A stretch of DNA of 64,000 nucleotides, from the NCBI RefSeq assembly GCF_001939115.1, contig NZ_MQTZ01000021.1:1-64000 (forward strand), in the 5' to 3' direction. Both the position numbers and the translations under genes were made by a program. The notes below the pieces were generated by a model that saw nothing but the letters and a program-made list of their open reading frames with translations, was not told the origin of the DNA and searched no databases. This document shows, piece after piece, positions 1 through 64,000 of the stretch. Origin of the DNA: Leptolyngbya sp. 'hensonii' (GTDB taxonomy: Bacteria > Cyanobacteriota > Cyanobacteriia > GCF-001939115). How positions within the stretch are numbered: position 1 is the stretch's first letter; each line of letters starts with the position of its first letter.

Positions 1-889
1 CCTGCAGGAGAAGTTGTTTGTCGAGGCCAGCGACGAAACCAGTCAGGGTGGCGCGATCGGTGAGGCCGAGGCTGGTCATCAGTTGTTCCAGGTAGGCGGT
101 GTATTCAGGCTCACCTGAGCCCGCCAGGATGAGGTGAAAGGAGTGATGCTGGGCAGCTAGTTGACCGAGAACCTGGATCAACAGGTCAGGCCGTTTCTTG
201 TAATGGAGACGGGAGAGGTAGAGGACGATCGGGGTGTCTGGGGCAATCCCATAGCGATATCGCACCTTTGACCCTGCCTCGGGCCAGGATGGAATCCGAT
301 CGACCCCCAGGGGCAGGGTGATCAGGGGAGCCTGAACCCCAAAAGACTGGACATCCTGGGCTTCTCCAGCGGAGGTGCAGTGGACTCCTGCTGCTCCATT
401 CAGGTTGGATCGTTCCAGGAGGGTGGCATAGACCTGCTTCTTGAGACGACTCTGGGCTAGAGCCCAGGGACTGAGCTGGCCCATGGCTCGCACTGTGTAG
501 GGAACCTGTTGTAGACGGGCGATCGCCCCAGCACAGGTCGAGGGGTAGGAAAACAGGTAGTGGGTATCCAGCACATCGTAGTCCCGGATGTGCTTCCAGA
601 GCCAGTGGGTGAGTCTGCCGGAGAAGACAAACCCCCGGTCCTTACCCAGCGCCATCCCTCCGAGCGCAGGAAGAAACTGAGGGAAAAACCGGACTGGCAC
701 CCCTTCGTATTCCACTGGCTCTTCGAGGGGGACCTCTAGGGGAGCCGAGCCATCTGGGCCATTGTCATTGGTGGTGGCAATTTCGGCGTCCACCCCCTGG
801 GCTCGCAGGGAACGCACCAGGTTCAGAACGACTTCGCTGGGGCCACCCCGCCGGGGGGATACAGAGAGTGTGACATGCAAGATTTTCAT
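1..889 (-). CDS. Glycosyltransferase family 4 (partial, C-terminus beyond window edge)
   Basis: The reading frame opens at an ATG (887-889, minus strand) and runs off base 1, giving about 296 visible residues. It begins MKILHVTLSVSPRRGGPSEV; the GGPSEVV loop is the N-terminal sugar-nucleotide glycosyltransferase signature of GT4 enzymes. A second Rossmann half starts near residue 220 (VLYLSRLHYKKRPDLLIQVL). The EX7E catalytic motif expected just after the visible LTGFVAG stretch lies outside the window. It is the last visible gene of the minus-strand polysaccharide locus, 52 nt after the methyltransferase gene. It probably adds one sugar to a lipid-linked glycan at the cytoplasmic face of the membrane. 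Donor and acceptor cannot be read from the sequence. Confidence 0.88.
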   Translation of the reverse strand, partial: MKILHVTLSVSPRRGGPSEVVLNLVRSLRAQGVDAEIATTNDNGPDGSAPLEVPLEEPVEYEGVPVRFFPQFLPALGGMALGKDRGFVFSGRLTHWLWKHIRDYDVLDTHYLFSYPSTCAGAIARLQQVPYTVRAMGQLSPWALAQSRLKKQVYATLLERSNLNGAAGVHCTSAGEAQDVQSFGVQAPLITLPLGVDRIPSWPEAGSKVRYRYGIAPDTPIVLYLSRLHYKKRPDLLIQVLGQLAAQHHSFHLILAGSGEPEYTAYLEQLMTSLGLTDRATLTGFVAGLDKQLLLQ

Positions 890-941
890 AAAGGGGCTTT
901 CTGGAGTGGGAAGGTTAGGGAGCCTGGTGCCCTGGTTCCGG

Positions 942-1697
942 TTAAATGGACATGGCCATCGCTGCTGGCGGGCGGCAGAGCCAGACTACGGTGCTGTTGA
1001 ACAGGTTGCCTGCGATCGGAAAAGGGGTAAAAATTTGCTGCTCTACCTGCAAGGTCTGCCGCAGAAGCCTTTCTACCTTGCGGTAATCAAACCCCTTATG
1101 GCCTTTGTAAGTGGCGTCAGAGGAATGGGAAGAGGGAAAACGATCGGTGTCCCAGAGCATCCCCGCTGCAAACAATTCATCAGGAGTATAGGATTCGTAG
1201 CCATAGTCTCCTTTCCAGTTCGCCAGAAACCGGCCCATTTGCTTAACCAGCAAGGAAGGACCAATTTCGATCGGAACAGAAATGACTAAGCGGGCCTGGG
1301 GCTGGGCATAGTGGAGCAAGTCAGCCAGGATGGCTGGCACACTGTGGACATGTTCCAGGGTTTCCGTACAGAGGAGCAAGTCGCAACTGTGGGGGGCAAT
1401 GCGACTGGGTAAATCATCAGGATGACAGACCTGCAAATCCGTCTGGTTGGCGAACTGGGCATTGCAGGTAGCTACCATCTGGGGGTCCACATCGACCCCA
1501 ATCCCAGTTCGAATCAGGTTCTGTTCCAGGGCAATCCGTAAGAGCCAGGCATCGCCACAGCCATAATCCAGGGCCAGGGTATAGGGAATCGCAGTTGGAT
1601 GACCCTGAATCAGGTCCAGGACTGTTTTATATCGGGAACGGTGGGCCGTTCGGGTGAGGGAATTCCCTTTTTCCAGAAGTCGTTCAGAGTAGCCCAT
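942..1697 (-). CDS. Class I SAM-dependent methyltransferase in polysaccharide locus
   Basis: A protein of 251 aa with a Rossmann-fold methyltransferase core. Motif I is LDYGCGDA at residues 43-50, followed by VDVDPQM (motif II region) and TETLEHV at 111-117, the usual motif of the UbiE/Methyltransf_11 group. There is no membrane segment. It lies between two GT4 genes on the same strand, 6 nt downstream of the gene at 1704-2852, so it is very likely co-transcribed with them. By context it may methylate a sugar or the end of a glycan chain. The substrate is inferred only from position; a lipid or small molecule cannot be excluded. Confidence 0.85.
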   Translation of the reverse strand: MGYSERLLEKGNSLTRTAHRSRYKTVLDLIQGHPTAIPYTLALDYGCGDAWLLRIALEQNLIRTGIGVDVDPQMVATCNAQFANQTDLQVCHPDDLPSRIAPHSCDLLLCTETLEHVHSVPAILADLLHYAQPQARLVISVPIEIGPSLLVKQMGRFLANWKGDYGYESYTPDELFAAGMLWDTDRFPSSHSSDATYKGHKGFDYRKVERLLRQTLQVEQQIFTPFPIAGNLFNSTVVWLCRPPAAMAMSI

Positions 1698-1703
1698 AGG
1701 TCG

Positions 1704-2852
1704 CTACAAAATGGTTTGCAATAGTTTAGCCAAAGTCTGCTGAAAGTGTTCAAATCCGAATAGTTCAATCACGCGCTGTCGCAGAGCTACTGGTTGGTAC
1801 ATCAGCGGATGGGGATAGGTTTTCTCCAGGACCTGGATCAGGATCTGGGCCAGGGTGGCCACATCATTGGGATCAACAAGCACTCCCAGTTCCCCCCCCG
1901 CCAGGGCATCGATCGCCCCATCCTGATTGCCCCCGATCGTGGGCTTACCACAGGCTAGGGCCTCCAGGTAAACAATTCCGAATCCTTCGCCCTGACTGGG
2001 CATAGCAAAGACATCACAGAGGTTGTAATGGTCAGCCAGCTCCTGGTCGGGAACGAATCCCGTCAGAGTAACACAGTCCTGCAAATCGAGGGCAGTAATC
2101 ATCTGCTCAATTCGGGGCCGATCGTTCCCCTTGCCCGCCAGAATATAGCGCACCGTGGGAATCTGGGCTCGAATGCGAGGCAGGGCCTGCAGAATCTGGT
2201 CGTAGCCCTTATACCGTTCGCTGGCATCGAGTCGGGCCACAGTGAGAATAATGGGTTGGGTGGCGGTCAGACCATAGCGCTGGAGCAGGGTTGGGGGACG
2301 GGGACCCGGTTGAAATCGATCGGCATCAAAGGTATTGGGCAGGAGCAGAACCCGGTCTGGATCAAGGTGTTGTTCCTGCAACAACCGATCACGGGTGTAA
2401 TTGCTGACGGCCAGAATTCGATCGGCATGACGCAAGGCGACCCGGAGTCCAGGCCGCCGAATATTCCAGGCTTCTACGCCATGGGCGACAGCCCAGTAGG
2501 GTGTACCGATCATCCGGTTGAGCCAGTAGGCCACGACGGAAAAATTCAGGTGGGTAGTAATGACCAGATGGGGCCGACCCAGCAGCCCCCAGCCCCAGAG
2601 TTGCAGGCCATAGACCAGGGTCCTGAAGGGGAGGGGCCAGCGTCCAGCAAAGTGAAACCGGGTGCCAGGGAGTACGGGAATCTGAAGTGTGGCGCGGGTG
2701 TCGTGTTTTAGGAATACGTCATAGTCCCAAGCGGGGCTGATCTGCTGTAATGCCTGTAGCAGAAAGGCGGAGTAGACCTGAATCCCGCCCTTGAACTCAA
2801 AGATGTCAGGAAACCAGAGGTGAAACCGGGAGGGAGTCTGATCGGGTTTCAT
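1704..2852 (-). CDS. Glycosyltransferase family 4
   Basis: A 382-aa retaining GT-B glycosyltransferase. The N-terminal acceptor half has the glycine-rich loop FKGGIQVYS (residues 20-28). The C-terminal donor half starts around 200 (IILTVARLDASERYKG) and has the EX7E motif at E289 and E297 in EGFGIVYLE, followed by ALACGKPTIG. The length is normal for the family. Its start codon overlaps the stop of the upstream gene by 4 nt (2849-2852), consistent with translational coupling. It acts in the cytoplasm on a nucleotide-sugar donor, probably in assembly of a surface-polysaccharide repeat unit. The sugar is not predictable. Confidence 0.9.
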   Translation of the reverse strand: MKPDQTPSRFHLWFPDIFEFKGGIQVYSAFLLQALQQISPAWDYDVFLKHDTRATLQIPVLPGTRFHFAGRWPLPFRTLVYGLQLWGWGLLGRPHLVITTHLNFSVVAYWLNRMIGTPYWAVAHGVEAWNIRRPGLRVALRHADRILAVSNYTRDRLLQEQHLDPDRVLLLPNTFDADRFQPGPRPPTLLQRYGLTATQPIILTVARLDASERYKGYDQILQALPRIRAQIPTVRYILAGKGNDRPRIEQMITALDLQDCVTLTGFVPDQELADHYNLCDVFAMPSQGEGFGIVYLEALACGKPTIGGNQDGAIDALAGGELGVLVDPNDVATLAQILIQVLEKTYPHPLMYQPVALRQRVIELFGFEHFQQTLAKLLQTIL

Positions 2853-4087
2853 GGTCGATCGCCCAGTAATTGTTGAATTCGGGTGCCCATCCGCTGCCGA
2901 TAAAGATCCCAGGTGAGGATTTCTGCCCGTCGGCGGGCGGCCTGGCCCATCTCAGCCAGTTCCACCGGGTGGTGATAACACCAGGCCAGACGCTCCTCCA
3001 GGGCTGCGGGGTCGCGAATCGGGATGATAAATCCTTCCCGCCCATCGGTGATCAGGTCGGTTCCTCCGGCATGGGGAGTGGTGATGAGGGGAATGCCACA
3101 GGCCATGGCCTCCAGCAGCACCAGGGGCATACCCTCCACCAGCGAGGGCAATACCAGGACGCTAGCGCTGCTGTAGTACTGGTTGAGGGAAGCGTGGGGA
3201 ACGGAGGGAACATAGCGGAACAGCCCCTCATAGGGGCTCAACCATGGTTCTGGAAACTCATTCAGCCCCACCAGTAATAATTCGGCATCTGGTAAATGTA
3301 GACTTTTCCAGCTCTGCAACAGGTAATGGACGCCTTTGCGGGGGCCAACCCGCCCGACGAACAGAACCCGAAATCGATCGTCCGGTTTTGGTTGGGGCTG
3401 GAAGTACTCGATCGGAGCCCCAAAGGGCACGATCGTCACCCGTTCTGCGGCAATACCTGATTCCAGTAGGGATTGCTGTACAAAAGTAGACGGGACAAAA
3501 ATGTGATCCGCCAGTTGAATTTCCTGGTGTTTGCGGGCAATTTTCCAGGGCGGCTCCTGGGCAGCTTCCAGAGCGACTGCCAGATCTGGGAAGTGCTCTG
3601 CTTCAGCAGCTTGAATTTTCTGGCTGAGGGGATAGAAGGCGATCGCCAGGTCGTAAAAGCACCGAATTCCCTGGGCCTTTGCTGCTGTAAAGGTCGTGGC
3701 AGCCCCATCTTCATAGGCATAGATGGCATCCAGATCCGTCAGGTGGTGGTGGGCCACCTCTTGGTCTAAGCCCAGACTGACCCAGTCCACGGGACCAGCA
3801 GCTCCCAGACCCAGTCGGGAACTCAGGCCAGTCCGCACCAGCAAGAGCCGGATCAGCTCCCGTCCCTGGTAGGTCTGCAGAGACACCCCCGCTGGAGGCA
3901 CCCAGGTGCGCCGCTCCAGTTCTCGCAGCAGGCTCTGGGGCAGCCACTTCAGGGAGCGGCGGCCAGTGGGATTATAGGCGATCGTCGTCACAATCTCCTG
4001 CAACAGACCGGCTGCTGCCAGAGCGATCGCCGTATTGCGGGCAAAGGGATTAGGGTGAATGATAGCCAGGGAGATACGGGGAGCCAT
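2849..4087 (-). CDS. Glycosyltransferase family 4
   Basis: A 412-aa GT-B enzyme from the ATG at 4087 (MAPRISLAIIHPNPFARN). A longer open frame reaches 4210, but its first 41 residues are compositionally odd and lie inside the upstream gene, so the internal ATG is preferred. The donor-binding half contains VLFVGRVGPRKGVHYLLQSW and the EX7E motif near residues 318 and 326 (EGMPLVLLE, then AMACGIPLITT). Even with this start it overlaps the upstream polymerase-like gene by 38 nt. The N-terminal half is longer than in its neighbours, with a helical insert around 150-190. Confidence 0.87.
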   Translation of the reverse strand: MAPRISLAIIHPNPFARNTAIALAAAGLLQEIVTTIAYNPTGRRSLKWLPQSLLRELERRTWVPPAGVSLQTYQGRELIRLLLVRTGLSSRLGLGAAGPVDWVSLGLDQEVAHHHLTDLDAIYAYEDGAATTFTAAKAQGIRCFYDLAIAFYPLSQKIQAAEAEHFPDLAVALEAAQEPPWKIARKHQEIQLADHIFVPSTFVQQSLLESGIAAERVTIVPFGAPIEYFQPQPKPDDRFRVLFVGRVGPRKGVHYLLQSWKSLHLPDAELLLVGLNEFPEPWLSPYEGLFRYVPSVPHASLNQYYSSASVLVLPSLVEGMPLVLLEAMACGIPLITTPHAGGTDLITDGREGFIIPIRDPAALEERLAWCYHHPVELAEMGQAARRRAEILTWDLYRQRMGTRIQQLLGDRP

Positions 4088-5456
4088 GGATTTGCAACAC
4101 CTGTTCTTGGCGGAGTTGTTCGACCCGGTCCAGATGGGGGAGCAGAAAGATGAACCCGCTGAGGAACCAGTAATAGGGGGCAAAGGTATGGTGGAAGACC
4201 AGGAAGCCAACTCCCTGGACCATTTGGATCAGGAAGGCCGTCAAGGCGAGCTGGCGCAGGAAGGGTTGGCGCACGCTCCAAAAGACGCTAAACAGACAGA
4301 TCGCAATACCCAGCCGTAATCCGTACCAGAGAAAAAAGCCGATCGGACCCAGTTCCAGGGCCACGCGCCCCAGTTCTCCTTCGTGGAAGACGGGAATCAG
4401 CTCGCCGGGGGGTAATCCCAGCAAGCGTCGCAGGGGTAAGCTGCCCTGGTGGGTGGCCCCGGCTCCATAGCCGTCCAGATCCTTCAGTTGCATAAACCGG
4501 ATCGGTTCTAACAGGGTTGCTGACACCCGTTCTGACACATCCTTGTTGGTGGTCACCCGTCTGCGGAAGCGATCGATGGCAGAACTAAAGCCCAGTAAAA
4601 CACTGATGCCTGTTACCGTGAGTGGGATAGCAAACTGGCGGATCAATCGCAGGTTGCTTCTGGGTTGGGTAAATGTCCGAATCAGGATAAAGCTGGCAAA
4701 AAACAGACATTCCCCAAAGACCAAGCTGCGGGACCCAGTCATGAAGGAGTTGACCGCAACCAGAATCAGCTCGATGACGGTGATGCTGCGCCAAAACAGG
4801 GACTGGTTGACTGTCAGCATGGGGAACAGCAGCCCGAAGCAGACGATCAGATAGCCCGTGTAGCTGTTGATGTAGGAGAAAGTGCCCGTGACCCGGACGG
4901 TGGCCAGACCCCCTGCCCCAAAGGTTGCCGTATCTACGGCTCGACCGGGAGCATAAACATTCAGAAAGCTGGAGGGAGGGCTGAAGAACTGGGCAATCCC
5001 CAGCGTACAGGTCAGTAAGATGAGCAGCAGGTGATTTCGCAGGAATTTGTAGAGGTCCTCTTGGGTGGGAAACAGGGTGGGCAACATCCACATCAGAGGA
5101 ATGTAAAACAGGTATGCCTTTAACCCCAGAATGCCAATCAGCAGTGATCCCAGTGCCGGGTTAAACGCCTGAAAGGTACACCAACCCGTGACCAGGAAAA
5201 TAGGAATAAAAATCAACTGCTGGGGAATTCGCACCCGCTGCTGGACGGGCATAAAGAAGAAGAAATTCAGGTAGGCCCCCAGCAGGACGAAATCCTTCAA
5301 GAAATAGATCAGCTCGCTGGCTTGAGGTAGGAACCATTTGCGGAGCGCTCCTTCGAGGACCACGATCGCGAACATGGCTTTGACAGACATGCGCCAGTTC
5401 ATCGAAGCGAAGTAAATGACAACGCACCCAAAAAATAGGGCCAGTAGAACTTTCAA
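4050..5456 (-). CDS. O-antigen polymerase/ligase-like integral membrane protein
   Basis: A 468-aa very hydrophobic protein with about ten to twelve predicted transmembrane segments, for example VLLALFFGCVVIYFASM at the N-terminus. A polar loop in the C-terminal third carries FHEGELGRVALELGPIGFFLW (around residue 355), resembling the HxxxL...E-G-G motif before a membrane helix in Wzy/WaaL-type enzymes. It is the only multi-spanning protein in the locus. By family it would polymerise lipid-linked repeat units or ligate them to an acceptor on the periplasmic side. It starts in a 4-nt overlap with the upstream GT gene. Wzy versus WaaL function cannot be told from sequence alone. Confidence 0.8.
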   Translation of the reverse strand: MKVLLALFFGCVVIYFASMNWRMSVKAMFAIVVLEGALRKWFLPQASELIYFLKDFVLLGAYLNFFFFMPVQQRVRIPQQLIFIPIFLVTGWCTFQAFNPALGSLLIGILGLKAYLFYIPLMWMLPTLFPTQEDLYKFLRNHLLLILLTCTLGIAQFFSPPSSFLNVYAPGRAVDTATFGAGGLATVRVTGTFSYINSYTGYLIVCFGLLFPMLTVNQSLFWRSITVIELILVAVNSFMTGSRSLVFGECLFFASFILIRTFTQPRSNLRLIRQFAIPLTVTGISVLLGFSSAIDRFRRRVTTNKDVSERVSATLLEPIRFMQLKDLDGYGAGATHQGSLPLRRLLGLPPGELIPVFHEGELGRVALELGPIGFFLWYGLRLGIAICLFSVFWSVRQPFLRQLALTAFLIQMVQGVGFLVFHHTFAPYYWFLSGFIFLLPHLDRVEQLRQEQVLQIHGSPYLPGYHSP

Positions 5457-6538
5457 GGATTTTCGCTCTCCACAACGTGCGATTCAATCACCTGCAAGTA
5501 GGCACTTGCGACGGCTGCTCGCCTGTGACGGGCCAGATGGAGGGGAGCCTGCGCTTTACAGGCAACCCAAACATCCGGGTTGGTCAATAGAGTAGCAAGA
5601 GTTTGGGTGAATGCACCAAGGTCTTCGTTAGGAAATGTAAAGCCCGCTGGACCGATCGCATCGGTTAGCCCACCCCCGGCTGAACCCACCACGACACAAC
5701 CACAGGCCATCCCCTCCAGGGCCACGATACCAAAGGGTTCTTCCCAGCGGGAAGGCACCACCAAAATCCGGTGGGCATTGAGCAATTGCACCAAGTCTTC
5801 CCCGACTTGCGTGCCAACGAAAGTGACCTGATCTGAGAGTCCCAATTGGATAGTCTGTTGCCGCAACCGGCTCTCCTCTGGGCCACTGCCAATAATCGTC
5901 AATTGCGGGTGTAGGTCCTGATTACGCAGGGCAGCCAGGGCATCTAGGAGCAGGTCCACCCCTTTGTCCGAAACCAAGCGGCCCAGAAAGACCAACTCCC
6001 GATCGCGACGCACCGCTGGCAATTCCCGGAACAGGTCATCCCGATAGGGATTGCCCACCACGGTCGAAGGACTGGGCAGATGGTCAGCGATCGCCTGACT
6101 GGCACTGATATTGGCGGCAAACCGGGTGAGCTGATACTTGAGGGCATCCTGCCAGGCCACCCGGCCATCCAGGCGGCTATACCAGGACTGGTGCATGATC
6201 ACCAGAGGCTTGCGGCTGAGGAACCAGGGCCAGATTCCTTTCAGGCTGACATTAGCCATGAAATAAACCTGGGTCTGTCGCACCAGAGCCAGTAACTCCC
6301 CCTGGGAGGGACAGCGCACCACCCTAAACGGGAAGGGGGTGTGGCCGGGATCGGGGGTCCGGGTCACGATGGTCACAGCATGTCCCCGCGCTACAAACTC
6401 ATGGGCCAGGATGGAGACCACCGTCTCTGTCCCCCCCACACTGGGATAGAACAGAGGGGCATGGATTAGAATCCGCAGCGATCGCCGGGGGCCAGATTTG
6501 ACCGTGATCGGACGGCTGGGGGAGGGAGCGGGGGACAT
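5453..6538 (-). CDS. Glycosyltransferase family 4
   Basis: A 361-aa GT-B protein starting at the ATG at 6538 (MSPAPSPSRPITVKS). An in-frame extension to 6676 would run into the coding region of the upstream methyltransferase and is rejected. After a short disordered proline/serine leader comes LRILIHAPLFYPSVGGTETV, the GT4 acceptor-side loop. The donor side has LVFLGRLVSDKGVDLLLDAL and EX7E in EPFGIVALE followed by GMACGCVVVGSAGGG. It ends in a 4-nt overlap with the polymerase-like gene. The role is sugar transfer during glycan assembly; linkage is unknown. Confidence 0.9.
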   Translation of the reverse strand: MSPAPSPSRPITVKSGPRRSLRILIHAPLFYPSVGGTETVVSILAHEFVARGHAVTIVTRTPDPGHTPFPFRVVRCPSQGELLALVRQTQVYFMANVSLKGIWPWFLSRKPLVIMHQSWYSRLDGRVAWQDALKYQLTRFAANISASQAIADHLPSPSTVVGNPYRDDLFRELPAVRRDRELVFLGRLVSDKGVDLLLDALAALRNQDLHPQLTIIGSGPEESRLRQQTIQLGLSDQVTFVGTQVGEDLVQLLNAHRILVVPSRWEEPFGIVALEGMACGCVVVGSAGGGLTDAIGPAGFTFPNEDLGAFTQTLATLLTNPDVWVACKAQAPLHLARHRRAAVASAYLQVIESHVVESENP

Positions 6539-6540
6539 CG

Positions 6541-7212
6541 TTACCGATCTGTTTTGCGAATGAACACACACAGGGTATCTCCCGGTTGTCCGATCGGCAA
6601 GACCAGACTCAGCAGCGCCTCTGCCAGAGCAGTGGTGGGGCGGGAGACCCGGGAGCCCCGCTGGGGAAAGCTCCACTGCTGGACGATTTCCAGACCATAG
6701 CGGGGCAGCACCCGCTGTAAGGCGCTCAGGAGTACCGGGTAGATATGGGTCGGGTCTCCCTTGGCGTCAAAGGATTTCAACTGGCCCGTGATTAAAAAGC
6801 GCAGGCGACAACCGATGGAATGGATGTTGGGCGTGGTCAGCAGGAAATAGCCATCCGGAGCCAGGTGACGGGCAACCAGGGCAAACAGACGACCAGGATT
6901 CTCCAGATGCTCGACCACTTCGATCGCCGTGATCAGGCCAAACTGGCGATCGGCCAGGGCCGGATCGTCCACATCCAGGTTGGCCCGGATGCAGGTGGCC
7001 TGGGGCAGGTGGAACTGGGTCGCATCCTGATCGATCCCACACAGGTGGGTGAAACCAGCTTCGGCCAGTCGGTTTAACCAGGCTCCAGTGCCACAGCCAA
7101 TGTCAAGGATAGGGGTCTGGGCTTCCAGGGGAGGCAGTGATCGGAAGACATCAGCATGGAGGCCAGAAATCGTGCGCTCAAGCAGGGGCGGATTTGAGAT
7201 GGGGGCTAACAT
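6541..7212 (-). CDS. Class I SAM-dependent methyltransferase
   Basis: A 223-aa protein with SAM-binding motif DIGCGTG at residues 37-43, acidic motif II CGIDQD near 59-63, and AIEVVEHLENPGRLF near 96-110, typical of Methyltransf_11/23 proteins such as UbiG. A GYFLLTTPNIHS stretch gives the post-motif strand. The first codons overlap the end of the upstream gene by 7 nt (7206-7212). It sits between two glycosyltransferase genes, so O-methylation of a sugar in the polymer is a reasonable inference from context, not shown by the protein itself. Confidence 0.86.
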   Translation of the reverse strand: MLAPISNPPLLERTISGLHADVFRSLPPLEAQTPILDIGCGTGAWLNRLAEAGFTHLCGIDQDATQFHLPQATCIRANLDVDDPALADRQFGLITAIEVVEHLENPGRLFALVARHLAPDGYFLLTTPNIHSIGCRLRFLITGQLKSFDAKGDPTHIYPVLLSALQRVLPRYGLEIVQQWSFPQRGSRVSRPTTALAEALLSLVLPIGQPGDTLCVFIRKTDR

Positions 7213-8315
7213 AGGCCGTGACGGTTGTCCAGCAACGTGACCAATACCTTAGCATGCTCCTCCAGACGATGGGCCTGATACCAGTGATGGGCGCGATCGG
7301 CGATCGCTTGTCCCATCTCCAAGGTGAGGTCCCCCAGGGGCCGATCGGCAAGCCAGTACTGTTGACCCGACACCAGATCATCCCGAATTTCCGGGCTGTA
7401 GTAGAGGCCGATCGGGATCAGGCGATGGGCACAGTAGGCGGCAAAGATGGTGGATTTACCCAGGTATTCCGTGTGGTAGTCGAAAAAACCGGCGATCGCC
7501 TGTTGCATCACGGGACTGATGGCCTCTATGGGTAGGCAACCGGTTTCGACGATCGGAATTGGCAACAGACCGGCCAGGTTCAAATCGACGGAACTGCCAA
7601 TATCCCAAACCTCCCTAATCCCCAACTGGTGACAGAGGGCTGCCAGGGCTGCTGTCCCGCGCTCGTAGACCCGACGACGGCTGATCCGGGAGCCAAACAC
7701 CACCAGTCGCCGAGGCCGATCGATCAGGGGGGCTAGGTCGGTCGGTTCCCCGACGGTAGAAAAGACGGGCAGGGCCGGAATCTGCTGTTGATGCCCCTGG
7801 GTCAGAGTTTCCACCATCTGAGCATAGTGCTGCCGATTGGTCATGGCCCGATCGCTGAGGAACCCCAGCCGAATCGCCAGTTGCCGTTGCAGGGGCGACA
7901 GCCAGAAGGAACTGGTCCAGGGTGGCCCCACATCATAGGCGTAGACCTCATGAAACATCGTCACCAACTGGGCGTTTGGAGTCATCCGTTTCCACTGTTC
8001 CAGGCCATTGACCAGCCAGAAGGGGCAGCCCCGACGGGCATAGCCGTAACTGACATAGTGGAGGATGACGGGACCAGGGCCAGCGCCCTCCAGGGCCTGG
8101 AGCAGAGCTGGGACCGATCGTTCCGCCAGGGGCCAGGTCTGGAACTCTGCTTCGGTGGGGGGCCAGGTGGGATCGCCGACGATGAAATGGGTATCTCGGC
8201 CCCAGTTCTGCCGCAGGCAGCGGGCCACCGCAGTGGAATAGTCGCCAATGCCGTCCAGCACGGGGGGGAGCCGGGGCACAATCTGAAGGATGGGTGGATG
8301 GGGAGACTGCACCAT
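7206..8315 (-). CDS. GT-B-like glycosyltransferase, divergent (no clear EX7E)
   Basis: A 369-aa protein from the ATG at 8315 (MVQSPHPPILQIVPRLPPVL). The alternative extension to 8528 lies inside the upstream GT gene. The N-terminal DGIGDYSTAVARCL loop resembles the GT4 GGxxxxV loop, and there is a Rossmann-like RRLVVFGSRISRRRVYERG stretch in the middle, but the usual E-X7-E is not visible; the equivalent region reads FFDYHTEYLGKSTIFAAYCA. A large part is aromatic and proline rich. I call it glycosyltransferase-like on fold and context. It could be a non-catalytic partner or a distant GT family. Confidence 0.65.
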   Translation of the reverse strand: MVQSPHPPILQIVPRLPPVLDGIGDYSTAVARCLRQNWGRDTHFIVGDPTWPPTEAEFQTWPLAERSVPALLQALEGAGPGPVILHYVSYGYARRGCPFWLVNGLEQWKRMTPNAQLVTMFHEVYAYDVGPPWTSSFWLSPLQRQLAIRLGFLSDRAMTNRQHYAQMVETLTQGHQQQIPALPVFSTVGEPTDLAPLIDRPRRLVVFGSRISRRRVYERGTAALAALCHQLGIREVWDIGSSVDLNLAGLLPIPIVETGCLPIEAISPVMQQAIAGFFDYHTEYLGKSTIFAAYCAHRLIPIGLYYSPEIRDDLVSGQQYWLADRPLGDLTLEMGQAIADRAHHWYQAHRLEEHAKVLVTLLDNRHGLC

Positions 8316-8319
8316 GGAC

Positions 8320-9477
8320 CTATCCTTTGCTTCGGGATGGAACGGTGTGACTGGACCTGAAGGCGGCCAGCCAGTCCTGATACGTGGCCTCCAGGGACTG
8401 CACAGCTCTTTCCCAGTGGAGGCTCTGAACGCGCTGGTATCCAGCAGCAGCAATCCGGTGGCGCAGGCCCTCATCCAGCAACAGCCGCCGTACCGCCCCG
8501 TACAGTTGGGGGGAGAAGGGTCGATCAAGAATCAGGGCTTCCACATCCGGCTGTAAATCTGCCGCGAAGCCGGTGCGGGCAGCCACCAGAGCACAACCGC
8601 AGGCCATGGCCTCCGCCATCACCAGGCCAAAGCTCTCATAGAGGGAGGGCACCACCAGAATGGTCAGGGATTGGTAGTGCTGCTGTAGCGCTGCTCGATC
8701 GGCCACAAATGGGATCACCTGAATCCGATCGCAGAGGGCTGCCGGGAAATGATCGCTGGCCTGAAAACCCTCGCCAACACCAATGAGCCGGAGGGAACAG
8801 GTGGGAAATTCGGCCAGAATCTGGGCTAGATCGGTCTGGATCACCTGGATGCCTTTGCGATCGATCCAGGAACCGCAGTAACCGATCGTCAGGGGACGCG
8901 CCTCTACCACTGGCAGCCCCAGGTAGGTCTCAGGCAGGGGATTCTCGATCGCCAGCACCCGATCAGGAGTCTGGTAGCCCTGCTCCAGAGCATAGCGACG
9001 CTCCGCCTGGCTGACGGTGACAATCCCATCGACACCAGTGAAAGCCAGCCGAAACAGGGGGGTTTGATTCAGGCGATACCATTTGCCATAGGGATGTTCC
9101 CCATAGCCCTGGCGGGCATAGTCGATCAAACGGTTCAGGGCATAGGGTTCCAGGCCATTGGAATGGCTGACCAGCAGGAAGGACCGACCCGGCAGGGACC
9201 GGACCAGGGAGGTGAGTAACCAGGCTTCCCCCCCATACAACTCCAGCACATCGTAAGCGTGACGGCGCAACTGCTGCAGCACGAAAGGCACCATGCCGAT
9301 CGCCTGCCGGTAGCTCTTGGCCCGTCCCCCCCATTGCGGCCAGATTTCGTAGGTCTCTGGCCCAAAGGCGTCCACGGTATGGCCCAGGTCCCGCAGGCCC
9401 TGGCAGAAGTGGGTAATCACATATCCCGACCCCTGGGTTTCAACCAGAGGACAGTTGCTAACGGTCAGGATTCTCAT
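8320..9477 (-). CDS. Glycosyltransferase family 4
   Basis: A 385-aa GT-B enzyme beginning MRILTVSNCPLVETQGSGYV. The acceptor half ends with a DGIVTVSQAERRYAL segment, and the donor half begins LTIGYCGSWIDRKGIQVI. EX7E is present in ESFGLVMAE followed by AMACGCALVAARTGF. The C-terminus has RVQSLHWERAVQSLEATYQD, a common GT4 end. It lies 4 nt upstream of the divergent GT gene at 7206-8315, and its own start overlaps the upstream methyltransferase stop by 4 nt. It probably adds one residue of the repeat unit. Confidence 0.9.
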   Translation of the reverse strand: MRILTVSNCPLVETQGSGYVITHFCQGLRDLGHTVDAFGPETYEIWPQWGGRAKSYRQAIGMVPFVLQQLRRHAYDVLELYGGEAWLLTSLVRSLPGRSFLLVSHSNGLEPYALNRLIDYARQGYGEHPYGKWYRLNQTPLFRLAFTGVDGIVTVSQAERRYALEQGYQTPDRVLAIENPLPETYLGLPVVEARPLTIGYCGSWIDRKGIQVIQTDLAQILAEFPTCSLRLIGVGEGFQASDHFPAALCDRIQVIPFVADRAALQQHYQSLTILVVPSLYESFGLVMAEAMACGCALVAARTGFAADLQPDVEALILDRPFSPQLYGAVRRLLLDEGLRHRIAAAGYQRVQSLHWERAVQSLEATYQDWLAAFRSSHTVPSRSKG

Positions 9478-10085
9478 GTCGCGCCGATGACGGTAATGCT
9501 GTCTACCCGGTCCAAAATTCGCCAGGGACCATGGAGTCCTTGCAAAATTTCCTCACAGAGGCGCACCGGACCAGATTCCAAGTGGAGGTCCGATCGGGCA
9601 GTACAGACACAACTATCGTGAAAGGCCATCACCCCCTGGGGAGTGAGCATGGGAGTCCAGGTGTGAAAGTCTTGCAGGACCGATTCGTAATCGTGTTGGG
9701 CATCCACAAAGATCAGGTCGGCCTGCCCCTGGAGCGGGAGTGCCTTGGCTGCGGCGACCGAAGTCAGGCGAACAAACTCAAGCTGCTGCCCCCAATCTCG
9801 GACCATTTGTTTCGCAATGTATTCCGGAAAGGAAAAGCCCAGTAGCTTTTCCAGTTTCAGATCTAAAAAATAGGGATCGATCAGGTAGAGTCTGCCGGTT
9901 TTGGCCATGACCTGGCAAAAGATCCGGCTGGCCACGCCTTCATAAACTCCAACTTCTACAATGCAGCTTTTGCCTTGAGCCAAAGTGGCCAGATAAGTCA
10001 ATTCCCTTTCCGTATCATGGGTCTTTGCCTTTCGCAGGCCCAGGAGGTATTTCGCAAATTCCAGGGTATAGCTCATAACAGTCAT
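9474..10085 (-). CDS. CmcI/TylF-like methyltransferase (Methyltransf_24)
   Basis: A 203-aa protein with CIVEVGVYEGVASRIF (residues 41-56) as SAM motif I, YLIDPYF as motif II, and the family hallmarks LIFVDAQHDYESVL (124-137) and GVMAFHDS (151-158), whose Asp/His residues bind a metal in characterised members. The same fold forms the N-terminal domain of the large fusion at 30863-33619. It overlaps both neighbours by 4 nt. Together with the adjacent FkbM gene it makes a methyltransferase pair, suggesting that two positions of the glycan are O-methylated. Substrate is inferred. Confidence 0.84.
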   Translation of the reverse strand: MTVMSYTLEFAKYLLGLRKAKTHDTERELTYLATLAQGKSCIVEVGVYEGVASRIFCQVMAKTGRLYLIDPYFLDLKLEKLLGFSFPEYIAKQMVRDWGQQLEFVRLTSVAAAKALPLQGQADLIFVDAQHDYESVLQDFHTWTPMLTPQGVMAFHDSCVCTARSDLHLESGPVRLCEEILQGLHGPWRILDRVDSITVIGAT

Positions 10086-10897
10086 CGATGCTCGGCAAAG
10101 TAATTTACGACACTAAAGATCTCGTACATTTCCTGATATTGCTCAATCAGGAACAACCCATTTTTCATCACGCGATAAATCCGATAGCGATCGTTGAGTA
10201 ACCTATAGAAATCCCGGAAAAAGGTTCGGGAGTCAATGTTGCAGTGACCAAATTCGAACTGAATAAAGCGAATTCTGTTCTGTTCTATTAGATTTTTCGC
10301 GCCTTGTAAAACATTTAATTCATGACCTTCTACATCAATTTTGAGGAAGTGAATAAAATCAATTTTCTGAGTGGTACAGAAATCATCCAGAGTCTGCAGG
10401 ATGATTTTCTCCTCTTGCAGGGTGCCCAGGCCCCAATGCTGGGCCAGGCTACTGGGATAGAGGGATGCGATCGTCGATCCAGCTTTGGGTTCAGAAAATA
10501 AAGTCAGCTCTGCCGGACAATCGCTGAAACCGAAGGGGTACAATTCCACCCGATCGGCCTCTTCTTGCAAGGAATGGATGAGCAAAGCGTAGCTGGCCGG
10601 AGAGGGTTCAAAGGCGAGGATGCGGATGGGCTGATCCCCAAACACCTGCAGCAGCGAGCGGGCATAGTCGCCAGTGTTGGCTCCCACATCAAACAGAACG
10701 ATCGGCCCCTGGCTTGCTCCCTGCAATTTTTCCCGCAACACCTGCAGGGCAACGAGTTCGCCACTACTCTGAATATCACCGCCAGCTCCATAATTCATGG
10801 CCAAGACCAGGGATTTGTACAATCGTTCAAACAGGGGCTGGTAGCGTAGGTTGCCCTTGAGGTGGTCAGCCAGCAGCCGGTAGGGATGCTTAACCAT
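10082..10897 (-). CDS. FkbM family methyltransferase
   Basis: A 271-aa protein from the ATG at 10897 (MVKHPYRLLADHL). The frame extends further upstream but that part lies inside the preceding GT gene. Clear FkbM hallmarks are DVGANTG (about 70-76), LAFEPSPASY (about 103-112) and KIDVEGHE (about 186-193). FkbM-type enzymes O-methylate macrolides and glycans; they are frequent in cyanobacterial polysaccharide loci. It overlaps the gene upstream by 8 nt and the gene downstream by 4 nt, so the three are likely translated together. Confidence 0.9.
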   Translation of the reverse strand: MVKHPYRLLADHLKGNLRYQPLFERLYKSLVLAMNYGAGGDIQSSGELVALQVLREKLQGASQGPIVLFDVGANTGDYARSLLQVFGDQPIRILAFEPSPASYALLIHSLQEEADRVELYPFGFSDCPAELTLFSEPKAGSTIASLYPSSLAQHWGLGTLQEEKIILQTLDDFCTTQKIDFIHFLKIDVEGHELNVLQGAKNLIEQNRIRFIQFEFGHCNIDSRTFFRDFYRLLNDRYRIYRVMKNGLFLIEQYQEMYEIFSVVNYFAEHR

Positions 10898-12044
10898 GGA
10901 TCTGGCGCTCCTGTCGGATTTGGGCAAAAAGGTCAGCCAATCGTCGGAAATTGTGGATGGCGTTGAATTTCTCCTGAGCAATCGCTCGTCCAGCTAGGCC
11001 CATAGTGTGGCGCAACTCCGGCTGGTCAATTAATTGCCGCAGTACCTGGGTTAGGGTCTGCCGATCTCCAGGGGCGATCGTGAAGCCATTCCGACCGGAC
11101 TGCACCAGCTCCGGCACGGCCATTACCGTAGTCCCCACACAGGGCAGACCTGCTGCGGTGGCTTCGATGAAGACCATGCCATACACTTCCTCGTAGGTCG
11201 GCATGACAAAAATATCCGCCTGTTGATAAAGCTGCAGCAATTCTGGGGAGAGGGGGCCGATGCCCTGATGGTGTCGCAGATCGGGTCGATCGGGCAGGGG
11301 GATCGGGCTATTGGAGACAATGTCCAGTTCACTCCTCTCGGCCAGATGCGCCAGCCAGACGGCCAGCACATCCTCCCCACCCTTGCGGACAAAGTCGTTG
11401 CCAACAAAGAGCAGCCGGGGTTTGGGGCCGATCGGGGCCGTCCGGAGGGGCCAGTTGAACCGCTCCAGGGGCAGGCTCCAGTGAATTGTGCTCACCCGAT
11501 CGGGGGCGAGGCCATAATCCCGCAAAACCGACTGGCGAGCACGATCGGAACAGGCCACCACATGGGCCGCAACCTGAAAGCAGCGCCGCTCCAGACCCAC
11601 GATCGGGCGATAGGTCACCCCTGCTGGGGCGGGATGTTCCGTAGCCAGCAGAGCGGTCGTGTAATCCAGGGAGACAACGGTGGGAATCCGACTCATGATC
11701 GATTCGGCCAGCAGGGCGATCGACTGGGTATGGATGTGCAACACATCTGGGGAATAAACGGCGAGGGCTCGGTCCAGGCAACGGCGGGCATAGAGGGATA
11801 GGGCCAGTTGGTTGCGCAGACGGTAAAAATCCGCGTCCGATCGTTCCAGTAAGGGAACACGGGGGGTCATTAACCGATAGAGAATCCGTCCCGCCAGATC
11901 TTGCTTGAAGTGGTTGGGCAGATGGAGAGCCACCAGTTCCACTTCGGGAATCTGCTCCCGAAAAGTCTGCTCCAGAATGTTCTGGTGGGTGATGTGCCCC
12001 ATGGTATAGGTGCTGAGGCTGAGGACCTTTAAGCGATCGGGCAT
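10890..12044 (-). CDS. Glycosyltransferase family 4
   Basis: A 384-aa GT-B enzyme beginning MPDRLKVLSLSTYTMGHITH at the ATG at 12044; an upstream in-frame extension overlaps the preceding GT gene and looks non-native. The acceptor half carries SPDVLHIHTQSIALLAE, and the donor half RLLFVGNDFVRKGGEDVLAV. EX7E is in EVYGMVFIE followed by ATAAGLPCVGTTVMAVPEL. It is separated by only 7 nt from the preceding GT. Expected role: cytoplasmic transfer of a sugar from a nucleotide donor to the growing glycan. Confidence 0.9.
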   Translation of the reverse strand: MPDRLKVLSLSTYTMGHITHQNILEQTFREQIPEVELVALHLPNHFKQDLAGRILYRLMTPRVPLLERSDADFYRLRNQLALSLYARRCLDRALAVYSPDVLHIHTQSIALLAESIMSRIPTVVSLDYTTALLATEHPAPAGVTYRPIVGLERRCFQVAAHVVACSDRARQSVLRDYGLAPDRVSTIHWSLPLERFNWPLRTAPIGPKPRLLFVGNDFVRKGGEDVLAVWLAHLAERSELDIVSNSPIPLPDRPDLRHHQGIGPLSPELLQLYQQADIFVMPTYEEVYGMVFIEATAAGLPCVGTTVMAVPELVQSGRNGFTIAPGDRQTLTQVLRQLIDQPELRHTMGLAGRAIAQEKFNAIHNFRRLADLFAQIRQERQIHG

Positions 12045-12051
12045 AGATCGG

Positions 12052-13200
12052 TCAACGGGGTAGGGGGGAAAGGGGAACCTGTCGTTTCTGCCAGAACGCC
12101 TGGTAGAGCTGACTGGTTTGCTGGGCAATCTCCGGCCAGCAGAATTGGCGCGATCGCTGGCGGGCCAACCGTCGGGCGGTGGTCAGTTCCTGGGGATGGT
12201 GGAGTAAATGAATCACCTTGGCGGCCAGGGCGGTGGTTTCCCCTGGAGGCACCAGATATTCCGGCGGCAGCATCATCGGGGGTCCCGGAGCGTCATAGGC
12301 AATCACGGGAATGGCTGCGGCCAACATTTCCAGCACTCCAAACCCGAAGCTTTCCAGATAGGAGGGGAAAATCCCTACCGCACAGCCCGTCAGGAGTTGG
12401 GGCAGGTCGGCAGCAGCATAGGTCGGAACGACTTCGATCTGGGGCCGGAGGCGCTGGGGAAAGTGGGCCAGCACCCGATCGGCACTGCGGGCTGTTCCCA
12501 ACAGGCGAAACCGCACTGCGGGAACCTGGGCGGCAATGGCGGCCACGATCGCTGGAAAGTCTGCAGCTCCCTTGCGATCATCGAAGGTGCCGACAAAAGC
12601 CACCACAGGCTCAGCCGGGGGTAGCTCTGGGATGGCATCAAACTGGGGGCGACTGCTCTGGCTCATGCCATAGGGAATCACGACAATTTTCTCGGCTGGA
12701 ATGCCCTGCCGGATCAGTTCGGCCCGATCGTCCTGATTGGCCACATTCACCAGATCGGCCTCGGCTACCGTGCGGGGAGCCCGTTCCAGGGTCAGGCGGC
12801 GCTGCCGATCGTCGCGCCCCAGGGTGAGCCAGGAGCGCAGCCGGGATTTCCAGCTCCGGGCCGAGGGAATTTTAATCCGATCAAAATGGTGGGCCAGTAA
12901 CACGGCCCGGGTCACAAACAGGGTCTGGGAGGGGAAGTCCGATCGGGGAAAGGGCAGAAACCCATGGTCGTATTCCACCACGTCATAGTCGGCGGCATGC
13001 TGCTGGAGATAGTCTCGCAGGAGCAGGTGATAGTTCCAGAAGACCTGGATCGCGTCGTACCGATCGGAGACGAAATCCAGAGGACAGAGAATGTCACAAT
13101 GCCAGCCCAGAGGTTCCATTTCCTCCGCCAGTTCCAGCAAAATTTTGGGGGCACCTAACTCCCTGGTTTTCGGCGTGGCAATGCAAAACAGAATCTTCAT
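12052..13200 (-). CDS. Glycosyltransferase family 4
   Basis: A 382-aa protein starting at the ATG at 13200 (MKILFCIATPKTRELGAPKI); a GTG one codon upstream is possible, but the ATG forms a TGATG overlap with the stop of the upstream gene. The GAPKILLEL loop replaces the usual GG-rich acceptor loop. The donor half starts VVAFVGTFDDRKGAADFPAI, and EX7E is in ESFGFGVLE followed by MLAAAIPVIAYDAPGPP. The overall fold and length are normal for GT4. Confidence 0.88.
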   Translation of the reverse strand: MKILFCIATPKTRELGAPKILLELAEEMEPLGWHCDILCPLDFVSDRYDAIQVFWNYHLLLRDYLQQHAADYDVVEYDHGFLPFPRSDFPSQTLFVTRAVLLAHHFDRIKIPSARSWKSRLRSWLTLGRDDRQRRLTLERAPRTVAEADLVNVANQDDRAELIRQGIPAEKIVVIPYGMSQSSRPQFDAIPELPPAEPVVAFVGTFDDRKGAADFPAIVAAIAAQVPAVRFRLLGTARSADRVLAHFPQRLRPQIEVVPTYAAADLPQLLTGCAVGIFPSYLESFGFGVLEMLAAAIPVIAYDAPGPPMMLPPEYLVPPGETTALAAKVIHLLHHPQELTTARRLARQRSRQFCWPEIAQQTSQLYQAFWQKRQVPLSPLPR

Positions 13201-14093
13201 CACGCATCCCGCCAGAATAAATGTTTGCCTCCGGCATAGTGGCGGATCAGTGCTTTGACCGAGCTGGTCAGGCGAAAATCATCCACCAGAGTTGTGGCCA
13301 GGGTGGCTTCGTCGAACCAGCGTCCTTCCACTTGCCAGAAAACATGGGCCATCAGGGTTTGTTCAAAATAAAAGCTGTCTTTCTCCAGGCAGGGGCGGAG
13401 ACTTTCCAGTTTCTCTGGGAACAGGATGCGGGGCAAAATTCCCTGGGGGCAGTAGGCCAGCCCGATGTTCATGGGGTCTTCCTCCAGTAAGCGCCGATCG
13501 TGCAGGGCCTCGATGATGGATAAATCGTAGGATTGTTGATAATCCCGTCCAGCCAACATGGTGGTGTGACCCGTTTGCAGGAGAGCTTCCAGCACGGCCA
13601 AAAAATTTCCAAACCAGAGGATATCGGCATCCAGCAACAGTACGTCCGATCGATGGTTGGCCGCCAGATAGGCGGTGAATTTTTTTGCGAATCCGCCCCA
13701 GCGCCGCTGGGACCAGTCCGTGATGAAGGGATGATAATTGGCAGGGAGGGCGTCCAGCAACATCTGCCAGTGAAATAGCTGCACCTCCGGGGGGGCTCCA
13801 GCGAAACGGATTTGGAGTTCCTGGTAGGCTGCGTCTGAATCCCCAACTAGCCAGAGGGAAGGCCGCCGCTGGACCCGCGCCATCATGGAGGCGAGGTTAT
13901 AGGCTAGTAAGGGCACATCGGAGACGCGAGTGGTGATTACCCCGATCGGCAGCGTAGCGTCAAACGGTTGCCAGCCAATGGTGGGCAAATGTCCGGCCTT
14001 GATCTGGCGCAGCACATTACAGTACCCATGGAAAAGCCGATATTTCAGACTCTGCCGGATGCGATCGGTCCACTGCATAACACCTTTGACCAT
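13200..14093 (-). CDS. GT-A-type glycosyltransferase-like protein with DAD motif (GT8-like)
   Basis: A 297-aa protein not matching the GT2 or GT4 pattern of its neighbours. A strand-Asp motif VLLLDADILW (DAD at 155-157) is the likely metal/nucleotide-sugar site of a GT-A fold, with GVITTRVSD near residues 51-59 and a late HYAGGKHLFW (about 285-294) resembling the His-x-x-Gly element of GT8 enzymes. A basic Trp-rich stretch (WSQRRWGGFAKKFTAY) lies before the DAD motif. There is no transmembrane segment. Function as a glycosyltransferase is inferred from these motifs and the locus. It could be a distant family of its own. Confidence 0.65.
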   Translation of the reverse strand: MVKGVMQWTDRIRQSLKYRLFHGYCNVLRQIKAGHLPTIGWQPFDATLPIGVITTRVSDVPLLAYNLASMMARVQRRPSLWLVGDSDAAYQELQIRFAGAPPEVQLFHWQMLLDALPANYHPFITDWSQRRWGGFAKKFTAYLAANHRSDVLLLDADILWFGNFLAVLEALLQTGHTTMLAGRDYQQSYDLSIIEALHDRRLLEEDPMNIGLAYCPQGILPRILFPEKLESLRPCLEKDSFYFEQTLMAHVFWQVEGRWFDEATLATTLVDDFRLTSSVKALIRHYAGGKHLFWRDA

Positions 14094-14097
14094 AGCC

Positions 14098-15147
14098 TTA
14101 ATCCTGGACCCTCCTGGAGAACAACCTGCTTTTCAGACCCTTGACATCGTCGAGAAAGTCTTGGCCCAAAAAAGAGAGCCCATACTTCACGAGCAGATCC
14201 AGATCAGCCAACTCTGGTCCAACAGCCTGTAGCTTTTGACGCACTCCATGACGGAATAAATCCAAGCGCAATTTGCCAAAATTATCCAGGCAGAGGCTTC
14301 TCATACAGGCCACAGCTTTTCTGTGGGTTGCCCTGGAGAGTTGAGGTTGTCGGTAGATAAAGGCATAAAGTCGCATTAGCTCATCGGATGCGACCCGAAA
14401 GGCCGTTGCCCCCTTGGTTTCTGCGTGATACCGAAAGTAGCCCGCAATCCGGGGACCAAACACAAATCGATACCCTAACAGATTTAACCGCACCAAAAAT
14501 TCATGGTCCATGACATGGTGCAGCCGATCGTCGAGGAAGTGGCCGTCTGCAAAAACTTTCTGGCGAAAGAACATGGCCTGGTTACAGACATTCAAAAAAG
14601 GGAGGGAGTCGGCGATCGTAAACTCAGACACCGGATAGGGCCGCAAAAAGATACCCTGGGCATCAATACAGGTGGTGGGACCGTACAACACATCTGCTTC
14701 TGGGTAGGAGAGGGCCAGTTCTGCTGCCTGCCGGAAGGTGCCATGGTGGTAATAATCATCGGAATTTTGCCACCCCACCAAGTCTCCCGTAGCCATGCAA
14801 AATCCCCGGTTGATGGCTGCAGCCTGCCCACCATCAGGCTCACTCACCCAAAAAGTCAGGTAGGGGGCATACTTTTGAATAATTTCTGGGGATTGATCGG
14901 TGCTTCCCCCATCCAGAATGATGTATTCAATCCGGGGATAACCCTGTAGCAAGACTGAACGGATGGTGGCTTCGAGGAACTGATCCTGATTAAAGCTGGG
15001 TGTGACAATGCTAATCAGAGGCCACTCTTGACCGTTGGGCATGTACTGGGGCAGGGGCGGAGCTTGTTTGGTCCAGGGCCATCCTACTTTGCCGGGGGGC
15101 GGGGTTGGGAGGTCTTTCAGTTGTAACGGACTCAGCAGCAGGGACAT
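14098..15147 (-). CDS. Glycosyltransferase family 2
   Basis: A 349-aa GT-A enzyme from the ATG at 15147 (MSLLLSPLQLKDLPTPPPGK); an upstream TTG at 15165 is less likely. The catalytic domain begins ISIVTPSFNQDQFLEATIRS, then YIILDGGSTD and the metal-binding motif in GWQNSDD. A proline-rich stretch of about 45 residues precedes the GT2 fold. The C-terminal 100 residues are helical and basic and may contact the membrane or a partner. It belongs to a run of four GT2 genes; the two neighbours at 15226 and 16089 are clear paralogues. A 78-nt gap separates it from the upstream gene. Confidence 0.9.
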   Translation of the reverse strand: MSLLLSPLQLKDLPTPPPGKVGWPWTKQAPPLPQYMPNGQEWPLISIVTPSFNQDQFLEATIRSVLLQGYPRIEYIILDGGSTDQSPEIIQKYAPYLTFWVSEPDGGQAAAINRGFCMATGDLVGWQNSDDYYHHGTFRQAAELALSYPEADVLYGPTTCIDAQGIFLRPYPVSEFTIADSLPFLNVCNQAMFFRQKVFADGHFLDDRLHHVMDHEFLVRLNLLGYRFVFGPRIAGYFRYHAETKGATAFRVASDELMRLYAFIYRQPQLSRATHRKAVACMRSLCLDNFGKLRLDLFRHGVRQKLQAVGPELADLDLLVKYGLSFLGQDFLDDVKGLKSRLFSRRVQD

Positions 15148-15225
15148 AACAGGGCAACCTGGCAACGATCGGGATTCTGAGTGGTATCTTGCCCCATGCC
15201 GATCGATTTTGCCAAGAGACGCGGT

Positions 15226-16092
15226 TTAAATCCCATAGGTTATCCCAGTTTGCCAGCGGGCTTGCTCCAGGTTATAGGTAACCTGTCGGAGGGAGTCTCC
15301 CAGATAAGGTCGCCAGCGGCTGGCCATTCGGCACAGTTGCGATCGCCAGCGGATCTGATTGGGGCTCCAGCGGGGCTCCTGATACTCAGCCAGAATCTGG
15401 GCAAATTCCGCCTGATGGCTCTGGAGAGCGGTGGCGGTTTTGGTATCGGGATGGGTGCGATAGCCTGCCAAGGGGATGGGGACAGTGTACAGGTCTGCCA
15501 CCTGCCAGAATCTGGCCCAGAGGTCGAAATCCACCATGGTCAGCCCATTTCGCAGAGATCCTCCAACTGCTTCCCACAGCGATCGCCGCCAGAAGGTAGA
15601 CTCCTGCTGGATCACCATCTGAAACACAGGGGAGCCCATGGCATAGCGCCCAGAGTAGAAGAGCTTCCGACCATAGCCATCGATCGCCAGGGTCATCCAG
15701 GGGGATCCGGTGGGGGTCCACAGGAGGAGTCGCCCGGTGGTGAGCCATTGCACTTCGGGACAATCCTGAAAGATGCGGCTCACGACCTCAAACGTCCAGG
15801 GGAGATATTTGTCATCCGAGTTCAACCAGCCCATAATCTCACTGCTGGTGCGGGCAAAGCCCTGGTTAATGGCATCGGCCTGGCCTTGATCAGGCTGACT
15901 CAACCAGCCGGTCAACTGCTTCTCGTAGCGCTGCAGGATGGCCACACTGCCATCGGTGGAGCCCCCATCCATGACCCAGTACTCCAGGTGGGGATACTGC
16001 TGCTCCAACACCGATCGCAGGGCTGCTTCCAGGTAGGGAGCATAGTTGTAGTTGGGGGTGACGATCGCAAACGTCAGTGGGAAGTCACTCAT
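15226..16092 (-). CDS. Glycosyltransferase family 2
   Basis: A 288-aa GT2 enzyme. The N-terminus LTFAIVTPNYNYAPYLEAAL, the strand-turn VMDGGSTDGS and the GWLNSDD metal site are all intact. The segment QPDQGQADAINQGFARTSSE matches the same region of the paralogue at 16089-17018 closely. Its start codon overlaps the upstream stop by 4 nt (16089-16092). It likely works as an inverting transferase in the same polymer pathway. The donor is unknown. Confidence 0.9.
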   Translation of the reverse strand: MSDFPLTFAIVTPNYNYAPYLEAALRSVLEQQYPHLEYWVMDGGSTDGSVAILQRYEKQLTGWLSQPDQGQADAINQGFARTSSEIMGWLNSDDKYLPWTFEVVSRIFQDCPEVQWLTTGRLLLWTPTGSPWMTLAIDGYGRKLFYSGRYAMGSPVFQMVIQQESTFWRRSLWEAVGGSLRNGLTMVDFDLWARFWQVADLYTVPIPLAGYRTHPDTKTATALQSHQAEFAQILAEYQEPRWSPNQIRWRSQLCRMASRWRPYLGDSLRQVTYNLEQARWQTGITYGI

Positions 16093-17018
16093 ATCAACAT
16101 GTTGAACGCAATGCCGATCGGGTCACTTTCCTTGAACCGCCGTCTTTTCCGCTTGAAGTAGAGCCAGGGATACAGAAGATAACGCAGGGTGTAGAAGTAA
16201 AATTCGGCGTAGAATTTGCCCAGCTCAATCCGGCACCGTCCCAGGGATTTGAGTTTCTCGCCGATCGGGGAGAAGTCGGCCTTGACCATTTCCTCCAGCA
16301 CTTCCCGATAGGTGATAATCCAATCCTCACTGGCATGGGTTTCCACCACCCGCATGACTTCCAGCGATCGGGCCATGCCCCCGGTGCCGGTCTTGTGGCT
16401 GCTGTGAATGCGGTACAGGGAGAGGTAATCGGGCAGGGGGATAAAGGTTCCCAGGCGGGAAGCCCGGATGAACCAGTCCCAATCCAGGGCATAGTGATAG
16501 GTTTCGTTCAGTTCACCGGTTAGCTTCCAGAGTGGGCGGGTCCAGAAGCAACTGGGCTGGATGATGTAATCGTGGTAAGTCAGCCGCTCTGGGTCGAAGG
16601 CTTCCGGCAACTTGGCATAGCAGAGTTCGGCCCCTTCCTTGAAGTGAATGCAGCCCCCATAAACCAATCGGGGGGCCTGAATGCTTCCCAAAGCGTGGAC
16701 GACTTTGGTCAGGGTGCCAGGCAGGTACATATCATCTGAGTTTAACCAGGCCAGAATCTCGCCGGTGGCTCGCCGGAACCCCTGGTTGATGGCGTGGGCC
16801 TGTCCTTTGTCCGGCTCCGACACCCAATAGGCCAGAGCAGAGTTGTATTTTTTGAGAATGGTCACCGTTGCGTCGGTACTGCCCCCATCCATAACGATCA
16901 GCTCCAGATTGGGGTAGTTCTGGCCCAGAACGGAGGTGATGGTCTGTTCAATGTACTGTCCCTGGTTGTAGGACGGAATCACGATCGAAATTTTGGGGAG
17001 GGACTCAGGGTCAGACAT
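16089..17018 (-). CDS. Glycosyltransferase family 2
   Basis: A 309-aa GT2 protein: ISIVIPSYNQGQYIEQTITS at the N-terminus, IVMDGGSTDAT, then EPDKGQAHAINQGFRRATGE and the metal motif in AWLNSDD. The C-terminal part is rich in aromatic and basic residues (YLLYPWLYFKRKRRRF), which could associate with the inner face of the membrane. It is closely similar to the products at 14098 and 15226, indicating duplication. It lies 6 nt after the gene at 17025. Confidence 0.9.
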   Translation of the reverse strand: MSDPESLPKISIVIPSYNQGQYIEQTITSVLGQNYPNLELIVMDGGSTDATVTILKKYNSALAYWVSEPDKGQAHAINQGFRRATGEILAWLNSDDMYLPGTLTKVVHALGSIQAPRLVYGGCIHFKEGAELCYAKLPEAFDPERLTYHDYIIQPSCFWTRPLWKLTGELNETYHYALDWDWFIRASRLGTFIPLPDYLSLYRIHSSHKTGTGGMARSLEVMRVVETHASEDWIITYREVLEEMVKADFSPIGEKLKSLGRCRIELGKFYAEFYFYTLRYLLYPWLYFKRKRRRFKESDPIGIAFNMLI

Positions 17019-17024
17019 GGGCTT

Positions 17025-18122
17025 CTAATTCAAAAAATTGGACATCGATCGCTTCAGGGTTTTGAGTAGTGGGAGTTTCTGGCCCACCTGATACTTCCAT
17101 TGGTGATAAAAGTGTTGCCGGACCATCTGGCGCACTTGCTGTTCACGGGTGTTGTGCTGCTGGAGTACCTGTTGAATTTTAGGATGGGAAAACCGCAATT
17201 GCCACCAGGGATACCGGGGAGGAAACCAGAGTTCGAATTCAGGAACGGTCAGGCGTAATTGGGGAGGATGGAACAGAACCCACTGAAGAAACAGAGCGGT
17301 GTGCAACAGTTCTCGCTGGGGACGGGGGAGTTGACTCTGGGCCAGAAAGTGACCAAAAGCAGACTGGTAACAGTGGAACAGGATTTGTTGGCGGCCCGAT
17401 CGGACCAGGGACATGCTGAATCCGGGTTCCTCTCCCACGGCTTCGGCAAAGTGGACCACGGGCTGGGGCACCCGGAAAATCTGAGGGTAGCGATCGCAGG
17501 TTTTCCAGTAGAGGATGCTATCTACCCCAATCCCATAGCGGTTACAGTCGCAGTCGATCCGATGGGTGAGGCTGAGGGTAAAGGCCTGCAGAATATCGGC
17601 CCGTCGAAACAGGGCTGCACCGGGGCTGAGCGGCACCGTATAGTGCAGATAATCGACGGCAAATTCCAGCAGAAACTCAAAGGCTGGGGTCTGGCCTGGA
17701 GGGATGCGATCGTACTGGAGACGGGGGGGCTCGTCTGCCAGATGCTGGATCACTGGGGAGTAGGTAAAGCCCAGGGTTGGATTCTGTTGTAAGGGGTGCA
17801 GGAGCTGCTCCACCGCGTCCGGTTCCAGCCAGTCATCGGAAAAGAGCATTTTGAAGTACTCTCCCTGACTCTGCTCAATGCAGCGCCACCAGTTGGGCAC
17901 AGGCCCCAGGTTCTGCTCATTTTGCAGTCCCTTGACTCGATCGTCCTGCCCCATGTACTCCTGCACAACTGCGTAGGTGCCATCGGTGCTGCAATTGTCC
18001 ACCACAATGACTTCCAGATTGGGATAGGTTTGGGCCAGGGCACTCTCGATCGCCCGCCGCACCAGATGAGCCCGATTATAAACGGGTATCCCAATACTGA
18101 CCTTGGGGAAAACTGCTGTCAT
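17025..18122 (-). CDS. Glycosyltransferase family 2 (first gene of minus-strand locus)
   Basis: A 365-aa GT2 enzyme: VSIGIPVYNRAHLVRRAIES, then VIVVDNCSTDGT and FKMLFSDDW as the metal-binding motif. The C-terminal 150 residues are less conserved and carry Leu/Gln/His-rich helices. It is the most upstream gene of the polysaccharide operon. It is more divergent from the three downstream GT2 proteins than they are from each other. The 104-bp gap before the divergent gene at 18227 must hold its promoter. Confidence 0.9.
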   Translation of the reverse strand: MTAVFPKVSIGIPVYNRAHLVRRAIESALAQTYPNLEVIVVDNCSTDGTYAVVQEYMGQDDRVKGLQNEQNLGPVPNWWRCIEQSQGEYFKMLFSDDWLEPDAVEQLLHPLQQNPTLGFTYSPVIQHLADEPPRLQYDRIPPGQTPAFEFLLEFAVDYLHYTVPLSPGAALFRRADILQAFTLSLTHRIDCDCNRYGIGVDSILYWKTCDRYPQIFRVPQPVVHFAEAVGEEPGFSMSLVRSGRQQILFHCYQSAFGHFLAQSQLPRPQRELLHTALFLQWVLFHPPQLRLTVPEFELWFPPRYPWWQLRFSHPKIQQVLQQHNTREQQVRQMVRQHFYHQWKYQVGQKLPLLKTLKRSMSNFLN

Positions 18123-18226
18123 GCTTACTTCACTCCTCTACCACAGCAGTTATAGCGTGGGTGTCAGGTCTGACGCACACAATGGGAAGAATGGGTTAAG
18201 GCGTTGGATTTTGAATTGTGCATGCT
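18123..18226. promoter_or_regulatory. Divergent intergenic region between polysaccharide operon and GT2 gene
   Basis: This 104-bp spacer separates the starts of two divergent genes, so both promoters should lie in it or in the adjacent coding ends. It contains a small inverted repeat GTCAG-GT-CTGAC near 18158-18169. I see no convincing -35/-10 pair. The assignment rests on geometry only. Confidence 0.35.
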
Positions 18227-19048
18227 ATGAAACTCTCCGTCGTCATCCCTTGCTTTAATGAACTGGCCACCATCACAGCCGTGGTCCAGGCTGTGAAAAA
18301 TTCTCCGGTGAGCAATACAGAAATTATTTTGGTGGACGACTGTTCAACCGATGGTACAAGGGAGCTGATTCGATCGCACCTGGAAGCGGAAGTGGACCAG
18401 GTGATCTACCACCCTAAAAACTGGGGCAAAGGGGCAGCACTACGGAGTGGGTTTGCAGTGGCCACCGGTGAGATCGTCATCGTTCAGGATGCCGACCTGG
18501 AATACGATCCCCAGGAATATCCCCGGATGATTGGACCGATTCTGGAGAACCGGGCAGATGTCGTTTACGGATCACGGTTTGTCGGGAGCCAACCCCACCG
18601 GGTGGTCTATTACTGGCACATGGTGGGCAACCAATTTTTAACAACGCTCTCCAATATGCTGACGAATATCAACCTGACCGATATGGAGACCTGCTACAAG
18701 GCTTTTCGGCGTGAGGTGATTCAGGCGATCAAAATTGAAGAAAAGCGATTTGGCTTTGAACCGGAAATTACGGCTAAGGTGGCAAAAATGGGCTGCCGGA
18801 TCTACGAAGTTGGGATTTCCTATTACGGTCGTACCTATAAGGAAGGCAAGAAAATTAACTGGAAAGACGGGGTCAGGGCCATTTTTTGTATTTTGAAATA
18901 CAACCTGTTTGGGCAGCAAAAGCAGATGGAACTGGTTTATCCCACTACCAGTGGAGCACCAGAGGCAAGGCGGGCTGACAATCGACTCTCTGCTTCTGTT
19001 TCCCCCCATCAAAGGTCACGTCTGCGCGATACCCCTCTCCTGGAATGA
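18227..19048 (+). CDS. GT2 glycosyltransferase, dolichyl-phosphate mannosyltransferase-like
   Basis: A 273-aa protein from the ATG at 18227 (a GTG three codons upstream is possible). It starts [20 protein letters not shown], with [10 protein letters not shown] (about 35-44), the [17 protein letters not shown] stretch, and [11 protein letters not shown] with DAD at 88-90 as the DXD site. This pattern is typical of DPM1/GtrB-type enzymes that load a sugar onto a polyprenyl phosphate. No C-terminal membrane helices are seen, so it is the soluble DPM1-like form. The last 35 or so residues overlap the convergent VOC gene and may not be conserved. Confidence 0.88.
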
Positions 19049-19622
19049 ACCGGGCCAGGCCAGCGTCCGCCAGGGTCTGAATGAGGGGACAGGAAAGGCT
19101 TTGTGTAGGTAAGGTCAGGGCGATGTCTGTGATTTCCTGCACCCTGATCCCATGCACCAGGGGTTGTTGCCGTTCCAGGGGATAGTGATCCGGTCTTTTT
19201 CCGCCCGGGAAGTGGAACACCAGCGGCACACCAGGCTGGATGGAGTCTACAGCGACCTCAATCTGGAGGGGCGGGGGTAAATAGGGGGGACGATAGGCCC
19301 AGGTGGTGAAAGGGAGGGAAGGATAGGGATCGGCCTGCTGGGTCGATCGCAGCCCCAGACCAAAAGGAGCATGGCCGGACTGACGATACTGCGATCGTTC
19401 CCACAATTGCAAGGGGGCAGCAGGTGGGCGACAGGCTGCTTGCTTGTCTTGAACCCAAAGAAATTCAAGGTAGGCGTTGTAGCCAAAAAAGCGGCGACAG
19501 GCGCTACCTTGTCCGGGATGGCTATTGCTTTGTCCTTCGGTCAGACCAATCTGCACCAACCGATCGGCCTCTGGCGCTCCGATGGCGGTGCAGATGAACA
19601 GATGATCGAACTCTAGAGTCAT
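18945..19622 (-). CDS. VOC-fold (glyoxalase-like) protein
   Basis: A 225-aa protein starting [20 protein letters not shown]. The FDHLFIC strand, the [23 protein letters not shown] stretch (read here as two adjoining pieces, [13 protein letters not shown] and [10 protein letters not shown]) and repeated beta-strand spacing match cyanobacterial VOC-superfamily proteins. These use His/Glu residues for a divalent metal; His7 and a Glu near 53 are candidates. The enzymatic reaction is not known. Its 3' end overlaps the convergent GT2 gene by 104 nt. The C-terminus could be shorter in relatives; the frame itself is convincing for its first 180 residues. Confidence 0.75.
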
Positions 19623-19640
19623 CTCAACCAGCAGAATCCC

Positions 19641-20006
19641 TTAAAATTCCTCATCACTGTAACCGCCAGCATGGGCGGATTCAGCATCCCGCTTGGAACC
19701 CAGCAACTCCAGGCGATCAACCCGAATTACTGGTTTACTGCGACTGGCCCCAGTGCTGCGGTCTTGCCAGGTTTCAAATTTAAGTATGCCCGTGACCCCA
19801 ATTTGAGTACCCTTACGAACATACTCCGCAGCCACTTCCGCCTGTTTCCCCCATAGCTCCAGGTTGAACCAGTCAGGCTGGTCACTGTTACTGGTGAAAC
19901 GCTTGACCGCCAGAGTCAGATTGCAAACGACACTGCCCGACTCGAAGTACTTTACGTCAGGATCGCCGCCGACCCGACCAACCAAATTCACAATGTTGAG
20001 AGACAT
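19641..20006 (-). CDS. ssb: Single-stranded DNA-binding protein
   Basis: A 121-aa SSB. The OB-fold begins MSLNIVNLVGRVGGDPDVKY, with NLTLAVKR and WFNLELWGKQAEVAAEYVRKG, and the basic/aromatic residues expected for ssDNA contact. The linker is very short, and the acidic C-terminal tip is SDEEF instead of the canonical DDDIPF. Short SSBs like this are common in cyanobacteria. The protein coats single-stranded DNA in replication, repair and recombination. A LexA-like box sits directly upstream, 7 nt before the start, which suggests SOS control. Confidence 0.93.
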   Translation of the reverse strand: MSLNIVNLVGRVGGDPDVKYFESGSVVCNLTLAVKRFTSNSDQPDWFNLELWGKQAEVAAEYVRKGTQIGVTGILKFETWQDRSTGASRSKPVIRVDRLELLGSKRDAESAHAGGYSDEEF

Positions 20007-20013
20007 AAGCCTT

Positions 20014-20027
20014 AGTACAAGAGTACT
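20014..20027 (-). promoter_or_regulatory. LexA-like SOS box upstream of ssb
   Basis: The sequence AGTACAAGAGTACT fits, base for base, the cyanobacterial LexA consensus RGTACNNNDGTWCB described for Anabaena, and has perfect 5-bp arms (AGTAC/GTACT). It lies only 7 nt upstream of the ssb ATG, so it would be in the leader or overlap the start of transcription. A repressor bound there would block elongation or initiation. This is a consensus match, not a proven site. Confidence 0.6.
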
Positions 20028-20288
20028 TATTAATCACTACTGTAACAAATTTCGAGGTTTGAAGGTGAAAAATCAAGGGTTAATGTCTCAAATTCATTCA
20101 GTCAAATGGACGTTGCATGGTGTTTTTCCAGTGCCGACCGGAGGGCAACTGCGGCATGGGACTTGCTAACTCCTAAAAGCCCTGCTTATTAGTTAATAGT
20201 GTTAGGATGAGGCTCCTGGGAGTAGGTCGAGGATGATAACACATGGGTAGACTTAGGCAAAAAAACGTAATAAAATTCACATCGTTAC

Positions 20289-20318
20289 AATGTGGTCACG
20301 TGGAATGTGGTTACATGG
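20289..20318 (+). repeat. 15-bp tandem repeat upstream of mreB
   Basis: Two head-to-tail copies, AATGTGGTCACGTGG (20289-20303) and AATGTGGTTACATGG (20304-20318), match at 13 of 15 positions, and a third start (AATGGGATGG) follows. They lie about 125-150 bp upstream of the mreB start in the divergent ssb-mreB spacer. They may be paired operator sites; no regulator is identified. Confidence 0.6.
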
Positions 20319-20357
20319 AATGGGATGGCCTTTGAGGTCATGGCATCGTGACTGAGG

Positions 20358-20382
20358 TTTAATATTCTCCTCGAATATTAAA
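20358..20382 (+). promoter_or_regulatory. 10-bp perfect inverted repeat in mreB 5' region
   Basis: TTTAATATTC and GAATATTAAA are perfect complements separated by TCCTC. The element is AT-only apart from one C/G pair per arm and lies 58 nt before the mreB GTG. It could be an operator or, if transcribed, a hairpin in the leader. With no T-run after it, a terminator is unlikely. Confidence 0.6.
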
Positions 20383-20440
20383 TAATGTGACCATTGTATT
20401 GTGGCCAGGCGTAGCAAAGTTTCGTTCTAGGGGCGTTTCA

Positions 20441-21484
20441 GTGGGTCTTTTTAATCGCTTTTCTCTGTCTCGTGATATGGGTATCGACCTCGGTACCGCT
20501 AACACGCTTGTTTATGTATCGGGTCGAGGGATCGTCTTGCAGGAGCCATCCGTGGTCGCAATGGATCAGGATGAAAAGGTCCCTCTGGCGGTGGGAGAAG
20601 ATGCGAAAAAAATGCTAGGCCGAACTCCTGGTAATGTTGTGGCCCTTCGTCCGTTGCGAGATGGGGTGATCGCTGATTTTGATACGGCAGAGTTGATGCT
20701 GAAGCATTTCATTCGGCGCGTCCATGAAGGCCGAACCCTGGTATCCCCCCGGATCGTGATTGGGATTCCCAGTGGGGTGACGGGTGTGGAGCGTCGGGCC
20801 GTGATGGAAGCGGCCTCTCAGGCTGGAGCCAGAGATGTGTATCTGATTGATGAGCCTGTAGCTGCTGCGATCGGAGCCGGGCTGCCCGTGGCTGAGCCGA
20901 CCGGTAACATGATCATCGACATCGGCGGTGGGACGACAGAAGTTGCCGTCCTAAGTTTGCAGGGTACGGTGTTAAGTGAGTCCGTTCGGGTGGCCGGAGA
21001 TGAACTGAGTGAAGCCATCACCCAGTACATGAAGAAAGTTCATAACCTGGTCATCGGGGAACGGACCTCTGAGGAAATCAAGATTCAAATTGGCTCAGCC
21101 TATCCCACGCAAGATACGGATGAAGCGACCATGGAGGTCAGAGGTCTGCATCTCCTATCCGGGTTGCCCCGAACGGTCACCATTAAAGGCCCGGAAATTC
21201 GCGAAAGTATGTCCGAACCCCTCTCTGTTATTATCGAAGCGGTGAAGCGGACTCTGGAACGCACACCTCCCGAGCTGGCAGCTGATATCATTGATCGGGG
21301 CATCATGTTAGCGGGTGGGGGAGCCCTACTCCGTGGTTTGGATACCCTCATCAGTCACGAGACTGGCATTGTGGTGCATGTAGCCGCCGACCCACTCAGT
21401 TGTGTGGTGCTCGGAACCGGTCGGGTTCTGGAAAACTTTAAGCAGTTGGAGCGCGTCTTCAGTGGGCGCTCTCGACATATGTAA
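20441..21484 (+). CDS. mreB: Rod shape-determining protein MreB (bacterial actin)
   Basis: A 347-aa actin-fold ATPase starting at the GTG at 20441 ([20 protein letters not shown]), chosen because an AGGGG ribosome-binding site lies 9-13 nt upstream and homologues begin here; an 18-codon extension to a GTG at 20387 is disfavoured. Phosphate-1 motif DLGTANT, phosphate-2 motif [12 protein letters not shown] and the adenosine motif [13 protein letters not shown] are present. It forms membrane-bound filaments that guide lateral wall synthesis. It is the first gene of mreBCD, 11 nt before mreC. Confidence 0.97.
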
Positions 21485-21495
21485 CTCTTATCGAC

Positions 21496-22260
21496 ATGTA
21501 TACCATACGTCGCTGGTGGGATCGCTATGGGTTGCAGGCCTTGCTGGTTACCCTTGCTTTGGGTGCAGCTTGGTCAATTCGACAAACTCAGGGCAGCCTG
21601 ATTTTTGAAGCCTATCGATGGACGGCTCGGCCCTTTCAAGCCAGTCCAATTCAAGAAGATAGATTGGTCAGTTCTCGGGTTAGAGAACTTCAGGATCGAC
21701 TTCGGGAGCTGGAAGGTCAAAACCAGAAGCTGCGAGAATTGGTTGGCTATGTCAAAGCCAATCAGCAGGCTGGGGTAGTTGCTCCAGTGGTTGGCCGCAG
21801 TGCTGACCATTGGTGGCAACAGATTACTCTAGGTCGGGGGAGTAAAGATGGCGTCAAAGTTGGGGACATTGTGAGTGGGACAGGGGGGCTGGTGGGCCAG
21901 GTGATTAACGTGACCCCTCACACCAGTCGTGTACTCCTGATTAGTGATCCAACCAGTCAGGTAGGCGTTACGGTCAGTCGGACCCGCTACACCGGGTACA
22001 TGCGGGGGCAATCAGAAACTCAGGCCACGATCGAGTTCTTTGATAAAGTCCCTGATGTCCGGGTGGGTGATGCCGTTTCAACCTCTGCTTTCAGTCAGCT
22101 CTTTCCACCAGGGTTGCCGATTGGGCGGATTGTTGCCGTGAACCTGAGTAAGAGTCCTGCGCCAGAAGCGACCGTTGAATTTTCTGCTCCGATCAGTTAC
22201 GTGGAGTGGGTTGTTATTTATCCAAATCCCAAGGCATCTTCTGGAGCGCCTCAGCCTTGA
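21496..22260 (+). CDS. mreC: Rod shape-determining protein MreC
   Basis: A 254-aa bitopic protein: a basic N-terminus, one membrane helix at about 13-31, a coiled coil at about 58-90 (RVRELQDRLRELEGQNQKLR), then the two-barrel periplasmic MreC domain with the conserved VGQVINVTPHTSRVLLISDP stretch. It links MreB to the periplasmic wall-synthesis machinery. The stop codon overlaps the proposed mreD start (TTGA), so the pair is probably translationally coupled. Confidence 0.95.
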   Translation: MYTIRRWWDRYGLQALLVTLALGAAWSIRQTQGSLIFEAYRWTARPFQASPIQEDRLVSSRVRELQDRLRELEGQNQKLRELVGYVKANQQAGVVAPVVGRSADHWWQQITLGRGSKDGVKVGDIVSGTGGLVGQVINVTPHTSRVLLISDPTSQVGVTVSRTRYTGYMRGQSETQATIEFFDKVPDVRVGDAVSTSAFSQLFPPGLPIGRIVAVNLSKSPAPEATVEFSAPISYVEWVVIYPNPKASSGAPQP

Positions 22261-22802
22261 ATACCCCTGTCCGTCGCCAGCCTAACCTTGATATCCTCAA
22301 AGCATGGACGGTTACCCTTGCTTCGGCATTTTTATGTCTCTTGATCCTGCCGGTACGCCTTCCAGGGATGGAGCTGGCTGGTATTGGTCCTAACTGGTTG
22401 TTGGTCTGGGTTGTAGCCTGGAGCGTTAAACGGCCTGTGCTGCAGGGAGCCCTAGCCGGGCTGGCTTTAGGCTTGATTCAGGATGGGATGACAGCTACCG
22501 ATCCAACCCATGCCCTGAGTCTGGTGGTGGTGGGTGTTCTGACGGCTCGTCTGCGGAAGCAACGCTACATTCAGGAAGACTTTATTTCAGTGGCGCTGAT
22601 TGTTTTCGGTATGGCGGTGCTGGCCGAGACCATCCTGGCGTTGCAATTTGCGATTCAAGGCGATCGTACCCTATCAGAAATCTGGACACACCATCAACGG
22701 ATTGCCCTTTCTTCAGCCATTCTCAGCAGTCTTTGGGCTCCAGTGATTTACTTTCCCCTGAATCGCTGGTGGGAAGAGATGAAATTGACGAACCAGCCTT
22801 AG
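22257..22802 (+). CDS. mreD: Rod shape-determining protein MreD
   Basis: A 181-aa membrane protein with about five hydrophobic segments (WTVTLASAFLCLLILPV, NWLLVWVVAW, ALAGLALGLIQDGM and others), as expected for MreD. I place the start at a TTG (22257) that shares TTGA with the mreC stop; an upstream GTG at 22206 would put 17 extra polar residues inside mreC and is less likely. It ends in a 4-nt overlap with the convergent pheA stop. It works with MreB and MreC in the elongasome. Confidence 0.9.
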   Translation: MNTPVRRQPNLDILKAWTVTLASAFLCLLILPVRLPGMELAGIGPNWLLVWVVAWSVKRPVLQGALAGLALGLIQDGMTATDPTHALSLVVVGVLTARLRKQRYIQEDFISVALIVFGMAVLAETILALQFAIQGDRTLSEIWTHHQRIALSSAILSSLWAPVIYFPLNRWWEEMKLTNQP

Positions 22803-23638
22803 ATGGGGATGACGGAATAGCTGCCAAAGATCTTCAGCGTCTCGGTGTAGGCTTCTAGCTCTTTCAGGGCAGATTGCACAGCAGGCTGACGAGTATCTGC
22901 CTCCAGATCAACGAAAAATAAATAGTCCCCCAGGGATCGCTTCGAGGGACGGGATTCGATCCGACTCAAATTAATGTCTCGCTGGGCAAAAATCTGTAAG
23001 GGTTTAACCAGCGCCCCTGGACTATCATGCACAATGAAGGCCAGAGAGGTGTGGTCGCCTCCGGGTGAGGGTTCCAGGCTGAGAAGCCAGAAGCGGGTAC
23101 AGTTATCGGGGTAGTCGCTGATGGCCTGAGCCAGAATGGGTACCTGGTAGAGTTGGGCTGCTCGTTCTGAAGCGATCGCCGCGATCGTGGTGTCTTCCAC
23201 CAGATGGGTCAGGGCTTCTGTGGTCGAGTTGGCCGGAACGAGCTGGGCTGCGGGTAGAGTTTGTCGGAGCCAGTGCTGGCACTGGGCCAGAGCCTGGGGA
23301 TGGGAATAAACCACCCGGATGTCCGCTAACTGGGTCGCCCGCGACAGCAGGGTATTGGAAATGGTCAGGACCAGGGCGGCCTGAATCCGTAACTGGTCGA
23401 GCTGCCAGAGGGTGTCCAGGGTGACGGTCACACTGCCCTCGATCGAGTTCTCCACCGGGACAACGGCCAATTGGGTCTCACCCTGGGCCACGGCCTGCAA
23501 GGTTTGCGCAATCGTGGCATAGGGATGTAAAAGAGCGGATTGGCCCGTTTTTTGCTGTAACCAGGTAGCGCAGTTTAGGGCCGCTGTTTCGGCATTGGTG
23601 CCGGAAGGTCCGAGGTGAGCAATGGAGACGCTGGCCAT
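22799..23638 (-). CDS. pheA: Prephenate dehydratase
   Basis: A 279-aa monofunctional enzyme converting prephenate to phenylpyruvate in phenylalanine synthesis. The catalytic domain runs to about residue 180 and has VPVENSIEGSV and DNCTRFWLL, where the TRF triplet is the conserved active-site motif. A C-terminal ACT domain follows, with GALVKPLQIFAQRDINLSRI and ESRPSKRSLGDYLFFVD; ESRP is the phenylalanine-binding regulatory motif, so feedback inhibition is expected. There is no chorismate mutase domain. Confidence 0.96.
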   Translation of the reverse strand: MASVSIAHLGPSGTNAETAALNCATWLQQKTGQSALLHPYATIAQTLQAVAQGETQLAVVPVENSIEGSVTVTLDTLWQLDQLRIQAALVLTISNTLLSRATQLADIRVVYSHPQALAQCQHWLRQTLPAAQLVPANSTTEALTHLVEDTTIAAIASERAAQLYQVPILAQAISDYPDNCTRFWLLSLEPSPGGDHTSLAFIVHDSPGALVKPLQIFAQRDINLSRIESRPSKRSLGDYLFFVDLEADTRQPAVQSALKELEAYTETLKIFGSYSVIPI

Positions 23639-23860
23639 GATGAATAATCCTCGTTTGACTCTATAATCTGGAAATTATCGTTTTTTACAACTTTTCTAAT
23701 TTCTTCAACTGAAAACATACGGATCTTGAAGTGTTGCCCCTCAGGAAGGGTCTAAATTTTCCCTATTTTCTGGCAATTTACACCTCAAGTATTAGATGAG
23801 TTGTGAATTTGTTTCTTAAAATAAGTTAATAAGGATTTACACAACCCCGTGCTGCCGACT

Positions 23861-24439
23861 ATGCTTACCCGGTTCACCTCTTCCCAGACTGTTGATATTG
23901 CTGTTGCAGAACAACCCGTCCCGATTCAACATTACCTCCGACAACCGCAGCGATTGGTGAATGCGCTGGTTGACCCGAGTCGGATTGAACTATTGGGCAA
24001 CGATCGGTACCGGCTGAAGTTACGTCCACTTTCTTTCCTGGCCTTCAATCTGCAGCCGACTGTGGACCTTCAGGTCTGGACCGAATCGCAAGGAACGGTC
24101 CATTTGAGATCCGTGAGCTGCGAAATTCGTGGTATCGAGTATATCAATCAACGGTTTAACCTGAATCTCGTCGGTAAACTGCAGCCCCATTTGGTGAATG
24201 GTGCGGTTCATCTGCTAGGAAGGGCTGATCTGGAGGTTCAAGTAGAATTGCCACCCACCTTATGGTTAACGCCTAGGCCGTTGCTGGAGGCGGCGGGCAA
24301 TAGCCTGCTGAAGAGTGTTTTGCTGACCATTAAGCAGCGGCTCATGCACCAATTGGTGTCGGACTACTATCGCTGGGTGGCCTCTACATCAGCAGATGCG
24401 GCTGTTTTTCCAGGAGCGTCTGCCCTGCCTGCCCGATAA
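23861..24439 (+). CDS. DUF1997 domain protein
   Basis: A 192-aa protein from the ATG at 23861 (MLTRFTSSQTVDIAVAEQPV); a GTG four codons upstream is also possible. It has the pattern of DUF1997 proteins of cyanobacteria and chloroplasts: YLRQPQRLVNALVDPSRIEL, DRYRLKLRPLSFLAFNLQP and a later LEVQVELPPTLWLTPRPLLE. The domain is START/SRPBCC-like in my judgement, suggesting a hydrophobic cavity. Relatives are untested or linked to photosynthesis; I assign no function. It is divergent from pheA across a 220-bp AT-rich gap. Confidence 0.8.
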   Translation: MLTRFTSSQTVDIAVAEQPVPIQHYLRQPQRLVNALVDPSRIELLGNDRYRLKLRPLSFLAFNLQPTVDLQVWTESQGTVHLRSVSCEIRGIEYINQRFNLNLVGKLQPHLVNGAVHLLGRADLEVQVELPPTLWLTPRPLLEAAGNSLLKSVLLTIKQRLMHQLVSDYYRWVASTSADAAVFPGASALPAR

Positions 24440-24535
24440 TAAATCGATCCCCTGGCAGGTGAGGGACAAGGAGGTGTAGAGGATTTCTGCATGGGGATTG
24501 TACCTCCTTACCCAGCCGAATCGACATGAAATTTT

Positions 24536-25174
24536 CTATAGAGCCCGTTCTCGGGCGGCATGGCAGGGTGAAAAAGACAACCGATGGTATGGTGTAGGAC
24601 CATACCGCGCTAGGGCAGCCCGATGTTTGGCGGTGCCATAGCCTTTGTTGGCCGCTAGATCATAGCCTGGATAGCGATCGGCGAGGCGAATGATCAATTG
24701 GTCGCGCCAGACCTTGGCGATAATGCTGGCTGCCGCAATTGCCAGACAACGACTGTCTCCCCTGACGAGAGGCTGCTGGGGGAGATCCAGGTCGGGAATT
24801 AATTGATTACCATCGATTAAGCAAAGTTCAGGTTGGGGGGTCAAACGGCGAATAGCTCGCTTCATGGCGAGTAAAGAGGCACCCAGAATATTGAGTCGAT
24901 CGATCTCTCGCACGGAAGCCGTGCCGATGCGGCAACTTAAGGCCATTGCTTGAATCTGAGTGGCAAGAAATTGCCGCTCAGTAGCCGAGATCTGCTTGCT
25001 GTCGGTGACACCTAGGGCGATCAGATGGGGCTCAGCCAGAGGAGGCAAAATGACTGCAGCGGCTACGACTGGCCCAAACAGGCAACCTCGACCCACTTCA
25101 TCAACACCCGCGATTCGTTCCGGGATGTGGGCATCACGGAATTCCTCCAGCAAGCTGAGCTGAGTGGATTGCAA
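24536..25174 (-). CDS. rnhB: Ribonuclease HII
   Basis: A 212-aa RNase HII that cuts the RNA strand in RNA-DNA hybrids and removes single ribonucleotides from DNA. Catalytic acidic residues are visible in GVDEVGRGCLFGPV (Asp25, Glu26), CLIDGNQ and the IAAASIIAKVWRDQ segment; the DSKQIS motif is intact. It lies 5 nt downstream of rne on the same strand, the rne-rnhB arrangement known from Synechocystis, so it shares the rne transcript and its autoregulation. Confidence 0.95.
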   Translation of the reverse strand: MQSTQLSLLEEFRDAHIPERIAGVDEVGRGCLFGPVVAAAVILPPLAEPHLIALGVTDSKQISATERQFLATQIQAMALSCRIGTASVREIDRLNILGASLLAMKRAIRRLTPQPELCLIDGNQLIPDLDLPQQPLVRGDSRCLAIAAASIIAKVWRDQLIIRLADRYPGYDLAANKGYGTAKHRAALARYGPTPYHRLSFSPCHAARERAL

Positions 25175-25179
25175 GGGGG

Positions 25180-27369
25180 CTACCTGCTGCTGTCTACCGC
25201 CGAAGAGCGCCGCCGCCGCCGCCGATTTTCGGGTTCACTGACACTGGTCTTGGTCAGTTCTTCCGCTGGGTCTGGATCTACCAAGGAGTCTGTCGTTTCA
25301 TCCTCGTTGCTCTGAGCAATGGCTGGTGGCAGATCGGAGATCTCTACTGGCAGGGGGACCTCCACAAAGGCCAACCCATCCTCTGGCTCAGATTCAGGCT
25401 CGGTGGGCTGTAACCGACCATCTTCTAACCCTGGGGGCAAATCGAGGGGACGCTCACCGGGTAAAACGACAGAAATCATGGCTGTGCGAGGGTCTTTCAC
25501 GCCCTGTGGAACCAGAACCAGCGGCGAAATCCCCATCAGGGAGTAAAGCTCCTGTTCTTCTGGAGTCATCTCGACGACGACCAGTTCTGGTGCTGCAGGG
25601 GCGGGCCGTCCCTCCCGTCTCCCAGATTTACCTCGTTCTGATTTTTGGGCCCAACCTTGACGCAGGGCAACCGGAGCGGCTTCCTCTATGGGTGCTGCGC
25701 TATCGACCTCGATCGCTGGCGCTTCTGGTCTGGGCGTGATGCCTCTGTTAGAACCATTGACCACCCGGGAACCATTCGTGTCTGCCCGCTCTGGACGGTC
25801 CGATCGTTCTTCCAAACCAGCTTCTGCCGGGCGGTTGCGCCTGCCCCCGCTGGATTCTCGTCGGTCATGGCCTTGCGGCTTGACATTATCGTTCCGGCGG
25901 CGACGACGACGGTGACTTCCCCCCCGCTCTTGCGGGATAGCGTAACCCGGAAGTTCTGTCTCAGAACCATCCTCTGAATCCTCATCCTGGCCATCCCAGG
26001 GGGTGTCATTGACAAAACCGGTATCCAGTAAGTCTCCAGTTTCTTGAGCGGAGAACAGGTCAGCGGTGGCATTGCTGCGGCTGCGAGGTCTGTAACCGGA
26101 GGAATCTAGCCGGATCAGGTCTTCTGCTTCGGCCTCTCCAGGGAGATGAACCAGGTGCCCCAAACCGCCGCAGGTGGGGCAGGCCCGACCAAAAAGTTCG
26201 TAGATGTTCTGGCCCTGGCGTTTACGGGTCAGCTCGACCAGACCCAGTTCCGATAGTTGGGCAATTTGGGGCCTGGCTTTGTCTGCCTTCAGGGCCCGGT
26301 TGAAATGCTCCAGCACCTGCAACTGGTCACGACGGGCATCCATGTCAATGAAGTCTACGATAATGACACCTGCCATGTTTCTCAGGCGGAGTTGGCGGGC
26401 GATTTCAGTGGCGGCCTCGCAGTTTGTCCAGAGAACGGTTTCGCGCGCTGTGGCCGATCGGGTAAAGGAGCCAGAGTTCACGTCGATCACAGTCAGGGCT
26501 TCCGTCGGTTGGATGATAATGTAGCCACCTGAAGGCAGATCAACCCTGGGCTTGAGGGCTTCACGAATGGCAGCATTGACTCGGAAATATTCCAAGATTG
26601 GGATGCGATCTCGGTGATGATCGACCAATAATCCCTGGGGGGCTTTGCCACTGCTCCAGGAAGCCAGATGTTGCTTCACCCGTTTCAAGCCAGTGTGAGA
26701 GTCCACTACAATCCGGTTCACTTCAGCACTATAAACATCCCGCAAAACCCGCTGGATAAAATCATCATCCCGATTTAAGAGGGCGGGAGGGCGGGAGGTG
26801 GTAGCTTCCTGCTGAACTGTTTCCCACTGCTTTTGCAGGGTTTCCAGGTCTTCGATGATGGCTTCTTCCGGAACCCCTTCTGCTTCTGTACGAACAATCA
26901 TGCCCATACCCGCAGGCTTAATCAGGATGGCCAGTGCCCGCAGCCGGTTGCGCTCATTCTCATTGCGAATGTGTCGGGAAAGGTTTACCCCTTTGCCATA
27001 GGGCATCAGGACCAGGTACCGCCCAGGCAGGGTAATTTTACCCGTCAACCGGGGGCCTTTATTACCTGTAGGCTCCTTCATGATCTGCACCAGCACCTTT
27101 TGTTGGGGGGTGAGCAGTTCAGTGATAGAACCTGCCGATCGTTTCAGGCGAATAGGACCGAGGTCGGTCACATGAATAAACCCGTTCCGTTCTGAGTCTC
27201 CGATGTTAACGAAGGCGGCATCGATACCTGGTAAAACATTTTCTACGATACCCAGATAAATGTCGCTAATCTGATGAGTCCCGGTGGCGACAATCAGCTC
27301 CTGGATCTGGTCTTCGGAGAAAACAGCAGCAATTCGATGCTGCTCTGCGATGATAATTTGCTTTGGCAT
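25180..27369 (-). CDS. rne: Ribonuclease E/G
   Basis: A 729-aa endoribonuclease. The catalytic half has an S1 domain (about 36-120), the metal-binding aspartates D296 (DVNSG) and D339 (DFIDM), spaced exactly as in the E. coli enzyme, and the Zn-link CPTC at 397-400. The C-terminal half from about 430 is disordered, acidic and basic by turns, with two Arg clusters. The last 14 residues include RRRRRRSSA (716-724), the cyanobacterial micro-domain shown in Anabaena to bind polynucleotide phosphorylase. It should initiate mRNA decay as a compact degradosome. A leader of several hundred bases precedes it. Confidence 0.97.
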   Translation of the reverse strand: MPKQIIIAEQHRIAAVFSEDQIQELIVATGTHQISDIYLGIVENVLPGIDAAFVNIGDSERNGFIHVTDLGPIRLKRSAGSITELLTPQQKVLVQIMKEPTGNKGPRLTGKITLPGRYLVLMPYGKGVNLSRHIRNENERNRLRALAILIKPAGMGMIVRTEAEGVPEEAIIEDLETLQKQWETVQQEATTSRPPALLNRDDDFIQRVLRDVYSAEVNRIVVDSHTGLKRVKQHLASWSSGKAPQGLLVDHHRDRIPILEYFRVNAAIREALKPRVDLPSGGYIIIQPTEALTVIDVNSGSFTRSATARETVLWTNCEAATEIARQLRLRNMAGVIIVDFIDMDARRDQLQVLEHFNRALKADKARPQIAQLSELGLVELTRKRQGQNIYELFGRACPTCGGLGHLVHLPGEAEAEDLIRLDSSGYRPRSRSNATADLFSAQETGDLLDTGFVNDTPWDGQDEDSEDGSETELPGYAIPQERGGSHRRRRRRNDNVKPQGHDRRESSGGRRNRPAEAGLEERSDRPERADTNGSRVVNGSNRGITPRPEAPAIEVDSAAPIEEAAPVALRQGWAQKSERGKSGRREGRPAPAAPELVVVEMTPEEQELYSLMGISPLVLVPQGVKDPRTAMISVVLPGERPLDLPPGLEDGRLQPTEPESEPEDGLAFVEVPLPVEISDLPPAIAQSNEDETTDSLVDPDPAEELTKTSVSEPENRRRRRRSSAVDSSR

Positions 27370-27935
27370 TCAGTTTCCTCAATGGTTGTAGCGAAAGTCA
27401 CAGGTCCACAGGTGCCTCTCGCCAAAATAAACTCCCTAACGACATGAACCCATTTTCAGCTAGGGCTATGAAAAAATGACGACGCTCAGAACAGGCTGGA
27501 ACATCGTAATGGCTGCACTGAAATAAGTAATTGGGATAGATGACTGAGTCAATGACTGGCAATCAAAAATAACAGCGACTGGCGAAAGACCACTGGTGAA
27601 TTGCTTCGAAGCTCAACCCATGAGTCGAGGCGCTTCACTGGAAATTGCAAGCCTTTAGGGCCAAAGAACCTGGAAAAAGGACTCTGGAGAACCCAAAAAG
27701 GCAAGTTTTTCACCGGGTTAACTCAGGAGTAGCCTGAAGAACCTGAGATTGCCCTGACAGCTTACACGGGTTGCTTGCACTGGCACTCGTGGGTAGGATT
27801 TTGGTACTCAACCCATAGCCGCATACTAAAGTTCACAATAAAGAACTTAATGCAGAGCTATGTGGAGAAATCGGGAGCAAATCTTTCCGGGGCCTAAACA
27901 TGCCCAGGCTTGATTTTTAAGACGGTGCATACACT
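27370..27935 (-). promoter_or_regulatory. Long non-coding leader region of rne
   Basis: About 570 bases upstream of rne contain no convincing gene. In the rne-sense strand it has several U-tracts, for example U6 opposite 27471-27476 and U5 opposite 27674-27678 and 27695-27699. Cyanobacterial rne genes are known to have long, AU-rich leaders cleaved by RNase E in negative feedback. The transcription start is not visible, so the leader length is only an upper limit. Confidence 0.5.
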
Positions 27936-28021
27936 GTACTTATTCATCGTACTTAGTCACCGTACTCGGCTATCGTACGTACTAATCGTACACATATTAA
28001 TTGTATGCGCATTAATTGTAC
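27936..28021. repeat. 13-bp degenerate tandem array with conserved GTAC
   Basis: GTAC occurs at 27936, 27949, 27962, 27975 and 27988, exactly 13 bp apart, then GTAT at 28003 and GTAC at 28018, at 15-bp spacing. The 9-base spacers are similar but not identical (TTATTCATC, TTAGTCACC, TCGGCTATC, GTACTAATC); the 11-base spacers both end ATTAATT. It lies 570-650 bp upstream of rne, between rne and the 3' end of the next gene. It could be an array of protein-binding sites or a decayed minisatellite. Confidence 0.85.
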
Positions 28022-28096
28022 GCAACAGAGCACCAATGCCCAGAAGCCTCTGACTTCCTTCCTGCGTAGCTATGGATGGATTCTAGCACACCTTTT

Positions 28097-30763
28097 TTAA
28101 TCCGTTGCTTTTTCATTGCAAAACAACAGTCGGCAGCGGTGGGTGTGAACCAGTTGAAAGTCTTGGTGAGCAACCTGTTCCAACATATGGATCACCTGTT
28201 CGGGGCGGAGCAGGGTGCCATCATTCCGGCAACTCCCGATGTAGCGGATTATGACGGGAAGTGGCAGTCCATCCGGGTTAGAGGGTCTGTCCTTGGGAAG
28301 GAGAAGCCCGATCTCCGCCAGCCGATCGCGCAAGTTAACCGGATAGGTGTGGCCAGATTTAGTCTTCTGTTCCCACTCAAAAGTATCAGCGGCTTCAATT
28401 GCGGCGACCCAGGTTTGCCATTGGGCGTCAGAAAAGGTAGCCCCGGTTTCAGATTGGACGGTGATCTGGTATTCAGCCTGGGTCAGAAGCTGAGTCGTGG
28501 AGGGGCTTTCTGGGGCCACGGCCATAACGGCATAGAGGGGTAAGTCTACTGGGAGTTGGGCGGCCAGTTGTTGCCGAAATTCCTCTGGATCCAGGGATTG
28601 GGTTAGTTCAAAATCCACGACCTCGCCTGAACTGGTGGTGCCCAGGGGCAGGGCATTGGCGATCGCAATCCGAGGACTGGGGTGGAAGCCCCCGCTAAAG
28701 GAGATGGGCAGGTGCGCCCGTCGAAGAGCCCGATCGAAGAGCCGCAGCAGATCCAGATGGCTGACCAGAGCCAGATCGCCCTGCTTACCAAACCAGACCC
28801 GCAGACGCTGAACCCGCTGTGAGCTGGGGGTAAATTCCCCGGCAAAAGCAGGAATGGGTGGGGGATCGATGACAATGTTGTGGCCAAAATCGGGACCGCA
28901 GACGCCGCAGTGGGAGCAGCCATCAAAGGAGCAGTCGGGGACGATCGCAGCCTCCAAGGCCCGGTGTAAATCAGCCTGCAACCACGCTTTGGTGATGCCC
29001 GTATCCAGATGGTCCCAGGGGAGGGGGGCCTCTAAAGCATCCTGGTAGTGGGTGGAGGTCTGGTCAGCCCCCTGGAAGGCATTCCACTCCCCCCGTTCTA
29101 CTTGCCGGTATTTCCAGCCCAGCCCTGATTCAGCGATCGCCTGGGTCCAGGCTGCAAAAGCTCGCTCCAGGCTTTCCCACCAGGCATCCATCCCAGCCCC
29201 CAGTTCCCAAGCGCGCTGGACCACCGCTGCCAGACGACGATCTCCCCTGCCAACAAAATCCTCCATGGCCGAGATCCGCACATCGGTGAAATTGGCTTTG
29301 ACTCCTTTGATGCGGCGCAGTTCCGTTTTCAGCACCGCTTGTTTGCGCTCAAACTCGCTGGTGGAGACCGAGTGCCACTGAAATGGGGTATGGGGTTTGG
29401 GAGTGAAGTTAGAAATCGTGATATTGAAGTTCAACTTTTTATTGCTGCGCCCCCGACATTCCTGCTGCAACCAGGCCACGGTTTCAGCGATGCCTACAAC
29501 ATCTGCATCTGTCTCTCCCGGCAATCCGATCATGAAGTAGAGTTTGATTTTGTCCCAGCCCTGCTCATAGGCCGTGCGGACACCCCGCAACAGTTCCTCA
29601 TTCGTTAGCCCTTTATTCACGATGTCGCGCATCCGTTGTGTTCCTGCTTCGGGGGCAAAGGTGATGCCGATTTGTCGGGCTCCTCCCAGGATATGGGCAA
29701 TGTTTTCATCGAAGCGATCGACCCGCTGGCTGGGGAGGGACAGGGAGATATTGTCCTCCTGCAGGCGATTCTTGATCTCCAGGCCCACGGATGGGAGGGC
29801 CAGATAATCCGAGCAACTGAGGGATAGGAGGGAAAATTCATTGTGCCCGGTCTGACGCATGCCCGCTTCAATCGCTGTGATCACCTGCTCTGGCTCCACG
29901 TCCCGGGCTGGTCGAGTTAGCATGCCGGGTTGGCAGAACCGGCAGCCCCGGGTGCAGCCCCGGCGGATTTCGATCGTCAACCGATCGTGCACCGTCTGGA
30001 CATAGGGCACCAGACCAATGGAGTAGGCTGGGATAGGAGTGGCCACTCGGCGCAGAATCCGTGGGGGCACATCTGGACGGTTGGGCTCCACCGACCCATC
30101 GGGGCGCATCTCGTAGAACTGGGGCACATACACCCCCGGCACCTGGGCCAGATCCAGCAGCAGATCTTTCCGGCTGAGGCCAGCCGCCTTGCCCTGCTCA
30201 AGCACAAGACCGATTTCCGGCAGTAATTCTTCTCCATCTCCCAGGGCCACGAAATCAAAGAAGTCGGCGTAGGGTTCTGGATTCGAGGTCGCAGTCTGCC
30301 CGCCTGCAAAAATCAGGGGAAAGCTACCCTGTTGCACGTCCCAGATTCCGGCTGCGTTACGGGCTTTCCAGGTGAGGGGAATACCCGCCAGATCCAACAT
30401 CTCCAGGATGTTGGTGGCTCCCAGTTCATAGCTGAGGCTGAATCCTAAAATGTCAAAGCTTAGAAGTGGCCGACGGGATTCCACCGCAAACAGGGGGGTC
30501 TGGGTGGCCCGCAGTTTGGCAGCCAGGTCCGGGGCTGGGAGATAGGCCCGATCGCATAACTGCCGGGGTTGGGTATTAATAATGTTGTAGAGAATGATGT
30601 GCCCCAGGTTAGAGGCTCCGACTTCATAAACCTCTGGGTAAGTCAGGGACCATCTGACCCCTGCATTTTCCCAGGGTTTGTGCACAGCCCCCCGCTCATT
30701 GCCCAGATAGCGGGCTGGACGAGAAATATCGGGGGTCAATAGGGTCTCGACTGCAACTGCCAT
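28097..30763 (-). CDS. B12-binding radical SAM protein fused to DUF2344 (TIGR03960/TIGR03936)
   Basis: An 888-aa protein from the ATG at 30763 (MAVAVETLLTPDISRPARYL); a 24-codon extension is possible. The N-terminal part resembles a B12-binding Rossmann domain, followed by the radical SAM cluster motif GCTRGCRFC (CX3CX2C) near residue 290. After the radical SAM barrel there is a Cys-rich FDGCSHCGVCG stretch, then a DUF2344 domain starting RVWFGKQGDLALVSHLDLLR. The fusion is widespread in cyanobacteria; the substrate is unknown. Possible roles in RNA or cofactor modification are speculative. Confidence 0.9.
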   Translation of the reverse strand: MAVAVETLLTPDISRPARYLGNERGAVHKPWENAGVRWSLTYPEVYEVGASNLGHIILYNIINTQPRQLCDRAYLPAPDLAAKLRATQTPLFAVESRRPLLSFDILGFSLSYELGATNILEMLDLAGIPLTWKARNAAGIWDVQQGSFPLIFAGGQTATSNPEPYADFFDFVALGDGEELLPEIGLVLEQGKAAGLSRKDLLLDLAQVPGVYVPQFYEMRPDGSVEPNRPDVPPRILRRVATPIPAYSIGLVPYVQTVHDRLTIEIRRGCTRGCRFCQPGMLTRPARDVEPEQVITAIEAGMRQTGHNEFSLLSLSCSDYLALPSVGLEIKNRLQEDNISLSLPSQRVDRFDENIAHILGGARQIGITFAPEAGTQRMRDIVNKGLTNEELLRGVRTAYEQGWDKIKLYFMIGLPGETDADVVGIAETVAWLQQECRGRSNKKLNFNITISNFTPKPHTPFQWHSVSTSEFERKQAVLKTELRRIKGVKANFTDVRISAMEDFVGRGDRRLAAVVQRAWELGAGMDAWWESLERAFAAWTQAIAESGLGWKYRQVERGEWNAFQGADQTSTHYQDALEAPLPWDHLDTGITKAWLQADLHRALEAAIVPDCSFDGCSHCGVCGPDFGHNIVIDPPPIPAFAGEFTPSSQRVQRLRVWFGKQGDLALVSHLDLLRLFDRALRRAHLPISFSGGFHPSPRIAIANALPLGTTSSGEVVDFELTQSLDPEEFRQQLAAQLPVDLPLYAVMAVAPESPSTTQLLTQAEYQITVQSETGATFSDAQWQTWVAAIEAADTFEWEQKTKSGHTYPVNLRDRLAEIGLLLPKDRPSNPDGLPLPVIIRYIGSCRNDGTLLRPEQVIHMLEQVAHQDFQLVHTHRCRLLFCNEKATD

Positions 30764-30862
30764 AGAATAAGCTTGATTTCCGGTATGCCTGTTCATCCTG
30801 CTCTCAATGTTAACTGAGAAGACTCTATGCCTCATCCTTTCAACTTTTGAACGCTAAACACC

Positions 30863-33619
30863 GTGGACTATCAGAACTTTCTCGATCGACTGCCTCAGCT
30901 TTATGAAGATTGGCAACAGTCTTCAGTCCGCCCGAAATCTCCCGCCTTTCGGGCGATCCTGGAAGACGTGAGTGCCATGACGACCCCCAATGTGATGCAG
31001 CTCTTGAATCATGCGGTCAGTTGTCTGGAGCCGGGGGAGGTTTATTGTGAAGTGGGCACTTACCAGGGTTCGACCCTGATTGGGGCGCTGCTCAATCACC
31101 CGGATGCCATGGCCTATGCGATCGATAACTTTTCTGAATTTGATCCCACCGGGGAGAATGAGGAAAAACTCCTGGGCAATCTGGCCCGGTACGGGCTGCA
31201 GGAGCAGGTGCTGTTCTGTAATCAGGAATTTGAAGCGTTCTTTCTCGAGCTGGGCCAACTGGGGACAGAAGACCGAATTGGCGTGTATCTGTATGACGGA
31301 GCCCATGATTACCGCTCCCAGATCATGGGGTTGCTGGCGGTGCGCCCTTTCCTGGCCGATCGAGCCCTGATCGTGATCGATGACAGCAACTGGAAAACGA
31401 TTCAACAGGCGATCTGGGACTTTATTGCGGTTAGTCCAGCCTGCCAGTTTTTGCTGGAGTTGCCGACCCCCGTGCCCCGTGATCCCACCTTCTGGAATGG
31501 ACTCTATCTGCTGAGCTGGGATGTGAACCGCCCCCATGACTATGATTGGTCTACCTTCAGCCAGGTCCGCCACCGATCGGTGATTCAGGCTATTTACGAA
31601 TTGCAAGTGCTGGAACAACGGGCAGAGGCCCAGCAGGATCTCTATACCGAGGCCAGGGATCTTCATAGCCAGCAGCAGTATGACCTGGCGGAGCAAAAAT
31701 ATCGACAATTCTTGTTGTGGAACCAGGAGCATGCGGAAGCCTGGCTGAATCTGGGGTTGCTCTACTGTGACCGAGCCGAGTTTGTGGATGCCATGAAAGC
31801 ACTCGTCAAAGCTCTGGAACTGGATCCTGAGCAGGCGATCGCCCACTATGCCCTGGGGCGTACCCTGGAGGCAATGGGGCATCCGGAGCGGGCCATTCTG
31901 GCTTTTGAAACGGCGATCGGTCTGGCTCCCAATTTGATCGATGCGCTGGTACGATTGGCCCGGCTTTTGTTTCAACAACAACGACTGGAGCAGGCCAAGG
32001 AGATCTATCAGCGCCTGCGGGCTCTGCAGGTGAAAGATGGGGAGCTTTATCTCAACCTGGGTGAATGTCTGCGAGCCTGTGGTCAACCGGATGGAGCGAT
32101 CGCCCTGTTGCAGGAAGGCGTCGCCCATTACCCCACGGAAGGGGGGTTGCACTTTGCTCTGGTGATGCTGCTGCGTCAATATGGGTATGCTCAGGCCGCG
32201 ATCGAGGCTGCAACTGCTGCTTCTCTGGCTCTGCCAGAGGACTACACCTTTGATCTGCTGAAATATCTGCTCCTGCCTCTGACCTATGACAGGGTAGAGG
32301 AGATTGAGGACTATCGGCAACGCTTTACGATCGGGCTGCAGCGACTGGTGGCGCAGACCGATTTGACGACCCTGGACCGACGACAGAGTGCCCTGGCTGG
32401 GATTGGACGCTATACCAATTTTTATCTGACCTATCAGAACCAGAATGATCTGGTGCTGCAATGCCAGTATGGGGACCTGGTGCATCGAATTATGGCGGCC
32501 AACTATCCGGATTGGGTGCAGCCGTTGCCAATGCCATCTCTGGCAACTGGGGAAAAGATTCGGGTGGGCTATGCCTCCGCCTATCTGCATTCTTACAGCG
32601 GCACCCTTTGGCTGACGGGTTGGCTCCGCTACGCCGATCGACAGAATTTTGAAATCTATTGCTACTACACGGGTAATCAACCGGATCCGGTGACGGAACA
32701 GTTCCGGCAGAATAGTGATGTCTTCCACCACATTCCCCACAATTTAGAAGCGGTTTGTGGCCAGATTCTGGCCGATCGCTTGCATGTGCTGGTGTTTCCA
32801 GAAATTGGGATGGATCCCCAGACCCTGCAGATGGCGGCTCTGCGATTGGCTCCCATGGTTTGCACGGCTTGGGGCCACCCCATGACCTCTGGGTTGCCCA
32901 CAGTAGACTACTATCTGTCTGGAGATCTGATGGAACCGGAGCAGGGCGAAACCCATTACCGGGAGACGCTGATCCGCCTGCCCCACATTGGGGTTTCCTA
33001 TCCCAGACCGGCCATTCCAGAATTGACTAAGGATCGCTCTGACTTGCAATTGCGAGAGGATGGGGTGGTTTATCTGTGCTGTCAGGCTCCCTTTAAGTAT
33101 CTACCCCAGCATGACTACCTGCTGATTGAAATCGCGCAGCGAGTGCCCCAAGCCCAGTTCGTCTTCCTGCGGGTGGGTCTGATTCAGGGACGGTTGGAAC
33201 GGGCCTTTGCCGCAGCCAATCTGAATTGTGCGGACTTCTGCTTGTTTCTCCCCAGTTTGCCCCGAAACGATTATTTGATGCTGAACTTGTTGTCTGATGT
33301 CTACCTGGACAGCATTGGTTTCTCGGGAGGGAACACAACGCTCGATGCGATCGCCTGCGCTCTGCCAGTGGTCACCCTGCCAGATGCGTTCATGCGGGGG
33401 CATCTGTCTGCAGCCATGCTGCGCCGACTGGGCCTGACTGAGACAATCGCAGGCAATGAGCAGGAATATATAGATCTGGCCGTAACTTTAGGGTTGGATT
33501 CAACATGGCGAGGACAGATCCGCCAGCAGATGGAGATGCGGAGCCCATCCTTATACCACGATCGAGACTGTGTGCTTGCCCTGGAATCATTCTGGCGACA
33601 GGTTGTCCAGGGTGGTTAA
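30863..33619 (+). CDS. Methyltransferase-TPR-O-GlcNAc transferase (SPINDLY-like) fusion
   Basis: A 918-aa protein starting at a GTG (30863). Residues 1-240 form a CmcI-like methyltransferase: YCEVGTYQGSTLIGALL, YLYDGAHDYRSQI and LIVIDDSNW. Residues about 255-470 are TPR repeats, for example AEAWLNLGLLYCDRAEFVDA and AIAHYALGRTLEAMGHPERA. Residues about 560-915 are a GT41 (OGT/SPINDLY-type) domain with RVGYASAYLHSY, LVFPEIGMDPQT and GFSGGNTTLDAIACALPVVT. The protein could glycosylate and methylate the same glycan or protein target. It has no signal peptide and is divergent from the radical SAM gene. Confidence 0.88.
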   Translation: MDYQNFLDRLPQLYEDWQQSSVRPKSPAFRAILEDVSAMTTPNVMQLLNHAVSCLEPGEVYCEVGTYQGSTLIGALLNHPDAMAYAIDNFSEFDPTGENEEKLLGNLARYGLQEQVLFCNQEFEAFFLELGQLGTEDRIGVYLYDGAHDYRSQIMGLLAVRPFLADRALIVIDDSNWKTIQQAIWDFIAVSPACQFLLELPTPVPRDPTFWNGLYLLSWDVNRPHDYDWSTFSQVRHRSVIQAIYELQVLEQRAEAQQDLYTEARDLHSQQQYDLAEQKYRQFLLWNQEHAEAWLNLGLLYCDRAEFVDAMKALVKALELDPEQAIAHYALGRTLEAMGHPERAILAFETAIGLAPNLIDALVRLARLLFQQQRLEQAKEIYQRLRALQVKDGELYLNLGECLRACGQPDGAIALLQEGVAHYPTEGGLHFALVMLLRQYGYAQAAIEAATAASLALPEDYTFDLLKYLLLPLTYDRVEEIEDYRQRFTIGLQRLVAQTDLTTLDRRQSALAGIGRYTNFYLTYQNQNDLVLQCQYGDLVHRIMAANYPDWVQPLPMPSLATGEKIRVGYASAYLHSYSGTLWLTGWLRYADRQNFEIYCYYTGNQPDPVTEQFRQNSDVFHHIPHNLEAVCGQILADRLHVLVFPEIGMDPQTLQMAALRLAPMVCTAWGHPMTSGLPTVDYYLSGDLMEPEQGETHYRETLIRLPHIGVSYPRPAIPELTKDRSDLQLREDGVVYLCCQAPFKYLPQHDYLLIEIAQRVPQAQFVFLRVGLIQGRLERAFAAANLNCADFCLFLPSLPRNDYLMLNLLSDVYLDSIGFSGGNTTLDAIACALPVVTLPDAFMRGHLSAAMLRRLGLTETIAGNEQEYIDLAVTLGLDSTWRGQIRQQMEMRSPSLYHDRDCVLALESFWRQVVQGG

Positions 33620-33620
33620 A

Positions 33621-33929
33621 TCAGGCAACGGCGATCTCGAAAACCCGATCTAACTGGGTCAGTTCAAAAATGATGCGAATGGAAGCGGACACGGCACGGA
33701 GGCTAAAACATTTGTCCAGACGCTGGGCCAAGCTCAGAACGGCTACCAGGACCATCAGGCCAGCACTGTCCAGGGATTCAACATGGCTCATATCTACCAC
33801 TAACCCATCGCACCAGGGAGCTGTCATCAGTTCTGTGAGTTGATTTTGCAATTGACTTGCATTTGAAGCGTTCAAGTGGCCACAGGCCAGAAAAACTTCA
33901 GTCCCGGGTTTCGTTAAGGTGGTCTGCAT
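33621..33929 (-). CDS. STAS-domain anti-sigma factor antagonist-like protein
   Basis: A 102-aa single STAS domain. MSHVESLDSAGLMVLVAVL carries DSAGL, where the Ser is the phosphorylation site of SpoIIAA-type proteins. A partner-switching role with an anti-sigma kinase or PP2C phosphatase is expected from the family, but no such partner is in the window. It ends 1 bp from the convergent large fusion gene. Long non-coding DNA lies upstream. Confidence 0.88.
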   Translation of the reverse strand: MQTTLTKPGTEVFLACGHLNASNASQLQNQLTELMTAPWCDGLVVDMSHVESLDSAGLMVLVAVLSLAQRLDKCFSLRAVSASIRIIFELTQLDRVFEIAVA

Positions 33930-34581
33930 AGCTCAAAGTCCAGGATGGGTTGATGTAACTGGGAAATTACTTATAGACCCAACGATAAGCTTCGGCTCAG
34001 AAAACATCCACAGTATCTGGGGGTGCTTCGTGGAATCTTCACGGACGGATGAACTTCGTTTAAGTTTTGGAGAACAACTGGAATCAAACGACAGGATTTG
34101 TATCCGGGATGACCGCAGGGAAAAGAATTGGCCCTAATTCAGAAGCATGAGAATGAACTGTGAAACTGGAATCCTCAGGCAGTCGTGATTGAGATCCGTT
34201 GCAACTCAGAGACTGTTTGAACCAGATCTGCTAGTTAAAGCTGTGACACCATGGTTGGACTTCACTTGCGTGGAGTTACTGATGGGCGGGCAGGGGCTCA
34301 CTTCGAAGGCCAAAATTTGAATTTGTGATTCCGATCGATGCATTCTGTGCCGACATGGGATAGAACACGTCTAATCCAGGCAATGACCACTTATTTTGAA
34401 GGGTTAGAACTTGCTTTGACCGCATTTAGGTGATATTTTTCTGGTGTTCCCTGAGAAGCTGTATTGTAAGCCCAACAAACGTTAGAAATGTTTAGGGACT
34501 TCCGGTGCAGGTCTGAGAGGAAAGGCTTGAAATCGCTAGAATTGTTTAGAAAAGCCACAAAAATTAGTAATTAGCAACTTT
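33930..34581. other. Non-coding region upstream of STAS gene
   Basis: About 650 bases with no gene I can support. It must hold the promoter of the STAS gene. The longest open frame (33919-34137, plus strand) lacks a ribosome-binding site and is of odd composition. I see no tRNA, hairpin with T-run or known RNA. The 17-bp palindrome listed next closes the region. Confidence 0.5.
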
Positions 34582-34598
34582 AAACCTGAATCAGGTTT
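34582..34598. promoter_or_regulatory. 17-bp perfect palindrome before small gene
   Basis: AAACCTGA-A-TCAGGTTT has perfect 8-bp arms around one central base and lies 37 nt upstream of the ATG at 34635. Its size and position suit an operator for a dimeric repressor. A short hairpin in the mRNA is the alternative. No other copy was noticed in the window. Confidence 0.6.
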
Positions 34599-34634
34599 CG
34601 TCCATGTCTTACTACCCCATGGAAGTGGTGAACC

Positions 34635-34841
34635 ATGAAAGGCCCCCAAGGAATTCAAGAGAGTATTCGGCACCTGGTCGAAAAAGCTCTTTATATGGGA
34701 CAGTTAACGCCTGATATTGAAAATGCGATTAATCATGAGTTAACCCGATTAGGTTACGTGTCCGATGTTGATTATGAAGCGTTGGAACTGTTGATGTCGG
34801 AGATGGATGAAGGACGTGTGCGGCTAGTTCCCAGTGTTTAA
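34635..34841 (+). CDS. Conserved small cyanobacterial protein
   Basis: A 68-aa protein, MKGPQGIQESIRHLVEKALY at the start, acidic and almost fully helical, ending RVRLVPSV. I recall similar small proteins in many cyanobacteria but no function. There is no signal peptide, metal motif or membrane helix. It is convergent with the gene at 34838, sharing a TTAA stop overlap, and is preceded by a perfect palindrome. Confidence 0.75.
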   Translation: MKGPQGIQESIRHLVEKALYMGQLTPDIENAINHELTRLGYVSDVDYEALELLMSEMDEGRVRLVPSV

Positions 34842-35254
34842 TGGGTGATCGGGTGATCGAGATCCACTTGAAACGCTCCCGGGTGGGTTTCCCAAATGTC
34901 GCGCACGAACTGGTTCAAGCTACTTTGAGCCGTTCTGGTGGCCTCGGGGGATGCTTCTCCTGGAAAGGGCTGGGCCAGGAGTGTCACGACTTCTGAGTCT
35001 AGGGCGGGTCGAAACAGGCTGGCTGGCATTAAAAGATCTGAAGTTTGCCGCAGATCATAGAGGGTAACCAGGTCGAGAGAACCGTCTACCGGGGTCGGAG
35101 CCAGGGGATTTCCATCCAGAGTAGTAACCATCCAGAGCGGTCTGACCCAGAATGTTTGGCGTTCAGGAATCATCTGAATGACCTCTGCATAAAGACGGGT
35201 ATGGGCAGATTCCAGGCAGACAACCTGATAGGTTTGGAGCGGGTCGTTACTCAT
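34838..35254 (-). CDS. Conserved hypothetical cyanobacterial protein
   Basis: A 138-aa soluble protein from the ATG at 35254 (MSNDPLQTYQVVCLESAHTR). An upstream in-frame extension to 35401 would overlap the start of divergent clpS and is rejected. The N-terminal beta-rich part LYAEVIQMIPERQTFWVRPL looks conserved; the C-terminal half is helical and ends near DHPITH. I do not recognise a named domain. It is divergent from clpS and convergent with the small gene upstream. Confidence 0.7.
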   Translation of the reverse strand: MSNDPLQTYQVVCLESAHTRLYAEVIQMIPERQTFWVRPLWMVTTLDGNPLAPTPVDGSLDLVTLYDLRQTSDLLMPASLFRPALDSEVVTLLAQPFPGEASPEATRTAQSSLNQFVRDIWETHPGAFQVDLDHPITH

Positions 35255-35352
35255 AAGTCCAAAGGATATCCCTTTAGAATAGTGCCATAATATTAAGAAA
35301 CCTGAAGCCCCGATAATCGCCACTTTGAGCTCTGGGCTTTGGATTGAGGGAT

Positions 35353-35360
35353 AAGGAGGA
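35353..35360 (+). promoter_or_regulatory. Shine-Dalgarno sequence deciding the clpS start
   Basis: AAGGAGGA is a strong ribosome-binding sequence 10 nt upstream of the GTG at 35371. It falls inside the longer in-frame version that would start at a TTG (35344), which argues for the shorter protein. Confidence 0.75.
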
Positions 35361-35370
35361 AGATATCTCT

Positions 35371-35652
35371 GTGTCTGTGGAAACTCTGAGTAAGCCTTCA
35401 ACTACGCGCAAACTGGCCCCCCGTTATCGTGTTTTGCTCCATAACGATGATTTCAACACGATGGAGTATGTGGTTCAGACTTTAATCCAGACTGTGCCAA
35501 GCCTGACTCAACCTCAAGCGGTTGACATTATGATGGAGGCTCATACCAATGGTCTGGCATTAGTCATTACCTGTGCTCAGGAGCATGCAGAATTTTACAG
35601 TGAAACCCTGAATCTTCATGGCCTGACCAGCACGATCGAGCCTGATGAGTAA
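35371..35652 (+). CDS. clpS: ATP-dependent Clp protease adaptor ClpS
   Basis: A 93-aa ClpS. After a short flexible tail comes APRYRVLLHNDDFNTMEYVV, the hallmark N-degron binding region (HNDDxNTMEYV), then VDIMMEAHTNGLALVITCAQ. ClpS delivers N-end-rule substrates to the ClpC/ClpP protease. Its stop overlaps the ATG of the CPBP gene (TAATG), so the two form an operon. The longer TTG start is discounted because of the internal Shine-Dalgarno sequence. Confidence 0.95.
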   Translation: MSVETLSKPSTTRKLAPRYRVLLHNDDFNTMEYVVQTLIQTVPSLTQPQAVDIMMEAHTNGLALVITCAQEHAEFYSETLNLHGLTSTIEPDE

Positions 35653-36491
35653 TGGCATTTCCCTTGCTATCCCGTAGCCCTGCACCGATTCGGATGCTTG
35701 CGTTTCTCCTGGTGCTGCTGGCTATCTGGTTGCCCGTGGCTGCCCCCATTTATCTACTCCTCAACCATGATCCAAATCTGGTCAGCATTCTGACGATGGT
35801 GCTGCTATATGGAGAATTCATCTGGTTGCTGCGGGTTTGGGGGCGCAGCCTGTATGGTCAACCTCGGATGCTGCAGACCTGTGGCCTGATCATCTCGCTC
35901 CAGAATGGCTTGGGAATGATGCAGGGGCTGGCGATCGGTCTCTTCAGTCTGTTTGGTCTCTTTATTCTGGAAGGTTGGTTGGGCTGGTTACGCTGGCAGA
36001 TTGGGCCAGCACCAATTTCCATACTGGCCCTGGAGGGATTGGCTGTGGCCCTTGGCGTTGGCTTTGCGGAGGAATTATTCTTTCGAGGCTGGATTCTACA
36101 GGAATTAGAACGGGATTACAAACCTACTGTTGCTCTCTGGGTTAACGCCCTCTTCTTCGCGTTTTTGCATTTCATCAAACCCATTCCGGAAATTTTGCGA
36201 ACCTGGCCTCAATTCGCCGGGTTATGCTTGCTGGGGCTGATCCTGGTCTGGGCCAAAAGACGCCGACACTGGGGACAATCCAACCAGCCAACAGGGGGCT
36301 GGTTGGGGTTGCCGATCGGGCTGCATGCCGGTTTGGTCTGGGGCTATTACCTAATTAATGTGGGCCAGTTGGCAACCTACTCCGGTCAGGTGCCGACTTG
36401 GGTTACTGGGGTAGACAATAATCCTCTGGCTGGTGTCATGGGATTGGTCTTCCTCGGGGGGATTGCCCTACTGGTGAGATCGGGGATTTAA
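35652..36491 (+). CDS. CPBP family intramembrane glutamic protease
   Basis: A 279-aa membrane protein with about seven to eight hydrophobic segments. The motif GFAEELFFRGWI (EExxxR) near residue 138 and AFLHFIKP (about 170) are the catalytic Glu and His motifs of the CAAX/Abi protease family. Cyanobacterial members are linked to membrane protein processing or bacteriocin immunity, without firm substrate knowledge. It is coupled to clpS by a TAATG overlap. Confidence 0.9.
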   Translation: MAFPLLSRSPAPIRMLAFLLVLLAIWLPVAAPIYLLLNHDPNLVSILTMVLLYGEFIWLLRVWGRSLYGQPRMLQTCGLIISLQNGLGMMQGLAIGLFSLFGLFILEGWLGWLRWQIGPAPISILALEGLAVALGVGFAEELFFRGWILQELERDYKPTVALWVNALFFAFLHFIKPIPEILRTWPQFAGLCLLGLILVWAKRRRHWGQSNQPTGGWLGLPIGLHAGLVWGYYLINVGQLATYSGQVPTWVTGVDNNPLAGVMGLVFLGGIALLVRSGI

Positions 36492-37297
36492 TTGGTTTGG
36501 GGAAGGGGTTGGAGGCGAGATTTCACATAGATGCCCCCAGCCACCATTAAGACAATGATCAGGGTGCCAATGCCCAGGGGATCGGGGAGCCAGAACACTG
36601 CTTCCAAGCGATTTTCCTGGCCTGGTTTCAAGGTCCAGATCAGTTGCGGGCCAGAGGAACGGCCGATCGGAGCCAGGGTCTGGGCTAAACTGCGAGCCCC
36701 CCAGGGGGTGTTCAGGCTAAAATCCAGTTTCAGGAGAGGTCGATCGCTATCCGTCAGGCTGTTGGTCGCGAGGGAGGCCAGGGGACGTAGATCGATGTCG
36801 TAGATCAGATGGTGGCGCTGCACCAGCAAAAAGTTGCTTTGGGCCAATTTGAGCTGGGCCTTCAGGGGCTCGGTGGTGGATAAATTGCTGGCAAGGAAAT
36901 CATTGCGGATGGCGGTGTCCAGGAAGCGATTGAATTTTCGCTCCAAATCTGCGCCATTGAAGAAGGGGATGGTCAAAGTCAGGTCTCCATTCTGCTGGCG
37001 TCTGGTTATGCCCTGCAGTTGGCGGGCCTGTTGTTCCAGATTGCCCAGCCATTGCTGCACAGCCTTCTGGTTCAAGGTGGTCAGTTGTTCATCCAGGTGA
37101 ACTTGTTGTACCAGTTCACCAGAAGTGGGGCTATGGAAGGTAATTCCGGTGTCGTAGCGAACGCAGCCAGAGAGACAGAGGAGGGCCAGCAGAATTACCC
37201 AGAGCAAACGGAGGCGCACGATCACCCGGAGAAAGATACGGCCCAGCTTTTCGGAAAGAGGGACCCGGTTGGGGAAATACCCATGCATCGGCTTCAC
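36488..37297 (-). CDS. DUF3153 lipoprotein
   Basis: A 269-aa predicted lipoprotein: a charged N-terminus, a hydrophobic helix (LLWVILLALLCLSGC) with the lipobox LSGC at about residues 42-45, then a long extracytoplasmic domain. A second helix (LGIGTLIIVLMVAGGIYV) lies near the C-terminus. The domain is DUF3153, found in cyanobacteria and plastid-related proteins. Function unknown. Its stop is shared with the convergent CPBP gene (TTAA). Confidence 0.8.
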   Translation of the reverse strand: MKPMHGYFPNRVPLSEKLGRIFLRVIVRLRLLWVILLALLCLSGCVRYDTGITFHSPTSGELVQQVHLDEQLTTLNQKAVQQWLGNLEQQARQLQGITRRQQNGDLTLTIPFFNGADLERKFNRFLDTAIRNDFLASNLSTTEPLKAQLKLAQSNFLLVQRHHLIYDIDLRPLASLATNSLTDSDRPLLKLDFSLNTPWGARSLAQTLAPIGRSSGPQLIWTLKPGQENRLEAVFWLPDPLGIGTLIIVLMVAGGIYVKSRLQPLPQTN

Positions 37298-37332
37298 TTC
37301 ACTGCCTCGCCTGAAACATGCAGTTGATTTTA

Positions 37333-37350
37333 TCCCAATTTGATTTGGGA
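37333..37350 (-). terminator. Weak hairpin after the GDP-mannose dehydratase paralogue
   Basis: TCCCAA and TTGGGA form a 6-bp stem with a 6-nt loop downstream of the minus-strand gene ending at 37368, followed on that strand by TAAAATC. The stem is short and the T-run absent, so this is only a possible terminator. Confidence 0.35.
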
Positions 37351-37367
37351 GCGTGAGTGATGATCCT

Positions 37368-38369
37368 TTAACCAGGCCGATAACTGGGTGGTCCAGCGTC
37401 TGGGGAAAACAACTTCAGGTCATGGGCAATCATTTCTTGAATAATCTCTTCCAACGGTTTGTGGCTGGCCCAGCCTAGAATTGTTCGGATTTTGGAGCTG
37501 TCTCCACAGAGCGGAACTTTTTCTGCGGCCCGATAGAAACGAGGATCCACTTCTACATAGTGGTTGTAGTCCAGGCCCAGGCTCTTAAAAGCACAATCAA
37601 CAAATTTGCGTACCGCATGGGTGACACCGGAGGCAATCACATAGTCATCCGGGGTGTGATGTTGGAGCATCAGCCACATGCCATGGACATAATCGGGGGC
37701 GTAGCCCCAGTCTCGCACAGCATCCAGATTTCCCAGGTAGAGTCGGTTCTCCAGCCCTAACTTGATTTTGGCAGCAGCGGCTGTGATTTTGCGCGTCACA
37801 AACTTAAAATCTCGCCTGGGAGATTCGTGATTGTAAAGAATGGCTGTACAGGCAAAAATTCCATATTGTTCCCGGTAATTGGCCACCAGATGGTAACTGG
37901 CCAGTTTGGAGACGCCATAGATGGAACGGGGGTTAAAGGGGGTCAGCTCATTTTGAGGGGTGACCGCAACCCGCCCAAACATTTCACTGGTTCCAGCAAA
38001 GCAGAAGCGGCAATTCGGCACGACCTCTTTGATGGAGGACAGTAAATAGTGGGTGCCATTAAAGTTGCTGGTCAGGATAGACGATTCATCATCGAAGTTG
38101 TAACTGACAAAGCTGGATGCAGCCAGATGATACAGTTCGTCCGGTTGCACCTCCTGAATAACTTTGTATAGGGATAAATGATTATCCAGGGATGCCACAT
38201 GTAAATTGACCCGTTCCCGACAGCACTCTAAGTTGGATAGATTCTGGGATGGAGCCTCCAGGGACTGCCGTCTGACGATGCCATGGACTTCGTACCCTTT
38301 GCTCAAAAGTAATTCTGCTAAATAAGATCCATCCTGGCCTGAGATGCCGGTAATCAGAGCCTTTTTCAT
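37368..38369 (-). CDS. GDP-mannose 4,6-dehydratase paralogue (NAD-dependent SDR)
   Basis: A 333-aa extended SDR enzyme from the ATG at 38369 ([20 protein letters not shown]). It has the dinucleotide motif TGISGQDG, the GTSEMFG catalytic Ser/Thr segment and YGVSKLASYH with the YxxxK pair. It closely resembles the gmd product at 38612 but differs in the substrate-facing parts (VTPQNELTPFNPRSIYGVSK; SPRRDFKFVTRK). It may act on GDP-mannose, or on a related NDP-sugar. It is in the same direction as gmd with a 242-bp gap. Confidence 0.8.
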   Translation of the reverse strand: MKKALITGISGQDGSYLAELLLSKGYEVHGIVRRQSLEAPSQNLSNLECCRERVNLHVASLDNHLSLYKVIQEVQPDELYHLAASSFVSYNFDDESSILTSNFNGTHYLLSSIKEVVPNCRFCFAGTSEMFGRVAVTPQNELTPFNPRSIYGVSKLASYHLVANYREQYGIFACTAILYNHESPRRDFKFVTRKITAAAAKIKLGLENRLYLGNLDAVRDWGYAPDYVHGMWLMLQHHTPDDYVIASGVTHAVRKFVDCAFKSLGLDYNHYVEVDPRFYRAAEKVPLCGDSSKIRTILGWASHKPLEEIIQEMIAHDLKLFSPDAGPPSYRPG

Positions 38370-38549
38370 TTGCTTCCCCGAAATGGTCATTCAGAATCGC
38401 TGATCTCATCCCTCTGGATTGAGGGTGTCCCGATCGACGCTTCCCGCCCTAAAGCCGCCTGGTTTGCGAAGCCTGAGGTGGGGGTTTCCCCCTTATACCT
38501 TACCTGGCAGGGAATCGCTCTAGGATATCCTGCAAACCATTGATTTTGG

Positions 38550-38571
38550 TGGGGGTGATGCTTCACCCCCA
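38550..38571 (-). terminator. Hairpin downstream of gmd
   Basis: TGGGGGTGA and TCACCCCCA form a 9-bp GC-rich stem with a TGCT loop, 40-60 nt after the gmd stop. No clear T-run follows on the minus strand, so it may be a weak or factor-dependent terminator, or a mRNA stabilising structure. Confidence 0.45.
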
Positions 38572-38611
38572 GGGGGAAAATGGATGGGTTACGCCAGGAG
38601 AAACCGGCGAC

Positions 38612-39682
38612 TCAGGTGACTGAACCCCCGATCGCGATCGACTGACGGATAAACGCAGTATCGGTATTCTCAGTCAGGGCGGTAGCAGGTGGCAATCCCA
38701 GGGCCTGCAGGTCCGCATTGACCATAATCTCTACCAATTGGGCAAAAGTGACAGACGGTTGCCATCCCAATTTCTGTCTGGCTTTGGTTGAATCACCCAG
38801 GAGTAACTCCACCTCGGCAGGCCGGAAGTAACGGGGATCGATCGCCACATACTGTTGCCAGTCGAGATTAACCAGGCCAAAGGCAACATCAAGAAACTCC
38901 CGAATGGAGTGGGTTTCACCGGTTGCGATGACGTAATCATCAGGCCCATCCTGTTGCAGCATCAGCCACATGGCCTGGACATAGTCCCTGGCATAGCCCC
39001 AGTCCCGCTTGGCGTCGAGGTTCCCCAAATACAGCTTGTCTTGCTGTCCCCCGACGATCTGGGCCAGGGCACGGGTAATCTTACGGGTGACAAAGGTTTC
39101 TCCCCGGCGAGGGCCTTCATGGTTAAACAAAATGCCATTGCAGGCAAACAAACCATAGGATTCCCGATAGTTGATGGTTTGCCAGTGGGCATAGACTTTG
39201 GCACAGGCATAGGGGCTGCGAGGATAGAAGGGCGTGGTTTCTGACTGAGGAATTGCCTGCACCAGACCAAACATTTCTGAAGAGCCAGCCTGATAAAATC
39301 GAACCTGTATACCTGTCCGATGGCTGTAATCTCGAATCGCTTCCAGGATGCGCAGGGTGCCCATGCCGACTGCATCGACGGTGTATTCAGGAGAATCAAA
39401 GCTGACCCGCACATGGGACTGAGCACCCAGATTGTAGATCTCTGTGGGTTGCACTGCTTCCAGAATGCGGCGAAGGGTGGTGCCGTCCGTCAGGTCGCCG
39501 TAGTGGAGAAATAACCGGGTATCAGAGCTGTGGGGATCCTGATAGACGTGATCGATACGATCGGTATTGAACGTCGAGGTGCGTCGAATCATGCCATGGA
39601 CCTGATACCCTTTCGCCAGCAGGAGTTCTGCCAGGTAGGAACCGTCCTGCCCTGTAATGCCTGTGATCAGGGCTCTTTTCAT
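38612..39682 (-). CDS. gmd: GDP-mannose 4,6-dehydratase
   Basis: A 356-aa enzyme converting GDP-mannose to GDP-4-keto-6-deoxymannose, the first step to GDP-fucose or GDP-rhamnose. It begins [20 protein letters not shown] and has the Gmd-specific [13 protein letters not shown], the SSEMFG segment, [10 protein letters not shown] (YxxxK), and [21 protein letters not shown] is the expected cofactor. An ATG three codons upstream (39691) is possible. No GDP-fucose synthase (fcl) is in the window, so the keto sugar must be finished by a gene elsewhere. It probably feeds the polysaccharide locus. Confidence 0.94.
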
Positions 39683-39775
39683 GTCTGTCATAAAATCCAG
39701 AAAGGGGACAATTAAAAATTATTAAACTGGAATTGAAAAGGGGGTAAACCCTACGTTAGATGCCATGAAAATTGC

Positions 39776-42160
39776 ATGAATTCTGTGATTCAAGTTGAAA
39801 CCCTGGAACTGCTAGAGTGGCCCCGTCTGTGTCAGCACCTCTCTACTTTTGCCGCCACCAAGCTGGGGGCGATCGCGGCTCAACACCTGAAGCTGCCGGA
39901 AACTCAGGAGGAGAGCAGCATACTGCTGGCCCAGACTCAGGAGGTGTATCGGCTGGAAAGTCGCCTCTCGGCAGGGCTCAACTTTGATGGCATTACCGAT
40001 ATTGGAGCCGCTCTGGAACGGGCCGATCGGGGGGGGATTCTGGCTGGAACAGACCTGTTTGCTATTGCCACGACCCTGGCCGGGGCCAGAACTCTGCGCC
40101 GGATGATTGATGATCAGCCAGACCTGCCAGTGTTGACGGTGCTGGTGGCGGATCTGCGCACCTATCCTGAGCTGGAACAGGAGATTCATCGCTGTATTGA
40201 CGAGCAGGGGCGGGTGATGGACCGGGCCAGTCCTAAGCTGGCGGGAATTCGAGAGCGGCAGGGACAATTTCGAGATCAGCTCCACCAGACCCTGCAACGC
40301 ATTCTGCAGAGTAAGTCCAATGCGGTGCAGGAGCAGTTGATTACCCAGCGGGCCGATCGCTTCGTGATCCCGGTCAAGGCATCCCACAAGGATGCAATCC
40401 CCGGCATTGTCCACGACAGCTCCACCAGTGGCCTGACCCTCTATGTGGAACCCCAGTCCACCGTACCCCTGAACAATCAGCTCCGACAGTTAGCCCGTCA
40501 GGAGCAGGTGGAAGAGGAAGCGGTGCGGCAGGCGCTGACCGAGCAGGTGGCTGCGGTGCTCCCGGATCTGGAGCGGCTGCTGGCGATCGTGACCACCCTG
40601 GACTTGGCCACGGCCAGAGCCCGCTATGCCCTCTGGATGGAAGCGAATCCCCCCCGATTTATTGAATGGGGCGGATCCGATCCGATCGTCCTGCGGCAAC
40701 TGCACCACCCCCTGCTGGTCTGGCAGCACCAGCATGAGCAGGGGCGTCCAGTGGTGCCGATCGACCTGGTGATTCGTCCCCAGATCCGGGTGGTGGCGAT
40801 CACCGGCCCCAACACAGGGGGTAAAACTGTCACCCTGAAAACTCTGGGATTGGCTATGGTCATGGCCAGAGCAGGGCTGTTTGTGCCCGCTCGGGAGCCG
40901 GTGGAATTACCCTGGTTCAGCCAAGTGCTAGCTGATATTGGGGATGAACAATCGATCGAGCAGAATCTGTCCACCTTTTCCGGTCACATTCGGCGTATCA
41001 GCCGGATTCTGGCCGCGATGGACGATCGGAGTCTGGTCTTGCTGGATGAAGTAGGGGCTGGGACTGATCCCTCAGAGGGCAGTGCTTTGGCGATCGCCCT
41101 GTTGCAGGCTTTGGCAGAGCAGGCTCAACTGACTGTTGCGACTACCCACTTTGGGGAACTGAAAGCCCTGAAATATCAAGACGAGCGGTTTGAGAATGCC
41201 TCGGTGGAGTTTGATGATGTCACCCTGTCTCCTACCTACCGGCTCCTCTGGGGAATTCCGGGCCGGTCCAATGCCCTGACGATCGCCCGTCGTTTGGGGC
41301 TGTCGGGGGACATTGTGGCCCAGGCTGAGACGCTAGTGGGGGGAACTTCGGAAGACGTGAACCAGATGATTGCGGGTCTGGAAGCCCAGCGTCGATTGCA
41401 GGAAGCTAGGGCGGAAGAAGCCCGCCAGTTACTGCACCAGGCCGAGCGGCTTCATCAAGAAGTGGCGACTAAAGCAGCAGCCCTCAAGGAACGGGAGCGA
41501 ACGCTGCAACTGGCTCAGGAAGAAGCCATGCGGCAGGCTCTGGCTCAGGCCAAAGGAGAAATTGCCCAGGTAATCCGACAACTCCAGCAAGGACCGGCGA
41601 CAGCCCAGGATGCCCATCAGGCGACCGCTGCCCTGAACCAGATTGGGGAGCGTCATCTGCCATCTCGCCAGGTGAAGCCTCAACCCAAGTCGGGCTTTCA
41701 ACCCCAGGTTGGCGATCGGGTGCGGATTCCCCGTCTGGGGCAAACGGCTGAGGTGATTGGGGGGCCAGGTGAGGACGGCGACCTGACCGTTCGATTTGGC
41801 CTGATGAAAATGACGATCGCTCTGGAAGATGTGGAGTCTCTGGATGGCCAGAAGCCCACCCCGATCGCCAAGCCCAAAGCGGCTTCACCCCCAGCCGAGC
41901 CAGTGACTGGGCTGGCCATCCGGACAGCCCAGAATACCTTTGACTTACGGGGCATGCGGGTCGCTGATGCCGAAATGATTCTGGATCAAGCGATCGCGGA
42001 AGCGAGAGGGCCAATCTGGGTGATTCATGGCCATGGAACGGGACGGCTACGTCAGGGCGTGCACACCTTTTTGCAACAGCATCCCCAGGTGAGTCGGTTT
42101 GAACCGGCTGAGTCGGTGGATGGGGGCACGGGTGTTACAGTTGTCTACCGCGATCTTTAA
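39776..42160 (+). CDS. mutS2: Endonuclease MutS2
   Basis: A 794-aa MutS-family ATPase without the mismatch-recognition domain. Core lever and clamp helices run to about residue 310; Walker A is AITGPNTGGKTVTLK (about 340), and Walker B in LVLLDEVGAGTDPSEG. The C-terminus is a Smr nuclease domain with TFDLRGMRVADAEMIL and HGHGTGRLRQGVHTFL. In other bacteria MutS2 limits recombination and acts on collided ribosomes. All key motifs are intact. It starts 93 bp from and divergent to gmd. Confidence 0.95.
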   Translation: MNSVIQVETLELLEWPRLCQHLSTFAATKLGAIAAQHLKLPETQEESSILLAQTQEVYRLESRLSAGLNFDGITDIGAALERADRGGILAGTDLFAIATTLAGARTLRRMIDDQPDLPVLTVLVADLRTYPELEQEIHRCIDEQGRVMDRASPKLAGIRERQGQFRDQLHQTLQRILQSKSNAVQEQLITQRADRFVIPVKASHKDAIPGIVHDSSTSGLTLYVEPQSTVPLNNQLRQLARQEQVEEEAVRQALTEQVAAVLPDLERLLAIVTTLDLATARARYALWMEANPPRFIEWGGSDPIVLRQLHHPLLVWQHQHEQGRPVVPIDLVIRPQIRVVAITGPNTGGKTVTLKTLGLAMVMARAGLFVPAREPVELPWFSQVLADIGDEQSIEQNLSTFSGHIRRISRILAAMDDRSLVLLDEVGAGTDPSEGSALAIALLQALAEQAQLTVATTHFGELKALKYQDERFENASVEFDDVTLSPTYRLLWGIPGRSNALTIARRLGLSGDIVAQAETLVGGTSEDVNQMIAGLEAQRRLQEARAEEARQLLHQAERLHQEVATKAAALKERERTLQLAQEEAMRQALAQAKGEIAQVIRQLQQGPATAQDAHQATAALNQIGERHLPSRQVKPQPKSGFQPQVGDRVRIPRLGQTAEVIGGPGEDGDLTVRFGLMKMTIALEDVESLDGQKPTPIAKPKAASPPAEPVTGLAIRTAQNTFDLRGMRVADAEMILDQAIAEARGPIWVIHGHGTGRLRQGVHTFLQQHPQVSRFEPAESVDGGTGVTVVYRDL

Positions 42161-42298
42161 CGATCGGCCAGACGAGTGTTAGAACTGTGGTCAGAAGAAG
42201 AAGTCAGGCGTCAGCCGTATAAGTCTGCCTCTTGGATTCTCTCTTCTGCCTCCTTACTGCTTAAGTGACCTGATGCCCCATTGATCACCCTTTGAACT

Positions 42299-44122
42299 AT
42301 GGCTGAAGTCAGTTCCCATGATCTGAGAACCCTGAGTCTGGTCTTGCAGGAGCACCTGCAGTCGGTGCTGACCCACAGCGAGCCGATTCAAATTCAATGT
42401 GTTGTCCGCCAGGATATTCTCATGGTGCTGGGACAGCATTCCGCTGCTATGGTGCCTGATCCGCAACAAACCCTGCAGGTGCTGGAACATGAATTGCGAT
42501 CGTTGCAACCGGTGTTCAATAACGGGTCGAGCCAGATGGTGCGCCTCTATCTGCGGGTGTTGGGGCAGCCGCAGCCCTACATGTTCCATGAATTTACGAT
42601 CGAACCTCAGGCTGCGGTCCTCTCTGTTTCAGATCAGGAGATGAAGATCCTCACAGAGGATTTTCCCATTCCGGAAGAGAATGCTCTGGAGTCGCACCTA
42701 GAGCCTCTGATCGGGATTTCCCCTGAGACTGAGTCCCCTGGGGATGAAGCAGGAGCCCTGACTTACCCCCTGGAAGACCCATTGCACCTGGCTGAGCCAG
42801 TCCTGGCTCAGCCGATGGTACAGCCTGATCTCCCCCCCCGAAGGCGATCGCCTCTGTGGCTAATTGCTGGTGGCGGGCTGGGGATCATGGGCCTGCTAGG
42901 GGGGATGTATATGCTCACCCGGCCCTGTGTGATTGGGACTTGCGAGGCCATTCAAACGGCCCAGACCCTGAATCAAGAGGCGGCCCAGCAGGTCCAGCAG
43001 GCCAGATCCGAGCAGGATGTGATCCAGGCGCGTAAAAAGCTGGAAGTGGCCCTGGAAAATTTGGCGGCGATTCCGTCCTGGTCCAATCAACGATCCAACG
43101 CCCAGGCGCTCTCCCAGACCTATCAAGCAGAAGTAGAAGTACTCGATCGGGTGATCGCAGCCCAAAAACAGGCGATGACGGCGGCTCAAAAGAGTGCCAA
43201 TCCTCCCCATCCCCTACAGGACTGGTTGGAGATTGAGGGCCTCTGGAAGGCGGCGATCGCCGAGTTGGTTCAGGTGCCTAAAGAGCATCCGGCTTATGCT
43301 CTGGCCCAACGCAAACAGGTGGAGTACAGCGCTAATCTGGCTGTGGTCCAGAAACGGATTCAGGCAGAGCGCCAGTCCCAGGAGAATCTGAAGCAGGGTA
43401 GGGCGACTGCTCGGGTGGCGGAAACGCTTCAGGGGATTGCTCAAAACCTGGAGAGCTGGCGACAAGTCCAGTCCACCTGGCAGATTGCTGTGGCGTCTTT
43501 GCAGAAGATTCCCCAGGGAACGGCGGCTTACTCGGAAGCCCAAGCTTTTTTGAAGGACTACCAGGCACAGTTGCTGAAGGCACGCAATCATGCGACCAGT
43601 GAACAACTGGCGGAGAAGGCTTATAAGCAAGCGGTAAAACTGGCTGGGGATGCGAAGAGCTTTGAACAGAAAGGTCAGTGGTCCCTGGCTGTTGCCTCCT
43701 GGCGAGAGGCGGTGAACCAGACTCAGCAAGTGCCAGCAGATACTTTCTATGCGAATGAGGCCCAGCCTTTAACCCAGCAATATACGGAGTCACTCACCGC
43801 AGCCGAGGAAAATCTGAGGCAGGTAGCCCTGATTCAGAAAACCAGAGTAGACCTGAGCCGCACCTGTTCCGGCCCGATTCAGATCTGTGACTACACGGTG
43901 ACAGCCAATTTGATTAAGGTCAAACTCACAGTTGCCTACATGCGAGCCCTCATGCGGACTGGGATCACGGCCCAAAGCAAGGGGGATGTCAATGCCCAAA
44001 TCCGGGTTAATGAGCATTTGCAAACCCTGCAGGCTGCTCTGGAGGCAATTAGTGAGAATTCTGGCATTCCGATCGAAATTTACTCCGCCAATGATTCTTT
44101 GATGGGGCGGTACATCCCATAG
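42299..44122 (+). CDS. Bitopic protein with four degenerate helical repeats, unknown function
   Basis: A 607-aa protein. Residues 1-105 form a globular domain (VLQEHLQSVLTHSEPIQIQC). An acidic linker leads to one membrane helix (about 185-206). Beyond it there are four related units (246-280, 316-347, 394-425 and 461-499) with the pattern W/L-x2-A-x3-L-x2-IP...Y-x2-AQ...Y-x3-L. A final domain ends near IPIEIYSANDSLMGRYIP. The repeats suggest a rod or TPR-like surface on one side of the membrane. I do not recognise a named family. Confidence 0.75.
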   Translation: MAEVSSHDLRTLSLVLQEHLQSVLTHSEPIQIQCVVRQDILMVLGQHSAAMVPDPQQTLQVLEHELRSLQPVFNNGSSQMVRLYLRVLGQPQPYMFHEFTIEPQAAVLSVSDQEMKILTEDFPIPEENALESHLEPLIGISPETESPGDEAGALTYPLEDPLHLAEPVLAQPMVQPDLPPRRRSPLWLIAGGGLGIMGLLGGMYMLTRPCVIGTCEAIQTAQTLNQEAAQQVQQARSEQDVIQARKKLEVALENLAAIPSWSNQRSNAQALSQTYQAEVEVLDRVIAAQKQAMTAAQKSANPPHPLQDWLEIEGLWKAAIAELVQVPKEHPAYALAQRKQVEYSANLAVVQKRIQAERQSQENLKQGRATARVAETLQGIAQNLESWRQVQSTWQIAVASLQKIPQGTAAYSEAQAFLKDYQAQLLKARNHATSEQLAEKAYKQAVKLAGDAKSFEQKGQWSLAVASWREAVNQTQQVPADTFYANEAQPLTQQYTESLTAAEENLRQVALIQKTRVDLSRTCSGPIQICDYTVTANLIKVKLTVAYMRALMRTGITAQSKGDVNAQIRVNEHLQTLQAALEAISENSGIPIEIYSANDSLMGRYIP

Positions 44123-44193
44123 AGGGGCAACACATTTTGCTCTATCTCGTCTAAAAGTCCTTATGCTGGTGGATACATCTATATCGTGCCGCT

Positions 44194-45777
44194 ATGGGTC
44201 AGCGCCTTTTTGCCCGTTTCTCTCCCTCATTCTGGGGGTTTTCCCCGATAAAAATAGTTCTCTCCCTCTGCTGTAGTCTGCTGCTGCTGGGAACCCTACC
44301 TGGGCTGGCCCTGGCTGACGAGTCTAAGTCAGCTACGTTGATTCAACCCTATCTGGATCGGGTGATTCAGCAGGTGACAGAGTTTAAGCTGAAGAATGGG
44401 CTGAAGTTTATTGTTCTGGAGCGGCATCAGGCTCCGGTGGTTTCCTTCCTCACCTATGCTGATGTGGGGGGCGTGGATGAACCGATGGGCAAAACTGGCA
44501 TGGCACACTTCCTGGAGCATCTGGCTTTTAAAGGGACAACCCGCATTGGCACTGAGAATTATCGGGCTGAAAAACCCCTGTTAGATCAGCTCGATCGCTT
44601 GTCAGAGAAGATTCAGGCTGCGATCCAAACGGGAAAACAGGCTGAGGTTAAAACCTTAGAAGCGGAGTTTGAGCAGGTGAAGGCCAGGGCGGCCAAATAT
44701 GTCAAACAGAATCAGCTCGGCCAAATTGTGGAGCAGTCGGGTGGGGTCGGTCTCAATGCCAACACATCGACCGATGCTACCCGTTACTTCTATAGTTTTC
44801 CTTCGAATAAGCTGGAACTCTGGATGTCTCTGGAATCAGAACGTTTCCTGGAGCCGGTGTTTCGGGAGTTTTATGAAGAAAAAGAGGTGATTCTGGAGGA
44901 GCGACGGCTGCGGGTTGAGAACTCTCCCGTGGGTCAACTGGCAGAGGCGATGCTGGATCAAGCGTTTCAGACCCATCCTTACCGTCGTCCGGTGATTGGG
45001 TACGAGCAGGACATTCGAAACCTGACCCGCAAGGACGTGCAGCAGTTTTTCAACCAGTACTATGTTCCTGCAAATCTGACGATCGCCATTGTGGGAGACG
45101 TCAATCCTGCTGAGGTGCAGCGGCTAGCTCAGATCTACTTTGGGCGGTATAAGGCTGGCACGAAACCTCCGATCGTCCAGACGATCGAGCCGCTCCAGAC
45201 CTCAAGCCGGGAAGTTAGCTTAAAATTACCGTCCCAACCAGTCTATATGGAGGGGTACCACCGACCTGCTTTTAACCATCCCGATGATGTGATCTACAGC
45301 ATGATGGGGTCTATCTTGAGCGATGGGCGCACCTCGCGCCTCTATCAATCCCTGGTGGAACGGCAACAACTGGCTTTGGTAGCGGATGGGTCGAATGGGT
45401 TTCCGGGAGATAAATTTCCGACCCTGATCCTGTTTTACGCTGAGCCAGCACCGGGACATACCCTGGAACAATTGGCCCAGGCCTTAGCTGTGGAAATTGA
45501 CCGACTGAAAACGGAGCCAGTTACAGACCAGGAGTTGAGTCGGGTCAAGACCCAGGCCCGGGCCGGATTGCTGCGGGCCTTGCGCTCTAATTCGGGTATG
45601 GCGAGTCTGTTGCTGGAGTATGAGGTTAAGACGGGAGACTGGCGCAACCTGTTCAAGGAACTGGATGCGATTGCAGCCGTCACCCCTGACGACATCCAGC
45701 GGGTGGCCCGTGCGACCTTCCGCCCTGAAAATCGCATCGTTGCTCGCCTGCTCTCCGCTGAAAGGAAAGGATCATGA
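44194..45777 (+). CDS. M16 family zinc metallopeptidase (active subunit)
   Basis: A 527-aa secreted protease. An N-terminal hydrophobic segment (residues 20-40, ending LALADES) is a signal peptide or anchor. The inverted zinc motif HFLEH lies at 105-109 with the third ligand in EEKEVILEERRL (about 228-239). An unusually helical insert of about 45 residues sits between the motif and GLNANTSTDATRY. The stop overlaps the next gene's ATG (ATGA), and the two together resemble heterodimeric M16B enzymes. Confidence 0.9.
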   Translation: MGQRLFARFSPSFWGFSPIKIVLSLCCSLLLLGTLPGLALADESKSATLIQPYLDRVIQQVTEFKLKNGLKFIVLERHQAPVVSFLTYADVGGVDEPMGKTGMAHFLEHLAFKGTTRIGTENYRAEKPLLDQLDRLSEKIQAAIQTGKQAEVKTLEAEFEQVKARAAKYVKQNQLGQIVEQSGGVGLNANTSTDATRYFYSFPSNKLELWMSLESERFLEPVFREFYEEKEVILEERRLRVENSPVGQLAEAMLDQAFQTHPYRRPVIGYEQDIRNLTRKDVQQFFNQYYVPANLTIAIVGDVNPAEVQRLAQIYFGRYKAGTKPPIVQTIEPLQTSSREVSLKLPSQPVYMEGYHRPAFNHPDDVIYSMMGSILSDGRTSRLYQSLVERQQLALVADGSNGFPGDKFPTLILFYAEPAPGHTLEQLAQALAVEIDRLKTEPVTDQELSRVKTQARAGLLRALRSNSGMASLLLEYEVKTGDWRNLFKELDAIAAVTPDDIQRVARATFRPENRIVARLLSAERKGS

Positions 45778-47237
45778 GAAAACGTCCGTTGGTATTGTTG
45801 CTGATCACTGCTCTGATCCCAATCCTGTTGCTGTTCTCCGCCAGCGCAACGGCTCAGGCGGCCCGACACTACGATGAGCTGACCTTTCCACCCCTGCCAG
45901 AAGTACAGATTCCGGCCTACAGCCGATTTGTGCTGGAGAACGGGATGGTGGTGTACCTGATGGAGAACCATGAGTTGCCCCTGGTGGGAGGGGTGGCAGT
46001 GGTGCGGACGGGCGATCGGCTTGAACCAGCAGATAAAGTCGGCCTGGGGTCGATCACCGGCGATGTATTGCGGGATGGGGGAACCCTGAAGCACCCGCCT
46101 GATCGGTTGAATGCGTTGCTCGAGCAACGGGCCGCTTCTGTGGAAAGTGGAATTGACTTGTCCAGCGGGTCAGTCAGTTTTTCAGCCCTGACCGAGAACC
46201 TCCCAGAGGTCTTCGACCTGTTTGCAGAGGTGATCCGGGAGCCCGCTTTTCCTCAGGAAAAGCTGGATCTGGCCAAGGTGCAGTGGCGGGGTAGTATTGC
46301 CCGGCGCAATGATGAACCGGGGGATATCGCCGATCGGGAATTTTCCAAGTTAATTTATGGCGCATCCAGTCCCTATGCCCGCACAGTGGAGTACGCCACC
46401 CTGGACAAGATTACCCGTGAGGATCTGGTTCAGTTTTATCAGCAGGATTTTCATCCCAACCGAATGATTGTCGGGATTGTGGGGGATTTTGACAGTCAGG
46501 CGATGCGATCGCAGATCCAGCAAAAATTTGGAGACTGGAAACCCCAGATTCAGAGGCAACAGCCTCCTTTACCGGGGGTGACTCAGGCAACCCTGAAAGG
46601 GATCTTTCTGGTGGATCAACCCCAGTTGACCCAGAGCTACATCCAGATGGGGCACCTGGGTGGGCTGCTCAATCATCCCGACTATGCGGCCCTGACAGTG
46701 ATGGAGGGGGTGCTGAGTGGGTTTGGGGGCCGGTTATTTAACCAGGTGCGATCGCGCCAGGGACTGGCCTATTCGGTCTATGCCTCCTGGGGGGCAGGCT
46801 TTGACTATCCGGGTGTGTTCGTTGCGGGAGGAGAAACCCGATCGGAAGCCACGGTGCCGTTTATTCAGTCGGTGGTGAAGGAAATCGATCGCATCCGTCA
46901 GACGCCAATTACACCCCAGGAACTGGCCTATGCCAAGGATTCAGTCTTGAACTCTTTTGTGTTCAATTTTCAGCAACCGGGTCAGACCCTCTCCCGGTTG
47001 ATCCAATATGAGTACTTTGGCTATCCTCAGGATTTTTTGTTCCAGTATCAGCGGGGGGTGGCTGCAACAACGATCGCCGATGTGCAGCGGGTCGCCCGCA
47101 CCTACCTGCAACCGGAGAAACTCGTCACCCTGGTTGTCGGTAACAATGCCGCTATCAAGCCATCCCTCACCAGCCTGAAACCCTCAACGCCAGTGGTTCC
47201 GATCGACATCACGATTCCAGTTTCCAAATCCCGTTGA
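45774..47237 (+). CDS. M16-like peptidase, predicted inactive partner
   Basis: A 487-aa protein with a signal peptide (LITALIPILLLFSASATAQA). The fold matches M16, but at the zinc-motif position it reads LGSITGDVLRDGG, with no HxxEH. A later GGRLFNQVRSRQGLAYSVYA stretch retains the Arg/Tyr residues that bind substrate in the second subunit of heterodimeric M16 proteases. It is translationally coupled to the active paralogue. It is probably a regulatory or substrate-binding subunit of one periplasmic peptidase. Confidence 0.88.
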   Translation: MRKRPLVLLLITALIPILLLFSASATAQAARHYDELTFPPLPEVQIPAYSRFVLENGMVVYLMENHELPLVGGVAVVRTGDRLEPADKVGLGSITGDVLRDGGTLKHPPDRLNALLEQRAASVESGIDLSSGSVSFSALTENLPEVFDLFAEVIREPAFPQEKLDLAKVQWRGSIARRNDEPGDIADREFSKLIYGASSPYARTVEYATLDKITREDLVQFYQQDFHPNRMIVGIVGDFDSQAMRSQIQQKFGDWKPQIQRQQPPLPGVTQATLKGIFLVDQPQLTQSYIQMGHLGGLLNHPDYAALTVMEGVLSGFGGRLFNQVRSRQGLAYSVYASWGAGFDYPGVFVAGGETRSEATVPFIQSVVKEIDRIRQTPITPQELAYAKDSVLNSFVFNFQQPGQTLSRLIQYEYFGYPQDFLFQYQRGVAATTIADVQRVARTYLQPEKLVTLVVGNNAAIKPSLTSLKPSTPVVPIDITIPVSKSR

Positions 47238-47322
47238 GGCCTGTCGGGTTAGTCAATCCTGCTTGAAATCGGACTCGTCATCAGCCAGATACAATCCTGA
47301 CTGCTTCAGCAAGCTATCAACG

Positions 47323-47345
47323 AAGCACAACCACTGCTTGTGCTT
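47323..47345. terminator. Hairpin between convergent M16 and cupin genes
   Basis: AAGCACAA and TTGTGCTT form an 8-bp stem with a 7-nt loop at the end of both converging genes and overlapping the cupin stop codon. It lacks a T-run on either side, so a bidirectional terminator is only a possibility. Confidence 0.4.
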
Positions 47346-47961
47346 AACGAACTCCAGTCAGAGCAGCCAGGTCATACTCATCATCCATGCGGGTGCGAAT
47401 GAAGAACATACAGCCCTGACTGGTGGCGGGACCATGGATGGAACCCTTTTCGGAGCGAATATAGTCCCCTGGACCATAAACCTGTCCCTCAATGGTCAGA
47501 TCGCCTTCCAGCATGTAGATTTCTTCCACCCCGGCATGGCGATGCAGGGGATAGGTCACTCCCGGTTCAGCCTTGAGGACCGCCACCACTTCCCGCCGGG
47601 CCGGGTTGACATGGAGTTGGGCAACGGTAACTCCCGGAATCCGATAAGGCTCCCAGTTCAGTTCACTGGCCCGCACCACCAGATCTGGCATATCAATTCT
47701 GGGCCTAGGCCTGGAGGCAAGCGGTGGGGGTAATTCAACCCCAATTCGATCGAACAACCGCTGTTTCAGGTCAGGGGCAGGGACGATCGGCGGCGTACTG
47801 TAGGCCAGGGCAGCAACAGCGGTCTGGAAATCTGCCAGTTCTGCCTCCAGATCGGAGCAGTCGGCTATCGACTGTTCCACCAATAGCCGTTCCTGTTCGT
47901 CCAGGATATCCAGGGCGTACAGGGCCACCAGGTCACAAAAACACAATTCTTCAGCCGCCAT
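47344..47961 (-). CDS. ChrR-like anti-sigma factor with cupin domain
   Basis: A 205-aa protein. The first 90 residues are helical (LVALYALDILDEQERLLVEQ) and look like an anti-sigma domain, but the Cys/His zinc motif of ChrR-type ZAS domains (HxxxCxxC) is not clear; CFC occurs at 7-9. The C-terminal half is a cupin with PLHRHAGVEEIYMLEG and SEKGSIHGP, giving His/His/Glu/His ligands as in the ChrR cupin. It lies 40 nt after an ECF sigma gene, which it probably inhibits. The signal may be oxidative. Confidence 0.8.
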   Translation of the reverse strand: MAAEELCFCDLVALYALDILDEQERLLVEQSIADCSDLEAELADFQTAVAALAYSTPPIVPAPDLKQRLFDRIGVELPPPLASRPRPRIDMPDLVVRASELNWEPYRIPGVTVAQLHVNPARREVVAVLKAEPGVTYPLHRHAGVEEIYMLEGDLTIEGQVYGPGDYIRSEKGSIHGPATSQGCMFFIRTRMDDEYDLAALTGVR

Positions 47962-48001
47962 TTTGATTCATTTCACTGTTCGAGACTATATCTAGCGTTC
48001 C

Positions 48002-48571
48002 CTATTTCCAGCCACTGAGTGCCCCCTTGAGCTTACCCAGTCCTAAGCGAATGCGAGTTTTGACAGTACCCAAAGACATGCCAGTTTGCTGGGCAATCTC
48101 TGAATGGCTCAGGCCCCCATAGTAAGCCAGCTCAATCACCTGGCGTTGTTCGGCTGGTAACTGTTTGAGTGCGGTTATAACCTGAGCCCGTCGCTCCAGG
48201 TTCAGGGCGTCCTCAACTGGATCTACGCAGGGGGCTGCCGTTTGGATCTGTTCAGCATCCACGGAAATGGTTAACTTTGTCCCCAGGCGCTTCATGACGC
48301 GCAGACGATCGAGAATCCGGCTACGGGTGATCATAAACAACCAGGTATCCACCCGGCTGCGTTCCGGATCATAACGGGCAGCAGTGCGCCAAACCTGGGA
48401 AAACACATCCAGCACTGCCTCTTCGGCTTCTTCCACGGAACCCAGGCTCTTAAAAGCCACCCCGTAGAGAATGCGGGAGTAGCGATCGTACAGATCGGAT
48501 AAGGCAGCCTGATCCTGCTGGGCAATGCGAGCCAGCAGGATCGTGTCTTGCGGGAGGGACGGAGCCGTCAT
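48002..48571 (-). CDS. ECF-type RNA polymerase sigma factor
   Basis: A 189-aa sigma-70 family protein with regions 2 and 4 only. Region 2: LYDRYSRILYGVAFKSLGSV and DVFSQVWRTAARYDPERSR. Region 4: LPAEQRQVIELAYYGGLSHS followed by EIAQQTGMSLGTVKTRIRLG, the helix-turn-helix. It lies 5 nt after glmM and before the cupin anti-sigma factor. It resembles cyanobacterial group 4 sigma factors. Regulation by the adjacent cupin protein is inferred from the common sigma/anti-sigma pairing. Confidence 0.92.
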   Translation of the reverse strand: MTAPSLPQDTILLARIAQQDQAALSDLYDRYSRILYGVAFKSLGSVEEAEEAVLDVFSQVWRTAARYDPERSRVDTWLFMITRSRILDRLRVMKRLGTKLTISVDAEQIQTAAPCVDPVEDALNLERRAQVITALKQLPAEQRQVIELAYYGGLSHSEIAQQTGMSLGTVKTRIRLGLGKLKGALSGWK

Positions 48572-48576
48572 GGACG

Positions 48577-49971
48577 TTAGGGGGTCAGATATTGCTGGAC
48601 ACCCAGAACCAGGTTGTCCGTCCAGTAAGTGGCCAGGTCTGCCTGTTCTGCTTCCACCATCACCCGAATCACCGGCTCAGTGCCTGATGCCCGGACCAGC
48701 ACCCTGCCCTGTGCTCCCATAGCGGATTCTGCCTGGGCAATCAGGTTCTGGAGGGGTTCGCATTGTTGCCAGTTGAGGCGACGATCGCGGTCCTCGACAC
48801 GAACATTTTTCAGCAATTGGGGATAGGGGTGAAAGCTTTGATCCATCAGTTCAGTCAGAGATTTGCCTGTGCCCTGGGCTAGGCTGGCTAAATGCAGGGC
48901 TGTCAACAGTCCATCCCCACTAACACTGTAATGGCGACAAAGAATATGGCCGGATTGTTCCCCACCCAGCATCGAGCCTGTCCGAATCATTTCGGCATGG
49001 ACATATTGATCGCCAACGGCAGTTCGAATCAATTGACCACCAAATTTTTCCCAGGCCCGCTCAAAGCCCAGGTTGGCCATCACGGTCGAGATGATTGTAT
49101 GGTTGGGCAATTGCTTGGTCTGACTCAGGGTACAGCCCCAGAAGTAAAGAATATAGTCTCCATCTACAACGCGCCCTTGCCGATCGACGGCCAGGACCCG
49201 ATCGGCGTCGCCGTCAAAGGCAAATCCCAGGTCCGCATCGTGCTCCTGCACGGCAGCTTTCAGAGGGCCGAGGTGGGTGGAACCACAGTTGACATTGATG
49301 CGATCACCATCGGGCCGATTGTGTAGACAAATGACCTCTGCCCCCAGGGACTCGAAAACCTGGGGAGCCAAATGAACGGCTGCACCCCAGGCCAGATCAA
49401 GTACGACTCTTAGGCCTGCCAGACTGACACCAGGAATCAGAGGCTGTTGTAAGGAGGCCCGATAGGATTCCAGGAGTTCGGGGCGGTGATAATGGCGGCC
49501 CCAGGGTACCTTGTCTGAAGGGGAAGCAGCACCAGCCAGGTTGCTCCTGAGAACAGCCTCGATTTGCGCCTGTAGAGATGTGGGCAGTTTGGTTCCATCT
49601 GAACCAAAGAATTTGATGCCGTTGTCTTCCGGTGGGTTGTGGCTGGCAGAAATCATGACCCCACCCAGGCTATCACTGGTGCTGGCCAGGTAAGCGACTG
49701 CAGGAGTGGGGCACAGGCCCAAATTCCAGACTTCCAGTCCTGCGGTGGTTAAGCCCGCAGCAAGAGCCATAGCCAGCATGTCACTGGAATTCCGAGAGTC
49801 TTGTCCCAGAAGGATAGGTCTGGTGGTCATTGCCTGTTGCCGGAGGATATGCCCTGCTGCCAACCCCACCTGTAGAGCCAGTGAGGCTGTTAGAAGGTCC
49901 CCGGCCCGCCCCCGAATGCCATCTGTTCCAAATAGGGAGGATTTCGGTAAAGTCATACAACTAGAAGCCAT
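48577..49971 (-). CDS. glmM: Phosphoglucosamine mutase
   Basis: A 464-aa enzyme interconverting glucosamine-6-phosphate and glucosamine-1-phosphate, leading to UDP-GlcNAc for peptidoglycan. Motifs: [13 protein letters not shown], the phosphoserine loop [16 protein letters not shown], the Mg loop DGDADR, and the phosphate-binding [15 protein letters not shown]. The start at 49971 (GGAG 10 nt upstream) is chosen over ATG codons nearby. It is the first gene of a three-gene unit with an ECF sigma factor and its probable anti-sigma factor. Confidence 0.94.
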
Positions 49972-50157
49972 GGATCGATCGCTCCGCACACAATAATCTT
50001 TCAGGAGGATATCACCTTTATAGAATGGCGTCAGTTGATTACCGGTATACGAAGTTGATGATGATGATGTTTGTTATGGGTCATGGTTACTCCGTCAATC
50101 CCATAACCAATATTAGGTGACCCATGCCAGTCACATCCAATGACAGGTGAAAAATTG

Positions 50158-50457
50158 CTAAACCCCTGATACCGCTAACAATTTCTGGATTGCTTCCAGA
50201 TTTAATCCCTGTTCCAGATAGTGGGGATTTTCCGGATTATAGGGACTCCGAACCCGATCGATTTTGATGATTCTGGAATTCTCGGAGAGCACGGGCACAT
50301 CTGGATCAAAGGCCGTGGGTCGCATGAGAGAGCTGGAATAGCCTCGAAAAATTGCCACCTGATCCAATTCTCCGTCAATTTCAGCGGTGACCAGCAGAAC
50401 TTCCTGTGGGTGCTTGATGGTATAGCGTTCCAGGCGATGCCCGATCGTGTAATCCAT
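50158..50457 (-). CDS. Conserved small cyanobacterial protein
   Basis: A 99-aa protein starting MDYTIGHRLERYTIKHPQEV. It shows alternating beta-strand patterns (VLLVTAEIDGELDQVAIFRG) and a helical end (EAIQKLLAVSGV). I recall the type from cyanobacterial genomes without a function. No signal peptide, metal site or membrane helix is visible. A 12-bp direct repeat lies 29-55 nt upstream. Confidence 0.7.
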   Translation of the reverse strand: MDYTIGHRLERYTIKHPQEVLLVTAEIDGELDQVAIFRGYSSSLMRPTAFDPDVPVLSENSRIIKIDRVRSPYNPENPHYLEQGLNLEAIQKLLAVSGV

Positions 50458-50485
50458 GGTTGAATCCTGTTAGGACGAAACAGTA

Positions 50486-50512
50486 GTTCTAAAAACAGTG
50501 GTTCTAAAAACA
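50486..50512 (-). repeat. 12-bp direct repeat upstream of small gene
   Basis: GTTCTAAAAACA occurs at 50486-50497 and again at 50501-50512, identical in both, 15 bp apart start to start. It lies upstream of the small gene (start 50457) and downstream of the ho1 terminator. It may be a paired operator or chance slippage. Confidence 0.5.
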
Positions 50513-50616
50513 ACCGCTCGAATAACTTTTGCTGTTGACTTCACTCGCCATTTTCGGCAATAACCTTCCTATTTGGGTCAGGAATTCAAAACTTCCTGCA
50601 GGATCCAATACCCATG

Positions 50617-50646
50617 AAAAAGGGGCACGCTATCCGGTGCCCCTTT
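50617..50646 (-). terminator. Intrinsic terminator of ho1
   Basis: On the minus strand AAAGGGGCAC pairs with GTGCCCCTTT around an 8-nt loop, a 10-bp stem whose 3' arm runs into TTTTT. It begins 22 nt after the ho1 stop. This is the clearest rho-independent terminator in the window. Confidence 0.9.
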
Positions 50647-50667
50647 GCATCAATTAATCACGCTGCC

Positions 50668-51384
50668 TTACTCGGCTGTGGCTAATTCCGTGCTGCCCCG
50701 AGCCCGACGGCGGGTCAGAGAGTTGAATAGCATCTGACCAATGGCTTTGATCAGATTTCCTTCCAGCTCCATAAACATCTTCATGTTCATCCCGAAAGCT
50801 GCGTTCGCTTCATCGACCACCCGATCGGCCGTGGCATCATCAACGGGCAGTTCGTTCATGGCCTCACGGTATTTGTTTTTGAAGGCCTTCTCATCTGGGA
50901 TGTCAGCAAACTCATAGAAGGCCGTTCCCTGACCATCAGCCAAATTCATAGCCCGCTGAGCGATCCCTTTGAGAATCTGTCCTCCAGATAGGTCACCCAG
51001 GTAGCGGGTGTAGGAATGGGCTGCCAGCAGAACAGGGTCGGTGGCAGAAACTTCTCGAATGCGATTGATGTAGGCCTCTGCTGCAGGTGAAGGAGCAACC
51101 TGCTCCCGCCAGTTGGCCCCATAGTAATAGAAGAGATCTGATTCCAGGCTGGCCTTGCGGTTTAACTCGGGAAAGTAAAACTTCGAGACGATCGGATGTT
51201 GCCGATGACGTTCCATCTCTTCTTCCATTGCGGAATAGACGAAGTAGAGATTGCCGACTAGCTTGCGATAAGAGGTTTTTTCAACAACGCCCTTTAAAAA
51301 ACACTTGACGAAACCGACATTTTCAGCCATTGTGTGGGACTTTTTCGTTCCCTCACGGAGTTTGGTTGCTAAATTAGTGCTCAT
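50668..51384 (-). CDS. ho1: Heme oxygenase (biliverdin-forming)
   Basis: A 238-aa ferredoxin-dependent heme oxygenase opening heme to biliverdin IXalpha, the first step to phycobilins and phytochrome chromophore. It begins MSTNLATKLREGTKKSHTMA; the His in KKSH is the proximal heme ligand. GFVKCFLKGVVEKTSYRKL and the distal helix SYTRYLGDLSGGQILKGIA are conserved. Start at 51384 by homology; the six-codon extension is disfavoured. It is monocistronic, with a strong terminator downstream. Confidence 0.96.
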   Translation of the reverse strand: MSTNLATKLREGTKKSHTMAENVGFVKCFLKGVVEKTSYRKLVGNLYFVYSAMEEEMERHRQHPIVSKFYFPELNRKASLESDLFYYYGANWREQVAPSPAAEAYINRIREVSATDPVLLAAHSYTRYLGDLSGGQILKGIAQRAMNLADGQGTAFYEFADIPDEKAFKNKYREAMNELPVDDATADRVVDEANAAFGMNMKMFMELEGNLIKAIGQMLFNSLTRRRARGSTELATAE

Positions 51385-51617
51385 TCTATAATTTCCCGAC
51401 ACTCAATCCACTGTTGAAGCCTTGTTTGTGAGGGGTGAAAACCACCTAGCTTTTCAGCGTAAACTGATTTGATGAGAGATTTTGTTAATAATTTTTACGA
51501 GTTTTTACGGATACTCGCGCCATCCTGGGCCTCCTGGAAGGCTGAACTATACTATGGATTGAGCCTTGTTTAGCCAGAATTATTCTGATTAGTTCCCTGC
51601 ACCATCCATGGAGGGTA

Positions 51618-52955
51618 ATGAGCAATCGACCTCACCTGACTTCAGAGTCAACCCTGGGAGATTTGCCTCTGCTTGATTTTCAAGTTCATCCCGCAACCCT
51701 GGGCCAGGTGATTGCCCAGCGGTTCAAGCAGCGGTCTGACCTGCCAGGCGTGATTGTAGCTGATGGTGCACAACTGGTGGGTGTGATCTCGCGACGGCGA
51801 TTTCTGGAGTATGTCGGGGAACAACATCGACGGGAAAGTATTCTCCGAAAACCGATTCAGGCTCTTTGTGAGGAGGTCGGGGCTCTGGTCAAACCTCTGC
51901 AACTGCTGGCAACTGAAAAGGTGAATGTGGCGGTTCGTCTGGGCTTGGGGCGGGCTCCAGAAAATGCCTACGAGCCGATCGTGGTTCTGCTGCAGGATGA
52001 GAGCTTTCCGGAGTCCCAGACTTATTTGTTGCTGGATTTCCTTACCCTCCTCCTGGCTCAATCCCAAATAATGGCGGTTTCTAGTTATGAAATAGAACAA
52101 AGCCGCCAGCAGTTAGCAGAAGAACGGCAAAGGGTTAAGGATTATAGTCAGCTACTGGAACGACAAAAAGTTCTGATTCAGGAGCGCAACAGGTTGCTAG
52201 AACGGCAACAGGTGGAGCTGATCCAGCAAGCCCAGCGAGCGGATCAACTGAAGCAACGATTTACTCAAATCGCCCAGATCCTTTCTCTAGAGGGGAAAAC
52301 GGTATTTCAGGAAATTGTCATGGGGGTGAATGTCAGTTCCCGAAGCACGAATCAGATTGTGGATATCAGTCAGTTGCTGACAACTGAACTGGAGCCCATT
52401 CATGGAACCTCCAAATTGGTGGAGAGACTGGGCCAACAGTTACGACAACTGGCGGTGCAGGTGACGATCGTGGCTAATCAGGCTGGTTCTGAGTTGCTTG
52501 GGTTCAGTCATATCACCAATGAGATTAATAAACTGGTGGCTCAGACGGAGGAAATTGGGCGTCAGATCGATCGGATGGTTGCTCGGTTTCAGTTGCGGGT
52601 TCAGGAATTGACAGAATCGGCTTTAACAGGCATGACGGTTATCCGTTCCCTGTCCGACCAGATTCAGCAAGCTGAGGTGACCTTCACCGATCTGGACACG
52701 ATCGTGCACCAACAGGCTGCCTCGTCGGGTGGCCCACCTGCTGCCCCACCTGATACAGTCAATGAGTTGCTGAGCCTGTCAGCAGAGCAACTGAATGCCC
52801 TCCCTGAAGGCACAAGAGCTTTAGTGCAGAAAATTTCCCTGGCAGAGGCAACTCTGACTGAGCTGAAAGCACTCCTGCGGCAGGAAGAATACGGTCCACT
52901 AATCCAAAAAATTAGGCGAGCAATGGCCGCGAACCCCCGATTAGGGCCTCGCTAA
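51618..52955 (+). CDS. Soluble CBS-like/coiled-coil signalling protein
   Basis: A 445-aa cytoplasmic protein. Residues about 20-75 resemble a CBS motif (LPGVIVADGAQLVGVISRRR). A long helical region from about 150 is predicted coiled coil (EIEQSRQQLAEERQRVKDYS). Residues 225-360 resemble the helical hairpin of chemoreceptor signalling domains (NEINKLVAQTEEIGRQIDRM), but the canonical tip sequence is not evident and there are no membrane helices. A Pro/Ala linker and a short helical domain follow. It could be an intracellular sensor. Confidence 0.75.
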   Translation: MSNRPHLTSESTLGDLPLLDFQVHPATLGQVIAQRFKQRSDLPGVIVADGAQLVGVISRRRFLEYVGEQHRRESILRKPIQALCEEVGALVKPLQLLATEKVNVAVRLGLGRAPENAYEPIVVLLQDESFPESQTYLLLDFLTLLLAQSQIMAVSSYEIEQSRQQLAEERQRVKDYSQLLERQKVLIQERNRLLERQQVELIQQAQRADQLKQRFTQIAQILSLEGKTVFQEIVMGVNVSSRSTNQIVDISQLLTTELEPIHGTSKLVERLGQQLRQLAVQVTIVANQAGSELLGFSHITNEINKLVAQTEEIGRQIDRMVARFQLRVQELTESALTGMTVIRSLSDQIQQAEVTFTDLDTIVHQQAASSGGPPAAPPDTVNELLSLSAEQLNALPEGTRALVQKISLAEATLTELKALLRQEEYGPLIQKIRRAMAANPRLGPR

Positions 52956-53176
52956 ACGAGCTCTCCTCCCTCAAGAGAACCTTCTTTTCTCCGGAAGTAT
53001 GATCCCGATTCACCCAATCGGGTGAACTTGTTTCTTTGCCTGCCTTTTGGCTGTGGAAAGGCAAATTTCTGTGCTGTATCTAAAACCATAGACCCCCTAC
53101 CATCCAACGCTGCAGCGAATGGGAGGTGTGTCACCCCAAATTTACTGGTATTAGAACGAGCACAGGAGGGACATCC

Positions 53177-53635
53177 ATGCAGAAGGGATTGTCTACATTG
53201 ATTTGTGTGACTTGCTTGAGTGGTGTGGCCGTCGTGGGAATGATGGGCGAAGCGAAGGCTGTGGAAATGGTTGCGAAGATTTCTGAGCGACAACTCTATG
53301 TCTATAGCGATAGTGGCCAGTTGATCCGCAAGTTTGATATTGCGGTGGCTCGGCCTGGAAAAGTGACGCCCCTGGGGAATTTTCGGGTGCAGGATAAGGC
53401 AGTCTGGCCCGCCTGGTATCCTCCCAGTGGCGGTGGGGTGGTTCCCGGTGGACCCGGTAATCCTCTGGGGGAACGCTGGATTGGCTTCAATGGGGAATAT
53501 GGCATCCACGGCACGAATAATCAGGCTTCCGTTGGTAAAGCTGCTTCATCAGGTTGTTTTCGCATGCGATCAAAGGACATTATTGCCCTCTATGATCTGG
53601 TGAAGGTTGGCGATCGGATTACGGTCGTTCGTTAA
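53177..53635 (+). CDS. L,D-transpeptidase (YkuD-like)
   Basis: A 152-aa secreted protein starting at the ATG at 53177, with AGGAGGG 6 nt upstream. Signal peptide: LICVTCLSGVAVVGMMGEAKA. The catalytic domain has GIHGTNNQASVGKAASSGCF, with the HGT...S-x-GC(F/R) motif and catalytic Cys, followed by RMRSKDI. It probably makes or attaches 3-3 crosslinks in peptidoglycan. An antisense frame (52952-53509) is a shadow. Confidence 0.92.
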   Translation: MQKGLSTLICVTCLSGVAVVGMMGEAKAVEMVAKISERQLYVYSDSGQLIRKFDIAVARPGKVTPLGNFRVQDKAVWPAWYPPSGGGVVPGGPGNPLGERWIGFNGEYGIHGTNNQASVGKAASSGCFRMRSKDIIALYDLVKVGDRITVVR

Positions 53636-53784
53636 ATTCTGGGCTATCGTCGGCGAAATTTGCCTTTGCATGAAGAATTTCCTGCGGTTCCATCCCTCCC
53701 CGCTCAGAGCTGTATCAAGCTCTACTAAACTGCTCTAAGGGATCGGCTATCTTGAGGGCTTGTGTAACTCAGGCTACAGGATCG

Positions 53785-54735
53785 ATGCGCTTAGAACAGT
53801 TGCAAGCCTTTCTGGCGGTTGCAGAGACTGGGAGCTTTCAGCAGGCGGCTCGCAAGTGTGGGGTCACCCAGTCCACAGTCAGCCGTCAGATCCAGAGCCT
53901 GGAGGGAGATCTGGGTCTGCCTCTGTTACATCGTGCAGCTAAGGCACGGTTAACCCTGGGAGGAGAACGATTACTTCCCCATGTGCGTAAGATTTGCCAG
54001 GAATGGCAGGTCGCAACAGAAGAACTCAACGATCTAATCGGGGGGAAGCAGCCAGAACTCTGCATTGCCGCGATTCAATCTGTCTGTGCCCATTATCTGC
54101 CACCCATTTTGCAGAAATTCTGTAGCGACTTCCCGGGCATGCAGTTACGGGTGACTTCCCTAGGCAGCGATCGGGCGCTGAAAGTGCTGAAAGATGGCCT
54201 GGTAGATGTGGCGATCGTCATGCAAAATCGGTTTTTGACCGCCAGCCAGGAAATGATCGTGGATACGTTATACGAGGAGCCGATCGAAATACTCATGGCG
54301 GCTCATCATCCTCTGACCCAATATGAAATTGTGCCCTGGGCTGCCCTGGTTCAGTATCCTCAGGTCGTTTTTAAGGATGGCTATGGAATGCAGCGACTGG
54401 TGCAGGAGCAATTTACTCGTCAGGGTGCTACCCTAAATGCAGTTCTGGAACTCAATACGTTGGATGCCTTTCGGGGAGTGGTGCGCCAGGGGGAGCTCAT
54501 CGCCCTGTTGCCTAGATCGGCCATTCTGGATGTCCATCTGGATGCGACCTTGGCTACGCGCTCCACTGAGGATCCGGTGATCAATCGGCAAGTGGTCCTG
54601 GTGACAACCCGCGATCGGGTGCTGATTCCACCCATTCAACATTTTTGTGATTTGGTGCGCCACCATATCTACCCGCAAAGAGACATGCCTGTTACAGCCA
54701 GGGAGGTCCCAATCCCGTTACAACACGTTGTATGA
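53785..54735 (+). CDS. LysR-type transcriptional regulator
   Basis: A 316-aa protein starting MRLEQLQAFLAVAETGSFQQ at the ATG at 53785. The winged helix-turn-helix is AARKCGVTQSTVSRQIQSLE (about 20-39). A periplasmic-binding-like co-inducer domain begins ELCIAAIQSVCAHYLPPILQ. Regulated genes are unknown; the next gene, in the same direction 26 bp downstream, is an obvious candidate, although LysR proteins more often control divergent genes. Confidence 0.93.
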   Translation: MRLEQLQAFLAVAETGSFQQAARKCGVTQSTVSRQIQSLEGDLGLPLLHRAAKARLTLGGERLLPHVRKICQEWQVATEELNDLIGGKQPELCIAAIQSVCAHYLPPILQKFCSDFPGMQLRVTSLGSDRALKVLKDGLVDVAIVMQNRFLTASQEMIVDTLYEEPIEILMAAHHPLTQYEIVPWAALVQYPQVVFKDGYGMQRLVQEQFTRQGATLNAVLELNTLDAFRGVVRQGELIALLPRSAILDVHLDATLATRSTEDPVINRQVVLVTTRDRVLIPPIQHFCDLVRHHIYPQRDMPVTAREVPIPLQHVV

Positions 54736-54761
54736 TGCTGGTTCAATTCTGGGGTTGAGAT

Positions 54762-55844
54762 ATGAGCAATGCATTCAGAGAGCTATTGCGTAAAGTGGGG
54801 AGCGGTGTCCATACCCATAAAGATTTGACCCGGGCGGAAGCGGAAGCGGCGACTCGAATGATGCTCCTACAAGAGGCAACACCGGCTCAAATTGGGGCTT
54901 TTATGATTGCCCATCGCATTAAGCGTCCGACGGGGGAAGAACTGGCGGGGATGCTGGATGCCTATGACCAGTTAGGCCCAAAATTGCAACCCATCTCCAG
55001 CGATCGTCCAACCTTGATTTTGGGTTCTCCTTATGACGGACGAGATCGGACAGCTCCGATCAGCCCCATCACGGCCCTGATCCTGGCCGCAGCCGGATGT
55101 CCGGTGCTGCTCCATGGGGGGGATCGGATGCCCACCAAGGCGGGGGTGCCCCTGGTAGAACTGTGGGAGGGGCTGGGGCTTAACTGGCGTCTGCGATCGC
55201 TGGAGGAGATCCAGCGTTTGTTTCAGAGGACTTTGCTGGGGTTTGTCTATTTACCGCTACATTTTCCCCTGGCTCAAGGTCTGGTGTCCTATCGGGATCA
55301 GATTGGCAAACGCCCCCCCTTTGCGACCATTGAGTTGCTCTGGGCTCCTTATGCGGGTGCGTCCCATGTTGTGTCTGGATTTGTTCATCCTCCGACTGAG
55401 GCAACGCTGCAGGAATCCTTTCGTTTCAGAGGAACGCCAGCTCAGTTCACAACGGTCAAGGGCCTGGAAGGAAGCTGTGATCTGCCCCGCGATCGCACGT
55501 CGATTATTGGTTTAGGACAGTTGAGTGATCCCGAACAACCACTGCTGGATCGATTGCTCCTCCATCCTCGGGATTATGATCTGGCAGGTGTGGATGTTGC
55601 CTTCACCTCAACAGCCCAATGGGTGATGGATGTGCAATCACTGCTCCAGGGAAGGCCCTCGGAACTGCAGCGATCGGTCCTCTGGAATGGTGGGTTTTAC
55701 CTCTGGCGGGCAGGTGTTTGCGAGGATATGGCCGCAGGATTGCATCGCGCTGAAACCATGCTGGCAACGGGAGAAGTTGCTCAGAAACTGGAGGAGATTA
55801 GGGCAGCGGTTACTCCTCAGACAGAAGCCCTACTTAAAAATTGA
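54762..55844 (+). CDS. TrpD-like (anthranilate phosphoribosyltransferase family) protein
   Basis: A 360-aa protein with the TrpD N-terminal helical domain (LTRAEAEAATRMMLLQEATP, AQIGAFMIAHRIKRPTGEEL). The PRPP site of true TrpD (GTGGD) reads LGSPYDGRDRTAPISPITAL, and KHGNRSSS becomes LLHGGDRMPTKAGVPLVELW. The enzyme is therefore unlikely to make phosphoribosyl-anthranilate; relatives such as TrpD2/YbiB bind nucleic acids. It follows the LysR gene closely. Confidence 0.82.
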   Translation: MSNAFRELLRKVGSGVHTHKDLTRAEAEAATRMMLLQEATPAQIGAFMIAHRIKRPTGEELAGMLDAYDQLGPKLQPISSDRPTLILGSPYDGRDRTAPISPITALILAAAGCPVLLHGGDRMPTKAGVPLVELWEGLGLNWRLRSLEEIQRLFQRTLLGFVYLPLHFPLAQGLVSYRDQIGKRPPFATIELLWAPYAGASHVVSGFVHPPTEATLQESFRFRGTPAQFTTVKGLEGSCDLPRDRTSIIGLGQLSDPEQPLLDRLLLHPRDYDLAGVDVAFTSTAQWVMDVQSLLQGRPSELQRSVLWNGGFYLWRAGVCEDMAAGLHRAETMLATGEVAQKLEEIRAAVTPQTEALLKN

Positions 55845-55972
55845 AGAGGCTAGTTGATTTTCATCATAGTCAGGCCATGCCTTGACCCTATCCAATTTCA
55901 GGAATATTCTACTGTTTCTGAAGCTTTACAGGGAATTCTGCAAAAATAGTATGTGGTCAATCACCAGTTCGA

Positions 55973-57643
55973 ATGTCTGCGTTTGAGAGTCCATGCCTGA
56001 GCATTGCAGTGGCACCACTGCTGGCCGCAGGCCCGAATAACTATGCCATCTGGGTTTTGAAGGCCCCGTCGCCGGGGGGCTTCGTTCACCATGACTGCGT
56101 CTGGCCTGAGCCCTTAACCCAGACCTGGCATGCATGGCAGGAGATGTTTTCCCTCCGAGGGTTGCCTAATGTGCCACGTGTTTCCTCGGTAAGCGTCTCT
56201 CCCCTGGTGGAACTCCCTTCTCTGGATGCGAATCCGGCTGCTTTTCCGCCTCAGCAAATTGGATTGACCGGTCGCCTGATGCAACACTTGGGAACCAGTC
56301 TGTGGCAATGGTTGTTGGGTGGGCCAATTCAGAGTAGCTTCGACCAGAGCCAGGGCATTGCGATCGGGCAGAATAAGCCGCTACGCCTGCGCCTGGAAAT
56401 TCGCGATCCAGATCTGGTGGCCCTGCCTTGGGAAATCATGCAGCCCCAGTCCGGTAAACAGGCGATTTCTCTCAGTCAACAACTGCTCTTCAGCCGCACC
56501 ACCACGGCGGTGGATCCGCTGCAACCCCTGCGAATTGAGCAGTCCCTCAAAATCCTGCTGGTGTTGGGACAGGATGTGGATACCCTGACCGGAAACTCGG
56601 GGCCCCTGCGGGCCAGTGGCGCTGTTTTGCAATTGGAACAGGAAGCCAGCACCTTGGCCCAAGTCCTGGAGAATTGCTGCCATCCGGAATCCATGACCAG
56701 TCGATCGGTGATCCCTGTTCCCTGTCGGGTTGATACCCTGGTGCAACCGACGCCAGCCGAACTCACCCAACACCTGGAGACGGGGCAATACAATATCCTG
56801 TTCTATGCTGGTCATGGGACGCCAGCCCCCGATGGTGGGTTGCTCCTGTTGCGCTCCGATACGAAAATGAGTGGAACGGAACTGGCCCAGGTTCTGACCC
56901 GTTGTCGAGTTACCCTGGCAGTATTCAATGCCTGCTGGGGAGCCCAACCCGACCATGATGGGGAAAAGGCCATTCCTCGAAGTAGTTTGGCGGAGGTCTT
57001 GGTTCACCATGGGGTGCCAGCGGTGTTAGCAATGCGGGACTCGATCGCTGACCAGGAAGCCCTCAGCTTTATCCAGGCGTTTGCCCAGGCCCTGGCGGAG
57101 CGGGTGCCGATCGATCAGGCTGTAGCCGTAGCCCGACAACATCTGCTCACCCTCTACAAATTTAACCAGCCTGCCTGGTCTTTGCCGGTGCTGTATATGC
57201 ATCCGGAATTTAATGGAGAACTGGTCAGGCCCGTGGAGGAGGGGATGACGGAACTCCCCACCAACCCCAGCTATGGTTGGCAGCATCCAGTAGCAGCCCT
57301 GAGGCTGCTGGGGTCTACCACCAGAGTCTGGCCGATTCAGGGCGGTTTGATTCGGGTGGGTCGTAAGGGTGAGAATGATCTGGTGATTCAGGAACAGTGG
57401 GTCTCTCAGAAGCATGCGGAGATTTTCTGCCGGGATGTTTTTGCTGAAGGGGCAGTGGTCCCCACCTATTTCCTGCGAGATTTTTCCCGCTATGGCACGC
57501 TGGTATTAGGACCTGGTGGCTGGCAGAAAGTGCATCACCAGGAAGTTCCCCTCCAGTCGGGGACGCAATTAAAGTTTGGCAGTTCCCAGGGGCAGGCCCT
57601 GGAGTTTCTGATCGAAACGCCCCTGATCCCTGATGATGTCTAG
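55973..57643 (+). CDS. CHAT protease-like protein with C-terminal FHA domain
   Basis: A 556-aa soluble protein. Residues about 130-410 are a CHAT (caspase HetF-associated) domain with the dyad His281 in FYAGHG and Cys321 in VFNACWGAQ; HHGVPAVLAMRDSIADQEAL follows. Residues about 450-530 are an FHA domain, with LIRVGRKGENDLVI and WVSQKHAEIF (Ser478/His481) positioned for phosphothreonine binding. No signal peptide is seen. Phosphopeptide binding may steer a caspase-like protease. Its stop is shared with ackA (CTAG). Confidence 0.88.
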   Translation: MSAFESPCLSIAVAPLLAAGPNNYAIWVLKAPSPGGFVHHDCVWPEPLTQTWHAWQEMFSLRGLPNVPRVSSVSVSPLVELPSLDANPAAFPPQQIGLTGRLMQHLGTSLWQWLLGGPIQSSFDQSQGIAIGQNKPLRLRLEIRDPDLVALPWEIMQPQSGKQAISLSQQLLFSRTTTAVDPLQPLRIEQSLKILLVLGQDVDTLTGNSGPLRASGAVLQLEQEASTLAQVLENCCHPESMTSRSVIPVPCRVDTLVQPTPAELTQHLETGQYNILFYAGHGTPAPDGGLLLLRSDTKMSGTELAQVLTRCRVTLAVFNACWGAQPDHDGEKAIPRSSLAEVLVHHGVPAVLAMRDSIADQEALSFIQAFAQALAERVPIDQAVAVARQHLLTLYKFNQPAWSLPVLYMHPEFNGELVRPVEEGMTELPTNPSYGWQHPVAALRLLGSTTRVWPIQGGLIRVGRKGENDLVIQEQWVSQKHAEIFCRDVFAEGAVVPTYFLRDFSRYGTLVLGPGGWQKVHHQEVPLQSGTQLKFGSSQGQALEFLIETPLIPDDV

Positions 57644-58863
57644 AGTTGCTGAGACAACAGTTTCTGGCATTCCCGGGCGATCGCCCAGTCTTCCTGAGTA
57701 TGGATGACCAAAATCCGAATCGAGGAGTTTGGGGTGGCCAGATCCTGATCGATCAGGCGCTGCTCATTTTTCTCGGAATCCAGTTTCCAGCCCAGAAAGC
57801 CAAAGGCTTCACAGGCGGCAGCTCTGACTAGGCTGCTATTCTCCCCTACCCCGGCAGTAAAAATCATAGCATCCAGGCCCCCTAAACTAGCGAGCATCGC
57901 GCCGATCGAGGACCGTAGTCGATGGATATACAGATCTAAAGCCAGCTGGGCTCGCGCATCACCGGCGGCGATCGCCGTTTGAATTTGGCGCAGATCGCCC
58001 GATTGACCCGAGATGCCCAGCAGACCAGAGCCTTTGTTGAGGGTCTGGTCCAGACGATCGACCGTATAGCCTTCTTGCCGGAGTAGATGAATCAACAGAC
58101 CGGGATCAATCGATCCGGAACGAGTTCCCATCATCAGCCCCTCTAGAGGCGTGAAACCCATGGTCGTATCAATGCTGTGGCCCTCTCGAATGGCGGCCAG
58201 GGAACATCCATTACCCAGATGGCAATTGATCAAACGCAGGGTTCGTAGATCTCTCCCCAGAATCTGGGCGGCTCGTTCGGCACAATATTGGTGGCTGATG
58301 CCATGGAAGCCATAGCGACGCATGCCCTGCTCAAACCATTCATAAGGGCCAGGATAGAGCGCAGCAGCCAGAGGAAGTTGACTGTGAAAAGCCGTATCAA
58401 ACACCGCCACTTGGGGGATCTGAGGACCCAGGATGTGCTCGATCGCCTCAATGCCTTCCAGGTTGGCAGGATTGTGGGCCGGAGCCAGGGTGGCCAACCG
58501 GGCGATCGCTGCCTTGACTGCTGGTGTGACGATCGTGCTGTGCTGATATTCCTGCCCCCCATGCACCACCCGATGACCGACGACATCAAGGGCAGCCGGT
58601 TCTGGGATGACCTGGGTATCTCCCGCCCAGAGGGTTTTTAACAGGGTCATGGTCATCTCCTTGCGGGAGGTTGTGGCTATTTCCTGGTTCAGGGTTGCTC
58701 CCTGTCGTGTTTTAACGTGCAAGGCGGCAATTCCCTGTTGACGGGTCCAGTCAATCTGAGCTTCCCAGAGGGGATGGGGTGGTCGATCGGGCAATTTGGA
58801 ATTGAACTCATAAAGACAGCTTTTCTGACTGCTGGACCCCGCATTCAAGATCAATATTTTCAT
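57640..58863 (-). CDS. ackA: Acetate kinase
   Basis: A 407-aa acetate kinase (acetyl phosphate + ADP to acetate + ATP) starting MKILILNAGSSSQKSCLYEF at the ATG at 58863. Conserved parts include VFDTAFHSQLP, RRYGFHGISHQY (His and Gly of the active site), NCHLGNGCSLAAI and GLMMGTRSGSIDPG. No phosphotransacetylase is in the window. Confidence 0.96.
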   Translation of the reverse strand: MKILILNAGSSSQKSCLYEFNSKLPDRPPHPLWEAQIDWTRQQGIAALHVKTRQGATLNQEIATTSRKEMTMTLLKTLWAGDTQVIPEPAALDVVGHRVVHGGQEYQHSTIVTPAVKAAIARLATLAPAHNPANLEGIEAIEHILGPQIPQVAVFDTAFHSQLPLAAALYPGPYEWFEQGMRRYGFHGISHQYCAERAAQILGRDLRTLRLINCHLGNGCSLAAIREGHSIDTTMGFTPLEGLMMGTRSGSIDPGLLIHLLRQEGYTVDRLDQTLNKGSGLLGISGQSGDLRQIQTAIAAGDARAQLALDLYIHRLRSSIGAMLASLGGLDAMIFTAGVGENSSLVRAAACEAFGFLGWKLDSEKNEQRLIDQDLATPNSSIRILVIHTQEDWAIARECQKLLSQQL

Positions 58864-59061
58864 CGAGCCATCCTTTCTCCTTTCTCTTTTCAAGTTTGCA
58901 GAAATTCCTTCAGATAGGGTTAAGGAATCAGCACTTAAGGGTCTGGAATTCTCTACGGTTGCTGGAATTTTAAATTTTGAACTTTGAACGCTTCTGACAT
59001 CCCCTGTAGGACAATCAAAACAGTTACTGGATACCCTCTCCCCGGTAGGTCACAGGCACAT

Positions 59062-60750
59062 ATGTCACGAAAAAGAATTTCTCAGGTTCCATCCGCGTTG
59101 CTGGCTGCTCTGGGCGCAATTTTGCTTGCCTCTCTCTCTGAGATGGGCGGTCAGCAGAGATGGGCTGACGCTCATCCTGAACCGGTGGTGAATACAATGC
59201 TGTTGGCGGATGCAAACAATACTGCTGGAACGACTCCCACCGCACCTGCGGGCAGTATTCCCTGGCCTGTCTGGCTGGGGTCGTTGCCGATCGCGGGAGG
59301 GTTTTTCTGGTGGCTGTTGAAAACACAGAGAACGGCTGCTCCAACCTCGAAGCGTCCATCCGATCTGCCAACCGGGAACAAGGCTCCGTTGCCTGGGGCA
59401 GGGGCAACTCCCGCGGCTCCCCCAGAATTGCTCCAGGTCTCTCCGCCTCCATCTGTTGTCGTAGAAAGGGTCCCTGCTCCGGAGAGCATCCCCCCAAGCC
59501 CAGTCGTGGATGTTGTGCAGACCTCACTAGGGGACTCCCCTGCTGATACTGTTCCTGCTCCTGCGCTCACATCCTCCCCTGAGGTGATGGAGCCAGAACC
59601 ATCGCTTCCAAATGGCATTCTGGAGAGTCCAACTCTTCCGGCCTCTACTCCTGCTGCTGTTCCAGTGACCAGCTTTGTCACCGCAACCTCTCTGGAACTG
59701 GCTCAATCTGGTGTGGAGGCGACCAAGTTTGATGTGGGTCAGACGGACCTGGCTAGTGAAAGTCTGGCCTCTGTGGATGAGGGATTGCCTGAACTGCCGG
59801 ATGGGTATGGGGTGAGTCGGATTGTACTGATGCCCCGTGATCCTCAGTGGGCCTATGCCTATTGGGATGTCTCGAATGAGCATAAACAAGCTCTGCGACA
59901 ACAGGGCGGCTTCCGGTTGGCGCTGCGCTTCTACGATGTCACGGATGTTGATATTACGCTCCAGAACCCCCATAGCCTGCAGCAATATGACTGTGATGAG
60001 ATGGCACGAGATTGGTATTTGCCTGTACCAGTCAGCGATCGTGACTATATTGTGGAAATTGGGTATCTGGCTGGGGATGGGCGCTGGCTCCTGCTGGCTC
60101 GATCGGGATCAGTTCGGATCCCGCCTGTCTATCCTTCAGATTGGTTCCATGATCAGTTTCTCACCCTGGACTGGAACGAAGATTTGCGGGGTAGAAACTT
60201 CTTTGACCTGGGTCTCCAGAGCACCTGGTCTTCCACAACAGGTCCCATTTATGATCAGATTTTTGATCTGGCTCAATCGACAGAGGCCCAGCGGGTAGCA
60301 GGGTCTCTCTATGGTTCCATGCAGCATGTGGCTGGTTCCATGCAGCAAATTCCGCTGGAATCTCTCAGTTCCTACATTTTTCCTTCTGGTATCGGATCCT
60401 GGGCCTTGCCGACAGTTTCTGGTCTCACCCTTTCTGGTGTCGGGTTTTCAGCTTCTGCGGCTCCGATCCGCCCCCGTCAGTTCTGGCTCGTGGCGGATGC
60501 TGAATTAATTGTGTATGGGGCTACGGAACCGGATGCCACAGTGACGATCGCGGGTCGCCCCATCCAGTTGAGCCCCGATGGGACATTCCGCTTCCAGATG
60601 GCCTTCCCAGATGGGCTAATTGACTATCCGATTCTAGCGGTTGCCATTGATGGTGAGCAAACGCGATCCATTCACATGCGCTTTACCCGCGAAACGCCCC
60701 ACCGCCATACTAATGCTAAGGATGAAGCGACGGACGAGTGGCTGATTTGA
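59062..60750 (+). CDS. DUF4912 domain protein with N-terminal membrane segments
   Basis: A 562-aa protein from the ATG at 59062 (MSRKRISQVPSALLAALGAI). An N-terminal hydrophobic segment acts as a signal or anchor, and a second segment follows (PWPVWLGSLPIAGGFFWWLL). A long Pro/Ala/Ser/Glu-rich linker leads to the DUF4912 domain, about 255-370 (VLMPRDPQWAYAYWDVSNEH and YIVEIGYLAGDGRWLLLARS). A C-terminal IPT-like or beta domain ends TIAGRPIQLSPDGTFRFQM. Function unknown; DUF4912 is thought to bind carbohydrate or to be a structural Ig-like unit. Confidence 0.82.
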   Translation: MSRKRISQVPSALLAALGAILLASLSEMGGQQRWADAHPEPVVNTMLLADANNTAGTTPTAPAGSIPWPVWLGSLPIAGGFFWWLLKTQRTAAPTSKRPSDLPTGNKAPLPGAGATPAAPPELLQVSPPPSVVVERVPAPESIPPSPVVDVVQTSLGDSPADTVPAPALTSSPEVMEPEPSLPNGILESPTLPASTPAAVPVTSFVTATSLELAQSGVEATKFDVGQTDLASESLASVDEGLPELPDGYGVSRIVLMPRDPQWAYAYWDVSNEHKQALRQQGGFRLALRFYDVTDVDITLQNPHSLQQYDCDEMARDWYLPVPVSDRDYIVEIGYLAGDGRWLLLARSGSVRIPPVYPSDWFHDQFLTLDWNEDLRGRNFFDLGLQSTWSSTTGPIYDQIFDLAQSTEAQRVAGSLYGSMQHVAGSMQQIPLESLSSYIFPSGIGSWALPTVSGLTLSGVGFSASAAPIRPRQFWLVADAELIVYGATEPDATVTIAGRPIQLSPDGTFRFQMAFPDGLIDYPILAVAIDGEQTRSIHMRFTRETPHRHTNAKDEATDEWLI

Positions 60751-60771
60751 ACAAATCCGTTCCTTACAAGA

Positions 60772-60797
60772 GCAGGGGCGAGGTTCCTCGCCCCTGC
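60772..60797. terminator. 12-bp GC-rich hairpin between convergent genes
   Basis: GCAGGGGCGAGG and CCTCGCCCCTGC are perfectly complementary across TT. The element lies 21 nt after one gene and 57 nt from the other, so it may act as a bidirectional terminator. A T-run is lacking. Similar GGGGCGAGG palindromes are, as I recall, repeated in cyanobacterial genomes. Confidence 0.6.
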
Positions 60798-60854
60798 CTC
60801 TCCTGAGTTTCTAACTTCTCAACCGGATTAAATTCATGTTCCTCAGGCTGGGCC

Positions 60855-61598
60855 TTACCGGAAATTACCGGGGTTCAACCGGGGACTGTTCCGCCGCATG
60901 GTGTTGCTACCTTGTAACATCGCGCCGGTGCCCCCATCCGCCGGGTCCAGGAAGGGCCGTAAGTTGATATTGCTGGAGCGGTTGCCGGTGTTAGCCCCCC
61001 CTAAAACGGTGTTGCCAATCTTGACAATGTCATTCAGAAGGGGATCTTTAGTGTTAATGCCAGTGCCTGGAATTCCCCGACCATTGCCCGTATAGGTGTT
61101 AACACCCTGGGTTTGTTGACCACTATCCGCGATCGTCAAATTCTGGAAGACCCGATCCCGGGTTGCGATCGGATCTTGACCAGGAGGAACCGTAAACACG
61201 ATCCGGCAGGAGGGTACCCGTTCTGTCGTCACACAAACGGTGTTGTACCCATTCTCCATGGCTGTTTGCATTTCCAGCAATCCATCGGGTCGGTAGGATT
61301 CCAGCCTGCGGCTGATTTCACTACAACGCCGTTCCGGTGTCCAGCCCCCACCTAAACCTGTGGGGGTGGCCCAGGGATAGTACTGATTGGGTTGACTTTC
61401 GGGATGGTACATGACCACGTACTGCCCATTGCTGTTCTGGCAGGTAAACCGAGGTTGGCTAGTGGTTGTGGTCTCGCCAGAACCAGGAGCTGGTGTGGAG
61501 GTGGGTGGGGGAGTTTGCTGGGCATTGATCGGACTACCTATTAAAAGAGATAGGGTCACGATCGAAAGACCAAGACTCTTCGAGGTAAAACTGAACAT
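60855..61598 (-). CDS. COP23 domain secreted protein
   Basis: A 247-aa protein from the ATG at 61598 (MFSFTSKSLGLSIVTLSLLI), with a signal peptide ending near INAQQ; an ATG at 61634 is an alternative. After a Pro/Thr/Ser linker comes the COP23 domain: RFTCQNSNGQYVVMYHPESQ, RRCSEISRRLE and GYNTVCVTTERVPSCRIVFT, with four Cys likely in disulfides. COP23 was named as a circadian oscillating protein in Cyanothece. The C-terminal 70 residues are Gly/Asn rich. Confidence 0.85.
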   Translation of the reverse strand: MFSFTSKSLGLSIVTLSLLIGSPINAQQTPPPTSTPAPGSGETTTTSQPRFTCQNSNGQYVVMYHPESQPNQYYPWATPTGLGGGWTPERRCSEISRRLESYRPDGLLEMQTAMENGYNTVCVTTERVPSCRIVFTVPPGQDPIATRDRVFQNLTIADSGQQTQGVNTYTGNGRGIPGTGINTKDPLLNDIVKIGNTVLGGANTGNRSSNINLRPFLDPADGGTGAMLQGSNTMRRNSPRLNPGNFR

Positions 61599-61900
61599 GG
61601 AACCGGACACCTGTTCTGAGGACTGTCGTGGCATGGTTACCATCTCCCAATATTTTTCATCAATAGGGTTGGAGCGTCCACGCAGGGCGTGGGAGTGAAT
61701 TTCATTTAGGATAGCTGTAGCATTGAAACTGCAGATGGCAAGCTTTAGGACTCGAACATCTTCGATCAGATCATTGCAATAGTTTCAGATCAGATCGACA
61801 TCCTATACCAGAGAAAAGTTCCCTGAAGTTATAAACTTTAAGATCACGGTCAAGATCATATCCGCTGTCGTTTGTTGTCTCCTTCACCCGACTTGCCCCA
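61599..61900. other. Divergent intergenic region
   Basis: About 300 bases between the divergent COP23 and membrane-protein genes. The promoter of each should lie here, with the COP23 side possibly coding if its longer start is used. A repeated GATCAGATC (near 61765 and 61788) is visible; I see no gene or RNA. Confidence 0.4.
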
Positions 61901-63658
61901 ATGCCTGAAGCTCAAACCTCTCATCAACTGACCCATTCCATCTCGGCAGCGGAGCCTACTCCCACGCAACCTGTGAAAAAGGTTGGGGGTGTTCAAGGAG
62001 GATTCTTTTTTTACAAAATCCTGACTTTTTATTCTAAATATCGCTTACTAACTGCGTTTAGTCTTGTTTTGATTGGCATTATCTCGCTGGATATTCTCTT
62101 CCATGATTATGTCTTTCAAAATCTGATTAGAAATCTCCAAACTCTGCTTCAGGGGCCATTAATTCTGCCGGATCAGATGGATTTGAGTTTTGCACCTGAG
62201 GTTTGGTTGTCAGTGGTTGGGATTTCTCTAGGGACTCTAATTATTGTTATTTCAATTGCTGCTCAAAGCATTCCAAAAATTGTAGATGTATACATGCAGG
62301 ATTGGATTAGCCTGTTTTACATCTGGTTTCTAGTGCTGGCAGGAATCCATGCTGTTTTTATTAAACTCTACAATGAGATAATTTTTCTCCGTCCTGCCAG
62401 TGTGATTCTGAATATTTATATCTTCTTGCCCATCGCGATTGTTCTGACATTGCCTTATATCTTTTATATTTTGCAATGTACCCAGCCCAAAAATGTCATT
62501 AGAAGGATATTCCGGAATCATTTAAATCAGATTCATGATTTGACCCATCGTCGGATTTATAGGTTGCTCAATATTGATGTTTTTATCGAAGAAACTCAGG
62601 ATAATCTTTTTCAATCTTTCAACCAATTGGATAATTTGCTGGAATATGTGCCGTTGAAGGAGGCGAAAGCTCAAATTATCCAGGATATGAGCTCTTTGGT
62701 TCAGGAATATATCACCCTTAAAACCTCAATTAACCCAAACTTCTTTAAGGTTAGTACGAGAGTTCGAGCTGATATTTCCTTCAAAACTATGATTGGTCAA
62801 TTCAAGGAAATGGAACATACTCGGACCTTTTATGAACAGAAATGTTTTCGGGTTTTGGGAAATACATATGTTCAATTTTTAGAGCAAAATGAATTCGATC
62901 TGGCCTCACTCTGTGGTTCGGAAATGGATCGGGTGGGGCAGATGGCTCTCAAGATGGGAGATGATCGACTGCTCGATGTGATCATCATGCGTTTCAATAC
63001 GATGATGCGATTTGCCTTGAAGCATGGGGTGAAAAATAATGAAGCACGGAATCTATACAATGCTGCATTTCACTACCGCAACTTCATTGAAAATCTGGTC
63101 AGATATAAGAAAGTGGAACATTCAAAGCGCAGCTTTGCCTACTTAAGACTGTATGGTACAGAGATATTTAAGTATGGCCGCACAAGCCCATCCATGTACT
63201 TCATTGTGGATGTTTTTGCTGCGGAAATGAAGCGAATTCTTATTCTTGTATATCAGGAAAATTGGTCGCTAGAAATTCAAAGCGAAATGCTAAATGAAAT
63301 GCTTCAGATCGATAGCTATCCGGATTTCAAGGAAATTGATTCCGATCGGGAACAACTAGTTAATACGGGGGTCAGGGTTCTCCAAATAGGCTTGGGACTG
63401 TTCTATCTGCGGCACAATAATATTGATTTTGTTGAACGAATTATCCAGGATATTCTGGCTGATTTAGATTTCTTGGGGGAGGTAACCTTCCGGCGAGGGG
63501 TGGAGTTGACCTGTAATCGATTGCGACTCTCTAACCCAAATTTTTGGGAAGATACCGATCGGGGAAGCCTGAATCTGTACTACACCCCTGATCAAGACCA
63601 GATCGATCGGTTCTTAGAACTGTTTCATGAGCAAATGAAGCGCCATCTCTCCCATTAG
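61901..63658 (+). CDS. Membrane protein with large cytoplasmic domain, unknown function
   Basis: A 585-aa protein. Four hydrophobic segments lie in the first 200 residues (LTAFSLVLIGIISLDILF, VWLSVVGISLGTLIIVISIA, WISLFYIWFLVLAGIHAVFI and ILNIYIFLPIAIVLTLPYIF). The remaining 380 residues are soluble and helical, with charged coils. The fold is not recognised; DUF2254-like topology is a weak impression. Its codons are clearly more A/T-rich than those of neighbours, which may indicate transfer. Confidence 0.75.
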   Translation: MPEAQTSHQLTHSISAAEPTPTQPVKKVGGVQGGFFFYKILTFYSKYRLLTAFSLVLIGIISLDILFHDYVFQNLIRNLQTLLQGPLILPDQMDLSFAPEVWLSVVGISLGTLIIVISIAAQSIPKIVDVYMQDWISLFYIWFLVLAGIHAVFIKLYNEIIFLRPASVILNIYIFLPIAIVLTLPYIFYILQCTQPKNVIRRIFRNHLNQIHDLTHRRIYRLLNIDVFIEETQDNLFQSFNQLDNLLEYVPLKEAKAQIIQDMSSLVQEYITLKTSINPNFFKVSTRVRADISFKTMIGQFKEMEHTRTFYEQKCFRVLGNTYVQFLEQNEFDLASLCGSEMDRVGQMALKMGDDRLLDVIIMRFNTMMRFALKHGVKNNEARNLYNAAFHYRNFIENLVRYKKVEHSKRSFAYLRLYGTEIFKYGRTSPSMYFIVDVFAAEMKRILILVYQENWSLEIQSEMLNEMLQIDSYPDFKEIDSDREQLVNTGVRVLQIGLGLFYLRHNNIDFVERIIQDILADLDFLGEVTFRRGVELTCNRLRLSNPNFWEDTDRGSLNLYYTPDQDQIDRFLELFHEQMKRHLSH

Positions 63659-64000
63659 CAGGGGATTGCTCATCTTCCTGTCGCTAGAGGTGTGGATCTG
63701 AGGAGTTGCTTCAGGGCTTATCCTGTCAGTAAAAATACTGATCAGATAGATAGGAATATTGCCCTGCTTTCCTGCCTCTGGAACAGAGGCAGGAAGGAAT
63801 TCATCTGCTGAAAAGCGCTGCAGCCAACTGGAACTTTAACCTGTTCAATTTTCTTAATCAAGAATTTTGCGGATGGACGCTGTGTTTGCCCGTAACTCTG
63901 TATAGAGGTGCACAAGTGTCAGGGTTGAAGCTGTCTCTGTAGGAGAGGGTGGTCTGGCCATCCTCATCATCTTTGAGCTTGGGATAGGGGCAAGTAACCT
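63659..64000. other. Window end without a gene
   Basis: About 340 bases in which I see no convincing coding frame. It holds the hairpin at 63769-63795. A gene start beyond 64000 would be invisible. Confidence 0.4.
63769..63795. terminator. 12-bp hairpin downstream of the membrane protein gene
   Basis: TTCCTGCCTCTG and CAGAGGCAGGAA pair perfectly around GAA, about 110 nt after the stop at 63658. There is no T-run on either strand, so terminator function is possible but unproven. Confidence 0.5.

Follow-up and report, generated by a model that had tools for sequence, protein, structure and literature searches.

Architecture of the CHAT-FHA protein

Our analysis of the window, i.e. the whole stretch of 64,000 nucleotides from Leptolyngbya sp. 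'hensonii' that was examined, did reveal a single open reading frame encoding a protein in which a CHAT domain is followed by an FHA domain. The gene and its features are listed in Table 1. An earlier note on this DNA had described such a fusion, and the fusion is real, since both domains score above their Pfam cut-offs (CHAT with 85.7 bits against 24 and an E value of 5e-24, FHA with 44.4 bits against 20.7 and an E value of 2e-11). They are the sole domains of the protein that do so. In an AlphaFold2 model of moderate confidence (mean pLDDT 71.6) the CHAT part (residues 189-421) has its best fold match in activated SAVED-CHAT (8tl0; Z 18.1 over 190 residues, rmsd 3.2 A). The modelled FHA part (residues 437-550) likewise matches the fold of EmbR (Z 15.3, rmsd 2.0 A over 98 residues), MEK1, GarA and OdhI, at Z 14-15.

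Table 1. Coordinates of the CHAT-FHA gene and of its features within the window.
Feature	Position	Strand	Basis
CHAT-FHA protein, 556 aa	55973..57643 (stop codon counted)	+	Single ATG open reading frame; Pfam; orthologues at 46-73% identity
N-terminal region, residues 1-100	55973..56272	+	AlphaFold2; conservation; without Pfam match
CHAT domain (caspase-like cysteine protease), residues 105-397	56285..57163	+	Pfam PF12770
His281, putative catalytic His	56813..56815	+	Alignment of 105 sequences
Cys321, putative catalytic nucleophile	56933..56935	+	Alignment of 105 sequences
Thr426-Glu-Leu-Pro429 linker motif, candidate phosphorylation site	57248..57259	+	Conservation; low pLDDT
FHA domain, residues 460-536 (Pfam)	57350..57580	+	PF00498; structural match of residues 437-550
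Arg464, expected phosphate-contacting Arg of FHA	57362..57364	+	Alignment
Ser478-Gln-Lys-His481, S-x-x-H motif of FHA	57404..57415	+	Alignment
Tyr507, replaces canonical Asn of FHA 'NG' turn	57491..57493	+	Alignment to MEK1 and DUN1 FHA

Residue conservation was read from an alignment of 105 sequences, namely the window protein and 104 orthologues from cyanobacterial genomes. The CHAT dyad, which the earlier note had called intact and had numbered correctly, is under strict constraint: His281 within YAGHG and Cys321 within FNACWG are invariant (105/105), far beyond chance, and none of these sequences shows the loss of the dyad that had been named, for close homologues, as counter-evidence. The surroundings of the dyad are also strongly conserved, with Y278, G280, N319, W322 and A324 found in all 105 sequences and G282 in 104 of them. 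The N-terminal region had been left unassigned before and stays so, as residues ~1-100 do not match any Pfam family. This region is conserved in the orthologues, below the level of the CHAT domain, and AlphaFold2 predicts three strands and a helix for residues 8-59 and a low-confidence stretch for residues 62-96. By eye it resembles the N-terminus of HetF; this assignment was unsupported by hhalign and by shuffled global alignments and was rejected.

The two domains are joined by a linker of variable sequence, in which residues 422-436 have a pLDDT below 50 in the AlphaFold2 model. The linker carries a T-x-[L/I]-P motif with an invariant Thr426 (105/105), a hydrophobic residue at position 428 (105/105) and Pro429 in 103 of the 105 sequences, and a motif of this kind is missing from the sequence that follows the CHAT domain in two HetF-type relatives (L130 and L135). 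Mycobacterial kinases may prefer an acidic residue at -3 and Pro at +3 around the target Thr, a preference that would fit E423...T426...P429. Self-binding FHA switches are established in the GarA and OdhI families, and, by analogy, a single invariant Thr adjoining the FHA domain is what such a switch would be expected to look like. Self-binding via Thr426 and guidance to substrates by the FHA domain appear equally likely, and a structural role of Thr426, packing on the CHAT domain, is possible as well.

Distribution and gene neighbourhood

CHAT-FHA orthologues, at 46-73% identity, were found in 145 of 291 cyanobacterial genomes that represent an even draw from the class. CHAT-FHA is thus a widespread and conserved cyanobacterial family, which is related to HetF but distinct from it. 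A total of 80 named cyanobacterial CHAT-FHA loci was retrieved, and neighbouring genes were clustered for 74 named loci with long flanks together with the window. A frequent gene order consists of an NdhM-like gene, a PP2C phosphatase, CHAT-FHA, a partner gene, a convergent FHA-PrsW gene and a peptide deformylase. Specifically, the commonest upstream neighbour is the gene for a PP2C Ser/Thr phosphatase, which lies on the same strand within 1.2 kb in 35 of 65 loci (median gap 137 bp), and the partner gene follows downstream on the same strand within 1.2 kb in 64 of 73 loci (median gap 143 bp). The phosphatase has a PP2C domain by Pfam and NCBIfam, a weak zinc-ribbon match and a predicted membrane segment. 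Its linkage to CHAT-FHA could in part be inherited synteny; the NdhM-like and deformylase genes border this block as well.

The earlier note had proposed that Ser/Thr kinase signalling is coupled to proteolysis, and had suggested the gene neighbours, e.g. kinases and effectors, as the place to look. A phosphatase and a partner do recur there, but no kinase gene was found as a recurrent neighbour of CHAT-FHA; the window genome has 42 matches to Hanks-type kinases. A caspase-like enzyme is probably linked to Ser/Thr phosphorylation here, because the dyad is strictly constrained, the FHA fold is clear and adjacency of a PP2C gene is common.

The FHA-PrsW gene lies convergent and downstream of CHAT-FHA and the partner in 22 loci (L039:8918-10351 and 21 more). 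The encoded protein joins an FHA domain to an intramembrane protease of the PrsW type, a second FHA-protease fusion in the block.

The conserved neighbourhood is lost in the window genome, where CHAT-FHA stands alone, with the partner gene on contig C5 and the PP2C gene on contig C52. Nine neighbouring genes in the window were compared with 109 orthologous loci, 29 of which have short flanks only. None of the nine, among them the genes for a LysR regulator, a TrpD2-like protein, an acetate kinase and a DUF4912 protein, was found near any of these loci, and they were rejected as functional partners. The acetate kinase gene is convergent with CHAT-FHA, and the stop codons of the two genes overlap by 4 bases (57640-57643). 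Further downstream, positions 61901-63658 encode a 585-aa protein with hydrophobic segments near the N-terminus and without a Pfam match even at an E value of 0.1. The PP2C protein of the window genome (L129:4987-7350) starts with a four-Cys prefix that resembles the one in cyanobacterial kinases, and an unassigned stretch of ~200 residues before its phosphatase domain gives the impression of what may be a decayed kinase domain.

A co-inherited partner protein

The partner is a helical protein of ~205 residues that does not belong to any Pfam family and has a negligible NCBIfam match. Its predicted fold has no significant match in the PDB, which does not make the fold new. A profile search of the 291 genomes detected both genes in 143 and neither of them in 144; 2 genomes have CHAT-FHA alone and 2 the partner alone. 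The two genes are hence concordant in 287 of 291 genomes, although presence clusters by family, so that the genomes are not independent, independent events are far fewer than 291, and a Fisher test of the association should not be taken at face value. Within one genus (g10), one genome lacks both genes (G009) and another one has both (G058). Concordance was also found in 58 of 59 relatives; the control profiles applied to these 59 genomes (PP2C in 51 and FHA-PrsW in 39, with CHAT-FHA in 31) were much less concordant. FHA-PrsW, of which the window genome has no orthologue, was accordingly rejected as an obligate partner.

Linkage of the two genes was observed in 118 of the 143 genomes, and in 25, including the window genome, they are unlinked or on different contigs. 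The partner gene of the window genome (L128:7728-8327) stands alone between tRNA-dihydrouridine synthase-like and peroxiredoxin-like genes and has been retained far from CHAT-FHA. The four exceptions to co-occurrence can be explained by decay or assembly gaps. One of these genomes (G080) is 79% complete, and another one (G284) is 72% complete and has a partner fragment at a contig end. In the third (G181) ~140 bases separate the end of the CHAT-FHA gene from a contig end, in the direction in which the partner gene would be expected. In the fourth (G036; L131, C16:50000-60000, 6199-6342) what is left of CHAT-FHA is a piece of its FHA part interrupted by several stops, immediately upstream of the intact partner gene, and the PP2C, partner and FHA-PrsW genes are still in place around it. 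This genome represents a natural protease knock-out in which the partner is kept. The partner has outlived the decay of CHAT-FHA and is therefore not strictly dependent on it.

Taken as a pair, CHAT-FHA and the partner point to a two-protein signalling module that is apparently uncharacterised. A search of the open-licence literature returned no paper on the CHAT-FHA family or on the partner, in agreement with the previous statement that this architecture is not a characterised system.

Proposed mechanism and alternative explanations

The explanation that we favour, with a probability of roughly 0.45, is that CHAT-FHA is a soluble CHAT cysteine protease that is switched, in its activity or in its access to the substrate, by Ser/Thr phosphorylation via its own FHA domain and works together with a dedicated helical partner. 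The observations behind this are the architecture, the constraint on the dyad, the FHA fold, the co-inheritance, the PP2C linkage and the invariant Thr426; catalysis, phosphopeptide binding, cis docking and contact between the two proteins are inferred, and so is the following sequence of steps. A Hanks-type kinase would phosphorylate a Thr, for which Thr426 in the linker is the best candidate, and the FHA domain would then bind phosphorylated Thr426 in cis, in the manner of GarA or OdhI; alternatively, the FHA domain would bind a phosphothreonine on another protein. Docking of the FHA domain would then reposition or expose the active site of the CHAT domain, and His281 and Cys321 would perform a limited cut, the partner being the substrate of the protease or, alternatively, a regulator dedicated to it. 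Finally, the switch would be reset by the PP2C phosphatase that is often encoded upstream. The partner itself does not contain an invariant threonine and is therefore not an obvious ligand of the FHA domain. More tentatively, these proteins might form a whole caspase-like pathway under phospho-control, composed of a Hanks kinase, PP2C as the phosphatase, a CHAT-FHA protease that is gated by its own phosphorylated Thr426, and a partner of a new family that is cleaved or exerts control. We regard this wider reading as rather doubtful; if true, the pathway would amount to a chromosomal Craspase counterpart outside CRISPR, triggered by phosphorylation rather than by RNA.

A more specific version of the favoured explanation, which is compatible with it, is modelled on Craspase, where Csx29 cuts Csx30, its dedicated partner, at one site only and needs H615 and C658 to do so (PMC10028731). 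Recruitment by the FHA domain upon phosphorylation would activate the CHAT domain for one cut in the flexible N-terminal part of the partner, and the stable C-terminal helical domain would thereby be released as an effector. The near-complete concordance of the two genes is in line with such a relationship, as is the AlphaFold2 model of the partner, in which a C-terminal helical domain is predicted with confidence and the N-terminal half is of low confidence. However, this N-terminal half contains a conserved YPWNP segment that could be a docking site, and an inhibitor or a cofactor would equally be expected to be a dedicated partner. Cleavage of this kind is possible, though we would not count on it.

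It is also conceivable that the partner is an inhibitor or chaperone that, like a securin or an antitoxin, holds the protease inactive or folded until phosphorylation brings relief. The strict co-inheritance and the frequent co-directional adjacency of the two genes speak for such a role, and in Laspinema loci (L092, L093 and L099) the partner gene is still linked to CHAT-FHA, even though it is located upstream rather than downstream. Retention of the partner after the decay of the protease gene in G036 argues against such a role, as do the genomes with unlinked genes, which are unusual for an antidote, and we consider this explanation unlikely.

A different objection concerns the FHA domain, which might be a scaffold for interaction or localisation that has lost phosphothreonine binding, in which case the protease, if active, would be controlled otherwise. 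The window protein has G463, R464, S478, H481, D503, S505, G508 and T509. The canonical Asn of the FHA 'S-x-N-G-T' motif, however, is Tyr507 here, in a register that was confirmed by alignments to the FHA domains of MEK1 and DUN1. This position is Y in 62, F in 26, N in 11 and W in 6 of the 105 sequences, i.e. aromatic in 94, and Arg464 is missing in 25 of the 105. For these two reasons the previous mention of apparent phosphothreonine-binding residues went somewhat too far: in the window protein it holds for the usual contacts Arg464 and Ser478 and for the structural His481 and fails for the Asn, and in some lineages binding may have become weak or disappeared. Moreover, Thr426 is invariant even in the sequences without Arg464, and the proposed cis-docking step is thereby weakened. 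Against a general loss of binding stands the conservation of the remaining residues, with Ser478 and His481 of the S-x-x-H motif each present in 104/105 sequences and G463, D503, S505 and G508 invariant or nearly so. Furthermore, Arg479, beside Ser478, is found in all 25 sequences without Arg464, compared to Arg or Lys at this position in 16 of the 80 with Arg464. Since Arg464 was lost only ~3 times on the tree, and always inside one clade already carrying Arg479, this exchange is only suggestive and was discarded as proof of selection for phosphate binding. Human NBS1 has an aromatic residue at the same turn of its FHA domain and still binds phosphopeptide. The FHA domain of CHAT-FHA is thus likely, though by no means certain, to bind phosphothreonine, and we consider a pure scaffold unlikely.

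CHAT-FHA could furthermore be a soluble offshoot of HetF, the cell division and heterocyst protein of Anabaena/Nostoc, and act in the same process, i.e. cell division or morphogenesis, instead of in a separate pathway. The HetF model (NF045509) is the only NCBIfam match of the protein (167.4 bits against a cut-off of 1200, residues 105-422 on model positions 72-388 of 836), and four HetF-type proteins are 34-35% identical to CHAT-FHA in this CHAT region and have the dyad at the same positions. HetF has been described as a putative protease and component of the divisome, the function of which is abolished by mutation of the active site (PMC8406250). However, the score of CHAT-FHA is far under the HetF cut-off. 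CHAT-FHA also lacks a transmembrane segment (best 19-residue hydropathy 1.43, at the N-terminus), unlike the four HetF-type relatives, in which values of 2.0-2.5 are reached after the CHAT domain, and HetF-type proteins also occur in genomes without CHAT-FHA and partner (G009, G018, G019, G035 and G049). For these reasons CHAT-FHA is not HetF. It differs further by an FHA domain in place of the HetF C-terminus, by the Thr426 motif and by the dedicated partner gene, and recognisable division genes were not found among its neighbours. A shared process is, in our view, improbable. A role in defence was dismissed, as a weak PADLOC match to SAVED_CHAT (residues 252-385, 22 bits) was the only hint in this direction.

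Comparison with known systems

CHAT-FHA resembles Csx29, the TPR-CHAT protein of the type III-E CRISPR Craspase, in its CHAT His/Cys protease, in its dedicated partner and by structural match. Pfam searches of the CHAT-FHA protein and eight neighbours detected neither Cas7-11 nor TPR, and the control input, which is RNA in Craspase, would here be phosphorylation. The SAVED-CHAT proteins, to which the modelled CHAT part is most similar, differ in having a SAVED domain, which CHAT-FHA lacks, and in lacking its C-terminal FHA domain; they occur in scattered islands, whereas the distribution of CHAT-FHA is family-wide and core-like.

A parallel to the proposed input is found in GarA and OdhI, with which CHAT-FHA shares the predicted FHA fold (Z ~14), a candidate phosphothreonine near the FHA domain and possibly binding in cis. 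A further example is DgcB of Bdellovibrio, the FHA domain of which is complexed with its own phosphorylated N-terminal peptide. In CHAT-FHA, unlike in GarA, OdhI and DgcB, the FHA domain is fused to a protease, and cis binding of Thr426 is putative. Separase, a member of the caspase-like clan with a dedicated binding partner and phospho-control, is among the Foldseek structural matches of CHAT-FHA, but it is very different in size and context and has no partner in common with it.

CHAT-FHA would be a CHAT protease with a dedicated partner, for which phosphorylation is the likely input. To our knowledge, very few dedicated substrates of bacterial caspase-like proteins have been described so far, and the activating switch of most of these proteins is not known. 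The conserved fusion, the phosphatase neighbour, the invariant linker Thr and the co-inherited partner make both input and output testable in model cyanobacteria. They also provide a clean functional prediction for the partner, the family of which has no entry in Pfam and is not meaningfully matched in NCBIfam. The window genome (5.9 Mb) has 33 CHAT-domain matches in all; several of these lie in open frames of more than 1200 aa, and some are clustered (contigs C12, C44 and C63).
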